Positions 1-64,000 of a stretch of 64,000 bases of DNA are shown here, one piece after another. This DNA comes from Onthophagus taurus (lineage: Eukaryota > Arthropoda > Insecta > Coleoptera > Scarabaeidae), in the NCBI RefSeq assembly GCF_036711975.1, contig NC_091972.1:23131001-23195000 (forward strand), given 5' to 3'. The notes under the pieces were generated by a model that saw only the letters and a program-made list of their open reading frames with translations, had not been told where the DNA came from and did no database searches. How positions within the stretch are numbered: position 1 is the stretch's first letter; the number at the start of each line of letters is the position of its first letter. Both the position numbers and the translations under genes were made by a program.

Positions 1-704
1 CATCTACACAAAATTTGAGGTCCAATCCACAATTATTAACTACGTAATCTGTCACAGCTTTGAGTATTTCTGAACTAATGGTTTTTGTTGGCAGTGAAAC
101 CGAAAAAGAACTCTTCTTGCAGATCACCGAATGCTCAAATCTCACACCAAAAAAATCGCCCCACCAGCAAGATCTGTAGATTCGTCAAGTTACAAACCAA
201 AATATTTTGATGCTTTTATTTGTTCAATTAACTAATCTTCAATATCATGAGTGTGGTCGTGAATTCGACAAGCTATGGGCCATTTGAGAGTGGTACTTGT
301 GCCACTTTCTTTCGAGCTGCGCTCCCAGCATTTCGAAGCAAACATCCTTAATACAGCCGGCTACTAGTCCATTATCTATTGTGTATGGCTTTAGCAGTTT
401 GAAGAACAACTTTGTAAGAAGCTCGCAGTGCAGCAATATTTATGTGTGGGAACTAAAAAAGCAGTTCTTTATGTTTGCTACTCACGTGCCTTTTTAGTTT
501 TGATAGTTTCATTGCATCGTTGGACACAACGGTACTACACACAACGCATTGCGGTTTTGGTACTCCTTCATCATTCAAGACTGCGAAACCAAATTGAATA
601 TATGAAGAATCATATTGTCGATTGAATGTCGAACGAAATCGTTTTGATGTTATTGGTATTTGTTTTGTACTGAAATCGTTGTCACTGCCATCGGAATTAG
701 CCAT
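1..704 (-). pseudogene. hAT (ZBED5-like) transposase, 5' portion, decayed
   Basis: Read on the minus strand from 704, the frame opens with MANSDGSDNDF and soon shows a BED-type zinc finger: a CVVC pair followed by KLKRHVSSKHKE (C-x2-C...H-x-H-like spacing). Further left, frames with stops carry the downstream hAT landmarks (KPYTIDNGL; KDVCFEMLG; LDESTD near position 150). The sequence runs off the left edge of the window. In-frame stops between these blocks show the copy is dead. The same family occurs more completely at 42576-44696. The family call is by motif order. Confidence 0.75.
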
Positions 705-1289
705 CGTTTTTGAAATTTTTCAGTTTTTGCCGATAGGGCGAAAACAAAAGGCGATAGCTGTTTCGAGTTTTCGGCATTAGCAGTATCTCGAGCTAGAAAA
801 ACGAGATCATGACATGTAAGCTATTTTTTGTCTATCTCTTTTAGTTTCGGAGATAGCCTATGCGGACAACGAATTTGGGACAGATGGACAGATGGAGATG
901 AATGTAATGCTCAAAAGCCAATAGGGACTGAAGAAAAACTTGGAGTATTTGAAATATAGTGTTACTTATCGCACTCAAACTCTTGGGTTCAGTAGAGGTC
1001 ACTGGAAGAACATGAGGCTCCTGCTCTATCTGAGGTATGGTGAATTGGTATAAAAGATGAAGTTTGCGGCTGTGAGGTGGTTGGATCGGGGGTATGGAAA
1101 GTAGTGTTAGTTGAGTCTTGAAAGAGCACCTAGAAGATGGCCGGCTGGAAGGATGTATAATTTCTGCTTCTGTTCGAGACACTGCTTGGAAAACTTGTCA
1201 TCTGACCTTATGCTGATAAACGTGAGACATTCGTTTTGTTACTTAGTACATAGAAATGAAAAAGTTATGTCCGTACTTGCGTTTTCCTC
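705..1289. other. No gene recognised
   Basis: About 0.6 kb between the hAT remnant and an inverted repeat. Short open frames exist on both strands, but none shows a domain, splice pattern or repeat that I can name. Confidence 0.5.
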
Positions 1290-1990
1290 CAATAATTTTC
1301 CTACCTCCTTCCTCCTATCTTCTCGCTGTTGAATCAATGGACTCATAAGATCATAGATGTCGATAGTACCGTGTTTTTTTTTCAGCGGGGTCTGTGCTGT
1401 TAAATTTGGAATCGGAAGTAATGATACAGTTGCACGCTTCCTTTTGCATCACCATTGTCTCCAATAGAAACTAGGGGTTGCTCAACGACAGTTCTTTCAC
1501 CATCGATTAAAACTTTTCCATTACAATCCAGTTGAGTGAACTCTGCGTTTTCACTATGAGCAGATCCCTCGTCCTGACTTTCCAAATTTTCACTCCTTGA
1601 TGGTTCTAGTATCGATTCGTCCGGTATCATTACACAACTAAACTAACAAGTGGCACGTGCTGCGCGAAAAATTGTGTCACTGCAACTGCGTCGCACGTGT
1701 TCGTGCAGACGAGAGTCGTGTGATGAATTTGCGCCGTCCCATTCAATTCACTCAAATGGATTGTAATGGAAAAGTTTCAATCGATGGTGAAAGAACTGTA
1801 GTTGAGTAACCCCTATGTTCTATTGGAGACAATGGTGATGGAAAAGGAAGCGTGCAACTGTATTATCACCTCCGACTCCATATTTAACAGCACATACACC
1901 GCGGAAAAAGAAAAAAAAACAGTACTACAGCGAGAAGAAAGGGCACGACAACGAGCGGAAGATAGGAAAAAACTATTGGAGGAAAATGCT
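1290..1990. repeat. Imperfect inverted repeat, ~245-bp arms, coding-like
   Basis: The arms lie at about 1290-1545 and 1745-1990, in opposite orientation around a roughly 200-bp spacer. Both contain the same potential peptide segment (DCNGK...IDGERTVVE), read on the minus strand in the left arm and on the plus strand in the right arm. The outer ends share an AGCGAGAAG...AAGATAGGA block. The arms differ by small indels and substitutions. I do not recognise the peptide. It may be a duplicated exon fragment or the body of a foldback element. Confidence 0.7.
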
Positions 1991-2236
1991 CCAATACACG
2001 GACGACGCCCTATATAACTTTTTCATTTCCACGTACCAAGTGTCTCCCCTTTATCAGATCGCAAATTTTCCAGGCAGTATCTGGAGTAGAAACAAAAATT
2101 CTACACTCTTCCAACCTTCTACTGGGTACGGCAGAATGATCTCCCACATTTTAATCTTTAATAAAAACGCCATTGTAAATGCTATTTAAATTTTTTATTT
2201 ATTAACTGAAAATGTATGCTATGCCATTTGTTTTTA

Positions 2237-2946
2237 TTAAGTTTTGAAAATTACAGAGTCCAAGTGGTGACCATTTTTTTCGATACACATGCGAATCTGA
2301 TTTCTGAAAATTTCCATCACTCGAGCAGTAATTTGAGGCGATATTCCTGTAATTTCTTGGCGTATTGCTGCTTTCAATTCATCAATGGTTCGGGGATGGT
2401 GTTGAAAAACCTTCGCTTTCAGGTAGCCCCAAAGGAAAAAGTCGCATGGGACAAGATCGGGTGAACGCGCAGGCCACCCAACGTCTCCACGTAACGAGAT
2501 TACGTGTCCTGGAAACATTTCCCTTAAAACGTCCTTTGTTCTTTTTGCCGTATGAGCCGTAGCTCCATCCTGTTGAAACCACACATCCGGATGTTCAAAT
2601 TCTCTATGTTTTGGTTCCAAAAAATTGCGTAGCATGTCGGCATATCGATCGGCAGTTACGGTAACCGTTACGCCTCTCTCTTCAAAAAAATAGGGTCCCC
2701 AAACGCCAAAAGATCCAACAGCACACCAAACGGTAACACGTGGGCTGTGGAGTGAAAATTCTGCTTGTTCACACAGCCAGACAAATGGAAATGAGCTTCG
2801 TCACTCATTACCAAAAGAGCATTTTGTGGGACGTTTTGAAGAATATCGTTGGAACATGCTCTGCGATTTTCCCAGTCCTGTTCACTAAGTTCTTGCAGAA
2901 TCATCATTTTGTGGTATTTTATTTGCCATAATAAGATTGCATTCAA
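2237..2946 (-). mobile_element. mariner-like transposase, C-terminal two thirds, frameshifted
   Basis: The two minus-strand frames overlap in content. The upstream one (2946-2668) contains VMSDEAHFHLSG around the first catalytic Asp. The downstream one (2635-2237) contains FQQDGATAHTA around the second Asp and WPARSPDLVPCDFFLWGYLK around the third. This is the D,D34D pattern of the Tc1/mariner superfamily, with the usual C-terminal tail (MEIFRNQIRMCIEKNGHHL). A frameshift near 2640-2670 separates the frames and the N-terminal helix-turn-helix is missing, so it is a dead copy. Confidence 0.88.
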
Positions 2947-2949
2947 TTG

Positions 2950-3478
2950 TTTTTAATTCAGAAAACAAATGAGTAACGAATAATACTTACATTTTTTTAA
3001 ATGGCAATGTATTCTTTCGTTAGGCTCATTTGATAGAGATTACTTTTCTCTTTACGATGGCGTAAAATTTTTGTACCCCTACATTAGAACATTTTTGAAA
3101 AAAATGTTAAAATTGTTTATTAATAAAAATAAATCAATAACATTGATCTAGATACCCGAGATCTCATATTATTACCATAAATTAAATTTATCTACGACTG
3201 CTTGGATAAGTCATCATTAGCGCACTCATTTGAGGTGATTTGAGTTACGTAATGAAGTTCATTACCGCACTGGTTTCATTACGTAACGCATTTTTAGCCT
3301 AATCAGAACAGACTTAATTTATTGAAACGAGCAACAATACAAAAGAAAAAGTGCTATCTACTTCATCTTCGTGGGTAACAGCCGCCATTATACGCTTGTT
3401 GAATAATATACTATTAAATGTAAATTTATGTAATAACTGTGAGTAATAAATATTATTTATTTGTAAGTGAACAAATCC
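2950..3478. other. AT-rich spacer with one hairpin
   Basis: No gene is seen. It holds a perfect 13-bp inverted repeat, GTTACGTAATGAA at 3244-3256 and its complement at 3275-3287, with an 18-bp loop. Each arm contains TTACGTAA, the palindrome bound by C/EBP and PAR-type bZIP factors. No adjacent gene gives this a role. Confidence 0.5.
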
Positions 3479-4119
3479 TCATTCAACCAAATGCCCTCCT
3501 AATTCGGCACACATTTGAAGACGAGTTCTAAATTCTTTATAAGAATTATGAATTTCCGCCAGTGGTAGAGATTCTATCGCATTAATTATTCTTAGTTTTA
3601 ATAATTCTGCATCATCTTGTAATGGTTCACTGTAAACAATTTGTTTCAATCGTCCCCAAAAATAAAAATCCATAATTGTAAGATCAGGACTACGTGCTGG
3701 TCATCAAATAGGACTATTTCGTTCAATCCATTTTTGACGAAATTGTAAATTTAACCATTTGGCACAATGTGTGAATGGTAAGCTGAGCAACTGTCTTGCT
3801 GAAAGTACATTGACCGTATAAAATTTAAGGGTAATTGGATTTACATCGCTGCAATAACGACAATGCTGGGAAGAAACAATGTCATTTGTTGAAAAACTAT
3901 CTGAAAATCAGCGTCTTCCTTATTTAGTCTCTTTGTTTGCCTCTTGATGGATAACACAGAACCCGTTTCCAAAAATTTTTTCATAAGTTTGCGAGCCCCA
4001 ACATGAGATATTTTTGTGTCTGGATATTTTTGCTGGAATTTTTGTATAACTACACGAAAACATGATTCACTAGTTCCATAGCACAGTACTAAATAAATTC
4101 TTTCTTTCACGGTTAACAT
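3479..4119 (-). pseudogene. Tc1/mariner-superfamily transposase, N- and C-terminal scraps
   Basis: Minus-strand frame 4119-3841 looks like the N-terminal DNA-binding region (MLTVKERIYLVLCYG...VIQKFQQKYPDTKI...ARKLMKKFLETGSV). Frame 3673-3479 is the C-terminus (MDFYFWGRLKQIVYSEP...RLQMCAELGGHLVE). Most of the catalytic core between them is missing or unreadable. The C-terminal style resembles the fragment at 55975-56390, so these may belong to one group. Confidence 0.7.
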
Positions 4120-4711
4120 CGCATGAAAAGACTTAATCTCACCAACATAAGTTGTAACTTTTATGGTTTCTATGGTTACATATCATAAATTGAACTTGAA
4201 AAATTTTCAATTTAGAAAAAAGTCCAATTTTTACAACAAAATTGGAATAATTAGTTAACTTTTATAGTTAGAGTATAAAACTCATGCGATTTAGTAGTTT
4301 GAACATATGCGACGCATTATTTATGCTGAGATAAGTTTGAAAAATCGGTAAAAAAAATTTTTTTCCTCTTTGTAACTCGATCCGGGGACATACTGTATAC
4401 TATATTCCATACATAATGGGCATCAATTAAGAGCATGACAATCAATGATAATGTCAAAAACTGTTGTCGCCGCCATATTGACATGAAATTACTCGGGAAT
4501 TATCGAATTTTAAGACGGGTTTTCTTTAAATAGTAGGATTGAACAAAACACTATACAGCACACGTGGGGAAACTTACATTTTCCACTAATTTGTATGTCT
4601 TTCTTTTTGAAATCCAACATACGCGTTAATGAAAAATCATTGTTTCCTCACTTATACTGTAATATACTATTTCTCGTAATCCAAACGCGTCATCTCCAAT
4701 AAATGCCAAAA
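4120..4711. other. No gene recognised
   Basis: AT-rich spacer. The only notable sequence is near 4665-4690, where AATATACTATTTCTCGTAAT resembles the edge of the tandem repeat unit that begins at 4712, suggesting one more decayed unit upstream. Confidence 0.4.
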
Positions 4712-5247
4712 TAGTATATTAAAAAACAAGTTTCGTAAGACATGCTTGAAATGCACGAATTCCAGTTGAAAAACGAGTGAAACGTGTTTTTTATGCTATT
4801 TTTTGTAATTCGCGTTTTTATCCTTTTTTTTTAACAAAAATAAAATAAATTTTGACGATGTAGGGAAATAGGTATGTAGCAGTTGGTAACAACGCAACAC
4901 TTGAAAATAGAAATTTGAATTGGCAATTAGAAATTGTCAAAACACAAAATGTATTCACCTGAAAGAAATTTTTGATATACACCTCCCAAAATAAGAGAAA
5001 TTGCTCAGAGTTCAATGTCTTCATCATTGTGGACCTTGTATTCGATGCTAAGAACATATTGAAACATCCAAAGACAAAAATTGTCACATTGACAACTAGA
5101 AAAATTAATGACCTACTGTCACCAACTTGAACTGGTTGCATAAAATGTTACTAAAATCTCATTACAGCATCGGATGCTGTAAGGAGTCTCATTACAGCAC
5201 CCGTTTGAATACTGTTAGAGCTTTCGTTACCGTCGCGAATTACAAAA
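4712..5247 (-). repeat. Tandem repeat family, copy A, with 107-residue ORF
   Basis: A unit of about 540 bp, directly followed by a second unit (copy B) in the same orientation. On the minus strand it encodes an open 107-residue frame (5141-4818) starting MQPVQVGDSRSL, with a hydrophobic stretch LIFLVVNVTIFVFGCFNMFL, the block MMKTLNSEQFLLFWEVYIKN and a second hydrophobic C-terminal half. The other strand of the unit holds a near-perfect 17-bp palindrome (ACAGCATCGGATGCTGT). Copies B (5248-7655) and C (49470-50040) preserve the same start and TM-like segment. I do not recognise the protein. It could be a captured host exon or the element's own gene. Confidence 0.75.
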
Positions 5248-7655
5248 TAGTATATTAAAAACTAGTTTCGTAAGACATGTTTGAAATGCACGAATTCCAG
5301 TTGAAAAACGCGTGGCTAAGCCACGAGTTTTTTAATGAATGAGTGCTTAAGTCTTATGAAACGTGTTTTTTATGCTATTTTTTGTAATTCGCGTTTTTAT
5401 CCTTTTTTTTTGAACAAAAATAAAATAAATTTTGACGATGTAGGGAAATAGGTATGTAGCAGTTGGTAACAACGTAACACTTGAAAATAGAAATTTGAAT
5501 TGACTATTAGAAATTGTTAAAACACAAAATGTATTCACCTGAAAGAAATTTTTGATATTCACCTCCCAAAATAAGAGAAATTGCTCAGAGTTCAATGTCT
5601 TCATCATTGTGGACCTTGTATTCGATGCTATAGTAGAAACCCCGAGAGCTGGCAGTGACTTGACGTTTAAAAATCGTATGAATCAAGATATGGACGTACG
5701 ACTTAGATTATTTCACCACATACATTTGAATGTAGGTTATGTTAGTAATAGAGGTTATATGTCAAACATTGTCAAAGATAGGAGAGGTTAACCAGCGAAA
5801 AAGCGTTTATATTAATTTATAATAAAGTTTATGTAATTATTAATTTATTTAATAATAATTAATATTTAATAAATTAATTTAATATTTACTTCATATTTAA
5901 TATTTAATAATTTTTATTTAATATTTATAATTAGTCCATATCATCCTCTTCATCATCACTGCTCTCCTGATTTAAATTAATAATTAATGGCGCCTGCACT
6001 CTTTCCAGATGATTTCTAATACTCAGAAAGACTCCATTTCTTTCTCAACGTGATTAATGTAATGACGCCATTCCTCTGCGTTTACGCGTGACAAAGCCTC
6101 TGACCACATTGCCAAAACCTTATCATCACCATATCCATCGCTATCACTATGCTGGTTGTAAAAAAGTTTACATTTTGCCCAAACTAATTCAGTAGGATTG
6201 AATTGGCAATGATAAGGTGGCAATCAAAACACTTTATGGCCCCACTCATTCGCCAATTCATCAATTTCATACGTTTGGGTAACTTGGGCATCTTTAGCTA
6301 ACGCATATAGTTCCATTTTAAGCATATTAGAATTATATGCAATGTTGTTAGCTTTTAAAAAACTTTGAAGTTCCTCCTTGCGCCATGTAGTAGCGGGTAT
6401 TCTTTGGATTAATTTTGGATGATAAGATACATTATCAAGGATAATTATACTAAGATTTTCTAAGTTTGGCAGCAATTGTTCTGTAAATTATTTTTTAAAT
6501 AAATTAGCGTTCATGTTATCATGATAATCAACTTTTTTTTTTTGAAGTAGGTACAAACAATAAATTTGCTCCTTCAATAAATCTTTCGCTGCTACCAGCA
6601 TGCAGAACAATATATCTTTTTCCTTCACTAATATTTTTTCTTCTAATAGATTCTTTATTGTCATCATGCCAACTTCTTCTTGCTGAACCTTCAGCAAGAA
6701 GTCTTATTTTCCATATATAGTCTCAAAAATTTTGCACGTGAAGACATAATATGCGGTTGCTCCATCAAACCTCTTCTATTATTGTCAATGGTATATGTAA
6801 ATCCTATAGACTTCAAGCACCGTCTTAGGCTAGTAGCTGAATAACTGAAGACATTGTTTTCACGAAGCTCCTCTTTGAGACATTTTACAGTAACAGGAAG
6901 TAGTTTATTGTGGTTTGTATAAATTTTACGACGTATGGGGTCTTTCACAAAGTCATCAATATCAGTCGACCTTACTTTTTGCCTATTACGTGTTTTTTGG
7001 GGTGAGGATGCAGAGGTTCCTTCTAATGATGCGGTTTCAACTCGATTTTTGATTCGATAAGTGGTTCTTACGGAAATTCCGCAAGCAGTAGCACTTTTCT
7101 CTAAGTTTCTAGTTTCTCCTTCATTCGCCTATGTATGCCGAAAATAATTTAAAACATTCATAAACATCATCATAGATTTTTTATTTAATGATTTTCCTTT
7201 CAAAGAAAACATATTTTCGGCTTTTAAAAATGTCAACAAATTTATGACAACGCTCAGAAGACGTTTCAATTTCAGGTTATAATTATAGAGTGACATCCCT
7301 TAAAAGAACAGACATACTTTTTCGACGTGGCTATTTGAATTGTACAGCAGACATATTAAACTAATGCTATCTCTTTCTAACACATCATACTCTTTAGCGG
7401 TTTGTGAATTTTAATTTACTACGTATGGCATTTGTAAGAACGGAAAACGATGATTTACTGCCAGCTCTCGTGGCGTCTACTATAAGAACATATTGAAACA
7501 TCCAAAGACAAAAATTGTCACATTGACAACTAGAAAAATTAATGACCTAATGCCACCAACTTGAACTGGTTGCATAAAATGTTACATACTCTCATTACAG
7601 CACCCGTTTGAGTACTGTTATAGCTTTCATTACCATCGCGAATTACAAAAATTAA
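5248..7655 (-). repeat. Tandem repeat family, copy B, split by a transposon
   Basis: The second unit of the 4712 repeat runs from 5248 to 5630 and resumes at 7485, reaching about 7650. The break is the 1.85 kb TA-flanked element at 5631-7482. It contains a hairpin absent from copy A (CGTGGCTAAGCCACG near 5312). Its hydrophobic ORF continues across the insertion point: the part starting MQPVQV lies at about 7575-7485 and the rest from 5628 down. Copy A provides the intact empty site for comparison. Confidence 0.8.
5631..7482 (-). mobile_element. Tc1/mariner-superfamily element, 26-bp TIRs, TA duplication
   Basis: The terminal inverted repeats are at 5631-5656 (TAGTAGAAACCCCGAGAGCT and on) and 7457-7482, with TA on both sides (5629-5630, 7483-7484). 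Four minus-strand frames between 6948 and 6023 are pieces of one DDE transposase: an N-terminal region (VKCLKEELRENNVFSYS...LRRCLKSIGF), a middle block (NLSIIILDNVSYHPKL, catalytic Asp) and a C-terminal block (LPPYHCQFNPTELVWAKCK). Stops and frameshifts separate them, so the copy is inactive. It sits exactly inside repeat copy B. Confidence 0.9.
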
Positions 7656-8158
7656 TAATTAACATATCCCAGCACATAACCTCTATTGTTTTGACATTTA
7701 ACCTTAAAATTTGACAAGCTTACCAATAACCGGCAACATTGCATTTTTTTGTCTAAATTAATTCAATGTCTTTTTACTTTTAAACATTGTATTAATGATT
7801 GATATTTATCATTACCCGATTATCTAAACACAATATTAAAGAATTGAAAATTAATTACACGAATTTTTACAAAAAAGATCACTTTTTGTATGACATACAT
7901 ACATAAATAATGATAAAGGTTAACTTTTTATTTAGTGTAGTTTAATAATAAAGCTGTTTTTAAAGCTTACTTTACCTGTACGAGAAATTAATTCTATATA
8001 GAGAATAAAGATATTAAAATTTATATTCGGCCATTTTATATTCGAACCCAAGCGAACCGTTTAGTCTTAACCTCAAAGTTTTTATCATAATTATTTTACA
8101 TAGCATACGAATTTACAATTATATTTATGTCTTACATTACATTGCTCCTGCCCCCATA
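7656..8158. other. Upstream region of the first ZAD gene
   Basis: No ORF. About 130 bp before the ZAD start codon is CGGCCATTTTA (8028), which recurs about 83 bp before the start of the second ZAD gene (17061). The two genes therefore share 5' flanking DNA as well as coding sequence. No clear TATA box was picked. Confidence 0.5.
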
Positions 8159-9477
8159 ATGATCAAATTGAAGGTGTGCCGTTTGTGTTTAAACCCTAAT
8201 AATTTAATAGACGTTTTTTATTCAAAAACGTCGTGCGCTGGGGTGAATCACCTTAGAACCTGCATATTACTATGCACTGGTATAAATGTAAGTCTATACA
8301 CTGAACAATTTTATGCGAAATTTAAATTTAATGTTATTTTCAGATATTATTTGAAGACAGCATTCCAAAGTATGTGTGTAAATCATGTTGCGATCTGAGT
8401 TTGAGATTATATCAGTTTCGAAAACAAGCACTAGCCACCGAAAAAGCCCTCAATAAATTTGAAGTAATTATTTTTAAGCTGTTGATTAAGTTAATTACTA
8501 TTCTAAAACTGTCATTTAGAACTTATACAGTAATAATACATATTTTTCAGCAAATACAAATATCCGTAAGCTACAACTTTCCAGTAGATGTAATCCAAAT
8601 AACAGATTTAAACCGCCTCTTGATTAAAAATTCAAACATTGAAGTACGATTAACCACATCATTCAGCGAAAAACAAGACACAAGTATCAAATTACCAAAT
8701 AATGATTACGCAGTTCATCCAAGTGTAACGAATATTGTAAAAGCACATAAGAATATCATTTTACCAAATGAAGTGTTAAAGGATGATTTGAATCCTGTGG
8801 TGACGTTGGACACATTTTGGATTTATGAATATTCCGATGTTGAATCTGATGCATCCGAAAACCAATTGGATTCTGAATCTTCTTTGCTTCATTTAAAAAC
8901 TAATACTACTTCCGAATTATGCAATATTAAAACTCGAAGAAGCTGCGTAAATAATTATAATAAGATTGATAATATCTGTGATGAAGATGAAAACTATTTG
9001 ACGTGTAAAAAAAAACGGAAAACTTCACTCCGAACTACAACGCAACAACCACGTAAACGTTCAAAATCAATTTCAGTATTAAATAAATTAAAAGACGATG
9101 ATAAGTCGGCGACAGCGTTTCAGACTTCAAAAGTAAATGTTTTCACGTATAACATGTTTTTTCATTCGTATGAATTTAATTATATTAAAAACATTTATGA
9201 TGGGTACTCCAAAAACGCTAAAAATCACGCTACGAAATGTGTGAATACAGATTTCAGTGCCAATATTATAGTGAAAAAAACAGATAAATGCTTTGTACTT
9301 GAAAATCTGTTATGGCAATTATCAATATTTCATATACCTATAGAATATAGTTATGATGAAATTCCTCAGGTACATGTTTTTAAAAGTCGAAAAAAAGATG
9401 AAGATTTAGATTCACCGTTGAATTATACATGGATTGGATGTAACGTTATTGATCTTCATAAAAACTCTTTAAAGTAA
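8159..9477 (+). CDS. ZAD-domain protein without C2H2 fingers
   Basis: Three exons: 8159-8287, 8344-8463 and 8551-9477. The introns are 56 and 87 bp, all phase 0, with donors GTAAGT and GTAATT and acceptors TTTTCAG. The product is 391 residues. The N-terminus is a zinc-finger-associated domain with Cys7 and Cys10 (VCRLC) and Cys55 and Cys58 (YVCKSC), the four zinc ligands of that fold, which mediates dimerisation of insect nuclear proteins. ZAD proteins usually carry C-terminal C2H2 fingers; none is seen. The remaining 308 residues are low-complexity and acidic, with a basic run that could be a nuclear-localisation signal (KKKRKTSLRTTTQQPRKRSK). Intron 2 is free of stops, so a read-through reading is possible, but the paralogue at 17144 has splice sites at the same places. 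The target is unknown. Confidence 0.85.
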
Positions 9478-9869
9478 ATAACTCGTGTGCAGTATTATGT
9501 TAAGGAAATAAGGTGTTTATGTGTTCAAATAGTTTTAAAATATATAATAATAATAATAAACTGCCTTTATTTCCAGAGTAAAGAGAACAAACAACAATAA
9601 TAATAATAATAAATGTCTTTATTGCACATACATTGAATACAACAGAAAAAAAAATATATAATAATAACAAAAATTGTATCTATACTGTAGATATAGAGTA
9701 TACTAGAATGTTGAAACAACAAAAAATCAAAAAATAGTACCTAACAATACAAAAAAACGAAAAGAAAAAAATGGCATTGTGCAATAGGCGGGCTCCAGAT
9801 AAAATCTGTTCAGCCAACCTTACCACAAACATAAACTTAATATTAATTAAGACTAGACGCGTCCCAACG
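9478..9869 (-). mobile_element. 3' end of a LINE with (AAT)n tail
   Basis: Two (AAT)n runs, near 9546-9560 and 9595-9612, are followed rightward by sequence matching the 3' end of the LINE at 44950-47260: TTATTG beside the repeat (minus-strand CAATAAA) and the CAATAGGCGG...ATCTGTTCA block near 9780-9815. Only the 3' untranslated end is present. This is a 5'-truncated insertion of the same family. Confidence 0.6.
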
Positions 9870-10600
9870 TTCTCTTGCTCTGAACGTTAAAAAAAATGCA
9901 TTCATATGATTAACTATGACAAGGCTGCACATTGCTCCAGAAATTTATCTTTATAAATATAGCGTTTTTTTTAAATTATTGATATTTAGTTTTTTGATCA
10001 TAGACGGTAACGTTCCATTTGACTTATATATGTGATCTGTGAAACAAAGAGGTTCTGTATTTTGGTAGAGCATTGTTTGCCCTTTTAAAAGTAATTTTCT
10101 CGTACAAGTATGTCGGTATATGTGTTGTGACGATTTTATGAAACAAAAGCAAACTGTGCAACTCCCGACGGGTATCCATTCTGTGCCACTCAACATCTTT
10201 AAGTTTTTGTGAGATTCTGTCATACTTCCGGATTCCAAAAATGAACCTAAGGCCTTCTGTACACGGAGCTGCTCGTCATAGACGCGTATTAGACGCCATT
10301 GTAAGAAAGCGTATGCTTCAGTGCATTTCACGTATTTCTAAATGAAAATCTGCAAATGACGACGCAGCGTCGCGATTTCGTTCACCAAAGACCTTCTGCA
10401 CACGGAGCTGCTCATCATAAACGCGTATTAGACACGATTGTAGTACAATATATTGTCTTACCACAACGACAATACAATTTCTTGAATATTTCTCTCTCTC
10501 TTGCTCTGAACGTTAAAAAAAAATGCATTCATATGATTAACTATGACAAGGCTGCACATTGCTCCAGAAATTTATCTTTATATGTGACCTGGACTACGGA
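9870..10600. repeat. Two interleaved pairs of direct repeats
   Basis: An ~85-bp block (TCTTGCTCTGAACGTTAAAA and on to CAGAAATTTATCTTTATA) occurs at about 9873-9956 and 10499-10582. A second ~53-bp block (CTTCTGTACACGGAGCTGCT type) occurs at about 10253-10305 and 10389-10441. The pairs are offset by about 625 and 136 bp. They precede the transposase-like frame at 10742 and may be remnants of its 5' region. Confidence 0.75.
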
Positions 10601-10741
10601 AAGGGGGTTTATGTGCGAAAATTTATTTTCGAGATAAATACCGTTGAAGTTTGTAGTAACTGCGCGTTAGTTTTTTACACAAGTATTCAATGTTAGATTA
10701 TTCGTTAGCGTAATAGTTACGAATTAAAAATTGCTAACGAA

Positions 10742-12224
10742 ATGTATTTCGATAAGAATGATGATTCTATTTCCAAAGGGGATATTGATGTCGACATCGA
10801 AGGAGATGAGCTAGGACCATCTAATGTTAAGGAATACAATAATATTTCCCAATTCTTTAATGAAAATCGTTGTTGTACCCGAAAATGTATTTCTAAAATT
10901 CCTCGTGAAATGATTGAGCCATCCAGATTGGAATTTTTAGAGCTAACCAAAAGAGATCAAGACTTGGTCATTCTGAGTAAAATAGAAGCAGGAATATTGA
11001 AGAAGGAGTTAGAAAAGGTGTATTCTGAATTATCTGGGCGAAAGAAGTATGGAGTAAGGAAAGAATCTGAAGTCTCAAAAAGTAAGGTACTGTTCATGTA
11101 TTTCAAAATACCTATTTGCCGACAGCTGTTTCTATTTATTTACGATTGCGGTAAACGTCGGTTTGAAAATTTATTGAAGTATTTCAATAGTAAAGGCGTG
11201 ACTCCGAGGATACATGCTTTGACAAATAAGCCATGTACGAATCCAGCAGTTCTTAAGCCCGAAGTGATACAAAAGTTAGTTGACTTCATAAAAGCGACTG
11301 GAGAACGAATGGCAATTCCTCTGCCTGGTCGACTTCCGAATTTTAAAGATTTTCGGGTATTGAAACTCTCATCAAACGAGAACCAATCATCAATTTATAG
11401 ACTCTTTATCTCTTCGCTCAATTCAAACGAACGTAATGTTATTAAGCTACAAATCTTTTAGTAGAATTTGGATAAAGTACATACCGTACGTAACGGTCAT
11501 GAAACCTGCGGATGATCTCTGCGATATTATGCAATGAAAAAGCAGTTGCTGCGATCACATTGAAAAAGCTAAGAATCAACGAACTTGTTATCAAACATGG
11601 TGAGCCACTGAAGATCCAACTCAAGTACTATCATTCGACTTTGCCCAAACAGTACATTACCCAGTACTTCAAGGAGCTGAGAAAATGTGCTGTATTTGGT
11701 ATCGTCAATGAAAAAGCAGTACAATTATCTCATAGATGAAGACGATGACATTGGAAAAGTTCCTAACTGTGTCGTTAGTAGCTTTCATCATTATTTAGAA
11801 AATTCGGTTAGAAGTGATAATCTCGTTCTATTCGCCGACAATTGCGTGGGACAAAATAAAAATAATATGGTACTGGCATACCTATTGTGGCTCGTGGAAT
11901 GGAGAAGTCTATTTTATACAATTTCCTTCTCACGGGCCATACTAAATTTTCACCAGATATGTATTTTGGCATCTTAAATGTAAATACGCTCGAAGTAATA
12001 TCGATACGTATAGAGATTTGATGAGATGTGTCACCGATTCGTTCCCCAGCGGCCATAACAAGCCAGTTTCGGCTAAACAAGTAACATGGTACGACTGGAT
12101 ATCATATTTAAAAGAATATTTTACTTGCTTGAAAGGTATAACTAAATATCACCACTTTATAATTTGCGAGAATGGCATAGTGAAGCTGAAACAATATGCA
12201 AATAGCGAAAAATTTGAACAATAA
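10742..12224 (+). pseudogene. Transposase-like protein with ADNCVGQNKNN motif, broken
   Basis: The first frame (10742-11461) opens with an acidic N-terminus, then a helical region (KRDQDLVILSKIEAGILKKE) and a segment like a DNA-binding or MULE-type N-terminal domain. Broken frames continue to 12224: YHSTLPKQYITQYFKELRKC, then VLFADNCVGQNKNNMVLAYL, then GHTKFSPDMYFGIL, then YDWISYLKEYF...ITKYHHFIICENG. The D-N-C-x-G-Q-N-K-N-N block followed by GHTKFSPD is a hallmark of a widespread animal family with an RNase-H-like transposase domain (DUF7869-like, from memory). At least three frameshifts make this copy inactive. No terminal inverted repeats were found. Confidence 0.7.
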
Positions 12225-12229
12225 AGTGG

Positions 12230-13140
12230 AACACTCTTAGGAACATTCACATTCATCACACAGTACACCATGAAGTGATCGGAAACGTCACAGCCAATAA
12301 CTCCACTACTCAGAATTAAAGACTCATCAAAAGTAATAATTAGGTCTATTAATGATATGCAGTTCCTCGCCGTCCTTGTAGGTGCATCAATGAGCTGGGT
12401 TCCACTCAATGAATCCATCAGAGACAAAAAATCAGTGGTATCACTTTTTTCGAAATTTAATAAGTTAATATTGAAATCGCCACAACAAACAATTTTATCC
12501 GACATACTTAAATAATTTGTAATAGAATTTTAAAATTCATTGAGAAAATTTACGTAACTAAAGTTAGGCGGTTTATACACGCAACCAACAAAAAGATCTA
12601 CACCACCGCAACAAACTATTTATCCAAAGTTGCTCGATACTAAACGACGTATCTATTCCTTTCCAAAAGTAATACCTGCTTCCTTGAAAACATCCAGCCG
12701 TCGCTTTGATAGCGACGCGGTAATGAGAATGTTACTACCTTTAAAATTTTTTTTGTGTCTCCATACCAACGCTCTATCCCAGTAGGAAACAAACTTAATG
12801 ATGATAGGTCGGCTCCTTGTCGATCCCTTATCAAAACGACCCAGCCTATGACATCTATCGATGATGGACATCGTTGGAATCCAATCAGGAATCCTCAATT
12901 TTGAAAAAGTTTGCAGCACATTAGCTTCTAAATCGTGATCAGATTCGTCGCTTTTCTCCGTGATCCTATGAAGCAACAAACAATTTCATCGACTTCTTCC
13001 AAATTATCGACCCGCTTATCATGATCCACCAAAACTCGTGAAATTCTCTCCAAATTGGCATATATCTGCGTTTGAAAAGCAGTGAAATCGCTTTTAATCG
13101 AGTCTATAGTTGCAACAGCTTCCGGTAAAATAGGTAGATG
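12230..13140 (-). mobile_element. LINE fragment: ORF1 and endonuclease
   Basis: Minus strand, read right to left. A coiled-coil-like stretch (FQTQIYANLERISRVL near 13050) leads into an L1-like ORF1 C-terminal domain at 12979-12653 (IIDRCHRLGRFDKGSTRSRPIIIKF). After a gap, an apurinic-type endonuclease segment lies at 12505-12230 and keeps the catalytic GDFN and SDH motifs (VCCGDFNINLLNF; DVSDHFMVYC). The reverse transcriptase is absent, and the left end abuts the transposase remnant that ends at 12224. Confidence 0.8.
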
Positions 13141-13357
13141 AAACTGTAAACATGTATGTCAAAATCAATCACACGCAAAAGCTTCACTCTTACAGAAAAA
13201 TTGCCTAACTAGAGAGTTTTAATCAAAAGCGATTTTAACTACGGTTTATACCGTAAAAACAACCTTAAAAACTATTCTTTGTCAATATTTGTTTTAAATG
13301 TCAAAGAAGATCCATAGCCTACCAGCAGTAAAGCTAGTAAATTACAACGTATCATTA

Positions 13358-15808
13358 CACCCAACTCTTTTTTTACACGGTAGATACGTTCCTTAGAAAA
13401 CCGTGCAAAAGAAAATCGTGTAAAAAAAGTTATAATAAAATGTATATTATATATTTATAAAAGAAAAGCTATTTATTAGTTTAAAAAAAATAGTGTACAG
13501 TCAAAACTCCAACATAACAATAAAATGTAAACTAAAATTAGAAATAAAAATCAATTTCGCAAGTCTTCATCGCTACTTGATAACAAACGTGCACGTTTAT
13601 TACGGACTTGACCAAAAGCGTTATCAGCATCATCAGTAGATATGTCGGATATGTCTAGCACAACTGTCGGATTTAATTCAAATGAAGAATTTCGTTCGTT
13701 ATTAACGGTCTCTGTTGTGTTTTTTTGTTGTTGTGAAGTCGGTTATTAGCTGCTGTTTTTTTGGTTTCTCAATATGCTTATATAATTCTTCATATCCAGC
13801 TACACATAACTTAAGACTGCGTTGAAATTTCAATGCACGCTCCATGTCAGGATCATGAGTAAGAAAATATTGTTGCAAATTTCAAGCCATCGTGAATTAA
13901 ATCAGCCGTTAATAGCTGAACTTCATCTTCTACCTTGTCATTATCGATTTCTTTATTTTCACAAATTGTCATAAATTCGATCAAATCATCTTCATCCAAA
14001 GGGCTTTCTTGCATCAATTCATCAATATCAGCCGTTTGAATGTTGTTAAAACCGTTGCCACCAATTGTATTTGATAGAGTTATAATTTCAGAACACACTG
14101 CTGATTTTTCTACTACAAAACTTCCACTTTTGACGCATGCTGGCAATATTTTTTTCCAACAAGCATTTAAGGTTGATTGGCGCAATTGTTTAATGGCAAC
14201 AGAAGCAAGTGTAATGCAATTCATAATCGTAAACTTTCTCCATGCTTCCAAAACAGTCAAATTTGTTTCTTCCACTGAATCTAAAATATATTTAAACGTT
14301 TGATTTATGTAGAGGTAGTATTAGGCAGTAAAAATAGCAATTGAATATTTGGATGATCCAACACTGGGTGGCTGGGCGTATTATCAACGAGCAAAAGTAT
14401 TTTGAATTACAAACCTTTTTCTTCCATATATTTCTGGACTTCAGGAACAAAGCAGTTGTTGAACCAATTTGTAAACAGATCAGTCGTCATCCATGTCTTT
14501 TTATTCGCCATGAAGTTGTTTAATGTTCTTACCTCTTAATGCTCGTGGCATAAGAAATTTGTTGATTAACAAAGGCTTTAACATTTCATCACCATATGCG
14601 TTACTACATAACAAGAACGTCACTCGATTTTTGGCCGCTTTAAAACCGCCAGCTGATTTTTCAGATTTTGCTATGTAAGTCCTTTCGGGCATTTTCTTCC
14701 AAAACAATCCCGTTTCGTTGGCATTAAATATTTGTTCTAGAGTATAACCGCCCTCTTCAACGATTTTTGCTAGTTTATCCGGAAAGGTTTTTGCAGCATT
14801 TTCGTCTGCTGATGCTACTTCTCCCTTTATTTTTACATTGTGAAATGTGTGTCTTTTTATAAAACCTGTCAGCCATCCCTCACTTGCATTAAATGCCAGT
14901 TTCTTCGTTGCCTGAAGACTTGTTGATGGTTCCAATTCCTGAAGTTGGTTATATATTCTAAGTGCTTTTTCTTTTATGTATTTCCCATCAATAGGTATTC
15001 TTTTTGACTGTAAATCTTCTATTCAAAACACCATGTGTTTTTCCGTTTTCTCTCAGATAGGATTTCGACTATAAGATGATGTTTTGGAGCTTACTTTCGA
15101 TCCCGAAATTACGGATTGTCGAATGGAATTCTCATTTTTTCTAATTGTTCTTATAGTCGCTTCGTTTAAACCAAAAGCTTTGCCAACAGATGTGCGACCT
15201 TCGCCTTTCTTTAGACAGTCTAAGATTTTTATTTTAGTTTTTAAGGAAATTGCTTGTCTCTTCGGAAGTTGTTGTTTAGGCATTTTATTAAACAATAAGG
15301 AATTTTTATAATAAGAATTTTTCTAAAGCGACAATCTAACACAATATTACCTTTTTTAGTAGCAAAGAGTTATCATCATTACATATAATACACCGGAAAT
15401 TTCACCATCGAATTAAAAAAACTTTAATTTAAACATCCACTTTTAGAACTTTATCGAGATTATTTATTACGTCTCACAAACTGACCACTCTTAACACAAA
15501 ATAAGTACTGAATAACGAAATCCTGTGTTCAAGTTGAAGCACAGCGAGATAAAGAAAAAAAGTGATCATAAAATTCTGGTATTCCCCGTAGTAGCCCAAG
15601 TTATAAACATGTAGGCATAAACCGACCGACTTCTGACCATGGTATTCCCCCATTGTATTTTGTTACTGTATACATAAGTTTCTGTAAGACGCTATCAAAA
15701 GTAGAATTAAAAAATGTTTTTTGGGATTCGTGCTATAACAAAAAATTCCTGTAAAAGAATGCATTGATGAACCGTGTTATTTGAAAATCGTGTAAAAAAA
15801 GAGTTGAT
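13358..15808 (-). mobile_element. Tigger/pogo element with decayed transposase
   Basis: Minus-strand pieces are in order. 15295-15053 is a CENP-B-type N-terminal HTH (KTKIKILDCLKKGEGRTSVGK). 14935-14501 holds the second DNA-binding part and the start of the DDE core (IFNANETGLFWKKMPERTYI). 14275-13853 is the C-terminus (EAWRKFTIMNCITLASVAIK; LSNTIGGNGFNNIQ). The first catalytic Asp, normally in NADETGLFW, is Asn here. Ends resemble TIRs: CACCCAACTCTTTTTTTACA at 13358 and its rough complement ending near 15808, with TA outside both. A Tigger copy at 57685 has the same end sequence. Confidence 0.85.
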
Positions 15809-15849
15809 TAAAAAATACTGGAAAAATGTAAGTGGTGCGTTAATTTTGT

Positions 15850-16740
15850 CCAGGAGTTTATTACAACAATCTCCAACTTAAAAGAGGAATCAAGGTAGGG
15901 GCTTGTTCACAGACTGGATATTTACTGTATTTCTCAGTATATGAAGGCAAGAAGGAATGCAACGAAGAGGGCTCCTTGGGCGAGAAAACTACTAGAATTG
16001 AGCCCTTCGAAAACAAATTCTATTGCATTTATTTTGACAATTTTTTTACGAGTTTCTCATTATTATCAAAGCTTCTTGACAGAAAACTGTTCGGATGCGG
16101 AACGCTGAGGTCAAATAGAAAAAACTTTCCGAAAGAACACTTAGTGCCAGACAAAAGTCTCCGATCAGGTGAATTTGATACTGTTGGCACCAGCAATATA
16201 ACTGTCAACAAATGGAAAGACAGGGGAACAAAATGTGTATTGGTCGCCTCTACGATACATTCGGCTCTTGAAAAATCACATGTCAACAGAATGACAAAGG
16301 AAGGTGTCAAAGTCACTGTTCAATGCCCTAAAAGTGTTGACGATTACAATCAACACATGGGTGGAGTTGATCGATTTGATCAACTCCACTCATGTTACAG
16401 TATAGCCTGGAAATCACGAAAATGGTGGCTAAAATTATTTTATTATATAGTCGATGCCAGTATTGTAAACTCTTACATTTTATATTAACATGGGGCTTCT
16501 ACCAGTCAACCTAAATTTAAAGCAAAATAACATCTAATATTTAGAAGTATACTCGCAAATCAACTAATTGGACAGTTTACAACAAAAAAATTACGGGGAT
16601 CATGGTTAGTTGTTGGCAAAAACAAAATGAAAAAAGTCGATGGAAGATCGATGACTGTGGAAAATACTATAAGAATGAATAATGTTGGCGAACACTTACC
16701 AACTAACACGACTTCTCGGAGATGTGCATTGTGTAGCACC
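15850..16740 (+). pseudogene. piggyBac-like transposase, C-terminal half
   Basis: The open frame 15976-16488 carries FYCIYFDNFFTSFSLLSKL (catalytic Asp), GCGTLRSNRKNFPKE, VLVASTIHS and VDDYNQHMGGVDRFDQLHSC (later catalytic Asps), then KWWLKLFYYIVDASIVNSY. This is the DDE_Tnp_1_7 (PGBD) fold. After a stop at 16486 the family sequence continues to about 16735 and ends in a CxxC (RRCALCS), as in the C-terminal cysteine-rich domain. The N-terminal part is missing. No TTAA-flanked ends were found. Confidence 0.85.
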
Positions 16741-16800
16741 GAGATGAAAAATTCTAAAAACAGTTTTCAAATTTTATGTTGTCTTATGTTGAGAAATTTT

Positions 16801-16872
16801 GGTTGATATTTCGACCGGTATTCAAATACCTGCAGTCTTCTTCCTAGTAGGTCACTGGTCGAAATATCAACC
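16801..16872. repeat. 16-bp perfect inverted repeat
   Basis: GGTTGATATTTCGACC at 16801-16816 is the exact complement of 16857-16872, with a 40-bp loop. It lies just past the piggyBac-like remnant. Hairpins of the form CGAAATATC also occur at the ends of Penelope-like elements, but no reverse transcriptase is near. Confidence 0.8.
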
Positions 16873-17143
16873 TGCTGATAAAAAATATGTTAGAGTTTTT
16901 TTTCCTTCTTTTTTCTTTAATTGTATTGTTATAAGACTCCAATAATAAGGTTTATGTAAAAAAAAGCAAACTTTTTTATTTTTCATTATCTGCCCTATAA
17001 AGGGTTAATTTATTTGTATAATGCTGTCTTAATTGCTATTTTGTTTAAACAAATGAATACCGGCCATTTTACAGTTTGTCAAGTCTAACCTCAAAATATA
17101 GATCGTAACTACTTCACATCTTATACAAATTATTCACCCCAAA

Positions 17144-17741
17144 ATGAGCAATTTGAAGGTGTGCCGTTTGTGTTTAAACCCAAATCATTTGATAGACGTT
17201 TTTTATTCGAAAACATCATGCGCTGGCATTAATCACTTGAGAACCTGCATATTGCAGTGTACTGGTACAAATGTAAGTCTATATTATCATTTTGATTACA
17301 ATAAAGATTTTCTGGTAATTTTTAATATTATTTGCAGATATTATTTGAGGATAAATTTCCAAAATATGTATGTAAACCGTGTTGTGATGTGTGTTTGAGA
17401 ATATTTGAGTTTCGGAAACAGGCACAAGCTACTGAAAGAGCCCTTAAAAATTTTGATGTACTAATTATTTTACATCAAATGATTATACATTATTAATATA
17501 TACTTTTTAGCAACAAGAAATTTCAGCAAATTCCAATTTACTGATCAATAATAAACAAACTAATTTAAATATTCAAGTACCATTAAGCAATACGAACAAG
17601 AAGCAAGATCCAAAGCATAGTCAGCCAAGTGTACTGAATACTACTAAACCACATGTGGATCTGGTTTGTGGACCACCTAAGCAAGTGTTTGCCAATATTA
17701 ACCCTGTAGTGGTGTTGGACTCAAATTGGAAATATCAATAA
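17144..17741 (+). CDS. ZAD-domain paralogue, truncated
   Basis: Three exons: 17144-17272, 17338-17457 and 17511-17741. Exons 1 and 2 have exactly the lengths (129 and 120 nt) and phases of the gene at 8159. The product is 159 residues. The four zinc ligands are kept (VCRLC at 6-10; YVCKPC at 53-58) and the ZAD is nearly identical. The third exon shares the order of motifs up to NPVVVLDSNWKYQ, where it stops; the longer paralogue reads NPVVTLDTFWIYEY at the same place and runs another 245 or so residues. It may be a short functional ZAD-only protein or an early pseudogene. Conserved introns mean DNA-level duplication, not retrotransposition. Confidence 0.75.
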
Positions 17742-18090
17742 CTAGTGAACTCAATAAGTATAAGTACATAGTCAAAAACAATTCAATTAGACAAATTTAA
17801 AAGCATTATTTTTACATAATATTAAGCTACAAAATCTTCTTAAGAATAAACAAAACAGAAAAAAAAATTTAAGTACATTAAAAATATTCATTATAGTTAC
17901 TCGAAAAAAGATAAAATCATATTGCAATAATTTTGAACACATGTACCAGTGCAATTCAAATACTCAACATTTAATTAGTGCAATTTAATGGATATGTTAG
18001 TAATGTGAGCTTTCAAGTACATATTTATGAAGAACAAAAAGATGATAAAGACTTTGATTCATCGTTGAAGAAGCAATAGTGATCTCAATT
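17742..18090 (+). pseudogene. Decayed 3' remnant of the ZAD paralogue
   Basis: After the premature stop, a stretch at about 18010-18080 reads SFQVHIYEEQKDDKDFDSSL, matching PQVHVFKSRKKDEDLDSPL near the C-terminus of the 8159 gene. Most of the ~250 codons between are deleted or unrecognisable. This shows the duplication originally included the full-length gene. Confidence 0.65.
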
Positions 18091-18640
18091 TTTAATTATG
18101 TCATTGCATTGTTAAAATATTATGTTAATATTATAACATTATTTTGTGTTTGCAATAGTTATATCATGTTATGTTCATTTTATTTTTCATGGTTAAATAA
18201 TGTTAACATTCTAATTAAAATTTCTACTTACTAATGTTTAGGAATCTCTACAATAATATGACAAAATCGTCAGCCACACTACTAGTGGTGTCCCATTTTT
18301 ACGTGTTCCTGATTATTATACCATCCGCAAGTTTTTCTTTGAAGATCCTGTATAAATTTTAATATCGTATTTAAACTCCCTATGCTTTTCTTTAACTTTT
18401 TGGTCTGATGCGTTATTCTCCTATCTGCCACCGTTTTCAAGACACCTGAGGAAAATAACCTTAGAAAATGTACAAGTAACCACCCTGTAATGACGCATTT
18501 TTGACTACATGTTTATTAGCATTTTTCTACTATTTTGTCGAGTACTACTGCCTCCTGAAATATCTGCACGTTGTTCATTAACACCCTGTACCTATAGTAA
18601 TAACATTAAATTTATTCGCAGATGTTCGCAGCATAGCTGG
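18091..18640. other. No gene recognised
   Basis: AT-rich spacer between the ZAD remnant and a LINE. Nothing supportable was seen. Confidence 0.4.
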
Positions 18641-20655
18641 GAACGTTTTCACACCCAACAGAGTAAGGTGGGCCATTTCTAATTTCAAGCCCCTAAAATC
18701 GCCTGGAGGAGATGGAATTCTGCCTATTTTTCTGCAAAAAGGCTTAGAACACCTCCCAGTAATAATATCCCTATATGTAGCTAGCTATAGTTTTAGCTAT
18801 ATACCCACTCTATGGAGAAAAGTAAAGGTGGTCTTCATAGCTAAAGGTGGTAGGCATTCAAACGCGGACCCCAAGGCATACAGACCAATTAGCCTAACTT
18901 CATTTCTCCTCAAAGGAATGGAAAAGGTAATCGATCAATACCTTAGGAATGGAGTGCTTATCACTAATCCACTCCACCTTAGCCAACATGCTTACCAGAC
19001 TTACCACTTTAGAGGAGGCAATTGCAACCAAAGAGATAACCCTATGTGCTTTCATAGACATAGAGGGTGCGTTTGATAACACCTCATATGAATCCATAGA
19101 GAAGGCTCTAAACGTAAAATCCATCGACAACCAAGTGGTGTATAGCCATGTTGAAAAGTCGGCAGATCACAGCCAGTCTGGGAGACGAGTCGATGACTAC
19201 AAAGGCGTTAAGAGGATGTCCCCAAGGGGGAGTGCTATCACCTCTATTATGGTGCCTGGTAGTTGATGACTTGATGAACACCCTAACTAAAAACAGATTT
19301 AAGATACAAGGGTATGCTGATGACCTGGTAATCACAATCCGAGGTAAATATGATTCAATCATAACTCAGCTAATGCAGAAAGCCCTACTACTCACCAGTA
19401 CTTGGTGTAGAAGCAATGGGCTCAGCATCAATTCCAATAAAATCGAAATAGTCCCTTCCACTCGGAGAAGGATGCTACAAATACAAGCACTCTCCATTGA
19501 AAGCAGAACTATTAACCTCAAAACAGAAGCTAAATACCTAGGGGTAATACTTGACAGTAAACTAAACTGGAACTCACACTTAGATAAGGTGAGGAAAAAG
19601 GCCATCATAGCAAACCAGATCTGCCGCAGGCTCCTATTAAAGAACTGGGGTCTCAAACCACGAATGGCTCATTGGGCCTACATAGCAATAATCAAACCCA
19701 TGGTCGCCTACGCCTCATTGGTATGCTGGCCAAAAATAAAATATAAGACAGCACAACAACAGCTGGCACAAATCCAGCGGTTAGTATGTCTTAACATAAC
19801 GGGTACAATGAGATCCTGTCCGACGGCTGCTTTGGAAGCCCTACTCGGTCTCAAGACACCTTGAAATCCTCAAGGACCCATGTCTAAATCACCTGATTGA
19901 AATTAAAACGGACCTCATACCGACAAAATACAATTTCAACCAGCCGTATAAGGGCATATTTAGAAGCAGGGATGATTGGGCGAAGGGAGGGCCTTAACTA
20001 AAAAGAGGAGCCCTAGCCTGGTACACCGACGGCATGGGCATCAGTGAACCAAATAGCCACAAACAGCAACATTAAGGGCAATGAGAACTCGGACAAGCTG
20101 GCCAAAGAGGCAGCGAACACGCTCTTCATTGGACCCCAACCTGGTTGTGGACTACAAAAAAGCCACCTAAACCAATTAATCAACAACTGGGAGGTTTCAA
20201 AGATAGCCTTACGCTGGAAAGAACTTCCAGGTCACAGACAAGCGAAGAGTATGATAACTCCGTCGCAAAACAAAACCAAAGAGGTTTTATGCCTCAGCAA
20301 AGAGGATCTAAGAACGCTCTCAGGCTACCTGACCGGCCATGCGCCCCTAAAATACCATCTCTTCTACATTGGACAAGCTGAGGATCAAACTTGTTGACTA
20401 TGCAACGACGATTCAGAAACTGCTGAACATATACTGTGCAATTGGGTAGCCAGAGGCCTTCTAAGACACAACATTTTCGGTAAAACTCCCCTGTTACCTA
20501 CCGACATAAAGGTTCAAGACCTCTGGACAATACTAAGGTTCATCAAGGACCTACATTTGCCCTAAACCTTTGGAGGGCTAAAGTTACAATAGATCTTATA
20601 GGTCGCGGTAACGAGAGGGGCCGCTCTCCTCGGCCCGGCAGCAATAATAATAATA
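18640..20655 (+). mobile_element. LINE with reverse transcriptase and RNase H, (AAT)n tail
   Basis: The RT begins at about 18660 (ISNFKPLKSPGGDGILP; KAYRPISLTSFLLKGMEKV), frameshifts near 18980, continues with ITLCAFIDIEGAFDNTSYES (motif A) and then 19148-19864 with GCPQGGVLSPLLWCLVVDDL and QGYADDLVI (catalytic YADD). After 19864 come broken RNase H and zinc-knuckle parts (NEN SDKLAKEAAN near 20080; CNDDSETAEHILCNW near 20400). The end is a GC-richer 3' UTR closed by (AAT)n at 20641-20660. The RT-RNH order points to the R1/LOA/I group. Frameshifts make it inactive. Confidence 0.88.
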
Positions 20656-20794
20656 ATAACATTAAATTTAATAAAATGATTGTTTGTGGTAATAGCGCAC
20701 ATGATATCCTTTTCACCGGAGCTTGTTGGAGCCATTTCACCAAACTTCTAAACAGTACACGTACTAGCACAAAAATAGTTCAAATATCTATTTT

Positions 20795-21740
20795 TTATGG
20801 TTTATGCTTATTAATATGTAATAAATCTGTCACATTTCTGAAAGCTTCTTCTTGGCTTATTCTCAATAGAGTACTTGCGACCTTGATGTCATCTAATGTT
20901 ATCTGATCTACACGTTTCCCTTTTGGAAATTTACAATTATGCACGAATCTTACAATGTAAGCAGAAATACGACATAGTTCTGCTAATTCTTCGTCGTTTT
21001 GCAAAAATATTCGCCGTTATTTACGTGGTGTGGGCTTGATTAACACTTGCCTGTACATTTTTTCAATATCTGCTGATTACATATCGATGCTTCCGTAATC
21101 GAATTAAAATATCAAAGATTTCTCTTTGTACAATTCCTTCTTCAATTGTACGTCGTTCAAGCTAAGGCCAGTATTTGTTGTTGCAGACTCATCAAATAAT
21201 TCTTTTTAATTCTTAATTTGGTAGTTAAACTTTACTACTGCGTGGTGAGGTAAGTAGCAAACGTGCTTTATATTAGTTCATAAACGCTGTGTATCGTTGT
21301 GCTAATACTGAATTTTGTCTTAATCGTTTTTCGAAGTTGACATTTCGTTAATCTGATCGTGAATTTCCTGCTAATTTTTCTAAGAATGGTATTTTTCCAC
21401 AAAACGTTCGTTCATATCTCCTGTTGTTGTGTCATTGAATACCTTTTCGCATTCAGCTTCCATCGTGGAAGCGTTGTCGATTGCTGCCACTTCTTCTTGT
21501 TAACAAAATGCATGTATCTGATGTAATAAGGAACATAGATTGCTTGATGTAGTCTTTGTATTATTTGCAGGCATCAAAATATAGCCTAAACGTGTTTTAG
21601 TTAGAATGAGTTTACGTTTTTCTAAACTGATATGATGGCCTTCTAAAACAGTCCAAAACACTGAAGCTCCTAACTTGAAGAGTTTCAGATGCAGCAAGTG
21701 CATGCAATTTTGCCTTTCGAAATTTATTTTCGTTTTCATG
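20795..21740 (-). pseudogene. BEL/Pao-type LTR retrotransposon scraps
   Basis: Minus strand 21004-20795 (LCRISAYIVRFVHNCKFPKG) resembles the linker between RNase H and integrase in BEL/Pao polyproteins. Minus strand 21739-21500 (EKRKLILTKTRLGYILMPAN) resembles the region after the protease. The two lie far closer than in a complete element, so most of pol has been deleted. No LTRs were found. The call rests on short motifs. Confidence 0.5.
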
Positions 21741-22190
21741 TAATAATTGTGTAAATGTGTATAATATCATTTATTGTTCTTTCAGTATACAATACAATAG
21801 CCTACAATAACTAAAACTAAACATAAAATACAACTTCACCTTAATACCCTCTCCTCCTCCTCTCAAATCACATTATTTAGTTTAAAGTTACACAACGGTT
21901 ATTAATCACGGACTCAACTGACTAATAACTCGAACATCATTTTACTTCGTACTACCAGGCCCTTCCGATACTGTCACTAATTTGACCTTATATGTATTGT
22001 CTACTTAACGTATAGTGCCAGTTCTATCTTTTGTCAACCTGTCATTTTAACCTAAAAATCATTTAACCTACTTCTTTTTGTTTATTAATTTAAAACTCAA
22101 AGATAACAGCCACATCTCTATCTGTACTCTCCAACTCCTTCCACAGTATTGACCCTGCGCTCCCCCTTCTTTGTACTTCCTCTGTTGAGT
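21741..22190. other. No gene recognised
   Basis: AT-rich with pyrimidine-rich tracts. Nothing supportable. Confidence 0.4.
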
Positions 22191-23235
22191 GCGCTATTCT
22201 GGTGTTATTTTCCCTTCTTGCTTGTTACCCATAACTTAAACTCGCTACTCTGCTCCAGCCCATCCTCGTACTTTATCGCCCTGCCGCCTATTTCCACCTT
22301 CATCTTCTTCAGCTTCAACTCCTCTCTCACTACATATTCCGGAGTCTCCCTGCTCAACCCCAGGATCAACTTCCAATATCTCTCCTGGATCTCCTCCACC
22401 ATCTTGTGTTCCGTCCACCCTCATATTTCCGCTCTATACATTATCACACTCCTCACCAATCATCACACATTATTTTCGGCCTGCACAAATCTTTTCCAAA
22501 TATTCGTTTCCATCCAGCTCCATATCCTAATACTTATACTTATACTATTATACTATTACTTATACTTTCTTATACTTTACTTATACAAAACTTGCGCCAT
22601 TTTAAACCAACATTTGAACGATTCGAACTGAGAACAGAACAAAATACACAATAGAACAAGACGCTGACCGCGATGAAGATATTCCAGACATGTTTCAGAT
22701 ACATTTGTAGAGAAATGTTTCAAATGAAATGCTTCTGCTACATATTTTAATGATATTTCATAAATATTACTACTGAAATGTATTCGATACATATCTTTAG
22801 ATACGTTTCGTAAAAATCGTATCTGTCACGTATATGAAACGTAGTTCTAAGATGTTTCATTTAATTCACTGTACATTAAAATTCAAATATTGCACAGATG
22901 TTTCTTGTTTACTGGGTCTGCTCCAATAATCGACTTGCCTTTCCAAATCTCTGCCTAATAATATGATCCCTCCTCCCATTATCTTCTCCCTTTTCCGTCT
23001 ACCGCCCTTGTAGTATTTTACACTTTTCGTCTTTTCAACATTCACCTCCAAACCCTTCCTCTGAAAATATATCTCTATCGAGCTCATCATCCCTTTTAAC
23101 TCTTTGGCCTCTGTTGTCACCACCACCTACCACCATGTGCATATGCTAATGTATCTTTTCCGCCCCCACCACTACTCCCCGGTTCTGTCCCCTCTGTAAC
23201 CTCTCTTCTATATCTTCTATACACTCAGCGACTAA
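22190..23235 (-). mobile_element. LINE reverse transcriptase fragments plus microsatellite
   Basis: Minus strand 23126-22866 follows the catalytic motif (VVVTTEAKELKGMMSSIEIY...KGLEVNVEKTKSVKY), typical of RT after YADD. Minus strand 22402-22205 (MVEEIQERYWKLILGLSRET PEYVVREELK) is the thumb/tail region of such LINEs. The pieces are separated by about 460 bp that includes a TACTTATACTAT-type microsatellite at 22525-22590. The long plus-strand frame across 22149-22631 is the antisense shadow. Confidence 0.75.
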
Positions 23236-23835
23236 ACTCGTGTAAAGCGAGGGAAAGGTGTAGTTATAAAACGCAGATAATACCAGATAATCTGTAAATT
23301 TATCGCTACTAGAATTGTATGGACAGATAGGATTTAGAGTAGTATCGGTTGTAGTTCGGTAATACCTCTTCTCTCAAGGTGCTGTTCTGGGCACATGTGC
23401 AGATTTAAATGTGTATGCAGATACAGTGTGTTTTCTTCAACATCCGCTGATCATGGAGTAAAGGAAATGGTTGGGGTTGTTCTTTGCCATATCTTTACTG
23501 GATTTCCGTAATGACTTTGGTGTTAGGGATAGGACATAGTTTTCTGTTCTTGAATTCGTGATTTATCATATTCTCCTACTCTCCGTGCCAAAAGTCAGGG
23601 CCCTCACTTTAGAGATCGATATCTTCGCAACAGCTCACTCGATAAAAAAATTGCGGTAAAGTTTGTTGTAATTACTGAACATGTCTACGTAACATATGTT
23701 AATTTGAAAATTTTCGGATTCGCGGTTATCTTTTTATAGTGAGTTAAATGAAGAAAGTATCCCATTTTTTTACGGTGCCGAAAACTTTGCTAACTACTTC
23801 ATACTTGCTTGTGTTAAACACGTTCATTAATATCA
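23236..23835. other. No gene recognised
   Basis: About 600 bp without a supportable feature. Confidence 0.4.
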
Positions 23836-23839
23836 AGAA

Positions 23840-24085
23840 GAATTTTCCATAAACTCAGACAAGCATGATTATAGTACGCGTCAAAGAGGAGATTTGGCGA
23901 TTCCGTACCATCCGACAACAAGAACACAAAAATCTTTCAATTTTACAGAGGTGAAATTATATGATGCATTACCATTGGAGATAAGGGAAATGAATTCCAG
24001 AATGTTTAAAGCCACGGTGAAAGAAATTTTACAGGAAGGAGAATTTTATTCTATTAATGATTTTTTTATAAATTTTGAATTGTAA
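23840..24085 (+). pseudogene. C-terminal tail of a LINE ORF2
   Basis: The frame ending at 24085 reads IPYHPTTRTQKSFNFTEVKL...YDALPLEIREMNSRMFKATV...EILQEGEFYSINDFF. This is the C-terminal tail typical of Jockey-like LINE ORF2 proteins (a Y-N/D-x-LP-x-E-I block, then F-K-x-x-L, then FYSI-x-EFF). No RT core lies upstream. It is a 5'-truncated insertion just downstream of the ARL6 gene, in the opposite orientation. Confidence 0.65.
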
Positions 24086-24375
24086 TTTATTTTCTTTGTT
24101 TTGTGACGATGTATTATACGCTGTTTGTACCTTATAGAATAAAGAATAATATGAAATATGAAGTCTTTGAATCTTACTTAAAAGCCTTTTCAAGATATCG
24201 AATTACTTTCTTTGTTTCGTTGCTTTTGACTGGAGGCACTACCAACGCAAGGTTGAAGAAATCTGTGATCACAATCGCAAACAGACTGTGTATGAATGTA
24301 AAAAGCAAGAAAAATATTTATAATTCATGATAGCTTCAGAAAAATAATTAAAAAAGTAGAAAAAAACATATTCAA

Positions 24376-24386
24376 TTTATTTTATT
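24376..24386 (-). promoter_or_regulatory. Polyadenylation signals for the ARL6-like gene
   Basis: Two overlapping AATAAA hexamers on the minus strand (plus-strand TTTATT at 24376-24381 and 24381-24386) lie about 45-55 bp after the stop codon of the GTPase gene. Confidence 0.6.
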
Positions 24387-24429
24387 CAAATCAAACAACA
24401 TTTTTGTCCCTTTTAATATTACATTTCTG

Positions 24430-25063
24430 TTAAGGACTTCTGTTATTAATGTATTCTCTGATCTGTTGTGTTAACCATTCAACACCTTCCTGTAATCCTT
24501 CCCCCGTTAAAGCATTACTAGCTGAGATGTGCCAAGGTTTATCCATAATTTTATCCATTCCCAAAGCAGCGGCAATTTTTACGCTGCTCAAAGAGTCCTT
24601 ACAATCCATCTTATTAGCAAAAAATAAAACGGGAATTTTCTTGTTGCATACGTCCGGATGTGACAGAAGCAAATCCAACTCATCTTTTACAACAACCAAT
24701 CTCATTCGATCGCTGCTATCCACCACAAATATTATTCCGTGACAGTCTTTGTAATAATGCTCCCATAAATCTCTGTATCGACCGTGACCGGACATATCAA
24801 ATGCAGTGAAAGCTAAGTTTTGATCTAAAAAATGTTTGTGTTTAGTAACGAAAGGTATTTAATACAATTATTGACTTACTCTGAAAACGTTCAACGCTGA
24901 ACCCAACAGTTGGCACAATTTCCATTTTGTCGATTCGTTCCTCTTCATTTTTAAAATGATTAATAACCGTACTTTTACCACTATTATTCAATCCGATCAC
25001 AACCACATTCACCTCCTTCTTCTTAATACCCAAGAAAAAAGCGAGCTTCTGAAACAGACCCAT
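24430..25063 (-). CDS. Arl6: ARL6 (BBS3)-type small GTPase
   Basis: Two coding exons, 25063-24880 and 24824-24430. A 55-bp intron (GTAAGT donor, TTTTTTAG acceptor) splits one codon. The product is 192 residues, the size of ARL6. The start at 25063 gives the family N-terminus [18 protein letters not shown]; an upstream in-frame ATG (25120) would add 19 residues unlike the family. The P-loop is GLNNSGKS (24-31), switch I has VPTVGF (Thr52), and the guanine motif is ANKMD. ARL6 recruits the BBSome to membranes at the ciliary base. [20 protein letters not shown] and [11 protein letters not shown] fit ARL6 rather than other ARLs. Oddity: switch II reads DMSGHGRYR, with His75 where Arf-family proteins have Gln. 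A TTATTTCAG acceptor-like site at about 25110 suggests an upstream non-coding exon. Confidence 0.93.
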
Positions 25064-25120
25064 GTCTGCTGCATGTTTGTATAGTCTACAACTTGGAGAT
25101 GCAGGTACTGAAATAATCAA

Positions 25121-26130
25121 TACCCACGGGTATCGTGTTGGTTACCAATCGAAAGAATTATAAACAAGCAGGATTTAATATGTCATTCATAATAAAAAAG
25201 AAATCTTTTGGACTTTTAATTAAAAAGAAAATATAAATATTGTGAAACCGATTACAACAAAATTTTAATGCCAACGCTTAAAAAATGCCAATTTCGAGAT
25301 GGATTTATTCTTTATACTTATTTGAAGCAAGTTTATCTAATAAAAAATTGTACCCAAAACCGTTGTATTAATTCAAAAAAATAATAACAGATTTGGATAA
25401 GGGTACAAACCTGGTGTCAAAAATCTAAGCAAATGCTTAGAAATCGTAAAAGCCAAACTGTGTGCTGTCACAAGAATATACATTCGATATAGAATTTGTT
25501 TTGGGAAACGAAAACGTGTTGATCGAAATCAAACCGAGCAAATTCCATATTGACAAAGGATGCTGTCTTCAACATAGACGTCGAGAAGCTATTGACTCCG
25601 TGCTGACAGACGACATGAAAATACTGACCAAAGGCAACACTCCAAGTTGTTAACAATTCTTCAAATGTTCTCCGTCGCATATTATGATATGCTATAACTG
25701 ATAACTATAATAATAACTTAACTCTTTGCTTCTGGTACACTACGTGTTTGCCTTTTCCTTCCTGCATGGCCTATCCAATTTCTCGTTCTACCTTCTCCGT
25801 GGTTATCATCCATGGTTATTAACCATGGTTATCACGTTGCACTTTGGCCACGTATTCGAATTTAGCAAGCCATTCAACCTTTCTCTATACATCATCTCGA
25901 CTGACGTGGGCTGGTCCGCTGCTGCGCAGTTCGTGGTTTTACAACATATGTGCGCGCACACCCTTCCACATCATACTACGAAAACTTGTAGACGTTTTCT
26001 TTTATTTGGTGAAGATTTCACATTTCTATCTTGCTTTGTTGCTTTTCTGTGACCAGTCAAAAGTGCACCATGACGTTACGAACTCACTGTATTATAATTG
26101 TTTTGTACGGCCTCGATGTTTTCGTTCTTA
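25121..26130. other. No gene recognised
   Basis: This holds the presumed 5' flank of the ARL6-like gene, then AT-rich sequence and a pyrimidine-rich stretch (25725-26090) with a short self-complementary ATCCATGGTTATTAACCATGG block near 25808. Two open frames of about 60-100 residues on the plus strand show no domain. Confidence 0.4.
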
Positions 26131-27836
26131 AGGGGTAACACCACTGTAAAATGTTCACTATATGGATTGTTATTTTTTGCTTTTAAAATACTCTTTAAGG
26201 TCTTAAAAATCGCCTCCGAAAGATTTTATACAGATATCAATTGTTTTTTTAATTAAGCGTCCTACGCACATACGCGATAGCTATATCGTTGGAATATTGT
26301 GTTTACGTTTGTACTGTTGTATTTCTTTCCCTGTGATGCAGTTCTCTCTTTCTTTGTGGAAGTCTATAGGCAGGCATGTTTTGGGTGAAACATAAACATT
26401 GGTCTTATTTGTCAGTAAATCATAGCCATTAGACTAGTAGTACAAGAAGAAAAAAGATTAAGCGATGCCGAATGTGAAACTGTTTCCGGAGATGGGTCGT
26501 GGAGAAAAAGAAGTTTTTCGTCGCTCTACGGGTTAGTTTCTAGGAAAAAGTTTGGGAGGAAAGAGAAAACTGACTGAAAAATAAATCGATAAATTGACAA
26601 TTTATTACGGGCTAGCAATTAGAAGAAACTCCGTTTCCATCGAAAAAATGAAAGAGGCAATATGGGCCATCCTTTACCATCAAACATCCACAAACGAACA
26701 GCCACAACATGAAAGGTGTCCGAGCGGTGCCGATTCGTAGCGTAGTTCTGTAGTTGACAGGTTGCGAAATCAAAAAACCAACTGGCGGAATATAAGCACA
26801 AATCATCGATGCTACTGGTAATTTTCGAAGAGCTTAAACCTCTATATAATGATCTCAAAATTGAATTATTAAATCGTTGCTGGGTGGATTTACTCAGAAC
26901 AGTAATGACAGTTTTAACGCAACTGTCTGAGCAATTACATTTAAAAGTTCTTCTAGTGGCAAAAAGATTTTGGACATTTGCTCGCATATTGTTGTGAGAC
27001 AATTTAACGACGAAATGATCACTGTTATGCATATAATGCAAGTTTTAGGCATCACTATAGGTAGTAACTTACCATTTTTGGATAGAAGCCGATGAATAAC
27101 GTATAAAGTTATCAACGCTCACTTACTGTCTAAGCAAAAGAAGCTCGTTTGAGAATAAAATCCTCAAAACAAGAAGAAGATGACATCCGCAATGTTGAAG
27201 GGCAGCTTTATGGTCCTGGGATAGCAGATTCATCATTACTAAAAGATTTTCGCTCTAAATCTAGAGATATTCACTATTAAAACTTTAAATGCGTTTTTCT
27301 CAAAACTATGATTTTCAAATTGGCTAGCAGCATAACTCAAACAATTTTTAAACGAATGATTTCTTGTTTGAACAGAAAATGTAAAATGCCTTTCTCTAGC
27401 GAAGTACGTAGGATTTTTTCGATAAATTAAAAATTTGTTAAAGCTACTGCCAACTTTGTTTCATTATTTAAGCAAAAATGCAGACCTTAGTCTTAATAAT
27501 CCTATAAAATTGTTAAAATTCAACATTTTAAAAAACGACTACGTAGTACTTCCGCAGATATTAGTCTTAAGAAAATATTAGAAAAACTGTTTTGTTCCAG
27601 ACAAAAATTTATGGCAGTTATACTGCTAGCCAGTGGCTGCGGTCTCAAATGCAGCATTTCCGTCAACTGCTGAAGAATCCGCCATATTCAACATTTTATT
27701 GTTACCATATTTTTTAATGCACTAAACCTGTATTAATAAGATGAGCAACACCGAAATTTAATTATGTTGTGTAACTCGTTAAATACAATTATAAAAAGAG
27801 GCGTCATTTGCAGTCGGTTACAGTGGTGTTACCCCT
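26131..27836 (+). mobile_element. DNA transposon with 19-bp perfect TIRs and a Mutator-like transposase remnant
   Basis: AGGGGTAACACCACTGTAA at 26131-26149 is exactly complementary to 27818-27836, defining a 1706-bp element. Inside, plus-strand frames from about 26555 to 27240 read LTEKxIDKLTIYYGLAIRR, MKEAIWAILYHQTST, EQPQHERCPSG, later GITIGSNLPFLDRSR and EEDDIRNVEGQLYGPGIAD. These are landmarks of an arthropod-rich family annotated as a Mutator-like transposase domain (PF20700, from memory). Many stops occur and the N-terminal part is missing. No clear target-site duplication was found. Confidence 0.8.
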
Positions 27837-28029
27837 AAAGTTAAATAACGATCTTTTCCATATTACAGCACAGAAACCTTGACTTCACTTCCCGGCATAA
27901 GTATTTTTGCAGTGATTTAGCTTCTCCTATTCCATTGTTATGTTTCTTGAACCTTGAATCTTCAGATTCATATTTCTATATTAAAGAATGAGTGCTATCG
28001 ATAAGTTTTATATTCATTATGAAGATTGT

Positions 28030-28635
28030 GGAGGTGTCATGACAAATGGCATATTACAGCGATACGAAGCACATGGTTTTGGTTTACTTAGAGGTTATGT
28101 CTTATCAATGAGATGTGAAAAAACAATTAAATGTTAGTCGTTTAAGTGTGCAAAGAAGAATGGTTTCTTGCAACAGATTCTTATCAGCGACGGTCCGGTA
28201 CAGGTGCTAAAAAAAATAACTGCCAGAAAAGATCTTTGTCACAATTTCTGTATTGGGAGATCGAACGCAAACCAGCTTTTGACAAGCAAAAGGAGCGACC
28301 ACTGTTCGACGAAGGTCACGGGTAAGGGAAAATGATTTAACAGCTTGCAATTCATCTCCAGGACGTTTGCTTACTACACCTCACAAAAGACGTAGAGATC
28401 ACAGAAGAGCATGATGCCTTATGGTGGATTTGACGCAGTACTTTGAAGAAGTTGGTATTCCTGAAATATACTTACTGGCCTGCTCATAGCCCGGATTTTA
28501 GTCCTATTGAGCATATTTGGGACCAACTGAAAAGACGTGTAAGACGATGTACCATAACATGTGATGAACTTTGATTGGCCTTTATTCATGAATGGGACAA
28601 TCTTCCTCAAGTAGGCAAACAGGACGTGCTAATAT
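28030..28635 (+). pseudogene. Tc1-like transposase, decayed
   Basis: Plus-strand frames with stops show an N-terminal HTH part near 28335 (DLTACNSSPGRLLTTPHKRR). The C-terminal block at 28470-28630 reads YWPAHSPDFSPIEHIWDQLK, with the third catalytic acid (Glu) kept, then CDEL...LIHEWDNLP. The region between is heavily shortened, so most of the catalytic core is deleted. Confidence 0.75.
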
Positions 28636-29176
28636 CTATAAATAATAATAATATTTATTTCCATAAATGCCCAATGCACAGAAAACGTCACAAAAAAAAG
28701 ATACATTGTATGTTTTACAAAGATTTCACAATTTTTCGCTAAAAAGATCGTTTACCGAATATAAGTTTTTATGTTAACATCTCTTAAGGTATTTTTTGAT
28801 GCAGATAGCCAGTTTTATTTTTAATTCATTTGGAATGTTAACCTTAACACAAAAGTGAATTACGCTTGCTTGTATTTTACCATATTCCGTTTTCGGTGCT
28901 ACTAGGTAGACCGCTCAACGCCTCGCGTTAAATACCAGTGTTTCTCCTCGTATTTGGAGAAGAATGAACAGTAATTTTTTACAAATATACCTAGCCGTTT
29001 CTAAAATTAATAAAGATGGTAATATTAAGATCTTATAATGTTCAAAAGCTGGTTTACATGAATCTCTGGGTTTCAGTCTACGTATTCCTAGTCCACGTAT
29101 TTCTATAAGTTGCAATTTCTTCAATAAGATGTCATGGTGGACACTGTCAAATGCTTTAATTACGTCCATCATTATA

Positions 29177-29815
29177 TAGGGTTAAGGGGCTTATCCACGG
29201 TCAAGCATGGCCATCATGCATGCTGTTCATGCCGTTTCTTATACCAAAGAAACCGTCTATGCAGCCCCATCCACGGTCAATCTTGCATGATAGCTTGCGA
29301 TGCTCGTCATGCATGCATGACCGTGGACAGGCCCCTTAAGACAGGGAGGTATGGATGATTTGAACGTGGCGCCACGCAGGGTGGGGAGAACCTTGGTGGA
29401 TAAAGAGCCATTTAGTTATTAGTAACGATGGAGACGTAGTCGAGTAATAACCTCAATACTGTATGGTTTCAACAAGATGGGGCGACATGCCATACATCGA
29501 GAGCAGCTATGAACTTTTTAAGGCAGACCTTCCTTGGACGCCTCATTTCATTGCGTGAAGATGTGGAGTGGCCTTATCGGTCACCGGAGTCCTGTCACCT
29601 TGTGACTTTTTTTATGGGGCTACCTCAAAGCACGAGTATACATAAACAAACCACGTACACTTCAAGCCCTAAGTGAAACAATAACACAAGAAATTCTTTA
29701 ATTTTTCTAATGGCAACATTCAAGCTACACATTGAAAAAATAAAATTTGAGTTTCGTTGAAATATGAGTGTGTAACTGTTGTTTCAAATCATCCATACCT
29801 CCCCGACTAACCCTG
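29177..29815 (+). mobile_element. mariner remnant with TA duplication
   Basis: The ends match as inverted repeats: TAGGGTTA...GGAGGTATGGATGATTTGAA on the left (split by a MITE) and its complement ending at 29815. TA lies at 29175-29176 and 29816-29817. At 29455-29590, plus strand, is a decayed transposase core (TVWFQQDGATCHTSRAAMNF, then SLREDVEWP). It is internally deleted. Confidence 0.85.
29186..29335. mobile_element. 150-bp MITE with TTAA duplication
   Basis: It is flanked by TTAA at 29182-29185 and 29336-29339. Its ends are near-perfect inverted repeats (GGGGCTTATCCACGGTCA against GGGGCCTGTCCACGGTCA). It contains further CATGCATG and CCACGGTCA repeats, so the whole can fold on itself. 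TTAA targets are characteristic of piggyBac-type elements. It interrupts the left TIR of the surrounding mariner. Confidence 0.88.
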
Positions 29816-30380
29816 TACAACTGTTAAGATCGTTGTTATTAATTCCAGTTTGAATTCGTTCTAATAACTGGAAAATTGCAGATCTGCCTTTTATACAACC
29901 GTTTTGGGACTAGTTAAGTATTTGGTTCTTGGTAATGTAATCTCAGTCTTTTTAGGACAAGCTTTTCAAAAACTATTGCAATTAGTGCATTAGTGCAATT
30001 GGTCGATAATTTGTAAAATTTGATTTATTTCCTCTCTTATAAATCGGTCTTACTATAGTTCTTTCAGATTCATCAAAAATATTGCTGAATTGAAAGAGCT
30101 GTTTATGACGCTGCTCAAGGGTTCTGCAATTTCATCAACGCACTTTTTTAGAACAGAGATTGGAATAATAATAAATTAGAATTTCATCGTAACGCACCGT
30201 ATGTGTGTTATTCAAAGACATAATAATAGATTTTACTTCTATGGGATCTGTTAAGTAGAGTCCAAATGATTTTTTCATGGCTATATTCGATTTAACAGTA
30301 TTCTGTATATTTGTTTGTATATTATAATAGAAATGTCAATAAAATTTTAATAAACGTCTTATCACACGAAGATTATTAAA

Positions 30381-33300
30381 ATGTTTGAGGACAATTATTC
30401 TGATGAAGTAACTGGGCCAACTCTTCGCATAGACGTACCAAGTTTATCAACCCAAAAAGCAAGAAGTATTACAAGCGAAAAAGTCTTTGGCGATTTGGGC
30501 TGGAAGAACCTCTTATTAGTTCAATTTCAACGTCCGTTTACTTTCGCAATTTACGTTGGTATCATAGCATCTTATTGCATTATAGTTTTCGAAGCTGGAC
30601 TATCGTTTTCCATCCTACAAAACGAAACTCCCCTTGAGGTGTATATAACAAAAACGAAAGGAGTCATTTACGCGTTCGACGCCTTTTTCTTCATGGATGT
30701 GATGTTTATGATTATCTTTAAAAATACTGAGTGGCCCGAATATAGTCATCGGTTTAAAGCTAGAAACGCTGGTATATTAATCATGGAGATGTGTTCGTTG
30801 ATTCCGATTGACGGGATTTACTATGCTATTGCTGTAAAGAAGAAGCCGTCGTCGGTAAATTTTTTACGATTAAGATATGTTTTTAGAATTATTCGGATAT
30901 TTTACGATCAAAGGATTCCGTCGGCGATGACTAAAGAGCAATCGTTGATAATAAATACGGAAAAGTTGTTGATAACCGTTGGGGTTATGTGCTGCACGCT
31001 TGCTGCGTTAGTTCTCCCGTATATATGCGAGTTAAAATGTTTCCCAGAGGAGTTAGATAACGTGATGTATTATTATTTATACGTCGCTTCTGAGAAAATT
31101 ACCGGAAAAGGTTTTGGGAAGGTGTATTTCCACGCAAACTTAAACAAAGGTTTTGCAATTCAAGTATTTAACTACATAGGATTTATGGCGTATTTAGTTA
31201 TGGGGTATATCGTAAGCAAAGCGATTTGTATGTATATTTCCAATGATAATCACGTATATTCATATTTAACTAAATACAAAACTATCAAAGATGAATTAAA
31301 TAATTGGCGAAAAAGAAATCTTGCAATGTGGAGGATGCACGATGAATGTTTAGTTCGCACAATTGAGGCATATTACCGATTGATTTGGACTAAAAAACGG
31401 TGGTGTGTAACTATGGCTTTCACCCAAGAAGTTCTTCCTAAAGTTATGTTTAAAGACGTTTACTTAGATATGTCATGGAACGGGTTTAAACACTCCCACT
31501 TATTCAAAAACCAAGAAGTACATTTTCTACGGGAAGTAGCAACCTATATGAATCATTTAGTTTGCGCCCCAGGCGAACTTCTTTACGGCAGAGACCGAGA
31601 AAAACAAGGAATGTTTTATATTAAAACCGGCATCGTGCAAGTTTTATCAGAAGAAAATGGCGAAACTCCAATCATATCATTTTCCGGTGGTACATGTTTA
31701 GGAGAATCCACTTTAATAATTGGTTACGACTCAAATTGGAGCGTGATGTGTAAAACGTATTGCGAAATAAGTTTTTTAAAACGTTCCGATTTTATCAAGG
31801 TGAGTTTAATTTATCCTCGCGAATACCACAGATTGATAACAACGATTTCAAGAAGATATTTAAAAGCTAGGCGATACAGAGAATTATCTGAGTATCAATG
31901 GGAAAAATTATTAATTACAAATCCCGATACGGTAATAATGATTTGGTTGAAAAAAACGTTGCATCAATTGGTTGAAAACGAAACGATTTACAAACAAGAT
32001 GATTCATTTCGTGAGGAGGAGTTGGTTTTTTGTCCCGATTATTTAAATCTTTTGGTGATTACGGAAGATATTGAGTTGGTTATTGATATGATTTTTTTGA
32101 AAACTACGTTCCCGGCGATTTTTCAACCCGAGTCTGTTGTTTTAGATGGTTGGAACATATTCATTAGTATTATTGCGTTAATAATTTTTCTTTTTTATCC
32201 GTGTTATGCACTTTATTGCGGCACGATTACACACGCAACTCACGTTCTTATATTAAGTATTATAACATTTATTTGTTTGACGGATCTTTATATTCAATCT
32301 TCAACAGCCGTGCGTACTAAAGATACGCTTCTTACAACGATACCTTCAATAATTTATAATCGCTTAACAAACACGGGATTTTTGGTGGATTTATTTTCTT
32401 CGATACCTATTAGCATATTTTTTATCTTAATGAATAATCAGGTATCATACGAAACTTTGGTGCTAACTGAGATTCATAAACTTTTAAAAATTTACCGATT
32501 AAATTTCACCTTTTCGAAATTGGAGATGCTTCGGATTACTAATAAGATGGTTCTTAAATATTTTAAGGTTTTTTTGGTGGATTTCTTTTTATTTTATTAC
32601 ACAGCTTTGGTTTTGTATTACGTTATTTGTAACTCAACGAGTCGTGGGTGCCCCAAAGAATACCTTAATTTGATTGTTGAGTACTTTGATGATAGCCAAT
32701 TCAATGTTTTGTTGCACCTTTTCACGGTTGCAAGTACTTTTTTGGGGAATATGACCTTCACGGATTTGCTTAAATTCATTAAGTACGATCAAGTTGGGAT
32801 TGTAATAGCTGTCCAATTCCTGTACGCTTTCTGCAGCGTTTTCGTTTTGGCGTATATTTGTATTATGGAGACGTTGCGCGATAAAGAGGTGCATCAATAC
32901 AAGGAGTTTGTGGCTACGGTTGATGTGGTGTTGAAGGATTTAAATGTGAGCTCTGGATTGCAGCGAAGAATTAGCTTGTATTTGACGGATCAATTTTGGG
33001 ATAATAAAGGTTTACACCTCTTAAACCCGATGCTTTTTAAGAATAATATGTCGAATAATCTTTATTCGTTAATGAATCAAATTCGATATGAAAAGCTTCT
33101 TCACGATTTACCCTTACTCGCCGATTTAGAAGAAACTATAATTATCGACTTTTCGCGAAAATTAAAGGTGACTCATTATCCCCCAGGGGAAGTTATAACT
33201 TACGCAGGGGAAGTGTGCAAAGAAATGCACGTCATTGAAGTTGGATTTTGCCAAGTTTTGGGGAGTCAAAATAAAATATTGCATCCCAGTGAAAGTTTTT

Positions 33301-36300
33301 GCGTTATCGAAACGTGTATGCGAATACCGACGTTTTATACCGTGGTAACATTAACCGATTGTAACGTACTGTCTTTATCGCAGATGGAGTATGCAAGGTT
33401 GGCCACTAAATATCCAGATTTTGGTGCTTCAATTAGCGAAGCTTTGGAATACACGATTTCGGGGGAGAAAATAAATCAGATACAGAGTACTAATCGCGAG
33501 GTTGATATGTTAAAAGTGGATGTTAAGGATCAATTATGCAGGAAATTTAATGTTAAGACTACTCTAGAAAAGATGCGTTACTCCAGCGAATTTGGAACTT
33601 TAATGTTTTTCATGAAGTTTATCATAATGCGGCGCACTTTCCCCACAAATGGTAAATTCATTTTTTATTGGGAATGGTCCAGATTGATTTTCGCGTTTGC
33701 CACAAATATCTTTACCAGATATGCTTACACCGCAGATACATCTTTCCCTTATTACTTCTGTTTGTGCATGGATATGACAGCTTGGGTCGACATCTATGTA
33801 AGACACCACGTTTGCTACTACAACGATAAAGGAACTGAAGTTAGCCATCCGGCAAAAACTTACATTCATTATTGGACCAACGGATTATTAATAGACATGC
33901 TTTCTTGCGCACCCATCGATTATTTATTCGGCCAACCATCTACTAAACCTTATTTAAAATTAAACCGATTTTTGCAACTATATCGCCCCCTTCGTTTAAT
34001 GAAATACATAAACGACAACAACATATCACGCTCGAAATTGTACGATTTGTTTAAATATATTCCTTTCGTTTTTGTAACGATCGATTTTATGAGCACCATC
34101 GCTACATACTTAACATGCGCATCTCCAATCAACATAAACCTCGAAAATGTATCTTGCACCGCTGAACATTGGGCCAAATTACATTTGAATAATACGAATC
34201 TTTCGCCACAACTCAAATTACATACAGCAAGTCTCATTGTTACCGCTACATCCCTCACGGTGGTTAGTTTCCATCGTGTCTATTTAAGTTCGAAACAAGA
34301 ACTTCTCAACGCTGGGTTTTTCATAATATTTGGGCACATATTTTTCGTGTGGATGGCTGCTCGATTGGTATCGAATAGTTTCTACAATGAAACTGACTTA
34401 ATCGCTTACCAAGAAGCGATGAGGCACTTATTAACATTCGTTGCTGCAAGAAAAATCGATAAGAACATAAAAAACGAGATCATCGCGTATTACGAGTTTA
34501 TGTGGAAAAAAACAAAAGGAAAAGATTTGATGGTGCTATTAAACGCTTTTAGTACCGCCATTAAAGAAGATATTCTATACGACATGTTCGGAAAGGCTCT
34601 GAATACATCATCAACTTTTCTAACAGCACCCAAATCCTTCTTCAAAAGCTTATTATTAGAATCAACTTATGAAGTATACGTACACAAAGGAATTATTTAT
34701 AGAGTTAACGACGTGCACGGTTACATCTACATCCTTCTCAAAGGTACCATTGATGTTCTTGGGGCCGATTACAACAAACTGCTTATATTATCCCCCGGAA
34801 GTATTTTTGGAAACTTAGATAACGTTCTTCGAAGCAGACAAACATTGACTATGATCGCAAAAGGGCACGTTGAAGTATTAAAAATAGCTTCGCTACAATA
34901 TCACGTCGTGATATCAAAGTATCCCCAAATTATGCGATTTTACACTAAATTAACTAGGTTTAACGTGGATTACATCGAAAATCACGATGAAGATCTTATG
35001 CATAAATACTCAACCATGACAATGCAGTCAATTGCCTCATTAACTCCTTCCGGAGGTAAATGGCGCCGATCTTCAAAATCAAGTAGAATGTCAGATAAAG
35101 TCGATATATTATCATTAAGTAAAATGAGCGCCACACAAAATTACTCAAAAGTTTTTAGGGTGATCAAAAATAATGGTTGGATTAAATTTATTCGCTTATC
35201 AATTATTTGTATAAGTTGCTTCTTTGGATTTCATTTAGAAATATATCAATTAGGAAATTACGACGATAACGTCATAGTGATCTGCCTCTTATATTTCTGC
35301 GACTTATTGTATTTGGGAAAAATGTATCTTGACTTTTTCACCAGCTATGTCGACGACACCGGATTAATCGTAACCGATTTATTCTTAATAAAAAAGCGCT
35401 ACATGAGCCAACCGTTTGGATTTTATTTCGATTTGGTCGCCCTAATTCCTGCCGAATTATTTTCATTGGGCTTTATCACTCAATCGTACTTTTGGATCAT
35501 ATGGACATGGTTCAGAAAAAATCGCTTAATAAAAGTAATATATTATTTTTATTTATTGAAAGTAAGCAAAGCTAAATTACACGTAAACGTAAAAATTGTC
35601 AGCATCATCCATATAATATCCTGGTTAACAATCCTCCTTCAAACAATGAGCATTCTATTATTAATGTCCCATATCATTGAAAACACCAACCACGAAGACA
35701 AACTCTCGCTTTTAATCAATTCGTTTGAAATGATAACTTATGCAGCTTCCGGTACAGCTCTTACAGAGGCACCATTCACGTTTACCATCTATTCGATAAT
35801 CAGCGTGTTAATAACAATGTTAGTTTGCAAGTTCTTCATCACTTTATTTATAGCGGAATTATGCTCGTTAATCGAAAACGTCTACCAGAACAAAAGCAAG
35901 TATCGTATATACGCTTTATATTTAAAATATCAACTCAGAGAAGAAGATGTTTCCGTACCTCTCCGCAAACGAGTGGGTGAATATCTCAATTTACTTTGGA
36001 TTCATCATCGAGGATTTCAATATCCAAGCCTATTAAACCAAGCGCCTTATTACTTAAAAGAAGCCATTTTAAACGCAATGTATGGTTTCCATTTACGTAG
36101 ACATCCCCTCATTAAACACTGCCATACAGATCTTATCAGACAAATGTCGGCCACGTTCGACGTCTTAATATTCTTTCCGGGAAATTTTGTTGCTTACATT
36201 GGGGATATCGACGGATGCATGTATTTCATACATAAAGGAGAAATTCAAGTATTAATCGAAGACAGTTTGCAGCATGAAAATGCTGTAGACGTGTTACGAA

Positions 36301-36488
36301 CTGGAGATTGTTTTGGATTAGATCAGGGATTGTATAAAAATTGCGGACATGATTATAGTTACAAAGTAACAAAAAAATCTATTGTTATCGCACTTAATAA
36401 AGACAAATGGTTTCATTTACTTAAATTTTTTCCCGCTTCAAAGACCGTTTTGTTCGATCTTAGGAATGCATACATGGATAATTATTAA
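30381..36488 (+). CDS. Four-repeat cyclic-nucleotide-gated-channel-like protein (pseudotetramer)
   Basis: One uninterrupted frame of 2035 residues. The start is an AAAATG context with an in-frame TAA 30 bp upstream. Four repeats of about 500 residues each have a 6TM-like region, a pore loop, a C-linker and a CNBD-like domain. Repeat 1: S1 about 53-72, S4 with Arg163/165/169/172, filter TGKGFG (241-246), CNBD about 375-500 with Gly-Glu kept (Glu442). Repeat 2: TM from ~590, filter STFLGN near 785-790, CNBD ~930-1050. Repeat 3: S4 Arg1196/1202/1205/Lys1208, filter VVSFH near 1292-1296, CNBD ~1430-1530. Repeat 4: TM from ~1600, filter AASGTA near 1788-1793, CNBD ~1930-2030. The architecture matches CNGK channels of sea-urchin sperm and aquatic animals, but only repeat 1 keeps GFG and no CNBD keeps the phosphate-binding RTA motif. 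Between repeats 3 and 4 is a Ser-rich linker with a PKA-like RRSS (1562-1565). Plasma-membrane location is inferred. Confidence 0.95.
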   Translation: MFEDNYSDEVTGPTLRIDVPSLSTQKARSITSEKVFGDLGWKNLLLVQFQRPFTFAIYVGIIASYCIIVFEAGLSFSILQNETPLEVYITKTKGVIYAFDAFFFMDVMFMIIFKNTEWPEYSHRFKARNAGILIMEMCSLIPIDGIYYAIAVKKKPSSVNFLRLRYVFRIIRIFYDQRIPSAMTKEQSLIINTEKLLITVGVMCCTLAALVLPYICELKCFPEELDNVMYYYLYVASEKITGKGFGKVYFHANLNKGFAIQVFNYIGFMAYLVMGYIVSKAICMYISNDNHVYSYLTKYKTIKDELNNWRKRNLAMWRMHDECLVRTIEAYYRLIWTKKRWCVTMAFTQEVLPKVMFKDVYLDMSWNGFKHSHLFKNQEVHFLREVATYMNHLVCAPGELLYGRDREKQGMFYIKTGIVQVLSEENGETPIISFSGGTCLGESTLIIGYDSNWSVMCKTYCEISFLKRSDFIKVSLIYPREYHRLITTISRRYLKARRYRELSEYQWEKLLITNPDTVIMIWLKKTLHQLVENETIYKQDDSFREEELVFCPDYLNLLVITEDIELVIDMIFLKTTFPAIFQPESVVLDGWNIFISIIALIIFLFYPCYALYCGTITHATHVLILSIITFICLTDLYIQSSTAVRTKDTLLTTIPSIIYNRLTNTGFLVDLFSSIPISIFFILMNNQVSYETLVLTEIHKLLKIYRLNFTFSKLEMLRITNKMVLKYFKVFLVDFFLFYYTALVLYYVICNSTSRGCPKEYLNLIVEYFDDSQFNVLLHLFTVASTFLGNMTFTDLLKFIKYDQVGIVIAVQFLYAFCSVFVLAYICIMETLRDKEVHQYKEFVATVDVVLKDLNVSSGLQRRISLYLTDQFWDNKGLHLLNPMLFKNNMSNNLYSLMNQIRYEKLLHDLPLLADLEETIIIDFSRKLKVTHYPPGEVITYAGEVCKEMHVIEVGFCQVLGSQNKILHPSESFCVIETCMRIPTFYTVVTLTDCNVLSLSQMEYARLATKYPDFGASISEALEYTISGEKINQIQSTNREVDMLKVDVKDQLCRKFNVKTTLEKMRYSSEFGTLMFFMKFIIMRRTFPTNGKFIFYWEWSRLIFAFATNIFTRYAYTADTSFPYYFCLCMDMTAWVDIYVRHHVCYYNDKGTEVSHPAKTYIHYWTNGLLIDMLSCAPIDYLFGQPSTKPYLKLNRFLQLYRPLRLMKYINDNNISRSKLYDLFKYIPFVFVTIDFMSTIATYLTCASPININLENVSCTAEHWAKLHLNNTNLSPQLKLHTASLIVTATSLTVVSFHRVYLSSKQELLNAGFFIIFGHIFFVWMAARLVSNSFYNETDLIAYQEAMRHLLTFVAARKIDKNIKNEIIAYYEFMWKKTKGKDLMVLLNAFSTAIKEDILYDMFGKALNTSSTFLTAPKSFFKSLLLESTYEVYVHKGIIYRVNDVHGYIYILLKGTIDVLGADYNKLLILSPGSIFGNLDNVLRSRQTLTMIAKGHVEVLKIASLQYHVVISKYPQIMRFYTKLTRFNVDYIENHDEDLMHKYSTMTMQSIASLTPSGGKWRRSSKSSRMSDKVDILSLSKMSATQNYSKVFRVIKNNGWIKFIRLSIICISCFFGFHLEIYQLGNYDDNVIVICLLYFCDLLYLGKMYLDFFTSYVDDTGLIVTDLFLIKKRYMSQPFGFYFDLVALIPAELFSLGFITQSYFWIIWTWFRKNRLIKVIYYFYLLKVSKAKLHVNVKIVSIIHIISWLTILLQTMSILLLMSHIIENTNHEDKLSLLINSFEMITYAASGTALTEAPFTFTIYSIISVLITMLVCKFFITLFIAELCSLIENVYQNKSKYRIYALYLKYQLREEDVSVPLRKRVGEYLNLLWIHHRGFQYPSLLNQAPYYLKEAILNAMYGFHLRRHPLIKHCHTDLIRQMSATFDVLIFFPGNFVAYIGDIDGCMYFIHKGEIQVLIEDSLQHENAVDVLRTGDCFGLDQGLYKNCGHDYSYKVTKKSIVIALNKDKWFHLLKFFPASKTVLFDLRNAYMDNY

Positions 36489-36538
36489 TAATTAAGATGT
36501 TAATTATTTTTTGAATTATATAAATTGTATCGAATATA

Positions 36539-36544
36539 AATAAA
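36539..36544 (+). promoter_or_regulatory. Polyadenylation signal for the channel gene
   Basis: AATAAA lies about 50 bp after the stop codon of the channel ORF, in an AT-rich 3' flank. No genomic poly-A tract follows, so the sequence gives no direct sign of recent retroposition. Confidence 0.6.
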
Positions 36545-36549
36545 TTGAT

Positions 36550-37040
36550 TCCCTTGTTACCTTTGCTAGTTTAAATATCCGGTTATTAGCAAGTCCTTGA
36601 GTGATCAGATTGGACTTAGCACCTTTTATTCTGTCTTATCTTGTACCGATGAGTGTGAAATCAATTATTTTCAAAGAACATCGATGACCTGAAATGAAAA
36701 ATTCAGCAAGGGATAAGTTCAAATAGTAATAATTAATAGCAGGTACGCTTCTTTTTCAACAACATTTTTTTGTACAACATAATACAAAACTTCTTCTTGA
36801 CCGTGAAAATGTGTGCCACTGTATAAGAGTTAGTTTAACACTCCATCAATATCATATTGATGAGCGTTTTACAAACGTTGTTATGTTTACAACAAAATTT
36901 TGATTTACACGAATTGTTATGACATAAATTTATTGAATAGATTTTGTGTGCAGGATTTCAATACTTTTCTAAATGAACTGAAGCCAGTGCTTCTAGTTTA
37001 AACCTCGTTTTCTACGTTACTCTAGAATATAGTTATTTTG
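36550..37040. other. No gene recognised
   Basis: AT-rich 3' flank of the channel gene, up to a LINE. Confidence 0.4.
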
Positions 37041-38745
37041 TAGTGAATACAAGAGTTAGATTGACGCTAGGAATTATTTTTGGCGGTAAATTTAAATTCA
37101 CATTTCACTATTTATTGACTATACAGGTGTCCCCTATCTTTCGCATCAGAGCATTATACGGTTGTAGGATACATTATTCTGAAGCGATTTTTCTAATAAT
37201 TTTTTTTCAAAATGTTGTTTCGAAAATGTCCAATAGCGGATTCACGAAGAGAAACGTGTTATGAGCATCGCGGCGATGCCGCCAAGTTACGAAGACGATC
37301 GACTCCGAAGGATTCTGGCCCTGGTTTGTCCATTGATGGGATTTCGGATAAACTTTTTATCAATGAGCATCTTACCCAAGCGAACAAAATCCTCTTTGGG
37401 AGAACCAAGATGGTCAGGGAGAAGAAGTACAAATATGTATGGATCCGTGACTGCAAAATATTTGTGTGGAGAGAGGATGACTCACGCCCCATCTTAATAA
37501 GATCCACGGGTGACATTGATAAGCTTTCATTTGTCATTTGTCTTATGTCTTTCTTTACAACTTACTTGTTAATGTTCAATGACTCCTCTTTCGTGTTACT
37601 ACCAAAACGTGCGAGGTCTTCGCACTAAACTGGTTGATATGTATAATGGCCTTCGTGAATACCTTTCACCAAGGTATTCACTCTGCCGAAGGCTTTCCCT
37701 GTTATTACAGAGTTTTCGTGGTGGTGGCGTGTTGATTGCGGCGGCATCTTCCCTGTCTGTCCTTCCGCAATCAACATGGCTTGTGGACCTTAAGGCAGTG
37801 TGTGTTACTCTACCGACCGGTTCTATTACTTTACACATTTGCTGCGTTTATATTCCTCCTTCTGATCATAATGCATTGTTTAATTTTATTAATGAAATTG
37901 ATTTAATTATTGAAAGCCATCCTAATGACAAATTCTTGATTTTTGGCTATTTTAACCTAGCTGATATTCGCTGGTCGGCCGATCTCGCTTCTTCTGTTCG
38001 TTTGGGTGAGTTTCTGGATGCCCTCGCCTTATGTGGTCTCAACCAATTTAATTTTCGCATGAATGCCTTTCAGAACACTTTCGATTTAATTTTCGCTCAT
38101 TTTTCTAATATATCTTCTATTTCATTAAGCACTCATCCTCTGATTCCCGAGGATAGTGTTGATATCACTTTAGAATTCGTCTGCTCTTTAGAAATATCAC
38201 CCCGCCTTCCTGCTGAATCTTCTAACGTGTTTAACTTCAGACGTGCTAATTTCTCTGACATTGATTCGTACCTCTCTACTATTAACTGGGATACAGAGCT
38301 AAATACTCGTGAAGTAGACCCTGCTGTTAATTTCTTCTATTATCATTTAAATTTTGTCATTCAAAAATTTACACCGATCAAACGCAAATTCACTTGTGCT
38401 TTTCCGATGTGGTTTTCGCGAGATACTCTCAGAGTGATCAGAGAAAAGCGAAGGGCTCATGTTAAATGGAAACGGTATGGAAACCAAATAGATTACTTGA
38501 CTTTTTCATTATTGCGAGGGCGTTCCAAGTTTCTCATTCGGTGCGAGTATGGGAAGTATGTTGGTGGTGTCGAGAGCAGTATTAAAGCTGATCCTAAATA
38601 CTCTTGGTCTTATATTAAAGATAAGAAAGGCGCAGATACAATTCCTACACCTATGACATTTGACAACAAATGTATGATTGCATCTTTTAGTGAAATCTTA
38701 CTGAGTGTTGCAGCTATTCCTTCTTCCGGTGATACAACAGAACTG
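37041..38745 (+). mobile_element. LINE: end of ORF1 and endonuclease, inactive
   Basis: The frame 37212-37560 is the C-terminal part of a LINE ORF1 (LFINEHLTQANKILFGRTKM, then EKKYKYVWIRDCKIFVWRED). The following frame (37579-38760) is an endonuclease and linker: SCYYQNVRGLRTK at the start, then GGGVLIAAASSLSV, HICCVYIPPSDHN and FLIFGYFNLADIRW. The canonical GDFN is GYFN here and the later SDH motif is not intact, so the nuclease is dead even though the frame is open for 394 codons. At about 38745 it is interrupted by a Tigger fragment. The RT domain is not found beyond. Confidence 0.85.
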
Positions 38746-39690
38746 AGCAAACTGTTTTTATAGTACAATTTGGTAAGCCTTAAAATATTTTGGTTCATGG
38801 GTTGTATTAAAGACGTAACATTATGAGGTAAGAATTTTACAAAGATCATCCCATCTTTAGTCCTCAGTTCTGTTGCTGGTGGATGGAACGGCGCGTTATC
38901 CACAAGGAGAATTGTTTTCTGAAGTATCTCGTGAGCACGCAGAAAACATCTCACCTACGAATTGTAGAATATAATTTTGAAATATAATCAGCCTTATGAA
39001 ACAAATGGTAGAAAAAAAAAAGTTCCTAAAACACCTTGGATTTTTTGATGTCTCTATCACTAGGGGTTTCAGCTTATGTAAGTCAGAAACATTTACACAA
39101 CCCATAAATGTCAGTTGTTGCTTGGAAATTTTTAGTTCAGGAGCAGTTTTTTCTGCTAATAAGACATAAGATTTGTCAGGCAATAAGCGCCAATGCAATC
39201 CTGTCCCATTAGCATTATAAATCTGATACCGCTTTAGGTCATGCTCTTGAATCATACGTTTTAGATCCTCTTTAAAAGGATCTACTGCATCTGGGTTAAC
39301 GTATAATTTCTCCCCTGCGATTTTCACAAAACCTTAAGCCTTAAAGGTGTTTAAGTCTTTGCAGCCAACCATCACTGAAAGGCCCTGGAAGTATCAATAT
39401 TCAACTGATACTTCAATGATAACGAAAATGCCTTTAGTTTCAGCATATTTTCCGAAATTCGTGAATTCTGTTCTCTTTCTTTAAGAAACCAGTTGTACAA
39501 TTTCTCTTCTAAAAGTGGAAATGCAAACTTTTTCAAGATTCATTTTTTTGATGGTTTTAGCGTGTGAGTTATCGTATACAATAAGTTTTTAATTTTTGTC
39601 TATACCACAAATTGTTGATTTTGAAACTCCATATTTTTTAGATAACGTCGTGACTCAAAGATTTCTTTAATTTTGACAGAAAGGCACAAT
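38745..39690 (-). pseudogene. Tigger/jerky-like transposase fragment
   Basis: Minus strand 39327-39010 holds the start of the DDE core (KRYQIYNANGTGLHWRLLPD; the usual NADETGL is NANGTGL). Minus strand 38954-38750 holds the later core (ILQKTILLVDNAPFHPPATE, then FLPHNVTSLIQPMNQNILRL). N-terminal HTH parts lie further right, to about 39690, with stops. Both the first and last catalytic positions look mutated. It is inserted at the end of the LINE endonuclease frame. Confidence 0.82.
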
Positions 39691-39949
39691 GCACTTGTTC
39701 GCACCATCGAAGATCCACGCTATTCACACTATACGGCGTTCAATGTTAATAATTTCGTGTTCACACCATCGCCAGGATCTCATTACCTTATCTCATTATT
39801 ATAATTTCAATAAATCAATAATTCCATTAATTCATTCAATGTTATCTTTTATTTTATTATATCATCATCATCCTACGGCGCTACACCTCTTGGTGAGATT
39901 TGGCTTATTTAACAATCGGCCTCCACTCCATTAAGTTCTCTCACTCTCT
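39330..39949. other. Tigger 5' remnants, then no gene
   Basis: To about 39690 there are scraps compatible with the N-terminal half of the neighbouring Tigger fragment. From there to 39950 nothing was recognised. Confidence 0.4.
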
Positions 39950-41000
39950 AATTTTGAACGTACAGCTTCTTTATGTCGTTAGTCACACCGCACCGTCTAT
40001 CCATCTTGTTCTAGGTCTTCCCCTATTTCTTGGTATATCTGGTTTGCTCGCAAATACTTTCTTTGCTTTCTTGGTTTCACTCATTCTTAAGATGATGGAA
40101 AGTCTTGTCTGAAGTCGATGAACATTAAATGCAGATCTTTGTTATATTCATAATATTTCGCCATACTCTGTTCCAGAACAAATTGTTGATCAATCGTAGA
40201 TCTTCCATTCCGGAATCCGCATTCCTATTACCCTATCGGCAATTATTCTTATTCTTTCATAAACGATGTTGGATAAAGTTTTATAGGCGGTGTTTAGCGG
40301 AATAATCGGCCTATAGTTTCCTCAACTTAATTTATCACCCTTTTTGTATACTGGGCATATAAGATCAGGTTTTCAGTACTCCAGAATTACCTCATTTTGC
40401 CATATGTTTCATATTACTTACAGGATGTAGTAAAATGGACAAAAATAAGAAAGAAAAGGTGCATGGAGCATGTGGAAAGAATGGATGAGAGGAGTATGGA
40501 CGACCAAAAGGAAAAAGATCACAAGGACGACCGTCCAAGAGATGAGCATAGAGCTGGTTCTTTTTGTGTGCGGAATAAAGTCCAAGTCCAAACATAAGGC
40601 TTGACAAACAGGAATGCATCTAAACAACTGGATTGGACCCAAAAAGCTTAAGTAATTTGCAATACGTGGATGATAGAATTCTTATTTCGGATAGCCTTGA
40701 AGAGATGAAACTAGTGCTGAACGACTAAAGGAAGTGCGCAAGAGTCGGGCTAAATATCAACGTGGAGAAATCAAAATTTATGACAAATCTTGTTCCCAAC
40801 TCTAACATCAACATTGGGGATAATGAGATTGAGAGGGTTGACAGCTATGTATATCTTGGCCATGAGGTTCGCGTATCGAGAGATAATTAAACAACCCAAT
40901 TAAACAAAAAGAATACACTCACGTGGGCAGCCTACGGGAAACTTAAAGACATCTTCAAGAGCTATATTCCGATATACAAGGTGTCATTTTGTTGTAAGCG
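39950..41000. mobile_element. RTE-like LINE pieces in opposite orientations
   Basis: Minus strand 40395-40090: early RT (DLICPVYKKGDKLS, then NYRPIIPLNTAYKTLSNIVY), with a tail-like scrap near 39990 (DRRCGVTNDIKKLY). Plus strand 40425-40650: C-terminal tail (RCMEHVERMDERSMDDQ). Plus strand 40650-41000: RT after the catalytic motif (NLQYVDDRILISDSLEEMK, then VGLNINVEKSKFM, then VDSYVYLGHEV). The order and strands are scrambled, so this is at least two insertions or an inversion of the same LINE type. Confidence 0.7.
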
Positions 41001-41087
41001 ATACTTTTTGAATAACTGGAAACCAACTCAATGTTTTGTTTGGATTCTATCATTTTATTGAAATTTGGACTTGTACAATTTGTTTAG

Positions 41088-41480
41088 TCACTTTTTGAAA
41101 GTGATGTCTACTAGGTGGCTTCCCCCAGCTGTCACCACAAAATCGGCCCTTTTTTCGACGCTTTTCATCACTTTTGCGAGTGTTTCGAGCGTTATTTCGG
41201 CGATTTCTTGGCGTGTGTTGGCCTTAAGTTGCTCGAGAGTGTCTGGCTTGTTGACATAAAACTGTCTCTTAAAGTTCGATGTTGCCAAAGAACCACTAGC
41301 ATTGAATTTCCCCACGAAACTTCGAATTGTCTTGGCTGTGGGCGTTGGACGACCGCGAAATTTTAGTCTGTACACGCGTTGAGCAAGCGTAACAGAGGAA
41401 CTTTTATGGATATAAATTTTCACAATTTCTGCATGTTCTCTAGATGTGTGGTTAAAATTGTACTACAATGACGATTCCAA
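41088..41480 (-). mobile_element. mariner internal-deletion derivative with intact 111-residue frame
   Basis: A single minus-strand frame (41423-41088) joins the N-terminal DNA-binding region of a mariner transposase (VTLAQRVYRLKFRGRPTPTA, then KTIRSFVGKFNASGSL) directly to the C-terminal tail (YVNKPDTLEQLKANTRQEIA, then KVMKSVEKRADF, then GGSHLVDITFKK). The whole catalytic core is missing, without a frameshift or stop. The junction is near residue 54-58 (NFKRQFYVNK). Confidence 0.82.
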
Positions 41481-42575
41481 TGCGCCACCAAACATGGCGA
41501 TTTGACAGGAGGCTCAAAGTAACGCAAAGATAGATGGAGAGGTCGATGCTGAGTGTAACCCTGAGGGACCACATACTAAATGAAGACCTATGAAGAAGAA
41601 CTGGCATAAATGATGTGGTCAACATTGTAGCAAAGCTCGATGAAAATAATCATAATAACTTGATCTAATCTAAATTACGACAGATTCGTCTGATGATAAT
41701 TTATAGTTTTCGATCGTTGGCAATTCCTCGTCTTCAACGTCCATTTCATCATCTTCCTCTTCATTTTTTTCGAAATCTAATGTACAGGTGTTTCATAATA
41801 TATGCGCAGGACTTCAGGATGTGGTGGCTTTTTTTTGAGTAGGGTATATAAATATATAATAAGTATATAGTATATATAAATATATCTCTGTGTGGGTGGG
41901 ACACAGAGATATTTAGTTTTTAATACAAATATTATACAATGTATAATACTGTTATTTTCTGTTTGCTAATCGAATAGTTGGATTATTAATTTGTTGATTT
42001 ATTATTTTTCTTGTTCTGTCTTGCAAAATTAATGTCCGTGTAACCAGAGAAACTTCTTTTTCCCTAGTTTAAACGTAAAACACATCTAGAATAATTTGAA
42101 TCAGCAAAGTTTGAGTTATTTTAGATTGTTCTATGTGTTTTAATTCTTATTGTGTAATTTAAAACTACTGACGCAAGAGTTACTGACAGATACTACCAAA
42201 AACTTTAATTTTCAAAGAGTAAAGTGTCCTTTATAGAGTTGTTCTAGTGAAAATAATAGCTGTTATAGATTGCTTTAGGTATAATAAGTATATATTTGTA
42301 ATATGGAATTGGAAATAGAAAAACTATGGTCACAGTAATCAACTAGACATTTTGGCAGCCAAACCTATTTTTAGTTATAACTTCGTAATGATGTATCCCA
42401 GAATTTTGATTTTCTAGAACAATAACTAGAACAACCCAGAATATCAAAGAAAATCTAATGTTTCCAAAAATGGGGGGCTAGTCAAAAAACCGTTTTTTTC
42501 GGTTTTTCTCGCCGAGTTTTTATTTTTTCCATTTGCCGCTTTGGAACAATGTAGAACAATTCTAGAACAATCTAG
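41481..42575. other. No gene recognised; AT microsatellite and a TAGAACAA repeat
   Basis: A TA-rich microsatellite covers about 41845-41890. A short minus-strand acidic frame (EEEDDEMDVEDEELPTIENY, 41790-41680) ends in a stop but has no recognisable context. A degenerate TAGAACAAT repeat occupies 42415-42575, abutting the hAT element. Confidence 0.5.
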
Positions 42576-44696
42576 AACAGGGCTGTCCAGACCAGATATG
42601 ATCACGGGCCAATGTAAATTAATAAATAGATTGGAGGGTCGCACAAATAAAAAACACATTTTTTTAAGAAAGGTTTAATAGCGTTTAATATGGTTAATAC
42701 GTAACTGTTACATTAAATTGTATTAGTGCTTCATTAATTTATCTTTTACAATCGTTTCAATATCAACATTGATATTAGTTGTTGCCAGACACAGTGCGTG
42801 TGTAAGTGAGTTATCTGACAATGAAGATCTATATTTAGATTTTATAAAATTCATCGTAGAATACGCACTTTCACAAAGATAGGTACTGCCCGTTTGGGGA
42901 AACGCTCGCCAAGGAGCTTAAAAAATCTATTCTAGACTCTGTTCTACCCTTGTAAAAGGGGTCTGATTGTAGGTCACATAATTCTAATTGATAATCAAGT
43001 TTTAAATCATCAAGTAATAAACCAGTCTTTACACCTTCAAGCAATTGTTAATGGATGAGTGAAAAGTGATATATTACTCTCTAATTCTTTGAAATCTGTA
43101 AATCGCTGCTCAAATTCCACAATTACATCCTCAATATACTTCAGGTGATTCTTAAAGGTACATCCTTCAAAATTTTCCATCTTTGTGTAATGTTCTTTGC
43201 AACTTGGAAAAAAAGGAAAAATCATTCTGTTCTAGTGTCGATTTGAACAATTTTAGTTTACTTCTAAAACCATTCACATATCCATACAAGTTGGCAATAT
43301 TGTGTCCTTTGCCTTGGAACATCAAATTTAATTCGTTCAAGTGTTGTGTCATATCAGTTAATAATTCAAGATCAGCCAGGAATAAAGGATCTTGCATACA
43401 ATTTTCAAGCTCAGAAGTGTCTAATTTTATTTCATTTTTTAGAAATAAAGGTATTTCTTTTCGTAAAGCAAAAAAACGTTCAAGACCCAGCACTAAGCCA
43501 TCTTATTTCGGAATGCATCAATTTCACCTAAAAAATGTTGAATTTTTCTATGAATCAAAGCTTTGTTTCCGCCTTTAATGAGATTTGTTATTCTAATAAC
43601 AACTTTCATGGCATTCGTTTGGCGCAAAGATTTTCCACATAAGGCTTCCTGGTGTATGATGCAGTGAATCAACGGGCAATTAATACCATTTTCTTTCAGA
43701 AGTCCCGCGAATCCTGTCACTTTTCCCGTCATAGCTTTTGCTCCATCAGTTACAATGCAAGAACATTTTTGAAATCCTCCGTAGTTTATTACAGTTTTAT
43801 TGAGAGCTATAAAAATATCAGCACCTTTAATTGTTTCGTGTAGCGGTATCAAATTTAACATTTCCTCCGTAATAGTAAAATCTTTTGAAATGCAACGAAT
43901 AAATATTAATAATTGACTGATATCTATCTGGTCGGTACTTTCATCCAAACATATTGAGTAATATTCGCAATCTAAAACACAATCACATAATTTTTTCGAA
44001 ACTTATTCGCCCATATCATCTACTCGTCGCGCCACTGTTTGGTGAGATAATGCTACAGATTCAAACTTTTCCGCCAACTTTAGCTGCATGAAGCGTTGAG
44101 CCATTGAAACTGCGCATTTTTTCATTAAAATAACATCACTGAATGGTTTTTTTGCTTTGGCTAATAGTAAAGAAACTTCATAAGACGCAGCCAAACCTTG
44201 TTCATTATCTGTATTTACTTGTTTGATGTATTAGTTTTTTTATACTCGGCTACCATAGTTTTTCTTGCTTCACCGGTATGTTTTTTATACTTTTCTTCAT
44301 GTAAAGTAGTATAGTGCCGTTTCACATTGTATTCCTTATTCACCGCCAAAACTTGCATACAAATCATACATTGAATTTTATTGTTATTGTTGCAGATCAG
44401 ATAGTCTAATTCCCATTTTTCATTAAATGCACGATTTTCATCACTTATTCTTCACAGACATAATGGGGATTGTTATTTTGCAATAGAGTTCTGTTTACTA
44501 TGTAATTAAATCACAAGTGTAGTGAGAAATAATGACACCGAGAAGGTAATGAAGGAGAATGAAGGAGTAAGCTCGAATTACACACAATCACTACGATTAC
44601 TAATTAGTTACTACACAACACGCATCAAATGACAACCATTAAAAATGAATAAACGACAATCAACAGCCAGTGCTGTTTGACACCCTGATCGTGCGG
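42576..44696 (-). mobile_element. hAT (ZBED5/GTF2IRD2-like) element, decayed
   Basis: Ends resemble hAT TIRs: CAGGGCTGTCCAGACC from about 42579 and the complement of CAGGGTGTCAAAC at 44674-44696. Minus-strand frames in order: BED-finger scraps near 44400; 44194-44003 (VSLLLAKAKKPFSDVILMKK, then SHQTVARRVDDMGE); 43948-43493 (MDESTDQIDISQLLIFIRCI, then CSCIVTDGAKAMTGKVTGFA, then CPLIHCIIHQEALCGKSL); 43493-43037 (VLGLERFFALRKEIP, then LADLELLTDMTQHLNELNLM). DEST D, TDGAxAM and CxxHxxxL are the hAT core. Only two or three breaks separate the frames. No 8-bp duplication was found. Confidence 0.87.
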
Positions 44697-44949
44697 CATT
44701 TTTGCAGGAAAGCGCTAAACACAAGTCGGGACGGGACTCACAAATACGAATATGATTTAATATTTTAGTTATTTATTTATAATACCATATAAAATAAAAT
44801 CATTTCTAGCAACAAAATTTGAAAAAGATGGAAAAATTTATTCTTCTGCTAACTTCCCGCACTCTACCCTGGCCCGGCCGGGGTAAATATCCGGATAACT
44901 ACCCATTTTATAAATACCTACCCGCCGGGTGTTTACCCAGCGCCCATCA

Positions 44950-47260
44950 CTGATCCCGAATATAAATAAATAAATAATAATAATAATAATAATAGTACTT
45001 TATTGACCGCAACAACCAACATAAAAAAATTAAACAATAATATAAAAGAAAAAAAATAAATGAAAAATTCATTCTATATGTGAAACTAATTACAATCTGC
45101 GGCCAATAGGCGGAGCCATCTGTTCAACTCAACCTAGAGTTGAGAACGACTAATAATTACATATTCAATTGTTTCCGCAATTAAATTAATCAATTCAAAT
45201 GATTCCCTATATAACCAATAAATAGATAACAACCCAATGTCAGAGCACTGAGGCAGCATAAGGATTATGTTGACCCATCTGAACCCGAAACAAGGTGTTA
45301 CGCAAGTTAACTTTAAAAACGGATAGACTTTTATTTTTAAATTCAGGAGGACAGGAATTATACTCCTTGGCCACATTATATGAAAAAGAGCGCCTAAAAA
45401 GAGCTTTCCTGTGAGCAGGAACGGCGATAGTATTTTTGTGTATAAGATTCAAGTTAGGTGTTGATAGAGGCATCTAAGAACACCATATGCCTTTTTCACG
45501 CAAGCAGTGACATGACCGCTGAATCGCAGATTGCTGTCGACAAGCACACCCAGATTTTTTGACTCAGGGTACACTACCAGCCTCTCTCCACCCAAAAATA
45601 TACCGACACTATCAGAGTCCAAGTTACCAAAGATGACTACCTTAGATTTAGTGGCATTGAGAGTTAGTGCCATCTTGTGTGAGCAATCTAAAATAGCGTT
45701 CAGATCTGCATTTATTTTTGAGCAAGCAGAAGCGAGGTGTTCCTTCGGAAAGGTTATGTAAATTTGGCTGTCATCTGCGTACATGTGTATCGACGAATAT
45801 TGAATGCACTTAGGCAACTGGGATGTATACAAGGAAAACAATAAAGGAGCCAGAATAGACCCCTATGGCACCCCCACTCTCATAGGCAGTGATGATGAAG
45901 ATACATTGTTCAATTTTACTATCTGAGCACAATTGGATAGGAAACTTTCCAAAAGCAAAACCGCTGAGTCGGACAGACCAACATAGCGCAGAAGAGCAAA
46001 AAGCATTGAATGATTAACCTTATCAAAGGCCTTACTGTAGTCCAGAAGTACAAGTATCCCATATAGACCTCCATCACGAGCTCTAATAATATCGTCTGTT
46101 ACCTTTAATAGAGCCGTTGTACAGCTATGGTTAGGTCGAAAACCAGACTAAGAGGTGGGCAAGATGTTAATCTCACTAATATATTTAAGCAATTGGACCT
46201 CCATGCACCTTTTAAGGACTTTTGAGATAACTGGCAGGATACTAATTGGACGCAGGTCCGCCAGACCTGCTGGATTTGGTTTTTTAGGCAACGGCATTAC
46301 CAAAGCAATCTTCCAGGCTTCCGGGAAAATAGACTGTTCAAGACAGGTATTTATAATATGTACAATGTAGGGCAATATTTCAGGGAGACACATTCTTATA
46401 AATGTGATGTTCAATTCGTCTATACCAGAAGATGTTGATTTAATGCCATTTAAAATTTTAATGATCGAAGGGGTGTCACTGAGTCCAAACGAAAATCTCT
46501 CATGGGAATTTGGGTAAAGCATATTTGTACCATAAAAAGTGAGCAAATCATCATCCACATCAGCATAACCAACAGAATTCACAAAACAATCATTAATATT
46601 TCCAACATCATCTAAATGTGCGGGAACAGTGGGTTTGGACCTGTTGACAATCTGCAACTCGGATAATAGTCGCCAACTACTCTGTACATCACTAGTCACA
46701 AATGTACTATTTAAGAAAGATTTTTTTTTCGTCGTATTGCAGAAGTCGTTAAATTGCTAAAGGACTTGTAGTAGTCGAAGTGCGCTATTAATTTAGTTCT
46801 TTTATATAGAGATAAGGCTCTATCCCTCAGCGACATCATTAGTGTTATTGTGTCCGTTAACCATAGTGCAAATGGCCTATGTAATCTGAGTGACCGAACC
46901 GGTGCATGAAAATCCAGAAGTGCCAAAAGATGAATGTTCAAAAAATGTACTTTCTGATTAACATCAGTTATATGATAGATTGCATGGAGTGGTAACGGTG
47001 GTAATCACCCTTCAGACTATAGGCATCGATGTTTGATATAGGTCTACAAAATTTGGTAATCGGAATGGGCCTTGAATCAGAAATAGTAATGTCACATTGA
47101 TCAAGATTGTGGTCTGACATATGCATCGGTATGCTTGTCTGGTTAATACAACCGTCAGGGTTGTTAGTGATCAAACAGTCAATCAAGGAACTCGAGTTTG
47201 TGGTGATACGGGTAGGAGAATTAAATGAAATAAAATTAAATGAAATAACCATAGAGTAGT
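44950..47260 (-). mobile_element. Jockey-like LINE, nearly full ORF2, inactive
   Basis: Minus strand from 47252: end of the endonuclease (SPTRITTNSSSLIDCLITNN, then HMSDHNLDQCD, SDH kept), linker (FALWLTDTITLMMSLRDRAL), RT start at 46699-46148 (GIKSTSSGIDELNITFIRMC, then AWKIALVMPLPKKPNPAGLA, then LRPISILPVISKVLKRCMEV), a region with stops carrying motifs A and B, then 45841-45449 with HMYADDSQIYITFP (catalytic YADD), then the tail (SFSYNVAKEYNSCPPEFKNK). The 3' end has CAATAAAGTAC and then (ATT)n near 44960-44998. Several frameshifts. The same 3' end occurs at 9478. Confidence 0.87.
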
Positions 47261-47556
47261 AATGCCATAATTGCTAGTATAGGCAACTTATTTTACATGT
47301 ATTATTACACATACAATTTTAATGCATAAAATTGTTACCAATTTACTGCAAATATTATGTACGAATGTTTTATTATGTTTTTTAATTATTTTAACCCTAA
47401 AAAATTTTTAAATGTTTTAAGTCGCGCTTTGAATCGCACTGTCACAAAGCGCCATCTTTTGTTCATACTTTCATTTAAACAGATTCTTTCACCAGACCGT
47501 GAGGCTTTTTGACCATCGGGAAAGGCTTCGTCGTCATCGTCAAAAGAACACCAACC
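47261..47556. other. 5' flank of barentsz
   Basis: AT-rich sequence becoming more GC-rich after 47410, ending in the untranslated leader of barentsz. No core promoter element can be assigned with confidence. Confidence 0.4.
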
Positions 47557-50500
47557 ATGTCAGAAGAAATGGCCAAGGAAGACCTGTCATGTGTGGAACC
47601 TATCAAAACGAATGAATCTAACGAACCCGAACGTTCGTTAAACGGCAACGAGAAGGTAACGAAAACCAAAATTATTTTTTCACATAGAGTGTTTACATTT
47701 ATAAAATTCCCCACATTTCTTTTCACGCCGTTCAGTATAATTGAGGTCACAAGTTCACCATCCAAGAACTAAATAATCAGACCGTGATTAATGTTTTTGA
47801 TGGTTCGTCTTTTCCTCTAGGAAATTCCTTTAATTGTTCGATTTTTTTAAGGTTAAGGTTGAGGACCCTAACCTCTCAAAAGAAGGGAATATGTCAGAAT
47901 ATGATAGTGCAGGGAGTTATAGCGATAGGGATGCCTCTCCTAGTGGGTATCGATCAGAAGGAAGTGTTAATTTTGAAAGAGAAGAAGGCGACGGCCAGGA
48001 AAGTGCACCCACTAAAAAAATTGATGATGACGAAGATAAGAAAAACCCACAGTATATTCCAAAAAGAGGGACATTTTATGAACATGATGATAGAACAGGA
48101 GAAGATTTGTAAGTTATTTGTATTAAATCTAACATAAGTTTTAAATGATTTTTTTAATTAATAGAGAAGATGAAGAAGAGGTGAAAGACGATAAAGATTC
48201 TAAAAAAAAAGTGTGGCAGGATAAAAAGGAAAGGTGGTCACATGATAGATTTAATGATAATGAACAGGCTCCAAAATCTAGAGCGGAACTAATTTCAACT
48301 TATGGGTATGATATTCGCAATGAAGATGGACCTCCTAAAGCAAGGAGACGTAGACGTTACGGGTAAGTAACTTTTTTAATAATCACTTTCATAATTATTA
48401 CAGGTGTGAAGTTATCCATAAATCCGCAACCAATACGATTTGGGTCACCATATTTCACATACAGGTCAGTCTTAACACTCAAGAACAGCTTACAACCCCT
48501 ATTTGGTAAAAAAAAAGAATTTTTCAACCCCCACCCCCGAGAAAGGGATGTTTTCACCTTGATGGGCACCTTATAATTACGCCAAATTCGACCACATAAT
48601 AGAATACAGTTCTAAATATTTTTATCACTTTTCAAAACACCCTAAACCTTAATGATTTTTGAGAAAAAAAAATTAACATAAACCGCGGAAGGGACTTTGA
48701 GGGCGAATTTGACCCGGATGGCCACTTCTGAAATTGATGAAATTTTAGCCCTTTGCACTCGTATGTCGCCGTATAGGCAGCACACCATGTTAAACCACTT
48801 CAGTTCACATGTGCACCATTTTTGGGTTTTGAATGTTACTTACAAGGGAAGTATCAGAACTGTCCCTCACTGATTTTGTTGAAATTTGGTACAGCGATAG
48901 TATGGCGAAAAATAAGGTTTACGTATTTTTTTATACGTGCTAATAAAGCCCCTGGGGCGAGTTATAAGGGTTGGAAATCGGGGCGAAATATATACCGGGT
49001 GTCCCTCAAAAGTGACTCACCCCCATATTTTTCTTTATTATTGGTGATATAAGAAAACCATTTGGAATGCATAGTTAGGTCGCTAAAACGGATTATTACG
49101 ACATGAAATCATTCTTTTTGTACTTCCGGTTATACCGGATGTGAGTACTAATTTCGCTATTTTTTTTAAATCTATAATTTTTTTTTCTTCAGTTGGGTTG
49201 ATAGTATAATTTCACATAACTTTTACTTGAAAAAATTTTCACGATAGCTTATAATTTTTGAAAAAAAAATTATTTTCGTTATTTCATAACGTTTCAGTAC
49301 CTTCGGAAAATGTATTACAACTTTTGACGCATAGTAGCTAGGTTAATAGTATAAACTACGTTATGTCCCTCTTGATTTGCTATTTCTCGAGCAGTGATCA
49401 CTGCTATGCTTTAGTCAGTGGTTCTTTTTTAATAATGGTGTAAATCAACAGTTGTATTAAATTAGTTTTAAAAGAATAACAGTACTCAAACGGGTGCTGT
49501 AATGAGACTCCTTACAGCATCCGATGCTATAATGAGATTTTAGTAACATTTTATGGAACTAGTTCAAGTTGGTGACATTGGGTCATTAATTTTTCTAGTT
49601 GTCAATGTGACAATTTTTGTTTATGGATGTTTAAACACGTTCTTAGCATCGAATACAAGGTCCAGAATGATGAGGACATTGACTCTGAGCAATTTCTCTT
49701 ATTTTGGGAGGTGTACATCAAACATTTTTTTCAGGCGAATATATTTTGTGTTTTGACAGTTTCTAATTGTCAATTCAAAATTTCTATTTTCAAGTGTTCC
49801 GGTGTTACAAACTGCTACATACCTATTTCCCTACATTGCCAAAATTTACTTTATTTTGTTAAAAAAAAAGTATAAAAACGCGAATTACAAAAAATAGCAT
49901 AAAAAACACGTTTCATAAGACTCATTCATTAAAAAACTCGTGGCTTCGCCACTCGTTTTTCAACTTAAATTCGTGCATTTCAAGCGTGTCTTACGAAACT
50001 TGTTTTTTAATATACTATTTTGTAATTCGCGACGGTAATGAAAGCTATTACAGTTTTCGAACGATTTTTTTGCTCGCTAAAGCTCGCAAAAAAAACTTCC
50101 ATTCTCGAATGCAAAAGTGTCATTTCGCTACCTTGTATCAAAAATAACTATTTTTTTCAAAAATTATAAGCGATCGTGAAAATTTTTTCAAGTAAAAGTT
50201 ATGTGAAATTATACTGTCTACCCAACTGAAGAAAAAAAATTGTAGATTTAAAAAAATAGCGAAATTAGTACTCACATCCGGTGTAACCGAAAGTACAAAA
50301 AGCATGATTTCATGTCGTAATAATCCGTTTTAGCGACCTAACTATGCATTCCAAATGGTTTTCTTATATCACCAATAATAAAGAAAAATATGGGGGTGAG
50401 CCACTTTTGAGGGACGCCCGGTATATTCGCTTATAAGCTGAAAACGAAAATAGTTATCGAAATGTGGTAAATGTAAACTGATATTCATTTTCAAAGAGCT

Positions 50501-53500
50501 TTCCATTGATATATCACACATATATCTGAGGGCCTCAGGGGGTAAACTACCCCTAGTTTTTTGGAATATTTTAAAAACTACCCTGTTGATTTTGGCGATA
50601 TTATGTATCCTTATAGTACGTTTAAAAATAATAATGACGTGTTTTTTCTTATTTGCCTCTGACCAACCCCTGCAAAATTACGGGGTATGATAGATAACCC
50701 CTTTCCTTAAGAATAATGTGATAAACTGTTATACTTTTGAAGATAACCATAAGTTAGTTGTAAATTAAGATTTACGCTGTAAATTAAACCCTATACGACA
50801 TTAAGGGGTGGCTGGGGTTAACTACCCTAACCACCCGAAAAATAATTTTTTTTTTACGAAAATTGTTTGTAATATGTATTTGGCCACGATGATTTTTTAT
50901 ACGTTAGGTAGTACTATTGTAAGAACTTACAAGGGTTGGAAGTTTGGGGTAGAAAATATATTTTCGTTAATAACTTTCATACTGCTACAGAAAAAGCTTT
51001 TTTATCCTTATTCTATTTAAATAACACAAAAGTTAGGATAATTATATAAATATTTATTAATAATGAGTTAAAGAGCAACTGAAAAAAAAATGGTTAAGTA
51101 TCACAAATTGTATTCTACATTGTTAGAATCCTCTGGTACGTTTGGACCGATGGTAATAAAAAATACAATGTTCAAAGCAGATAACATATTCGTTTTGGCA
51201 TCAAAGTCTGGTAAACTGACTTCTGCTCATATGAAATTGGCTACAAAATGTCTATTTCCCAAACACCGGACTCAAATCATTACTATTACTGGGTTTTTGG
51301 AGTGGCCACTGCCCTGAAATTATTAGTGAAGTATCTCCATCGGATGTTAAGTTTAAGTATTTGTCTATACCTGCAGGAACTACAGGTCAAATTCAACCCC
51401 TGGATGTATTTGGTTTTAGAATATGGAAAAATTTCATTAGAAGATTTTCTGATCAAGTTATTCTCTACCAGTACGATGTTAATTTGCATCAGCGAGATAA
51501 TATTTTAAAATTGCAATCCTTAACGCATAACCAGTTGTCTTCCCCACGAGTTATTAATGTTTTTAAATACGCCTAGTTTGCATCTGGATATATAGAGGAG
51601 AGACCAGAACAGTTTGAAAATCCCGTTGAGGTTTGCTTTTCCAATGAAAAACCTACGTGCGATATCTGTGGAGATATAGCTGTTATAACTTGTGCATAGT
51701 GTAAACAATCGTTATGTTTAAAACATTTTTTCCATAATTTTCATTATTGCCAACAATATATTGAATAAAAAAAGTAAATAAATAAAAATTAAATTAATAA
51801 TGTAGAATACAATTTGTGATACTCAACCATTCTTTTGTCAGTTACTTTTTAACTCATTATTAATAAATATTTATATAATTATCCTAACTTTTGTGTTATT
51901 TAAATAGAATAAGGATAAAAAACATTTTTCTGTAGGAGTATGAAAGTTATTAGCGAAAATATATTTGCTACCCCAAATTTCTAACCCTTGTAAGTTCTTA
52001 CAATAGTACTACCTAACGTATAAAAAAATCATCGTAGGAAATTGCACCAAAATCGACAAACAATTTTCGCAAAAAAAATTAATTTTTGGTGTGGTTAGGG
52101 TAGTTAACCCCAGTCACCCCTTAATGTCATATAGGGTTTGTTTTACTGCGTAAATTTTAATTTACAACTAACTTATGGTTATCTTCAAAAGTATAACAGT
52201 TTATCACATTATTCTTAAGGAAAGGGGTTATCTATCATACCTCGTAATTTTGCAGGGGTTGGTCAGAGGCAAATAAGAAAAAACACGTCATTATTATTTT
52301 TAAACGTACTATAAGGATACATAATATCGCTAAAATCGACAGGGTAGTTTTTAAAATATTCCAAAAAACTAGGGGTAGTTTACCCCCTGAAGCCCTCAGA
52401 TATATATGTGATATATCACTGGAAAGCTCTTTGAAAATGAATATAAGTTTACGTTTACCACATTTCGATAGCTATTTTCGTTTTCAGCCTATAAGCGAAT
52501 ATACACTGTTGGAAATAATTCACGAGCACACCCTGTATAATCTGAACGCGTGTGTCTAGCGCAATAAAATTTGGTATGGAAGTAGTACTAAAGTAGTGTA
52601 ACTTACTCTTACATGGAGAGCGGCACAACTCTGCTGGGAGGAGAAACATCAATAGCGAGATTATCCCCCGTGAGCTTCGCGTACCATCGCTACACGACGT
52701 GGCATGGAGTCAATAAGTCGCTGTATTGTAGCAAAAGGGATGGCCAACCATGCCACCTCAACTCGCCTCCATAGCTCCTCAACGTTAGCCGAGGAAGCCG
52801 GATAACGTAGAAGTCTCCGACCAGTCATTTCCCAAACATGTTTGATCGGATTCAGATGCGGAAACCGAGCTAGCCATGGAAGCATTCGTATACGGTGCTC
52901 TTCCACAAAGGTCTGTACAACACGCCCGATGTGCTGTCGTACGTTGTCGTGTATGTATAGCAGACCTGGTAGCCGCCGAACGTAGGTAAGCATAAATGAC
53001 CGTAGCACCTTATCTACGTATCGTTGACCCGTCATGGTCTGCTATACACCCAGCAGACGTGTACGTCCACTATGTGTAATAGCACCCCAAACCATAATGC
53101 TCGGTTGTCGGTGGATAGGGCATTCTTGCACGCACTGCTCGAGTAGACAATCACCACGTCTTCGACGAACTAAAATTCGCGCATCACCGGTGCTCAATTC
53201 GAATCTTGATTCGTCGGAAAACAAAATGTCCCTCTACTCGGCAACCCACTAATGCCTAGCGTTGACCCATTCGTGACGTATGCTGCGGTGCTCGGATGTT
53301 ACTGGAATCCGCTGTTTCGCACGACACACGCACAGTCCACTATCTACCAAACGCCGCCGTACAGTTCGCGTAGTGAGTGCGATGAATAAGTCGATGAATA
53401 AACTCGTCTACAGTAAACCTTTGTGCTCCACAAATATCATGGATTTATCTTTACGCGTTCAGATTATATAGGGTGTGCTCGTGAATTATGTCCAACAGTG

Positions 53501-56500
53501 TATATATTTCGCCCTGATTTCCAACCCTTATAACTCGCCCCAGGGGCTTTATTAGCACGTATAAAAAAATACGTAAACCTTATTTTTGGCCATACTATCG
53601 CTGTACCAAATTTCAACAAAATCGGTGAAGGACAGTTCTGATACTTCTCTTGTTAGAACAACCCCTATACAAAAATTTACGGGGGTGTGTTTTCATTTAA
53701 GGGCGTAAAAAAATCCCAAAGTTGTGAACATCGCTTGCGCGCGTATACTGTTCGACCAAAATCGAAAAATGACCAATTTCTGCAACTCGAAACGCAAATT
53801 AAAATTCATATTTGAGTTTAACGGTCTTAGAATAACCCGTATACAAAAATTTACGGGGGTGTGTTTTCATTTAAGGGCGTAAAAAAATCCCAAAGTTGTG
53901 AACATCGCGTGCGCGCGAATACTGTTCGACTAAAATCGAGAAATGACCAATTTCTGCAACTCGAAACGCAAATTAAAATTCATATTTGAGTTTAGCGGTC
54001 TTACAATTAGAGTAACCCGTATACAAAAATTTACAGGGGGGTGTTTTCATTTAAGGGAGTAAAAAAATCACAAAGTTCTGAACATCGCGTGCGCGCTTGG
54101 AAATTCAGAGTTTTTGATTATTAGGTTGAAAATATGTAAAAACGGATGTGAGAGTGTAGGGGCGTAGTCATTGACTAAAAATGTAGGAATCTCATCTGGG
54201 CCAATTGTAGTCTTTGCCTTGAATTTTTTGAAAGATTCAACCATTTCGTCGTAACTGACTTCGGAGATACCAAAGGTGACAGCATTAGTATCATAAACAG
54301 CGTGATCGTTACCAGTAGGTTACCAAATGATGCAGGACAGTACATAGCCTCAAAATGATCGGCAAATAAGTTAACTACTGTTGGCAAATCGGACACACTT
54401 TCATCGGCCCACTTAAGAGAGCCTGTAGATCTTATATTGCTTATGTTAACAAAACGCCAAACGTTTTTTGGTTCTTTTCTTATGTCCCTCAGTGATTTGA
54501 CATAAACTTGTGCGATGATATCTGCAATGAGTTGTTCTATACAATTTATGGTGGTGTTTTTATACATTACAGTATTGTTCACCGATGATAACGTAAATAA
54601 ATGAGTGAAATCGATGTTAAGCAGTACCTCGTACACGTCAGGCAGATAAGATAACATCTCGAGCTATCCAATGTGTAAGCACCGTTACCGCAATAGTAAG
54701 TAGTAATGCCGATTGACAATTATCTTCTCGTACCAATGTAAAGTCTGATGCCCGTTTGCACCGTAATACATAAGCATTGCTTAAAGGCTAAGTAATGCTT
54801 AAGTAGTAAATTTGCGTTGCACCGTCAAGTAACTCGTTCTCAAAATCAATAAGACGTTCTCAAATATAAGTATTTGAAATCCAGTGCTTAAGTTGTTCTC
54901 AAGCGCATACGTCAAATAGACATAACCGCACATAATCTATACGTTAAAAAAGTAATAAAATAAAATAATGGATCTGCAAATTTTCGACGACGATTTAGAT
55001 GTTTTGGAAATAATTGATTTTGGTTTTCCAAAATTAATATACACAACATCCAATTATTTCCACGAAATGGACGAATATAATTTTTTTAAAAGATTTCGTC
55101 TAATAAAACAAAGTTGTTTGTATGTTCTACGACAAATACAAGAAATTATAGAATTTCCGTCTAATAAGTAAGTTACATTATTTTAAATTATACTTTTATA
55201 GGCTGAATTTAGATTATTTTAATACTACTTGTTTTGATGATACGAATAGTAGAAATGTTATTTACATGGTATATGTCAAATTTCAACTGACATTAACTTG
55301 ACAACACGAAAAACCCTAAAAAATTACTAAAATTTATAAAAATAACTAAATTTTATGGCGTTGTTGCCAAATAACCGATACATAAACGTTACTTAGTTGA
55401 GCATTGTATATGTTGTGTCGGTGCAATAGACATAAAATTTAAGTTCTTCTTAACTATAAGAACTGCTTAACTAAGTTATGCTCAACTATGTGAACGGTGC
55501 AACCGGGCATGAGTGTTTAATTTGAAACTCAAGTTTGAGGAAGCAAGTATCAAATCATCCATGACTATGGTATCCAAAGACATATCCAACATTGATTCAA
55601 TATAATCGAAGGTGTAACTATACATACATTCCTCCAGGTGTAACAGGTGGGAAATAGCAGACAACAATGTTAAAAGCCGATTTCGTCTTTTTAAAGTCAA
55701 TCCGTACAGCTTTCAAGTCAATTGATTCAATAGGACAGGAGGCAATCATGATATTCGAAGTAGCAACTCCGGAATTAACGGCCAGTAACATCTCTCCACC
55801 CTTATGGAAAGATCGATCACATCTAAAAACGTCATACCTGTCTGACGTCAACGTCCTAAAAACGTCATTTCCCTTGGGAAGTAACTAGTTTTTCTTAACA
55901 ATTCTCGGACATCCATTAATGAACTGTATTCTTAAATCATTTTCACCGTATTCAAAATCCGCATCTAACAAGGGAAATGAACAATCAAAGAAAATTTAGC
56001 GCAAACTTGTGGATGGGGTTCATTGGAAATAATTTAATTGGTCCTTATTTTTTACCGGATGATTTAACTAGCGCAGCATACAATGAATTTTTACATAATA
56101 ATTTAATAGGCCTGCTTGACCATGTACCTTTAGAAAGAGATGTAATGTGGCTTTCCAGCATAATGGATGCCTTGCATACTATTCCCAAAATGTAGAAAAT
56201 TCATTAAATGAAATGTTTCCTAATGGTTGGATTGGGAGAGGAGATCCAATTCCATAGCCTGCAAGGAGTCCTGATTTGACGCCCCTTGGTTTTTATGTGT
56301 GGGGCCACATGAAAGAAAGGGTGTATGTTTACACAAGTCAACTCTAAGGATGAATTAATAGAAAAAATCAAAAACGAAGCATATGTTTTAAAAACGTTAA
56401 TTACAATTACCCCCCTCATAAATTTTTGTATAGGGGTTGTTCTAAGAGTGCTAAACTCAAATATTAATTTTAATTTGCGTTTTGAGTTGCAGAACCCCCT

Positions 56501-57593
56501 TAAGGGTTACGGTGTTTTGAAAATTGATAAAAATACTTAGAGCTGTGTTCTATTATGTGGTAGAATTTTGCGTAATTCAAAGGTGTCCATCAGGGTAAAA
56601 ACATTCCTTTTCGGGGGCTGGGGTTGAAAATTTTTTTTTACTGGTTGTAAGCTGTTCTTGAGGGTAATAGTGTGCCGTATGTGAAATTTGGTGACCCAAA
56701 TCGTATTGGTTACGGAATTATAAATGATTTAAGTTTCTGGCTGGGATTTATGGATAACTTCACACCAGTATATAATTATTTATATGTTCAAATTTTAATG
56801 CAATATTATTAAAGACGTGGACCAAATAAGTACACAAGAAATTGGGAGGATGTTGATGCTTACGGAAAACCAACCATAATAAGAAAACCGCTTAAAAAAC
56901 CAAGAAGTAGGGGCTCGTTAGAAGATGGTTCCGATAATACAGAAATTATTACCGAACAACACGATAATAAACAAAATGAAACACCTCAATCAACCCCTAT
57001 TCAAGAAGAACAACCAGAACGCACTGAAAAAGACACTTCGAAGCCTTCTAAACCGGATGTTCCTCAAGAAGAAAAACCTCACCATCAACAACCGTTTAAA
57101 CATCGCGAAAATAGAGAACCTAAGGAGTTAAGAGAACAATCAAAAAACCACCATTACCAATCGTCTCAACAATACCAAGAAAAGTCATATCAAAACAATA
57201 AATCTTCATCTAGAGTCGGAACCGGACGGATTTCAAAACCAAAAAGAGAATTTTCTGATAGCGATTATACAGGGTTTACGAAAAGTCGTCAATTTAAAAG
57301 TACCCCGCCACCTCGAGTGCATAATCGCGGTCCTATTGAACGACCCCAAAACGCACCCAGTAAAAATGTTCCTGATTTGGAGAAGGATATGGCGAAGATG
57401 AATTTGCATGAAGGAGGGGGTTACAATAAGACGTCTAATACCAAGCAACATAATAACGTACGACAGGGGAGTGTACCCCCGCGTTTGCAAAGTGAACAGA
57501 AAGGTTCTAAACGGTATAGTTCGATTCGGCAGAGATCATTGCCTGAAACCAATAATCCACCGTTTGTCCAACACAACACTTATTATGGAAATG
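47557..57593 (+). CDS. btz: barentsz/CASC3, exon junction complex core (3' end outside window)
   Basis: Visible exons: 47557-47655, 47852-48108, 48165-48362 and 56815-57593. The donors are GTAACG, GTAAGT, GTAAGT and GTAAGA, and the frame is continuous, giving 444 residues plus one base. The ATG at 47557 (ACCATGT) starts MSEEMAKEDL; exon 2 could also start at 47858. The SELOR region that binds eIF4A3 is clear: QYIPKRGTFYEHDDR (100-114) and RWSHDRFNDNEQAP...AELISTYGYDIR (142-170), then Arg-rich RRRRRYGRGPNKYTRNWED. Exon 4 is Gln/Pro/Lys-rich and disordered, as in the family, with NVPDLEKDMAKMNL conserved-looking. CASC3 acts in mRNA localisation and nonsense-mediated decay. Introns 1 and 2 are 196 and 56 bp, intron 3 is 8452 bp of transposons, and intron 4 begins with a Tigger nest. 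The C-terminal exon(s) were not found before 64000. Confidence 0.93.
48992..50424. repeat. Foldback I: ~290-bp inverted arms
   Basis: The arms 48992-49285 and about 50140-50424 are inverted and roughly 95% identical by eye (outer end ATACCGGGTGTCCCTCAAAA). The loop contains copy C of the ORF-bearing repeat. No transposase of its own was seen. Confidence 0.85.
49470..50040 (+). repeat. ORF-bearing repeat family, copy C (circularly permuted)
   Basis: This is the 4712 repeat in the opposite orientation. The hydrophobic ORF starts MELVQVGDIGSLIFLVVNVT at 49553 and continues after one frameshift near 49680 (SEQFLLFWEVYIKHFFQ). The hairpin CGTGGCTTCGCCAC (about 49939-49952) corresponds to the copy B hairpin. 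This copy begins and ends at a different point of the unit: CAGTACTCAAACGGGTGCTG at the left and GTAATTCGCGACGGTAATGA at the right, which are adjacent inside the tandem A-B array. Confidence 0.8.
50428..52500. mobile_element. Foldback II: ~700-bp inverted arms around a transposase remnant
   Basis: The arms run 50428-51124 and about 51800-52500, from ATTCGCTTATA ends inward, with small differences. The 675-bp loop holds plus-strand frames: SGTFGPMVIKNTMFKADNIF; then IPAGTTGQIQPLDVFGFRIW (near 51370; the GTTGxIQPLD motif is typical of pogo-like DDE cores before the last catalytic acid); then near 51655 CDICGDIAVITCA and CKQSLCLKHFFHNFHYC, a zinc-binding C-terminus. Stops interrupt it. The superfamily is tentative. 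Confidence 0.75.
52504..53500 (-). mobile_element. Tc1-like element with ~46-bp TIRs and TA duplication
   Basis: The inverted ends (CACTGTTGGAAATAATTCAC at 52504 and its near-complement ending at 53500) match for about 46 bp with two differences. TA lies at 52502-52503 and 53501-53502. The minus-strand transposase has FSDESRFELSTGDA (first Asp), MVWGAITHSGRT, LLYIHDNVRQHIGRVVQTFV (second Asp) and FPHLNPIKHVWEMTGRRLL. In that last motif the catalytic Glu of NPIEH is Lys. One stop occurs near 53040 and the N-terminus is shortened. Confidence 0.92.
53660..54110. repeat. ~178-bp tandem repeat, 2.5 units
   Basis: Units start at about 53660, 53833 and 54013, each beginning near ATACAAAAATTTAC and containing CAAAGTTGTGAACATCGC and CAACTCGAAACGCAAATTAA. 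The last is partial. A diverged inverted piece of the unit reappears at about 56425-56500, so the array belongs to the right side of the composite foldback. Confidence 0.85.
54120..55980 (-). mobile_element. LINE endonuclease and linker, split by a Harbinger element
   Basis: Minus strand 55980-55510: endonuclease (DRYDVFRCDRSFHKGGEMLL, then AFNIVVCYFPPVTPGGMYV). Minus strand 54740-54120: end of the endonuclease (DFTLVREDNCQSALLLTIAV) and linker before RT (DIRKEPKNVWRFVNISNIRS, then ADHFEAMYCP). RT proper is absent. Between them lies the 761-bp element at 54749-55509. Frameshifts make it inactive. Confidence 0.78.
54749..55509 (+). mobile_element. Non-autonomous PIF/Harbinger element, TGA duplication
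   Basis: Ends TGCCCGTTTGCACC and GGTGCAACCGGGCA are inverted repeats, with TGA at 54746-54748 and 55510-55512, a 3-bp duplication as in Harbinger elements. It keeps one plus-strand frame (54968-55171), MDLQIFDDDLDVLEIIDFGF...FKRFRLIKQSCLYVLRQIQ, resembling the N-terminus of HARBI1-like transposases. The frame ends at a splice-donor-like AATAAG/TAAGTT. The catalytic exon is missing. Confidence 0.82.
55975..56395 (+). pseudogene. mariner-like transposase core, broken
   Basis: Plus strand: NLWMGFIGNNLIGPYFLPDD, then FLHNNLIGLLDHVPLERDVM, a stop at 56194, then PNGWIGRGDPIP and PARSPDLTPLGFYVWGHMKE. The block order is that of an insect Tc1/mariner group in which GPYFLP precedes the second catalytic Asp. 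That position here reads WLSSIMDALHT, with the usual DGAPxH not recognisable, and the third Asp (LDFFLWG in relatives) is Gly. Inactive. A scrap of the same type lies at 63123-63467. Confidence 0.75.
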
Positions 57594-58322
57594 GTAAGAT
57601 TTTTTAATGTTTTTTTTGTAATCTAATAAAATGCAAAATACAGAGCTTTTATTATGGATTAAAAATTTCATAACTTTCAAAATACACTCAATTCTGTTTT
57701 TACGCGAAGATACGTTCCCAAAAAAATTCGCGTAAAAGAAAATAGCGGAAAAAAGGTAAAACAAACAAATACAAAAATTATTTTTAATTAGGTACTATCA
57801 CTTTTCGATTCGCTTTCGTTCTGAAATGATGCTATTGGTTTAGTGGTTCTAGTTACAAATACTGTTATTGATCGTTGTGTTCCGGATTATATAAAATTCC
57901 CGAGAACTGCCCATTACTAATTTAATGTCACGTTGAAATTTGGTAGATCTTTACTCAATACATCTGCGGTAAGGGAGCGAACCATGTCGTCATTTTCACT
58001 GGATTCCATGATATCGGGATCTCAAGTGCAAAACTAATGATTTAATCATCGGTAAGTGCTTTATCCACTAGTACAGTACCGCTCAAAAGTGTATCATATT
58101 TTTGTTTTATCTGTGTAATTTTTTTTCTACCTAACCTTTTTGATCTAAAATTTTCACACAGTATTTCGGGAGATATTTCACATGTTTTAAACATTAAACA
58201 CACACCAGTTTTTATAAACAAAATAATTTATCAAAATAGCGCAAAATGACAAATTCCAGCTATCCGTTCTGGAGTACTCAGTAACAATTTTATGTGAACA
58301 CCAACTTCATAGTTGCAATTGA

Positions 58323-58470
58323 AGTAACAACTGTGGCGCATCGATTTCGATGAAATTTGATATAGCTATAGAATGGACCAAAATAAGGTTTACGTATTTT
58401 TTATACGTGCGGTAAAAGCTCTTGAGCCGAGTTTTAGGAGTTGAAAGTTTCGGAAAAGAGTTTTAGTTGT
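58323..58470. repeat. Diverged copy of the foldback-arm sequence
   Basis: GATGAAATTTGATATAGCTA...AATAAGGTTTACGTATTTTT...GAGCCGAGTTTTAGGAGTTG parallels 48875-48985 in the composite foldback arm. It lies inside the Tc1-like element at 58074-61871, downstream of its transposase, so this stretch is shared between families or was inserted there. Confidence 0.55.
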
Positions 58471-59384
58471 GTTACATCCCTTGTTAGTGAAATATTCCTT
58501 GCTGGCCTTGAATCTACGGGGCATAGAACCGATCAAAGAGTCTATGGTCGACTGATCGATCTTCGCTCACTGCGCCTGTAACTACCGGAAGTTTTCTGGG
58601 GACTGGCTGGGCCCGTGCATTACAGTCACTCGACGGTGCGCGACCCAGTTGGCGACGTCCCTGGAACGATGTTTCGGGTCGTTGTCTTGTTGGAACACCC
58701 AACCCCGACCCATATTTTTGCGTGACCAGAGAAGCATGTCATTCTCTACAAAGCCCTTGTACACGTGGCAGTCCAGTACTCCCGGAATGTGGACGAGGAA
58801 AGCATCCCCACACCATGACGCTTCCTCAGCCGTGTTTTATTGAGATTGGGAGATTTCACGTCGGATTAGCTGATGACGATCACGTGACGCCAGTACGTTT
58901 GCGGTAAATATCTGTTTCTCCAAATAGCCGAAAGTTGGTTGACGATTATGTTTTGCTGGTAAAATGTACTTTGCGTACGTGTAATAATGTGCTATGAATG
59001 CTACATAACCTTACCTAACCACCCGAACGCCGGCGCCGTATCACCAAATACCCTTCGCAGTAAATAGGATTTGTGACAGTGTCACTCTCCCTCCTTCAAA
59101 CCTCTCAATACCGATATACCCAAATCTCTCAATCTCTCTCGCACAAAAGGCACCTTAATTACTAGGGATCGATGCGAATGCCAGAGGGACAGCTTATTCA
59201 CGATATGCCCTCAATTCCAAACATCAGGAACGTGCTCTTGTCGCTCCAGATATCCTGCTATCACTGGTATCGGGTTCAGTTGAGGTGAGCATTCGCTCAC
59301 TCCACGTGTGCCTTCCTATTCTTGTCCGACACGAACGGTTTCTTCAGTGGTTGTCGCCCAACGAGTCCGGCAGCATTCAGCCTT

Positions 59385-61283
59385 ACTGACGATGCCAGTG
59401 CTAATTATTCTCTGTGGAAGGCAACAAGAAAGCTTAAAGTTCCAAAAACACATACACCTCCAATTCGAAATAATAATGGAAATTGGGCTAAGAGCAATCA
59501 AGAAAAAGTTAATTTGTTTGCTGAACATCTAAAAGAAACTTTTACATCAGACAGTCCAACAACTATGCTAAATAGTGTCCCTAGCGTATTTCAAAGTGAT
59601 CAGCAGAGTAATATACCATGTGTAAGAATGAAAGAAATGTATTATGAAATACAAAAACTAAATATAAAGAAATCAGTGGGCTATGACCTAATTAATGGTG
59701 AAACATTGAAACATCTACCAAAACGGGCGATTACAAAACTATTACACATAATTAATGCTGTTTTTAAATAGAAATACTTCCCAAGCATATGGAAAGTTGC
59801 TGAAATAATAATGATATCAAAACCTGGTAAACCCCCCACAGATGTTACATCATATAGGCCAATCTCATTATTACCCTTACTATCAAAACTGCTTGAAAAA
59901 TTACTATTAAAAAGGCTAAAACCTGTCATAGAAGAAAAAGCCCTAATACCAACACATCAATTTGGGTTTCGGAATAAACATGCAATAATAGACCAAGTGC
60001 ATAGAATAACGAATACTATCTAAATAGCAATGGAAGAAAATAAAGTCTGCTCCGCCATATGTTTGGATGTTGCACAAGCTTTCGACAAAGTCTGGTTAGA
60101 TGGTTTAAATTACAAACTAGACCAAATACTACCATAAACGTATAGTCAACTACTAAAATCATATCTTTCTGATCGATATTTTAGAGTAAAATACAAAAAC
60201 GCTTATTCACCAATACATGAAATACGAGCCGGAGTTCCTCAAGGAAGTATGCTTGGCCCAACATTGTACTTACCCTACACATTCGACCTTCCTCAGGTAC
60301 CAGAAACTTTAACAGCTACATTCGCAGACGACACCGCGATCTTGGCTGTTGCAGAAAATGAAGTAGTTGCAGCAAATAAGTTACAATTGGCATTAAATTC
60401 AATAGAAAACTGGACCAAACGATGGCTAATAAAACTAAATACAAATAAATCGACATATATAAACTTTACTTACAAGAAAGTAAACTATGTCCCAGTACAC
60501 ATAAATGGCAATGCAATCCCTTACGCCGACACCGCAAAATATCTTGGTATGACGCTGGATGCCAAACTCAAATGGAAAGCTCACGTCAAAAAAAAACGTG
60601 AGGAACTTGATATCAAATTTAGACACCTATATTGGCTTATTGGCAGAAAATCAACGCTATCACTAAAAAACAAGTTGTTAATATACAAGCAAGTATTAAA
60701 ACCAAAATGGACATACGGAATCCAACTGTGGAGTTGTACCTGCAAGACAAATGCAAGTCTGATTCAAAGATTCCAGAACAAAGTACTAAGGTGCATAGTG
60801 AATGCATCCTGGTATATAAGAAACACCGACCTCCATCGCGACTTGAAAGTAGCATCGGTGTCATCAGAAATTGCATCATTCGCATGTAAACATGAGAAGA
60901 GAATGCACGATCATCCCAACATCGAGGCCATCCAGCTTTTTGACAACGAGGATGTCCTGCGTCGCCTTCAGCGGATGAAGCCGTTCGATTTAGTGACCTA
61001 GTGCCCTAGTCGATTCAAACGCGAGCAATAGTGCGGAGTTATAACAAAAACAATAATATCCAATACGTGTGTTCCGCGTATCGCAGTGTGCGCGTTTTTG
61101 TGTTTTGGTCTTAAAACTGTAAAAATATGACAATATTTATCTATATTATGGGTAAAGCAGACTGGACCACTGGAAAAAGCTGCAAAACATTATCTAGTTT
61201 AATTTAGTGTTAAAAATAAGTAACTAATTAGTATGTATTTACTAGGTGTTATACAATTGTGCTATACATAATATAAAAAAAAA
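59385..61283 (+). mobile_element. 5'-truncated Jockey LINE with poly-A and 12-bp duplication
   Basis: GCATTCAGCCTT occurs at 59373-59384 and again at 61284-61295, directly after a 9-A tail (61275-61283). Between them the plus strand reads a linker (GNWAKSNQEKVNLFAEHLKE), RT from KSVGYDLINGETLKHLP through SYRPISLLPLLSKLLEKLLL, ICLDVAQAFDKVWLDGLNYK (motif A), RAGVPQGSMLGPTLY, ATFADDTAILAVAENE (catalytic FADD), KYLGMTLDAKLKWKAHV and the tail LRRLQRMKPFDLV ending at 61001. Only three in-frame stops interrupt it (at 59769, 60021 and 60135), so it is among the youngest insertions here. Confidence 0.93.
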
Positions 61284-62990
61284 GCATTCAGCCTTCTTTT
61301 GATGGTCGCCACAGATAGCTGGCGCTATCCAGCGTTCCACAATTCGGTCTTGGTACTACTGGACGTTTCTTCGTCACAGTCTCCCTGAATTCGGCAGTTC
61401 TTATGAACTCAGGATACAGCGTCTGTCATCTTCTGACGACGACTTTCTACGATCGCCTTCTGCATCGCTTCAGACAAATCACGAGTGTTCTTTCGTCTTC
61501 CCATGTCTGTAAATGCAGTAAAATATATTTAAAATATTTCAAAAAGTGCAAAAATTAAAATATCGTCTCATATGTCCAAAAATCCATCTTTGTTATTCTT
61601 GCGACCATAATGCAGCTTTAATCGTTTGACTCTCAGGAAGTAGTGGAAAAACATTGTCGAACAGGTGTTCAAACAGCGTAATCGCACTTTTTCTAAATGA
61701 GTACGAAAAGTGCTGGGTTTTCTCGACATAAAATCTGAACAACACGATCGTGCTGCTTGGGACCGAAACGGTTAAGCTGAGAAATGTTGTGTGAAAAAAT
61801 TATTTGATGGGTGTAACTACAAAAAAGTTGTGCAACATTTTTCAAAATATGATATACTTTTGAGCAGTCGATAACGATTTTGGCATCGATAACGACAGAC
61901 ATTATATCACCGAATCCTTTTCCTCCTATTTGATAACCTAAGACTACTATGTTAGGATATTGAACCGTTTTAGAAGGCATGTCAACTTTTTTTTTACACA
62001 TTCTGGCTAAAGGGACCTCCAACATACGTTCAAAGTTGACGGTTTCAATTCCGATAGTGTTAATCCAGCATGTTTGATGCTGTCATTTATAGAAAATTTC
62101 TTCCATGCATCTATAACAGTTAAATTTTTATCGTTCATTAGTTGATCTCAACTGTATCGAAATATTTGCTTTACATAATAGATCTTAAAGGTTGCAATAA
62201 TTATTTAGTCCAGTGGTTGTATCAAGGAATTGGTATTTGGCGGAAGGAAACAAAATTCAACACTTGGGTGCCCTATATGTGGATGACCAGGTGCGTTGTT
62301 TATAATCAACCGAACCTTACATTCACGCCCTTTATCATTCATACAGGTGTTTCTGTAACTCGTGGTAAAAATGATGACGATTCGTAAATATGCTTGGTTT
62401 TGCCATTTATGGAAAAAATATGGGCATTTAAAGTCAAGAAATTTTTAAACATTTTCTAAAATATTTTCAATATGGTTTGTCTTAGAAAGATTAAATTTTT
62501 CGGTTTAAGAGAAAGCACCGTAAGAACTATAAGGAAAAGTGAGGACGCGATTAGAAAATCTGTTATTGCTGGGATAAAATTAAGTGCTCATACAGTACCA
62601 TACACAAGAGACATTGGAGGATATGTCTCAAAAACGAATACCAGTTGACAGAAATAGTATCAAACAGATAGCATTGAGAATCTGTAACCAGATTAAAGAA
62701 GTGGAACCACAAACGTCAGCTCAGAAAAGAACCAAATTTGAATTTTCTGCAAGTACGGGATGGTTGAATGGTTTTTTTTACAGACACGCGCTGTATTGTA
62801 TAAAGATTAAGGGTGAAATTAGCAAAGTTAACTAAAATAATTGAAAATGGTGGCTACACTCTGGAACAGATATGGAATGCGGATAAAACAGGTCTTTTCT
62901 GGAAACGTATGCCAAGTAGAACATATGTATATAGCTAAATCGCAGAAAACAACGAGTAGTGGGTTTAAAGCAGCCATACGCGGTCAACTT

Positions 62991-63122
62991 TTTTATTTTA
63001 GCTAATACGTAATAAAAATAAAAACTTGAATAATAACAACCAAATTAGATAAAGTATAGTACATATTAAAGTAATTAAGTAGATTATTAAAGTGAATTAA
63101 AGAACCTTTCAAAGCGAATTAA
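62991..63122. other. AT-rich spacer
   Basis: Nothing recognised. Confidence 0.4.
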
Positions 63123-63467
63123 TTAACACAAAGGCGAGACTATGCGTTTTCTTGGAGTAATTGTTCTACAGTGTCGATGTCCGAATTGTTTATCAAATTT
63201 TATACTGATAAGTCCATTCCAACGCCGGTGCCGGAGAAAGTTTTGATGTAACCACTCCTTAACGGTACAATGAGGTGGCGCTCCATAATGTAAGTACCAC
63301 GTTTGGAGTCTTGTTTCATATGAAACATCGTCTACTAACTCTCCCAGACTTTCCAAGTGTTCCAAATAACTAAAACCATCATGTCTGGAAGGTATAAAAA
63401 CTGGTCCAATAATGAAATCACCAACCGTTCCAGCCCATATGTTTACGTGGTATTGTAGGTGCCCCAC
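63123..63467 (-). pseudogene. mariner-like transposase fragment
   Basis: Minus strand: HVNIWAGTVGDFIIGPVFIP, then YLEHLESLGELVDDVSYETR, then WYLHYGAPPHCTVKEWLHQN. The second catalytic Asp (normally HDGAPxH) is Tyr here. This is the same group as 55975-56395. Flanking parts are missing. Confidence 0.75.
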
Positions 63468-64000
63468 ATTTTCACCTTGCGTCCATCTAGCATTTTCTTA
63501 ACTGTCTTCTGCAGCTGATTGTACACCCTTTTGTATCGTAGAGCCCTCGTTTGGGTTCATCTCTTTATTGCGCGATTTGTCGCCTTTATTAATCTTTTCT
63601 CTTTCATAGATAAACCTAATTTGTTTTCTTTTGCTGATCAGAAAATTATTGTTGCTTCTTTCGTAGCCTTCTTAATGGTGGCAGTTAGTCTTTAAACTTC
63701 TACATGTACAGTCGTGATCTTGGGAAATGCACACTCAAGGTCAAGCGTTGTTGTGAGATCCGACATGCCGCTGGCTAAACGGGCTGAGCCGAGCGCACAT
63801 GAAGCTCTTGACACGTGGGCCTGTTCTTCCTATATATCTTTGACAAGACGTATTCTTCTAATCTGTGAGAGAATTTAAGTCCAGTCAGTATTCGCTGCTT
63901 CTGAATTCTCTGCAATTACAGGAAAGTAATCTGAACCTACTTCAAACTTCGTTTCAACATTCACTTCTTTTATAATTAATATGTCGAATATATTGAAAGT
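63468..64000. other. No gene recognised
   Basis: Nothing supportable up to the window end. In particular, no exon that would continue barentsz was identified. Confidence 0.4.

Follow-up and report, generated by a model that had tools for sequence, protein, structure and literature searches.

Locus and repeat architecture

The window, a stretch of 64,000 nucleotides of the Onthophagus taurus genome, carries on its forward strand an ATG-to-stop frame of 2035 codons in a single exon (Table 1). The frame corresponds to the nr protein LOC111425116 of the same species (P0001, 100% match), which is labelled 'uncharacterized'. Given the base composition of the 64-kb window, 2035 codons would stay open by chance with a probability of ~10^-64, which rules out a chance open frame; a fusion artefact is ruled out by the existence of relatives with the same plan elsewhere. 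Transposon pieces occur near the gene.

Table 1. Features of the LOC111425116 locus, with positions in the window.
Feature	Position	Strand	Evidence
Four-repeat CNBD channel gene LOC111425116, 2035 aa, single-exon	30381..36488	+	Frame, nr match, cNMP_binding, genome search
Repeat 1 (S1–S6, C-linker, CNBD; residues ~48–500)	30522..31880	+	phmmer to KCNH1, SthK; family alignment
Repeat 1 filter TGKGFG, residues 241–246, Lys243	31101..31118	+	Aligned to TSVGFG of KCNH1
Repeat 2 (residues ~585–1030)	32133..33470	+	phmmer to 5v4s_A, SthK
Repeat 2 filter region NMTFTD, residues 790–795; register uncertain by two residues	32748..32765	+	
Repeat 3 (residues ~1090–1530)	33648..34970	+	phmmer to SthK, KCNH2, HCN1, CNG
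Repeat 3 S5–pore turret, Cys1246 to Cys1259	34116..34157	+	Cys at both columns in 42/42 family proteins
Repeat 3 filter SFH, residues 1296–1298	34266..34274	+	Aligned to GYG of SthK
Repeat 3 phosphate-cassette motif RQTL, Gln1487 at RTA Arg	34836..34847	+	Alignments to CNGA1, SthK; 42-protein count
Repeat 4 (residues ~1595–2033)	35163..36479	+	phmmer to SthK, CNGA1, CNG
Repeat 4 filter region ASGTA, residues 1789–1793; register uncertain by two residues	35745..35759	+	
Putative AATAAA-type polyadenylation signal, ~50 nt past the stop	36539..36544	+	Consensus match only

The predicted protein comprises four channel repeats, each with a C-linker and a CNBD at its end. The cNMP_binding family was matched over four stretches (118 bits), and every repeat, when searched singly with phmmer (HMMER), matched solved CNBD channels; S4-like segments of 21–24 residues with four to six Lys or Arg are present in all four. 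A family profile searched against the PDB retrieved CNGA1 and CNGA3 at E-values of 4e-76 to 3e-75 and HCN4 at 2.6e-51; by homology of S1–S6, C-linker and CNBD, the protein belongs to the CNBD superfamily (CNG/HCN/KCNH/CNGK). These results bear out the preliminary description, made from the letters of the window, in its claims of one intronless frame and of four repeats with pore, C-linker and CNBD. The domain search that it proposed gave a divided answer: cNMP_binding was detected, and Pfam Ion_trans was not detected in LOC111425116. Ion_trans was likewise absent from four proteins of our five-protein scan (P0010, P0020, P0008 and P0012) and fell below the cut-off of 25 in the fifth (P0036, 24.1 bits). 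One paralogue in the genome search exceeded the cut-off (L010/L003, 27.4 bits), and 8 of the 29 proteins from the designed-query search described below carry a precomputed assignment; Ion_trans matches were left out of the evidence. Searches of ncbifam returned only matches far under the cut-off (CRP, FtrB, encapsulin and similar CNBD models).

Among solved proteins, SthK and 5v4s (the latter presumably LliK), both prokaryotic CNBD channels, were the top matches to repeats 2, 3 and 4; they differ in having a single repeat, a TIGYGD or TVGYGD filter and, in SthK, a PRTA pocket. KCNH1, which we take to be EAG1, as we take KCNH2 to be hERG, was the best solved match to the pore of repeat 1 and shares its GFG filter, but KCNH channels have one repeat per chain and Val, not Lys, ahead of GFG. 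The CNG/HCN group (CNGA1, CNGA3, HCN4) lies closest to the family profile among the solved matches listed (best 60 of 143), and the match of repeat 4 to CNGA1 starts ahead of S1 and extends into the CNBD; these channels differ in having one repeat per chain, four subunits and the canonical pocket Arg (NRRTA in CNGA1). TAX-4 is presumably the short name of a PDB chain among the matches.

Gene family, introns and selection

The O. taurus genome contains ~18 related places on 8 contigs, a count that depends on our merging of genome matches. At least seven are single long open frames, six contain one stop-to-stop frame of 1,900 aa or more, and several are broken by stops or gaps. LOC111425116 therefore belongs to a gene-family radiation rather than being one odd protein, a point that the preliminary description overlooked. 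Relatives were recovered from scarabs, a click beetle and a firefly, as the search for orthologues in other beetles suggested there had aimed to find, and also from a water bug (Ranatra); gene models of relatives were taken as the databases give them. The nr search with LOC111425116 yielded 8 matches, one being itself, among 3133 candidates, including long relatives at 36–44% identity, one of them from Trypoxylus, which has five family proteins in total. A multi-exon relative (C16) used as query yielded 8 of 2934 candidates, two of which are fish CNGB1 (E ~1e-6). A designed query aimed at CNGK, built from two family consensus blocks and an SthK block, yielded 29 of 807, and the ten with a named source are all from beetles. 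No CNGK sequence appeared in these three protein searches or among the PDB matches listed (best 60 of 84, 107 and 143).

In a tree of 76 repeats from 20 proteins, repeats 1, 2, 3 and 4 each formed one clade at 100/99. Because repeats cluster by position across proteins, the four-repeat plan must be old; the clustering of a protein's repeats with each other, which had been named beforehand as evidence against the proposal, was not observed. The order of repeats is fixed and common to beetles and Ranatra. In a full-length tree (a quick tree with SH-aLRT support only), O. taurus members interleave with those of Trypoxylus, Ignelater and Abscondita.

Seven introns each were found in the C16 and P0012 genes, three of which coincide in the alignment (columns 1499, 1947/1948 and 2061), and three introns, none coincident, in the C10 gene. 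Intron-sharing multi-exon relatives and single-frame relatives, including LOC111425116, both exist, on several contigs. This pattern points to retroposition, which we consider a very probable origin of the single-exon members. Codon comparison with four segments of three paralogues gave pS of 0.77–0.79 and pN of 0.26–0.39, computed on well-aligned blocks only, which lowers pN. Silent sites are saturated and replacement changes far fewer; as a comparison of paralogues, not orthologues, these statistics argue against dN/dS near 1.

Four unlike pore regions

Filter registers were derived from HMMER alignments to solved channels together with the family alignment. In repeat 1, Lys243 occupies the Val position of KCNH1, ahead of GFG; it is kept in all seven proteins of the orthologue group and is Met in the sister paralogue L009. 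The GYG position of repeat 2 falls on TFT in the solved-channel alignment or on NMT in the family alignment, that of repeat 3 on SFH, and that of repeat 4 on ASG by solved-channel alignment, or on GTA. Earlier readings of a GFG after Lys in repeat 1 and of SFH in repeat 3 accordingly stand, FLG in repeat 2 does not, and GTA in repeat 4 could be off by two residues. In LOC111425116, repeat 1 alone has a canonical G(Y/F)G(D) filter of the CNGK kind. Across the pore stretches of 42 family proteins, some rows of which lack part of a pore, 11 proteins have a strict G[YF]G in one repeat, and the remaining 31 have none.

The window of residues 239–246, which ends with the repeat 1 filter, is the most conserved eight-residue window of repeat 1 S5–S6 (0.733 vs a median of 0.333; 92.8th percentile among all eight-residue windows). 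In the orthologue group, filter windows of the other repeats rank average or low (percentiles 23–37, 64 and 53 for repeats 2, 3 and 4), and S5 and S6 of repeat 1 are weakly conserved (0.34 and 0.32), which fits a pore of little importance. Conservation in this group is poor for the repeat 2 filter (0.37) and the repeat 4 pore helix (0.29); certain filters are well kept in other clades, such as those of repeats 2 (0.79) and 4 (0.70) in the P0020 clade. Median S5–pore turret lengths, within boundaries that we drew, are 15, 26, 38 and 26 for repeats 1 to 4. The Cys pair of the repeat 3 turret is also present in L009. The filter alignments and motif count support the proposal of an asymmetric pore, in which a role as K+ filter appears unlikely.

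Nucleotide pockets

Alignment with SthK places SNW, TFY and QTL at the RTA position of repeats 1, 2 and 3, and the family alignment places His there in repeat 4; the phosphate-binding Arg is lost in all four pockets. Gly-Glu is found only in repeat 1, repeats 2, 3 and 4 having Cys-Val, Gly-Asn and Gly-Leu. Both observations agree with what had been read by eye. Within the family, Arg1486 of repeat 3 is present in 40/42 proteins, and position 1487 is Gln in 24 and Arg in 10; these ten relatives, including O. taurus L010 (P0025) and L011, have Arg-Arg-Thr with the canonical phosphate Arg. The repeat 3 pocket Glu is absent from all 42 (Asn in 25, Ser in 7, Cys in 5, others in 5), and at the repeat 1 pocket acid 38 proteins have Glu and three have Asp. 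In none of the 42 does a single pocket combine both canonical nucleotide contacts. LOC111425116 thus lacks a repeat 3 cGMP pocket like that of sea urchin CNGK, with Arg replaced by Gln and Glu by Asn. In repeats 3 and 4, the C-linker and CNBD form the best-conserved long blocks of the orthologue group (0.55–0.63), the repeat 3 CNBD being its best-conserved CNBD (0.63).

Insofar as all four pockets lack the canonical contact pair, gating by something other than cGMP, as previously suggested, is supported, and LOC111425116 is probably not gated by cyclic nucleotides. Since Arg is kept in repeat 3 of ten relatives and Glu in most repeats 1, nucleotide binding may occur in the family, and the RQTL motif leaves room for it in LOC111425116 itself.

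Discussion

We are almost certain that these proteins form an old asymmetric four-repeat family. The explanation that we favour, with a confidence somewhat above even, is that of an ancient insect family of CNBD channels, each a single chain of four specialised repeats. LOC111425116, to judge by its residues, most probably represents an asymmetric channel that is neither K-selective nor canonically gated by cAMP or cGMP. The chain would fold as one pseudo-tetramer round one central pore. That pore would not be K+-selective, because only one of its four strands is GFG-like and carries Lys at a carbonyl site. Opening may be driven by the voltage sensors and the conserved C-linker/CNBD ring and set by an input other than canonical cAMP/cGMP binding, for example pH or a ligand, either intrinsic or of another kind; precedents for such gating are zebrafish CNGK and the KCNH channels. 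The single-exon members would go back to a multi-exon ancestor by way of a processed copy.

That the protein conducts at all seems to us a reasonably likely reading of its sequence. The same chain could instead be a non-conducting sensor or scaffold with a dead pore, selection acting on the C-linker/CNBD ring and on voltage sensors that signal to partners. The strong conservation of the repeat 3 and 4 C-linkers and CNBDs, together with the poorly kept repeat 2 filter and repeat 4 pore helix, would suit that role, but conservation in the repeat 1 pore peaks at the filter, the P0020 clade conserves its repeat 2 and 4 filters, and the turret Cys pair is invariant; we regard a sensor as rather unlikely. 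Cyclic-nucleotide gating through a changed pocket is also unlikely; the best candidate would be repeat 3, the parallel being sea urchin CNGK. In its favour are the conservation of the repeat 3 CNBD and Arg-Gln-Thr where CNGA1 has Arg-Arg-Thr-Ala; ten relatives have Arg-Arg-Thr there, and ApCNGK is reported to be gated by cGMP at a single site, its third CNBD (excerpts of PMC4749565). Against it stand the Gln at the phosphate Arg, the repeat 3 Glu missing throughout the family and the lack of any pocket with both contacts. A decaying, functionless retrocopy, for which one might cite the single exon, the neighbouring transposon pieces and the paralogous places split by stops or gaps, is contradicted by the open frame, the long relatives and the codon statistics, and is exceedingly improbable.

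The closest parallel in architecture is CNGK (tetraKCNG), represented by ApCNGK, SpTetraKCNG and DrCNGK; LOC111425116 shares its four 6TM repeats in one chain, each with a CNBD. The same plan would be expected of an ordinary CNGK orthologue that looks odd merely through divergence, and our best tree pairs repeat 1 with 3 and repeat 2 with 4, as reported for CNGK in the available text of PMC7576140. The pairing of repeats 1 and 3 is weak (79/34), however, with other pairings not rejected (AU 0.36 and 0.22), and the strict filter motif occurs in at most one repeat per protein; CNGK pores are described as carrying G(Y/F)GD (excerpts of PMC4749565). We therefore consider plain orthology quite improbable, and CNGK ancestry of the insect family, the origin put forward in the preliminary description, plausible as a candidate only. 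Zebrafish DrCNGK is, according to the same excerpts, likewise free of cyclic-nucleotide control and not gated by cGMP, so that a repeat 3 cGMP pocket does not strictly define CNGK; the KCNH CNBD also lies outside such control (partial text of PMC7576140). By description, which is how CNGK was compared here, CNGK is pseudo-symmetric without domain specialisation (excerpts of PMC4749565, PMC6259924), whereas filters, turrets and pockets of the insect family differ by repeat. The insect family shows that this description does not hold for four-repeat CNBD channels in general.

Such specialisation recalls another group of four-domain channels. To our knowledge Nav, Cav and NALCN channels have no CNBDs; LOC111425116 has four, and its solved matches listed (up to 60 rows per search) are CNBD-containing channels or other proteins with a CNBD. 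The absence of Nav, Cav or NALCN from these matches leaves the likeness as convergence at most. It consists in asymmetry, a pair of Cys in the domain III turret and a filter Lys: Nav/Cav/NALCN pores are described as asymmetric, with domain-specific filters and, in domain III, a turret with two Cys; the sodium-selective filters are described as carrying Lys (excerpts of PMC6259924). There this Lys lies in domain II or III; in LOC111425116 it lies in repeat 1. We tentatively propose, at somewhat less than an even chance, that four unlike domains, a Cys-bounded domain III turret and one Lys filter strand arose within the CNBD superfamily of potassium channels, separately from Nav, Cav and NALCN, and that a processed copy seeded the single-exon beetle radiation with its clade-fixed four-part filters.

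The literature excerpts consulted assign CNGK chiefly to choanoflagellates, fish and invertebrates of the sea, and four-repeat CNBD channels are now found in beetles; titles and abstract beginnings of open-licence PMC papers described no insect example. The site of action could, as a guess from the habits of CNGK and of retrogenes, be sperm. The main text of PMC8382682, which deals with genes of male reproduction in dung beetles, contained no match to the terms searched; were the family expressed in testis, it might bear on insect sperm function where CatSper is missing. Given the many divergent paralogues and clade-specific filters of these proteins, expression studies could test how pore asymmetry evolved, and how CNBD gating came to work independently of canonical ligand binding. 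Should the separate origin outlined above be true, the family would offer a natural set of pore codes beyond the Nav/Cav lineage.

Architecture and family membership of LOC111425116

The open frame of 2035 codons yields a product identical to 'uncharacterized protein LOC111425116 [Onthophagus taurus]' in the protein database, and a chance open frame was ruled out (probability ~10^-64). A Pfam scan identified four cNMP_binding stretches and did not find Ion_trans. Searched individually against solved structures, repeat 1 (R1) matched KCNH1 and SthK; R2 matched 5v4s and SthK; R3 matched SthK, KCNH2, HCN1 and CNG; and R4 matched SthK, CNGA1 and CNG. A family profile of 37 aligned sequences retrieved CNGA1 at 4e-76, with R4 aligning from upstream of S1 to within the CNBD and R3 from pore to CNBD. 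All four S4 segments carry 4–6 Lys/Arg, and mutual identity among the repeats is only 19–24%. The four-repeat frame proposed in the preliminary description is thereby borne out, every repeat matching solved CNBD channels, and LOC111425116 is, judged from its sequence, a member of the CNBD-channel superfamily.

The protein is built on the same plan as CNGK, yet it is not filed as CNGK: when tested, its filters departed from the canonical CNGK motif, and descent from CNGK is at most plausible.

Coordinates of the studied gene, its relatives and neighbouring elements (G000, O. taurus genome)
Feature	Location	Strand	Remark
Single-frame gene, 2035 codons	window 30381-36488; G000:C7:23161381-23167485 without stop	+	LOC111425116
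Sister paralogue L009	C7:33.84 Mb		
L028/L029	G000:C16:2752927-2759609	-	multi-exon four-repeat relative
P0012 (LOC111423625)	C2:4666400-4680634		7 introns
L022	C6:6.89 Mb		family member
Family-matching pieces	G000:C6:193921-204005; G000:C6:3114562-3122935		stops or long gaps between pieces
Adjacent open frames, 837 + 846 aa	G000:C6:6865533-6870133	+	Ion_trans matches; ~16 kb before L022
Transposon pieces	window 15844-16488; 19118-19864; 37573-38763; 60138-61001	+	around the gene

Selectivity filters and turrets

Structural alignment placed T-G-K-G-F-G of R1 on T-S-V-G-F-G of KCNH1 and V-S-F-H of R3 on I-G-Y-G of SthK, in agreement with the earlier by-eye assignments of a Lys-preceded GFG and SFH. 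The remaining two filters are uncertain by two residues: R2 reads T-F-T against solved channels or N-M-T in the family alignment, replacing the FLG first proposed, and R4 reads A-S-G or G-T-A, respectively, the latter being the original register. The R1 Lys (Lys243) is present in 7/7 proteins of the orthologue group (the window protein, P0002, P0003, P0004, P0005, P0019 and P0027) and is Met in the sister paralogue, and six further family proteins carry Arg in this column. Counted over all 42 family members, strict G[YF]G is present in ten R1 pore stretches (36 rows with ≥15 residues there); its sole occurrence outside R1 is VGYG in R2 of the C16 protein (41 rows), and it was found neither in R3 (42 rows) nor in R4 (39 rows), nor twice in any one protein. 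Some filters are well kept in other clades, as in that of P0020, most members of which carry LVTGLN in R2 and FTATSF in R4.

The S5–pore loops have median lengths of 15, 26, 38 and 26 residues in R1–R4, with boundaries set by the analyst. In R3, Cys1246 and Cys1259 are both Cys in 42/42 proteins, including Ranatra and the multi-exon genes, and could form a disulphide. This pair resembles in kind the two turret Cys of domain III that a review (PMC6259924) describes for the four-domain Nav, Cav and NALCN channels; the same review states that turret differences of this sort are absent from CNGK channels.

Nucleotide pockets

As previously claimed, the phosphate-binding Arg is replaced in all four repeats of the window protein (Ser, Thr, Gln and His in R1–R4) and the canonical Glu is retained only in R1. 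Across the 42 proteins, no pocket holds both contacts. R1 has Glu in 38, Asp in three and Arg never; R2 has neither canonical residue in any. In R4, 35 proteins carry His where the Arg would be, and the five multi-exon-clade proteins have Glu; as a guess, this His (window residue 1990) could serve a pH-sensitive switch. R3 never has Glu and retains the preceding Arg in 40; its phosphate cassette (window residues 1486–1488) reads Arg-Arg-Thr, as in CNGA1, in 10/42, among them O. taurus L010/P0025 and L011, and RQ, with Gln for the phosphate Arg, in 24/42, so this Arg is kept or lost by clade. PMC4749565 reports that one cGMP, acting at repeat 3, opens sea urchin CNGK, and that zebrafish CNGK opens in response to pH rather than to cyclic nucleotides. 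Together, the R3 counts and the sea urchin precedent make R3 the first candidate pocket for any remaining ligand.

Constraint and proposed mode of action

Conservation was scored as mean pairwise identity in 8-residue windows across six orthologue-group proteins. The R1 filter window (0.733) is the highest in R1 S5–S6 (median 0.333) and lies at the 92.8th percentile of all windows, the filters of R2, R3 and R4 falling at the 23rd or 37th, 64th and 53rd percentiles. Among long blocks, conservation peaks in the C-linker and CNBD of both R3 and R4 (0.55–0.63). Selection thus clearly maintains the R1 filter and the gating-ring parts, with the remaining filters under average constraint at most. In comparisons with four segments from three paralogues (469–1057 well-aligned codons), pS was 0.77–0.79 and pN 0.26–0.39.

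In the working model, four voltage sensors and a four-CNBD ring would surround one asymmetric pore. K+ selectivity would be unlikely because three strands are non-canonical and the fourth carries Lys. The pore would most naturally be read as weakly selective or sodium-like: a Lys in a single strand, as at Lys243, is the mark of sodium-selective filters in the Nav/NALCN line (PMC6259924). In this protein, the ring would have to be moved by a stimulus other than canonical binding of cyclic nucleotides.

This model has two main rivals. One is a dead pore combined with a ring that still works. Alternatively, the R3 pocket may still take nucleotide in another way; the preceding Arg is widely retained there, and the window protein has Gln at the phosphate position.

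Age and spread of the family

In a careful tree of 76 repeats, cut from 20 proteins, each of R1, R2, R3 and R4 was separated from the rest by a branch supported at 100/99, with the minimum of three changes; Ranatra rows formed long branches. Repeats group by position; clustering with each other, which the preliminary description had named as telling against it, was not observed. It follows that repeats have not been homogenised within genes and that their order was in place before the beetle clades and Ranatra diverged. A weak signal pairs R1+R3 against R2+R4, in agreement with the pattern reported for CNGK (PMC7576140); the alternative pairings were not rejected. In a full-length tree built by a quick method, the window gene is sister to L009, and O. 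taurus genes interleave with those of Trypoxylus, click beetle and firefly, indicating an old radiation.

Three queries gave at least 32, 34 and 27 O. taurus matches, all lower bounds; manual merging reduced these to 18 places, distributed over contigs C2, C3, C5, C6, C7, C10, C11 and C16. Six of them, including the window gene, consist of one stop-to-stop frame of ≥1,900 aa, and a seventh has a frame of 1,686 aa; others are broken by introns, gaps or stops. The interrupted C6 pieces are possibly decayed copies or insertion-bearing genes. Named relatives occur in Trypoxylus dichotomus (P0003, P0010, P0019, P0028 and P0030), Holotrichia oblita, Ignelater luminosus, Abscondita terminalis (two proteins) and the water bug Ranatra chinensis. 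P0028/P0030 (g13688/g13689) have consecutive gene numbers and contigs equal in length, suggesting a tandem pair.

The C16 gene model comprises 8 exons with GT-AG introns, its first end not being settled, and shares three intron positions with P0012, at alignment columns 1499, 1947/1948 and 2061 (window residues 1333, 1759/1760 and 1853). A third gene, L022, breaks at about two of these three positions. The C10 gene (P0007) has three introns, none of them at a position used in C16 or P0012. The simplest reading is that the single-exon clades descend from a processed copy of a multi-exon ancestor and later gained a few introns. Upstream of the C16 gene, on the same strand, lies an ORF that we take by eye to be proteasome-like. 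The transposon pieces around the window gene comprise a DDE_Tnp_1_7 transposase and two fragments of RVT_1 reverse transcriptase, together with a piece of Exo_endo_phos_2 endonuclease that lies 1.1 kb past the channel stop.
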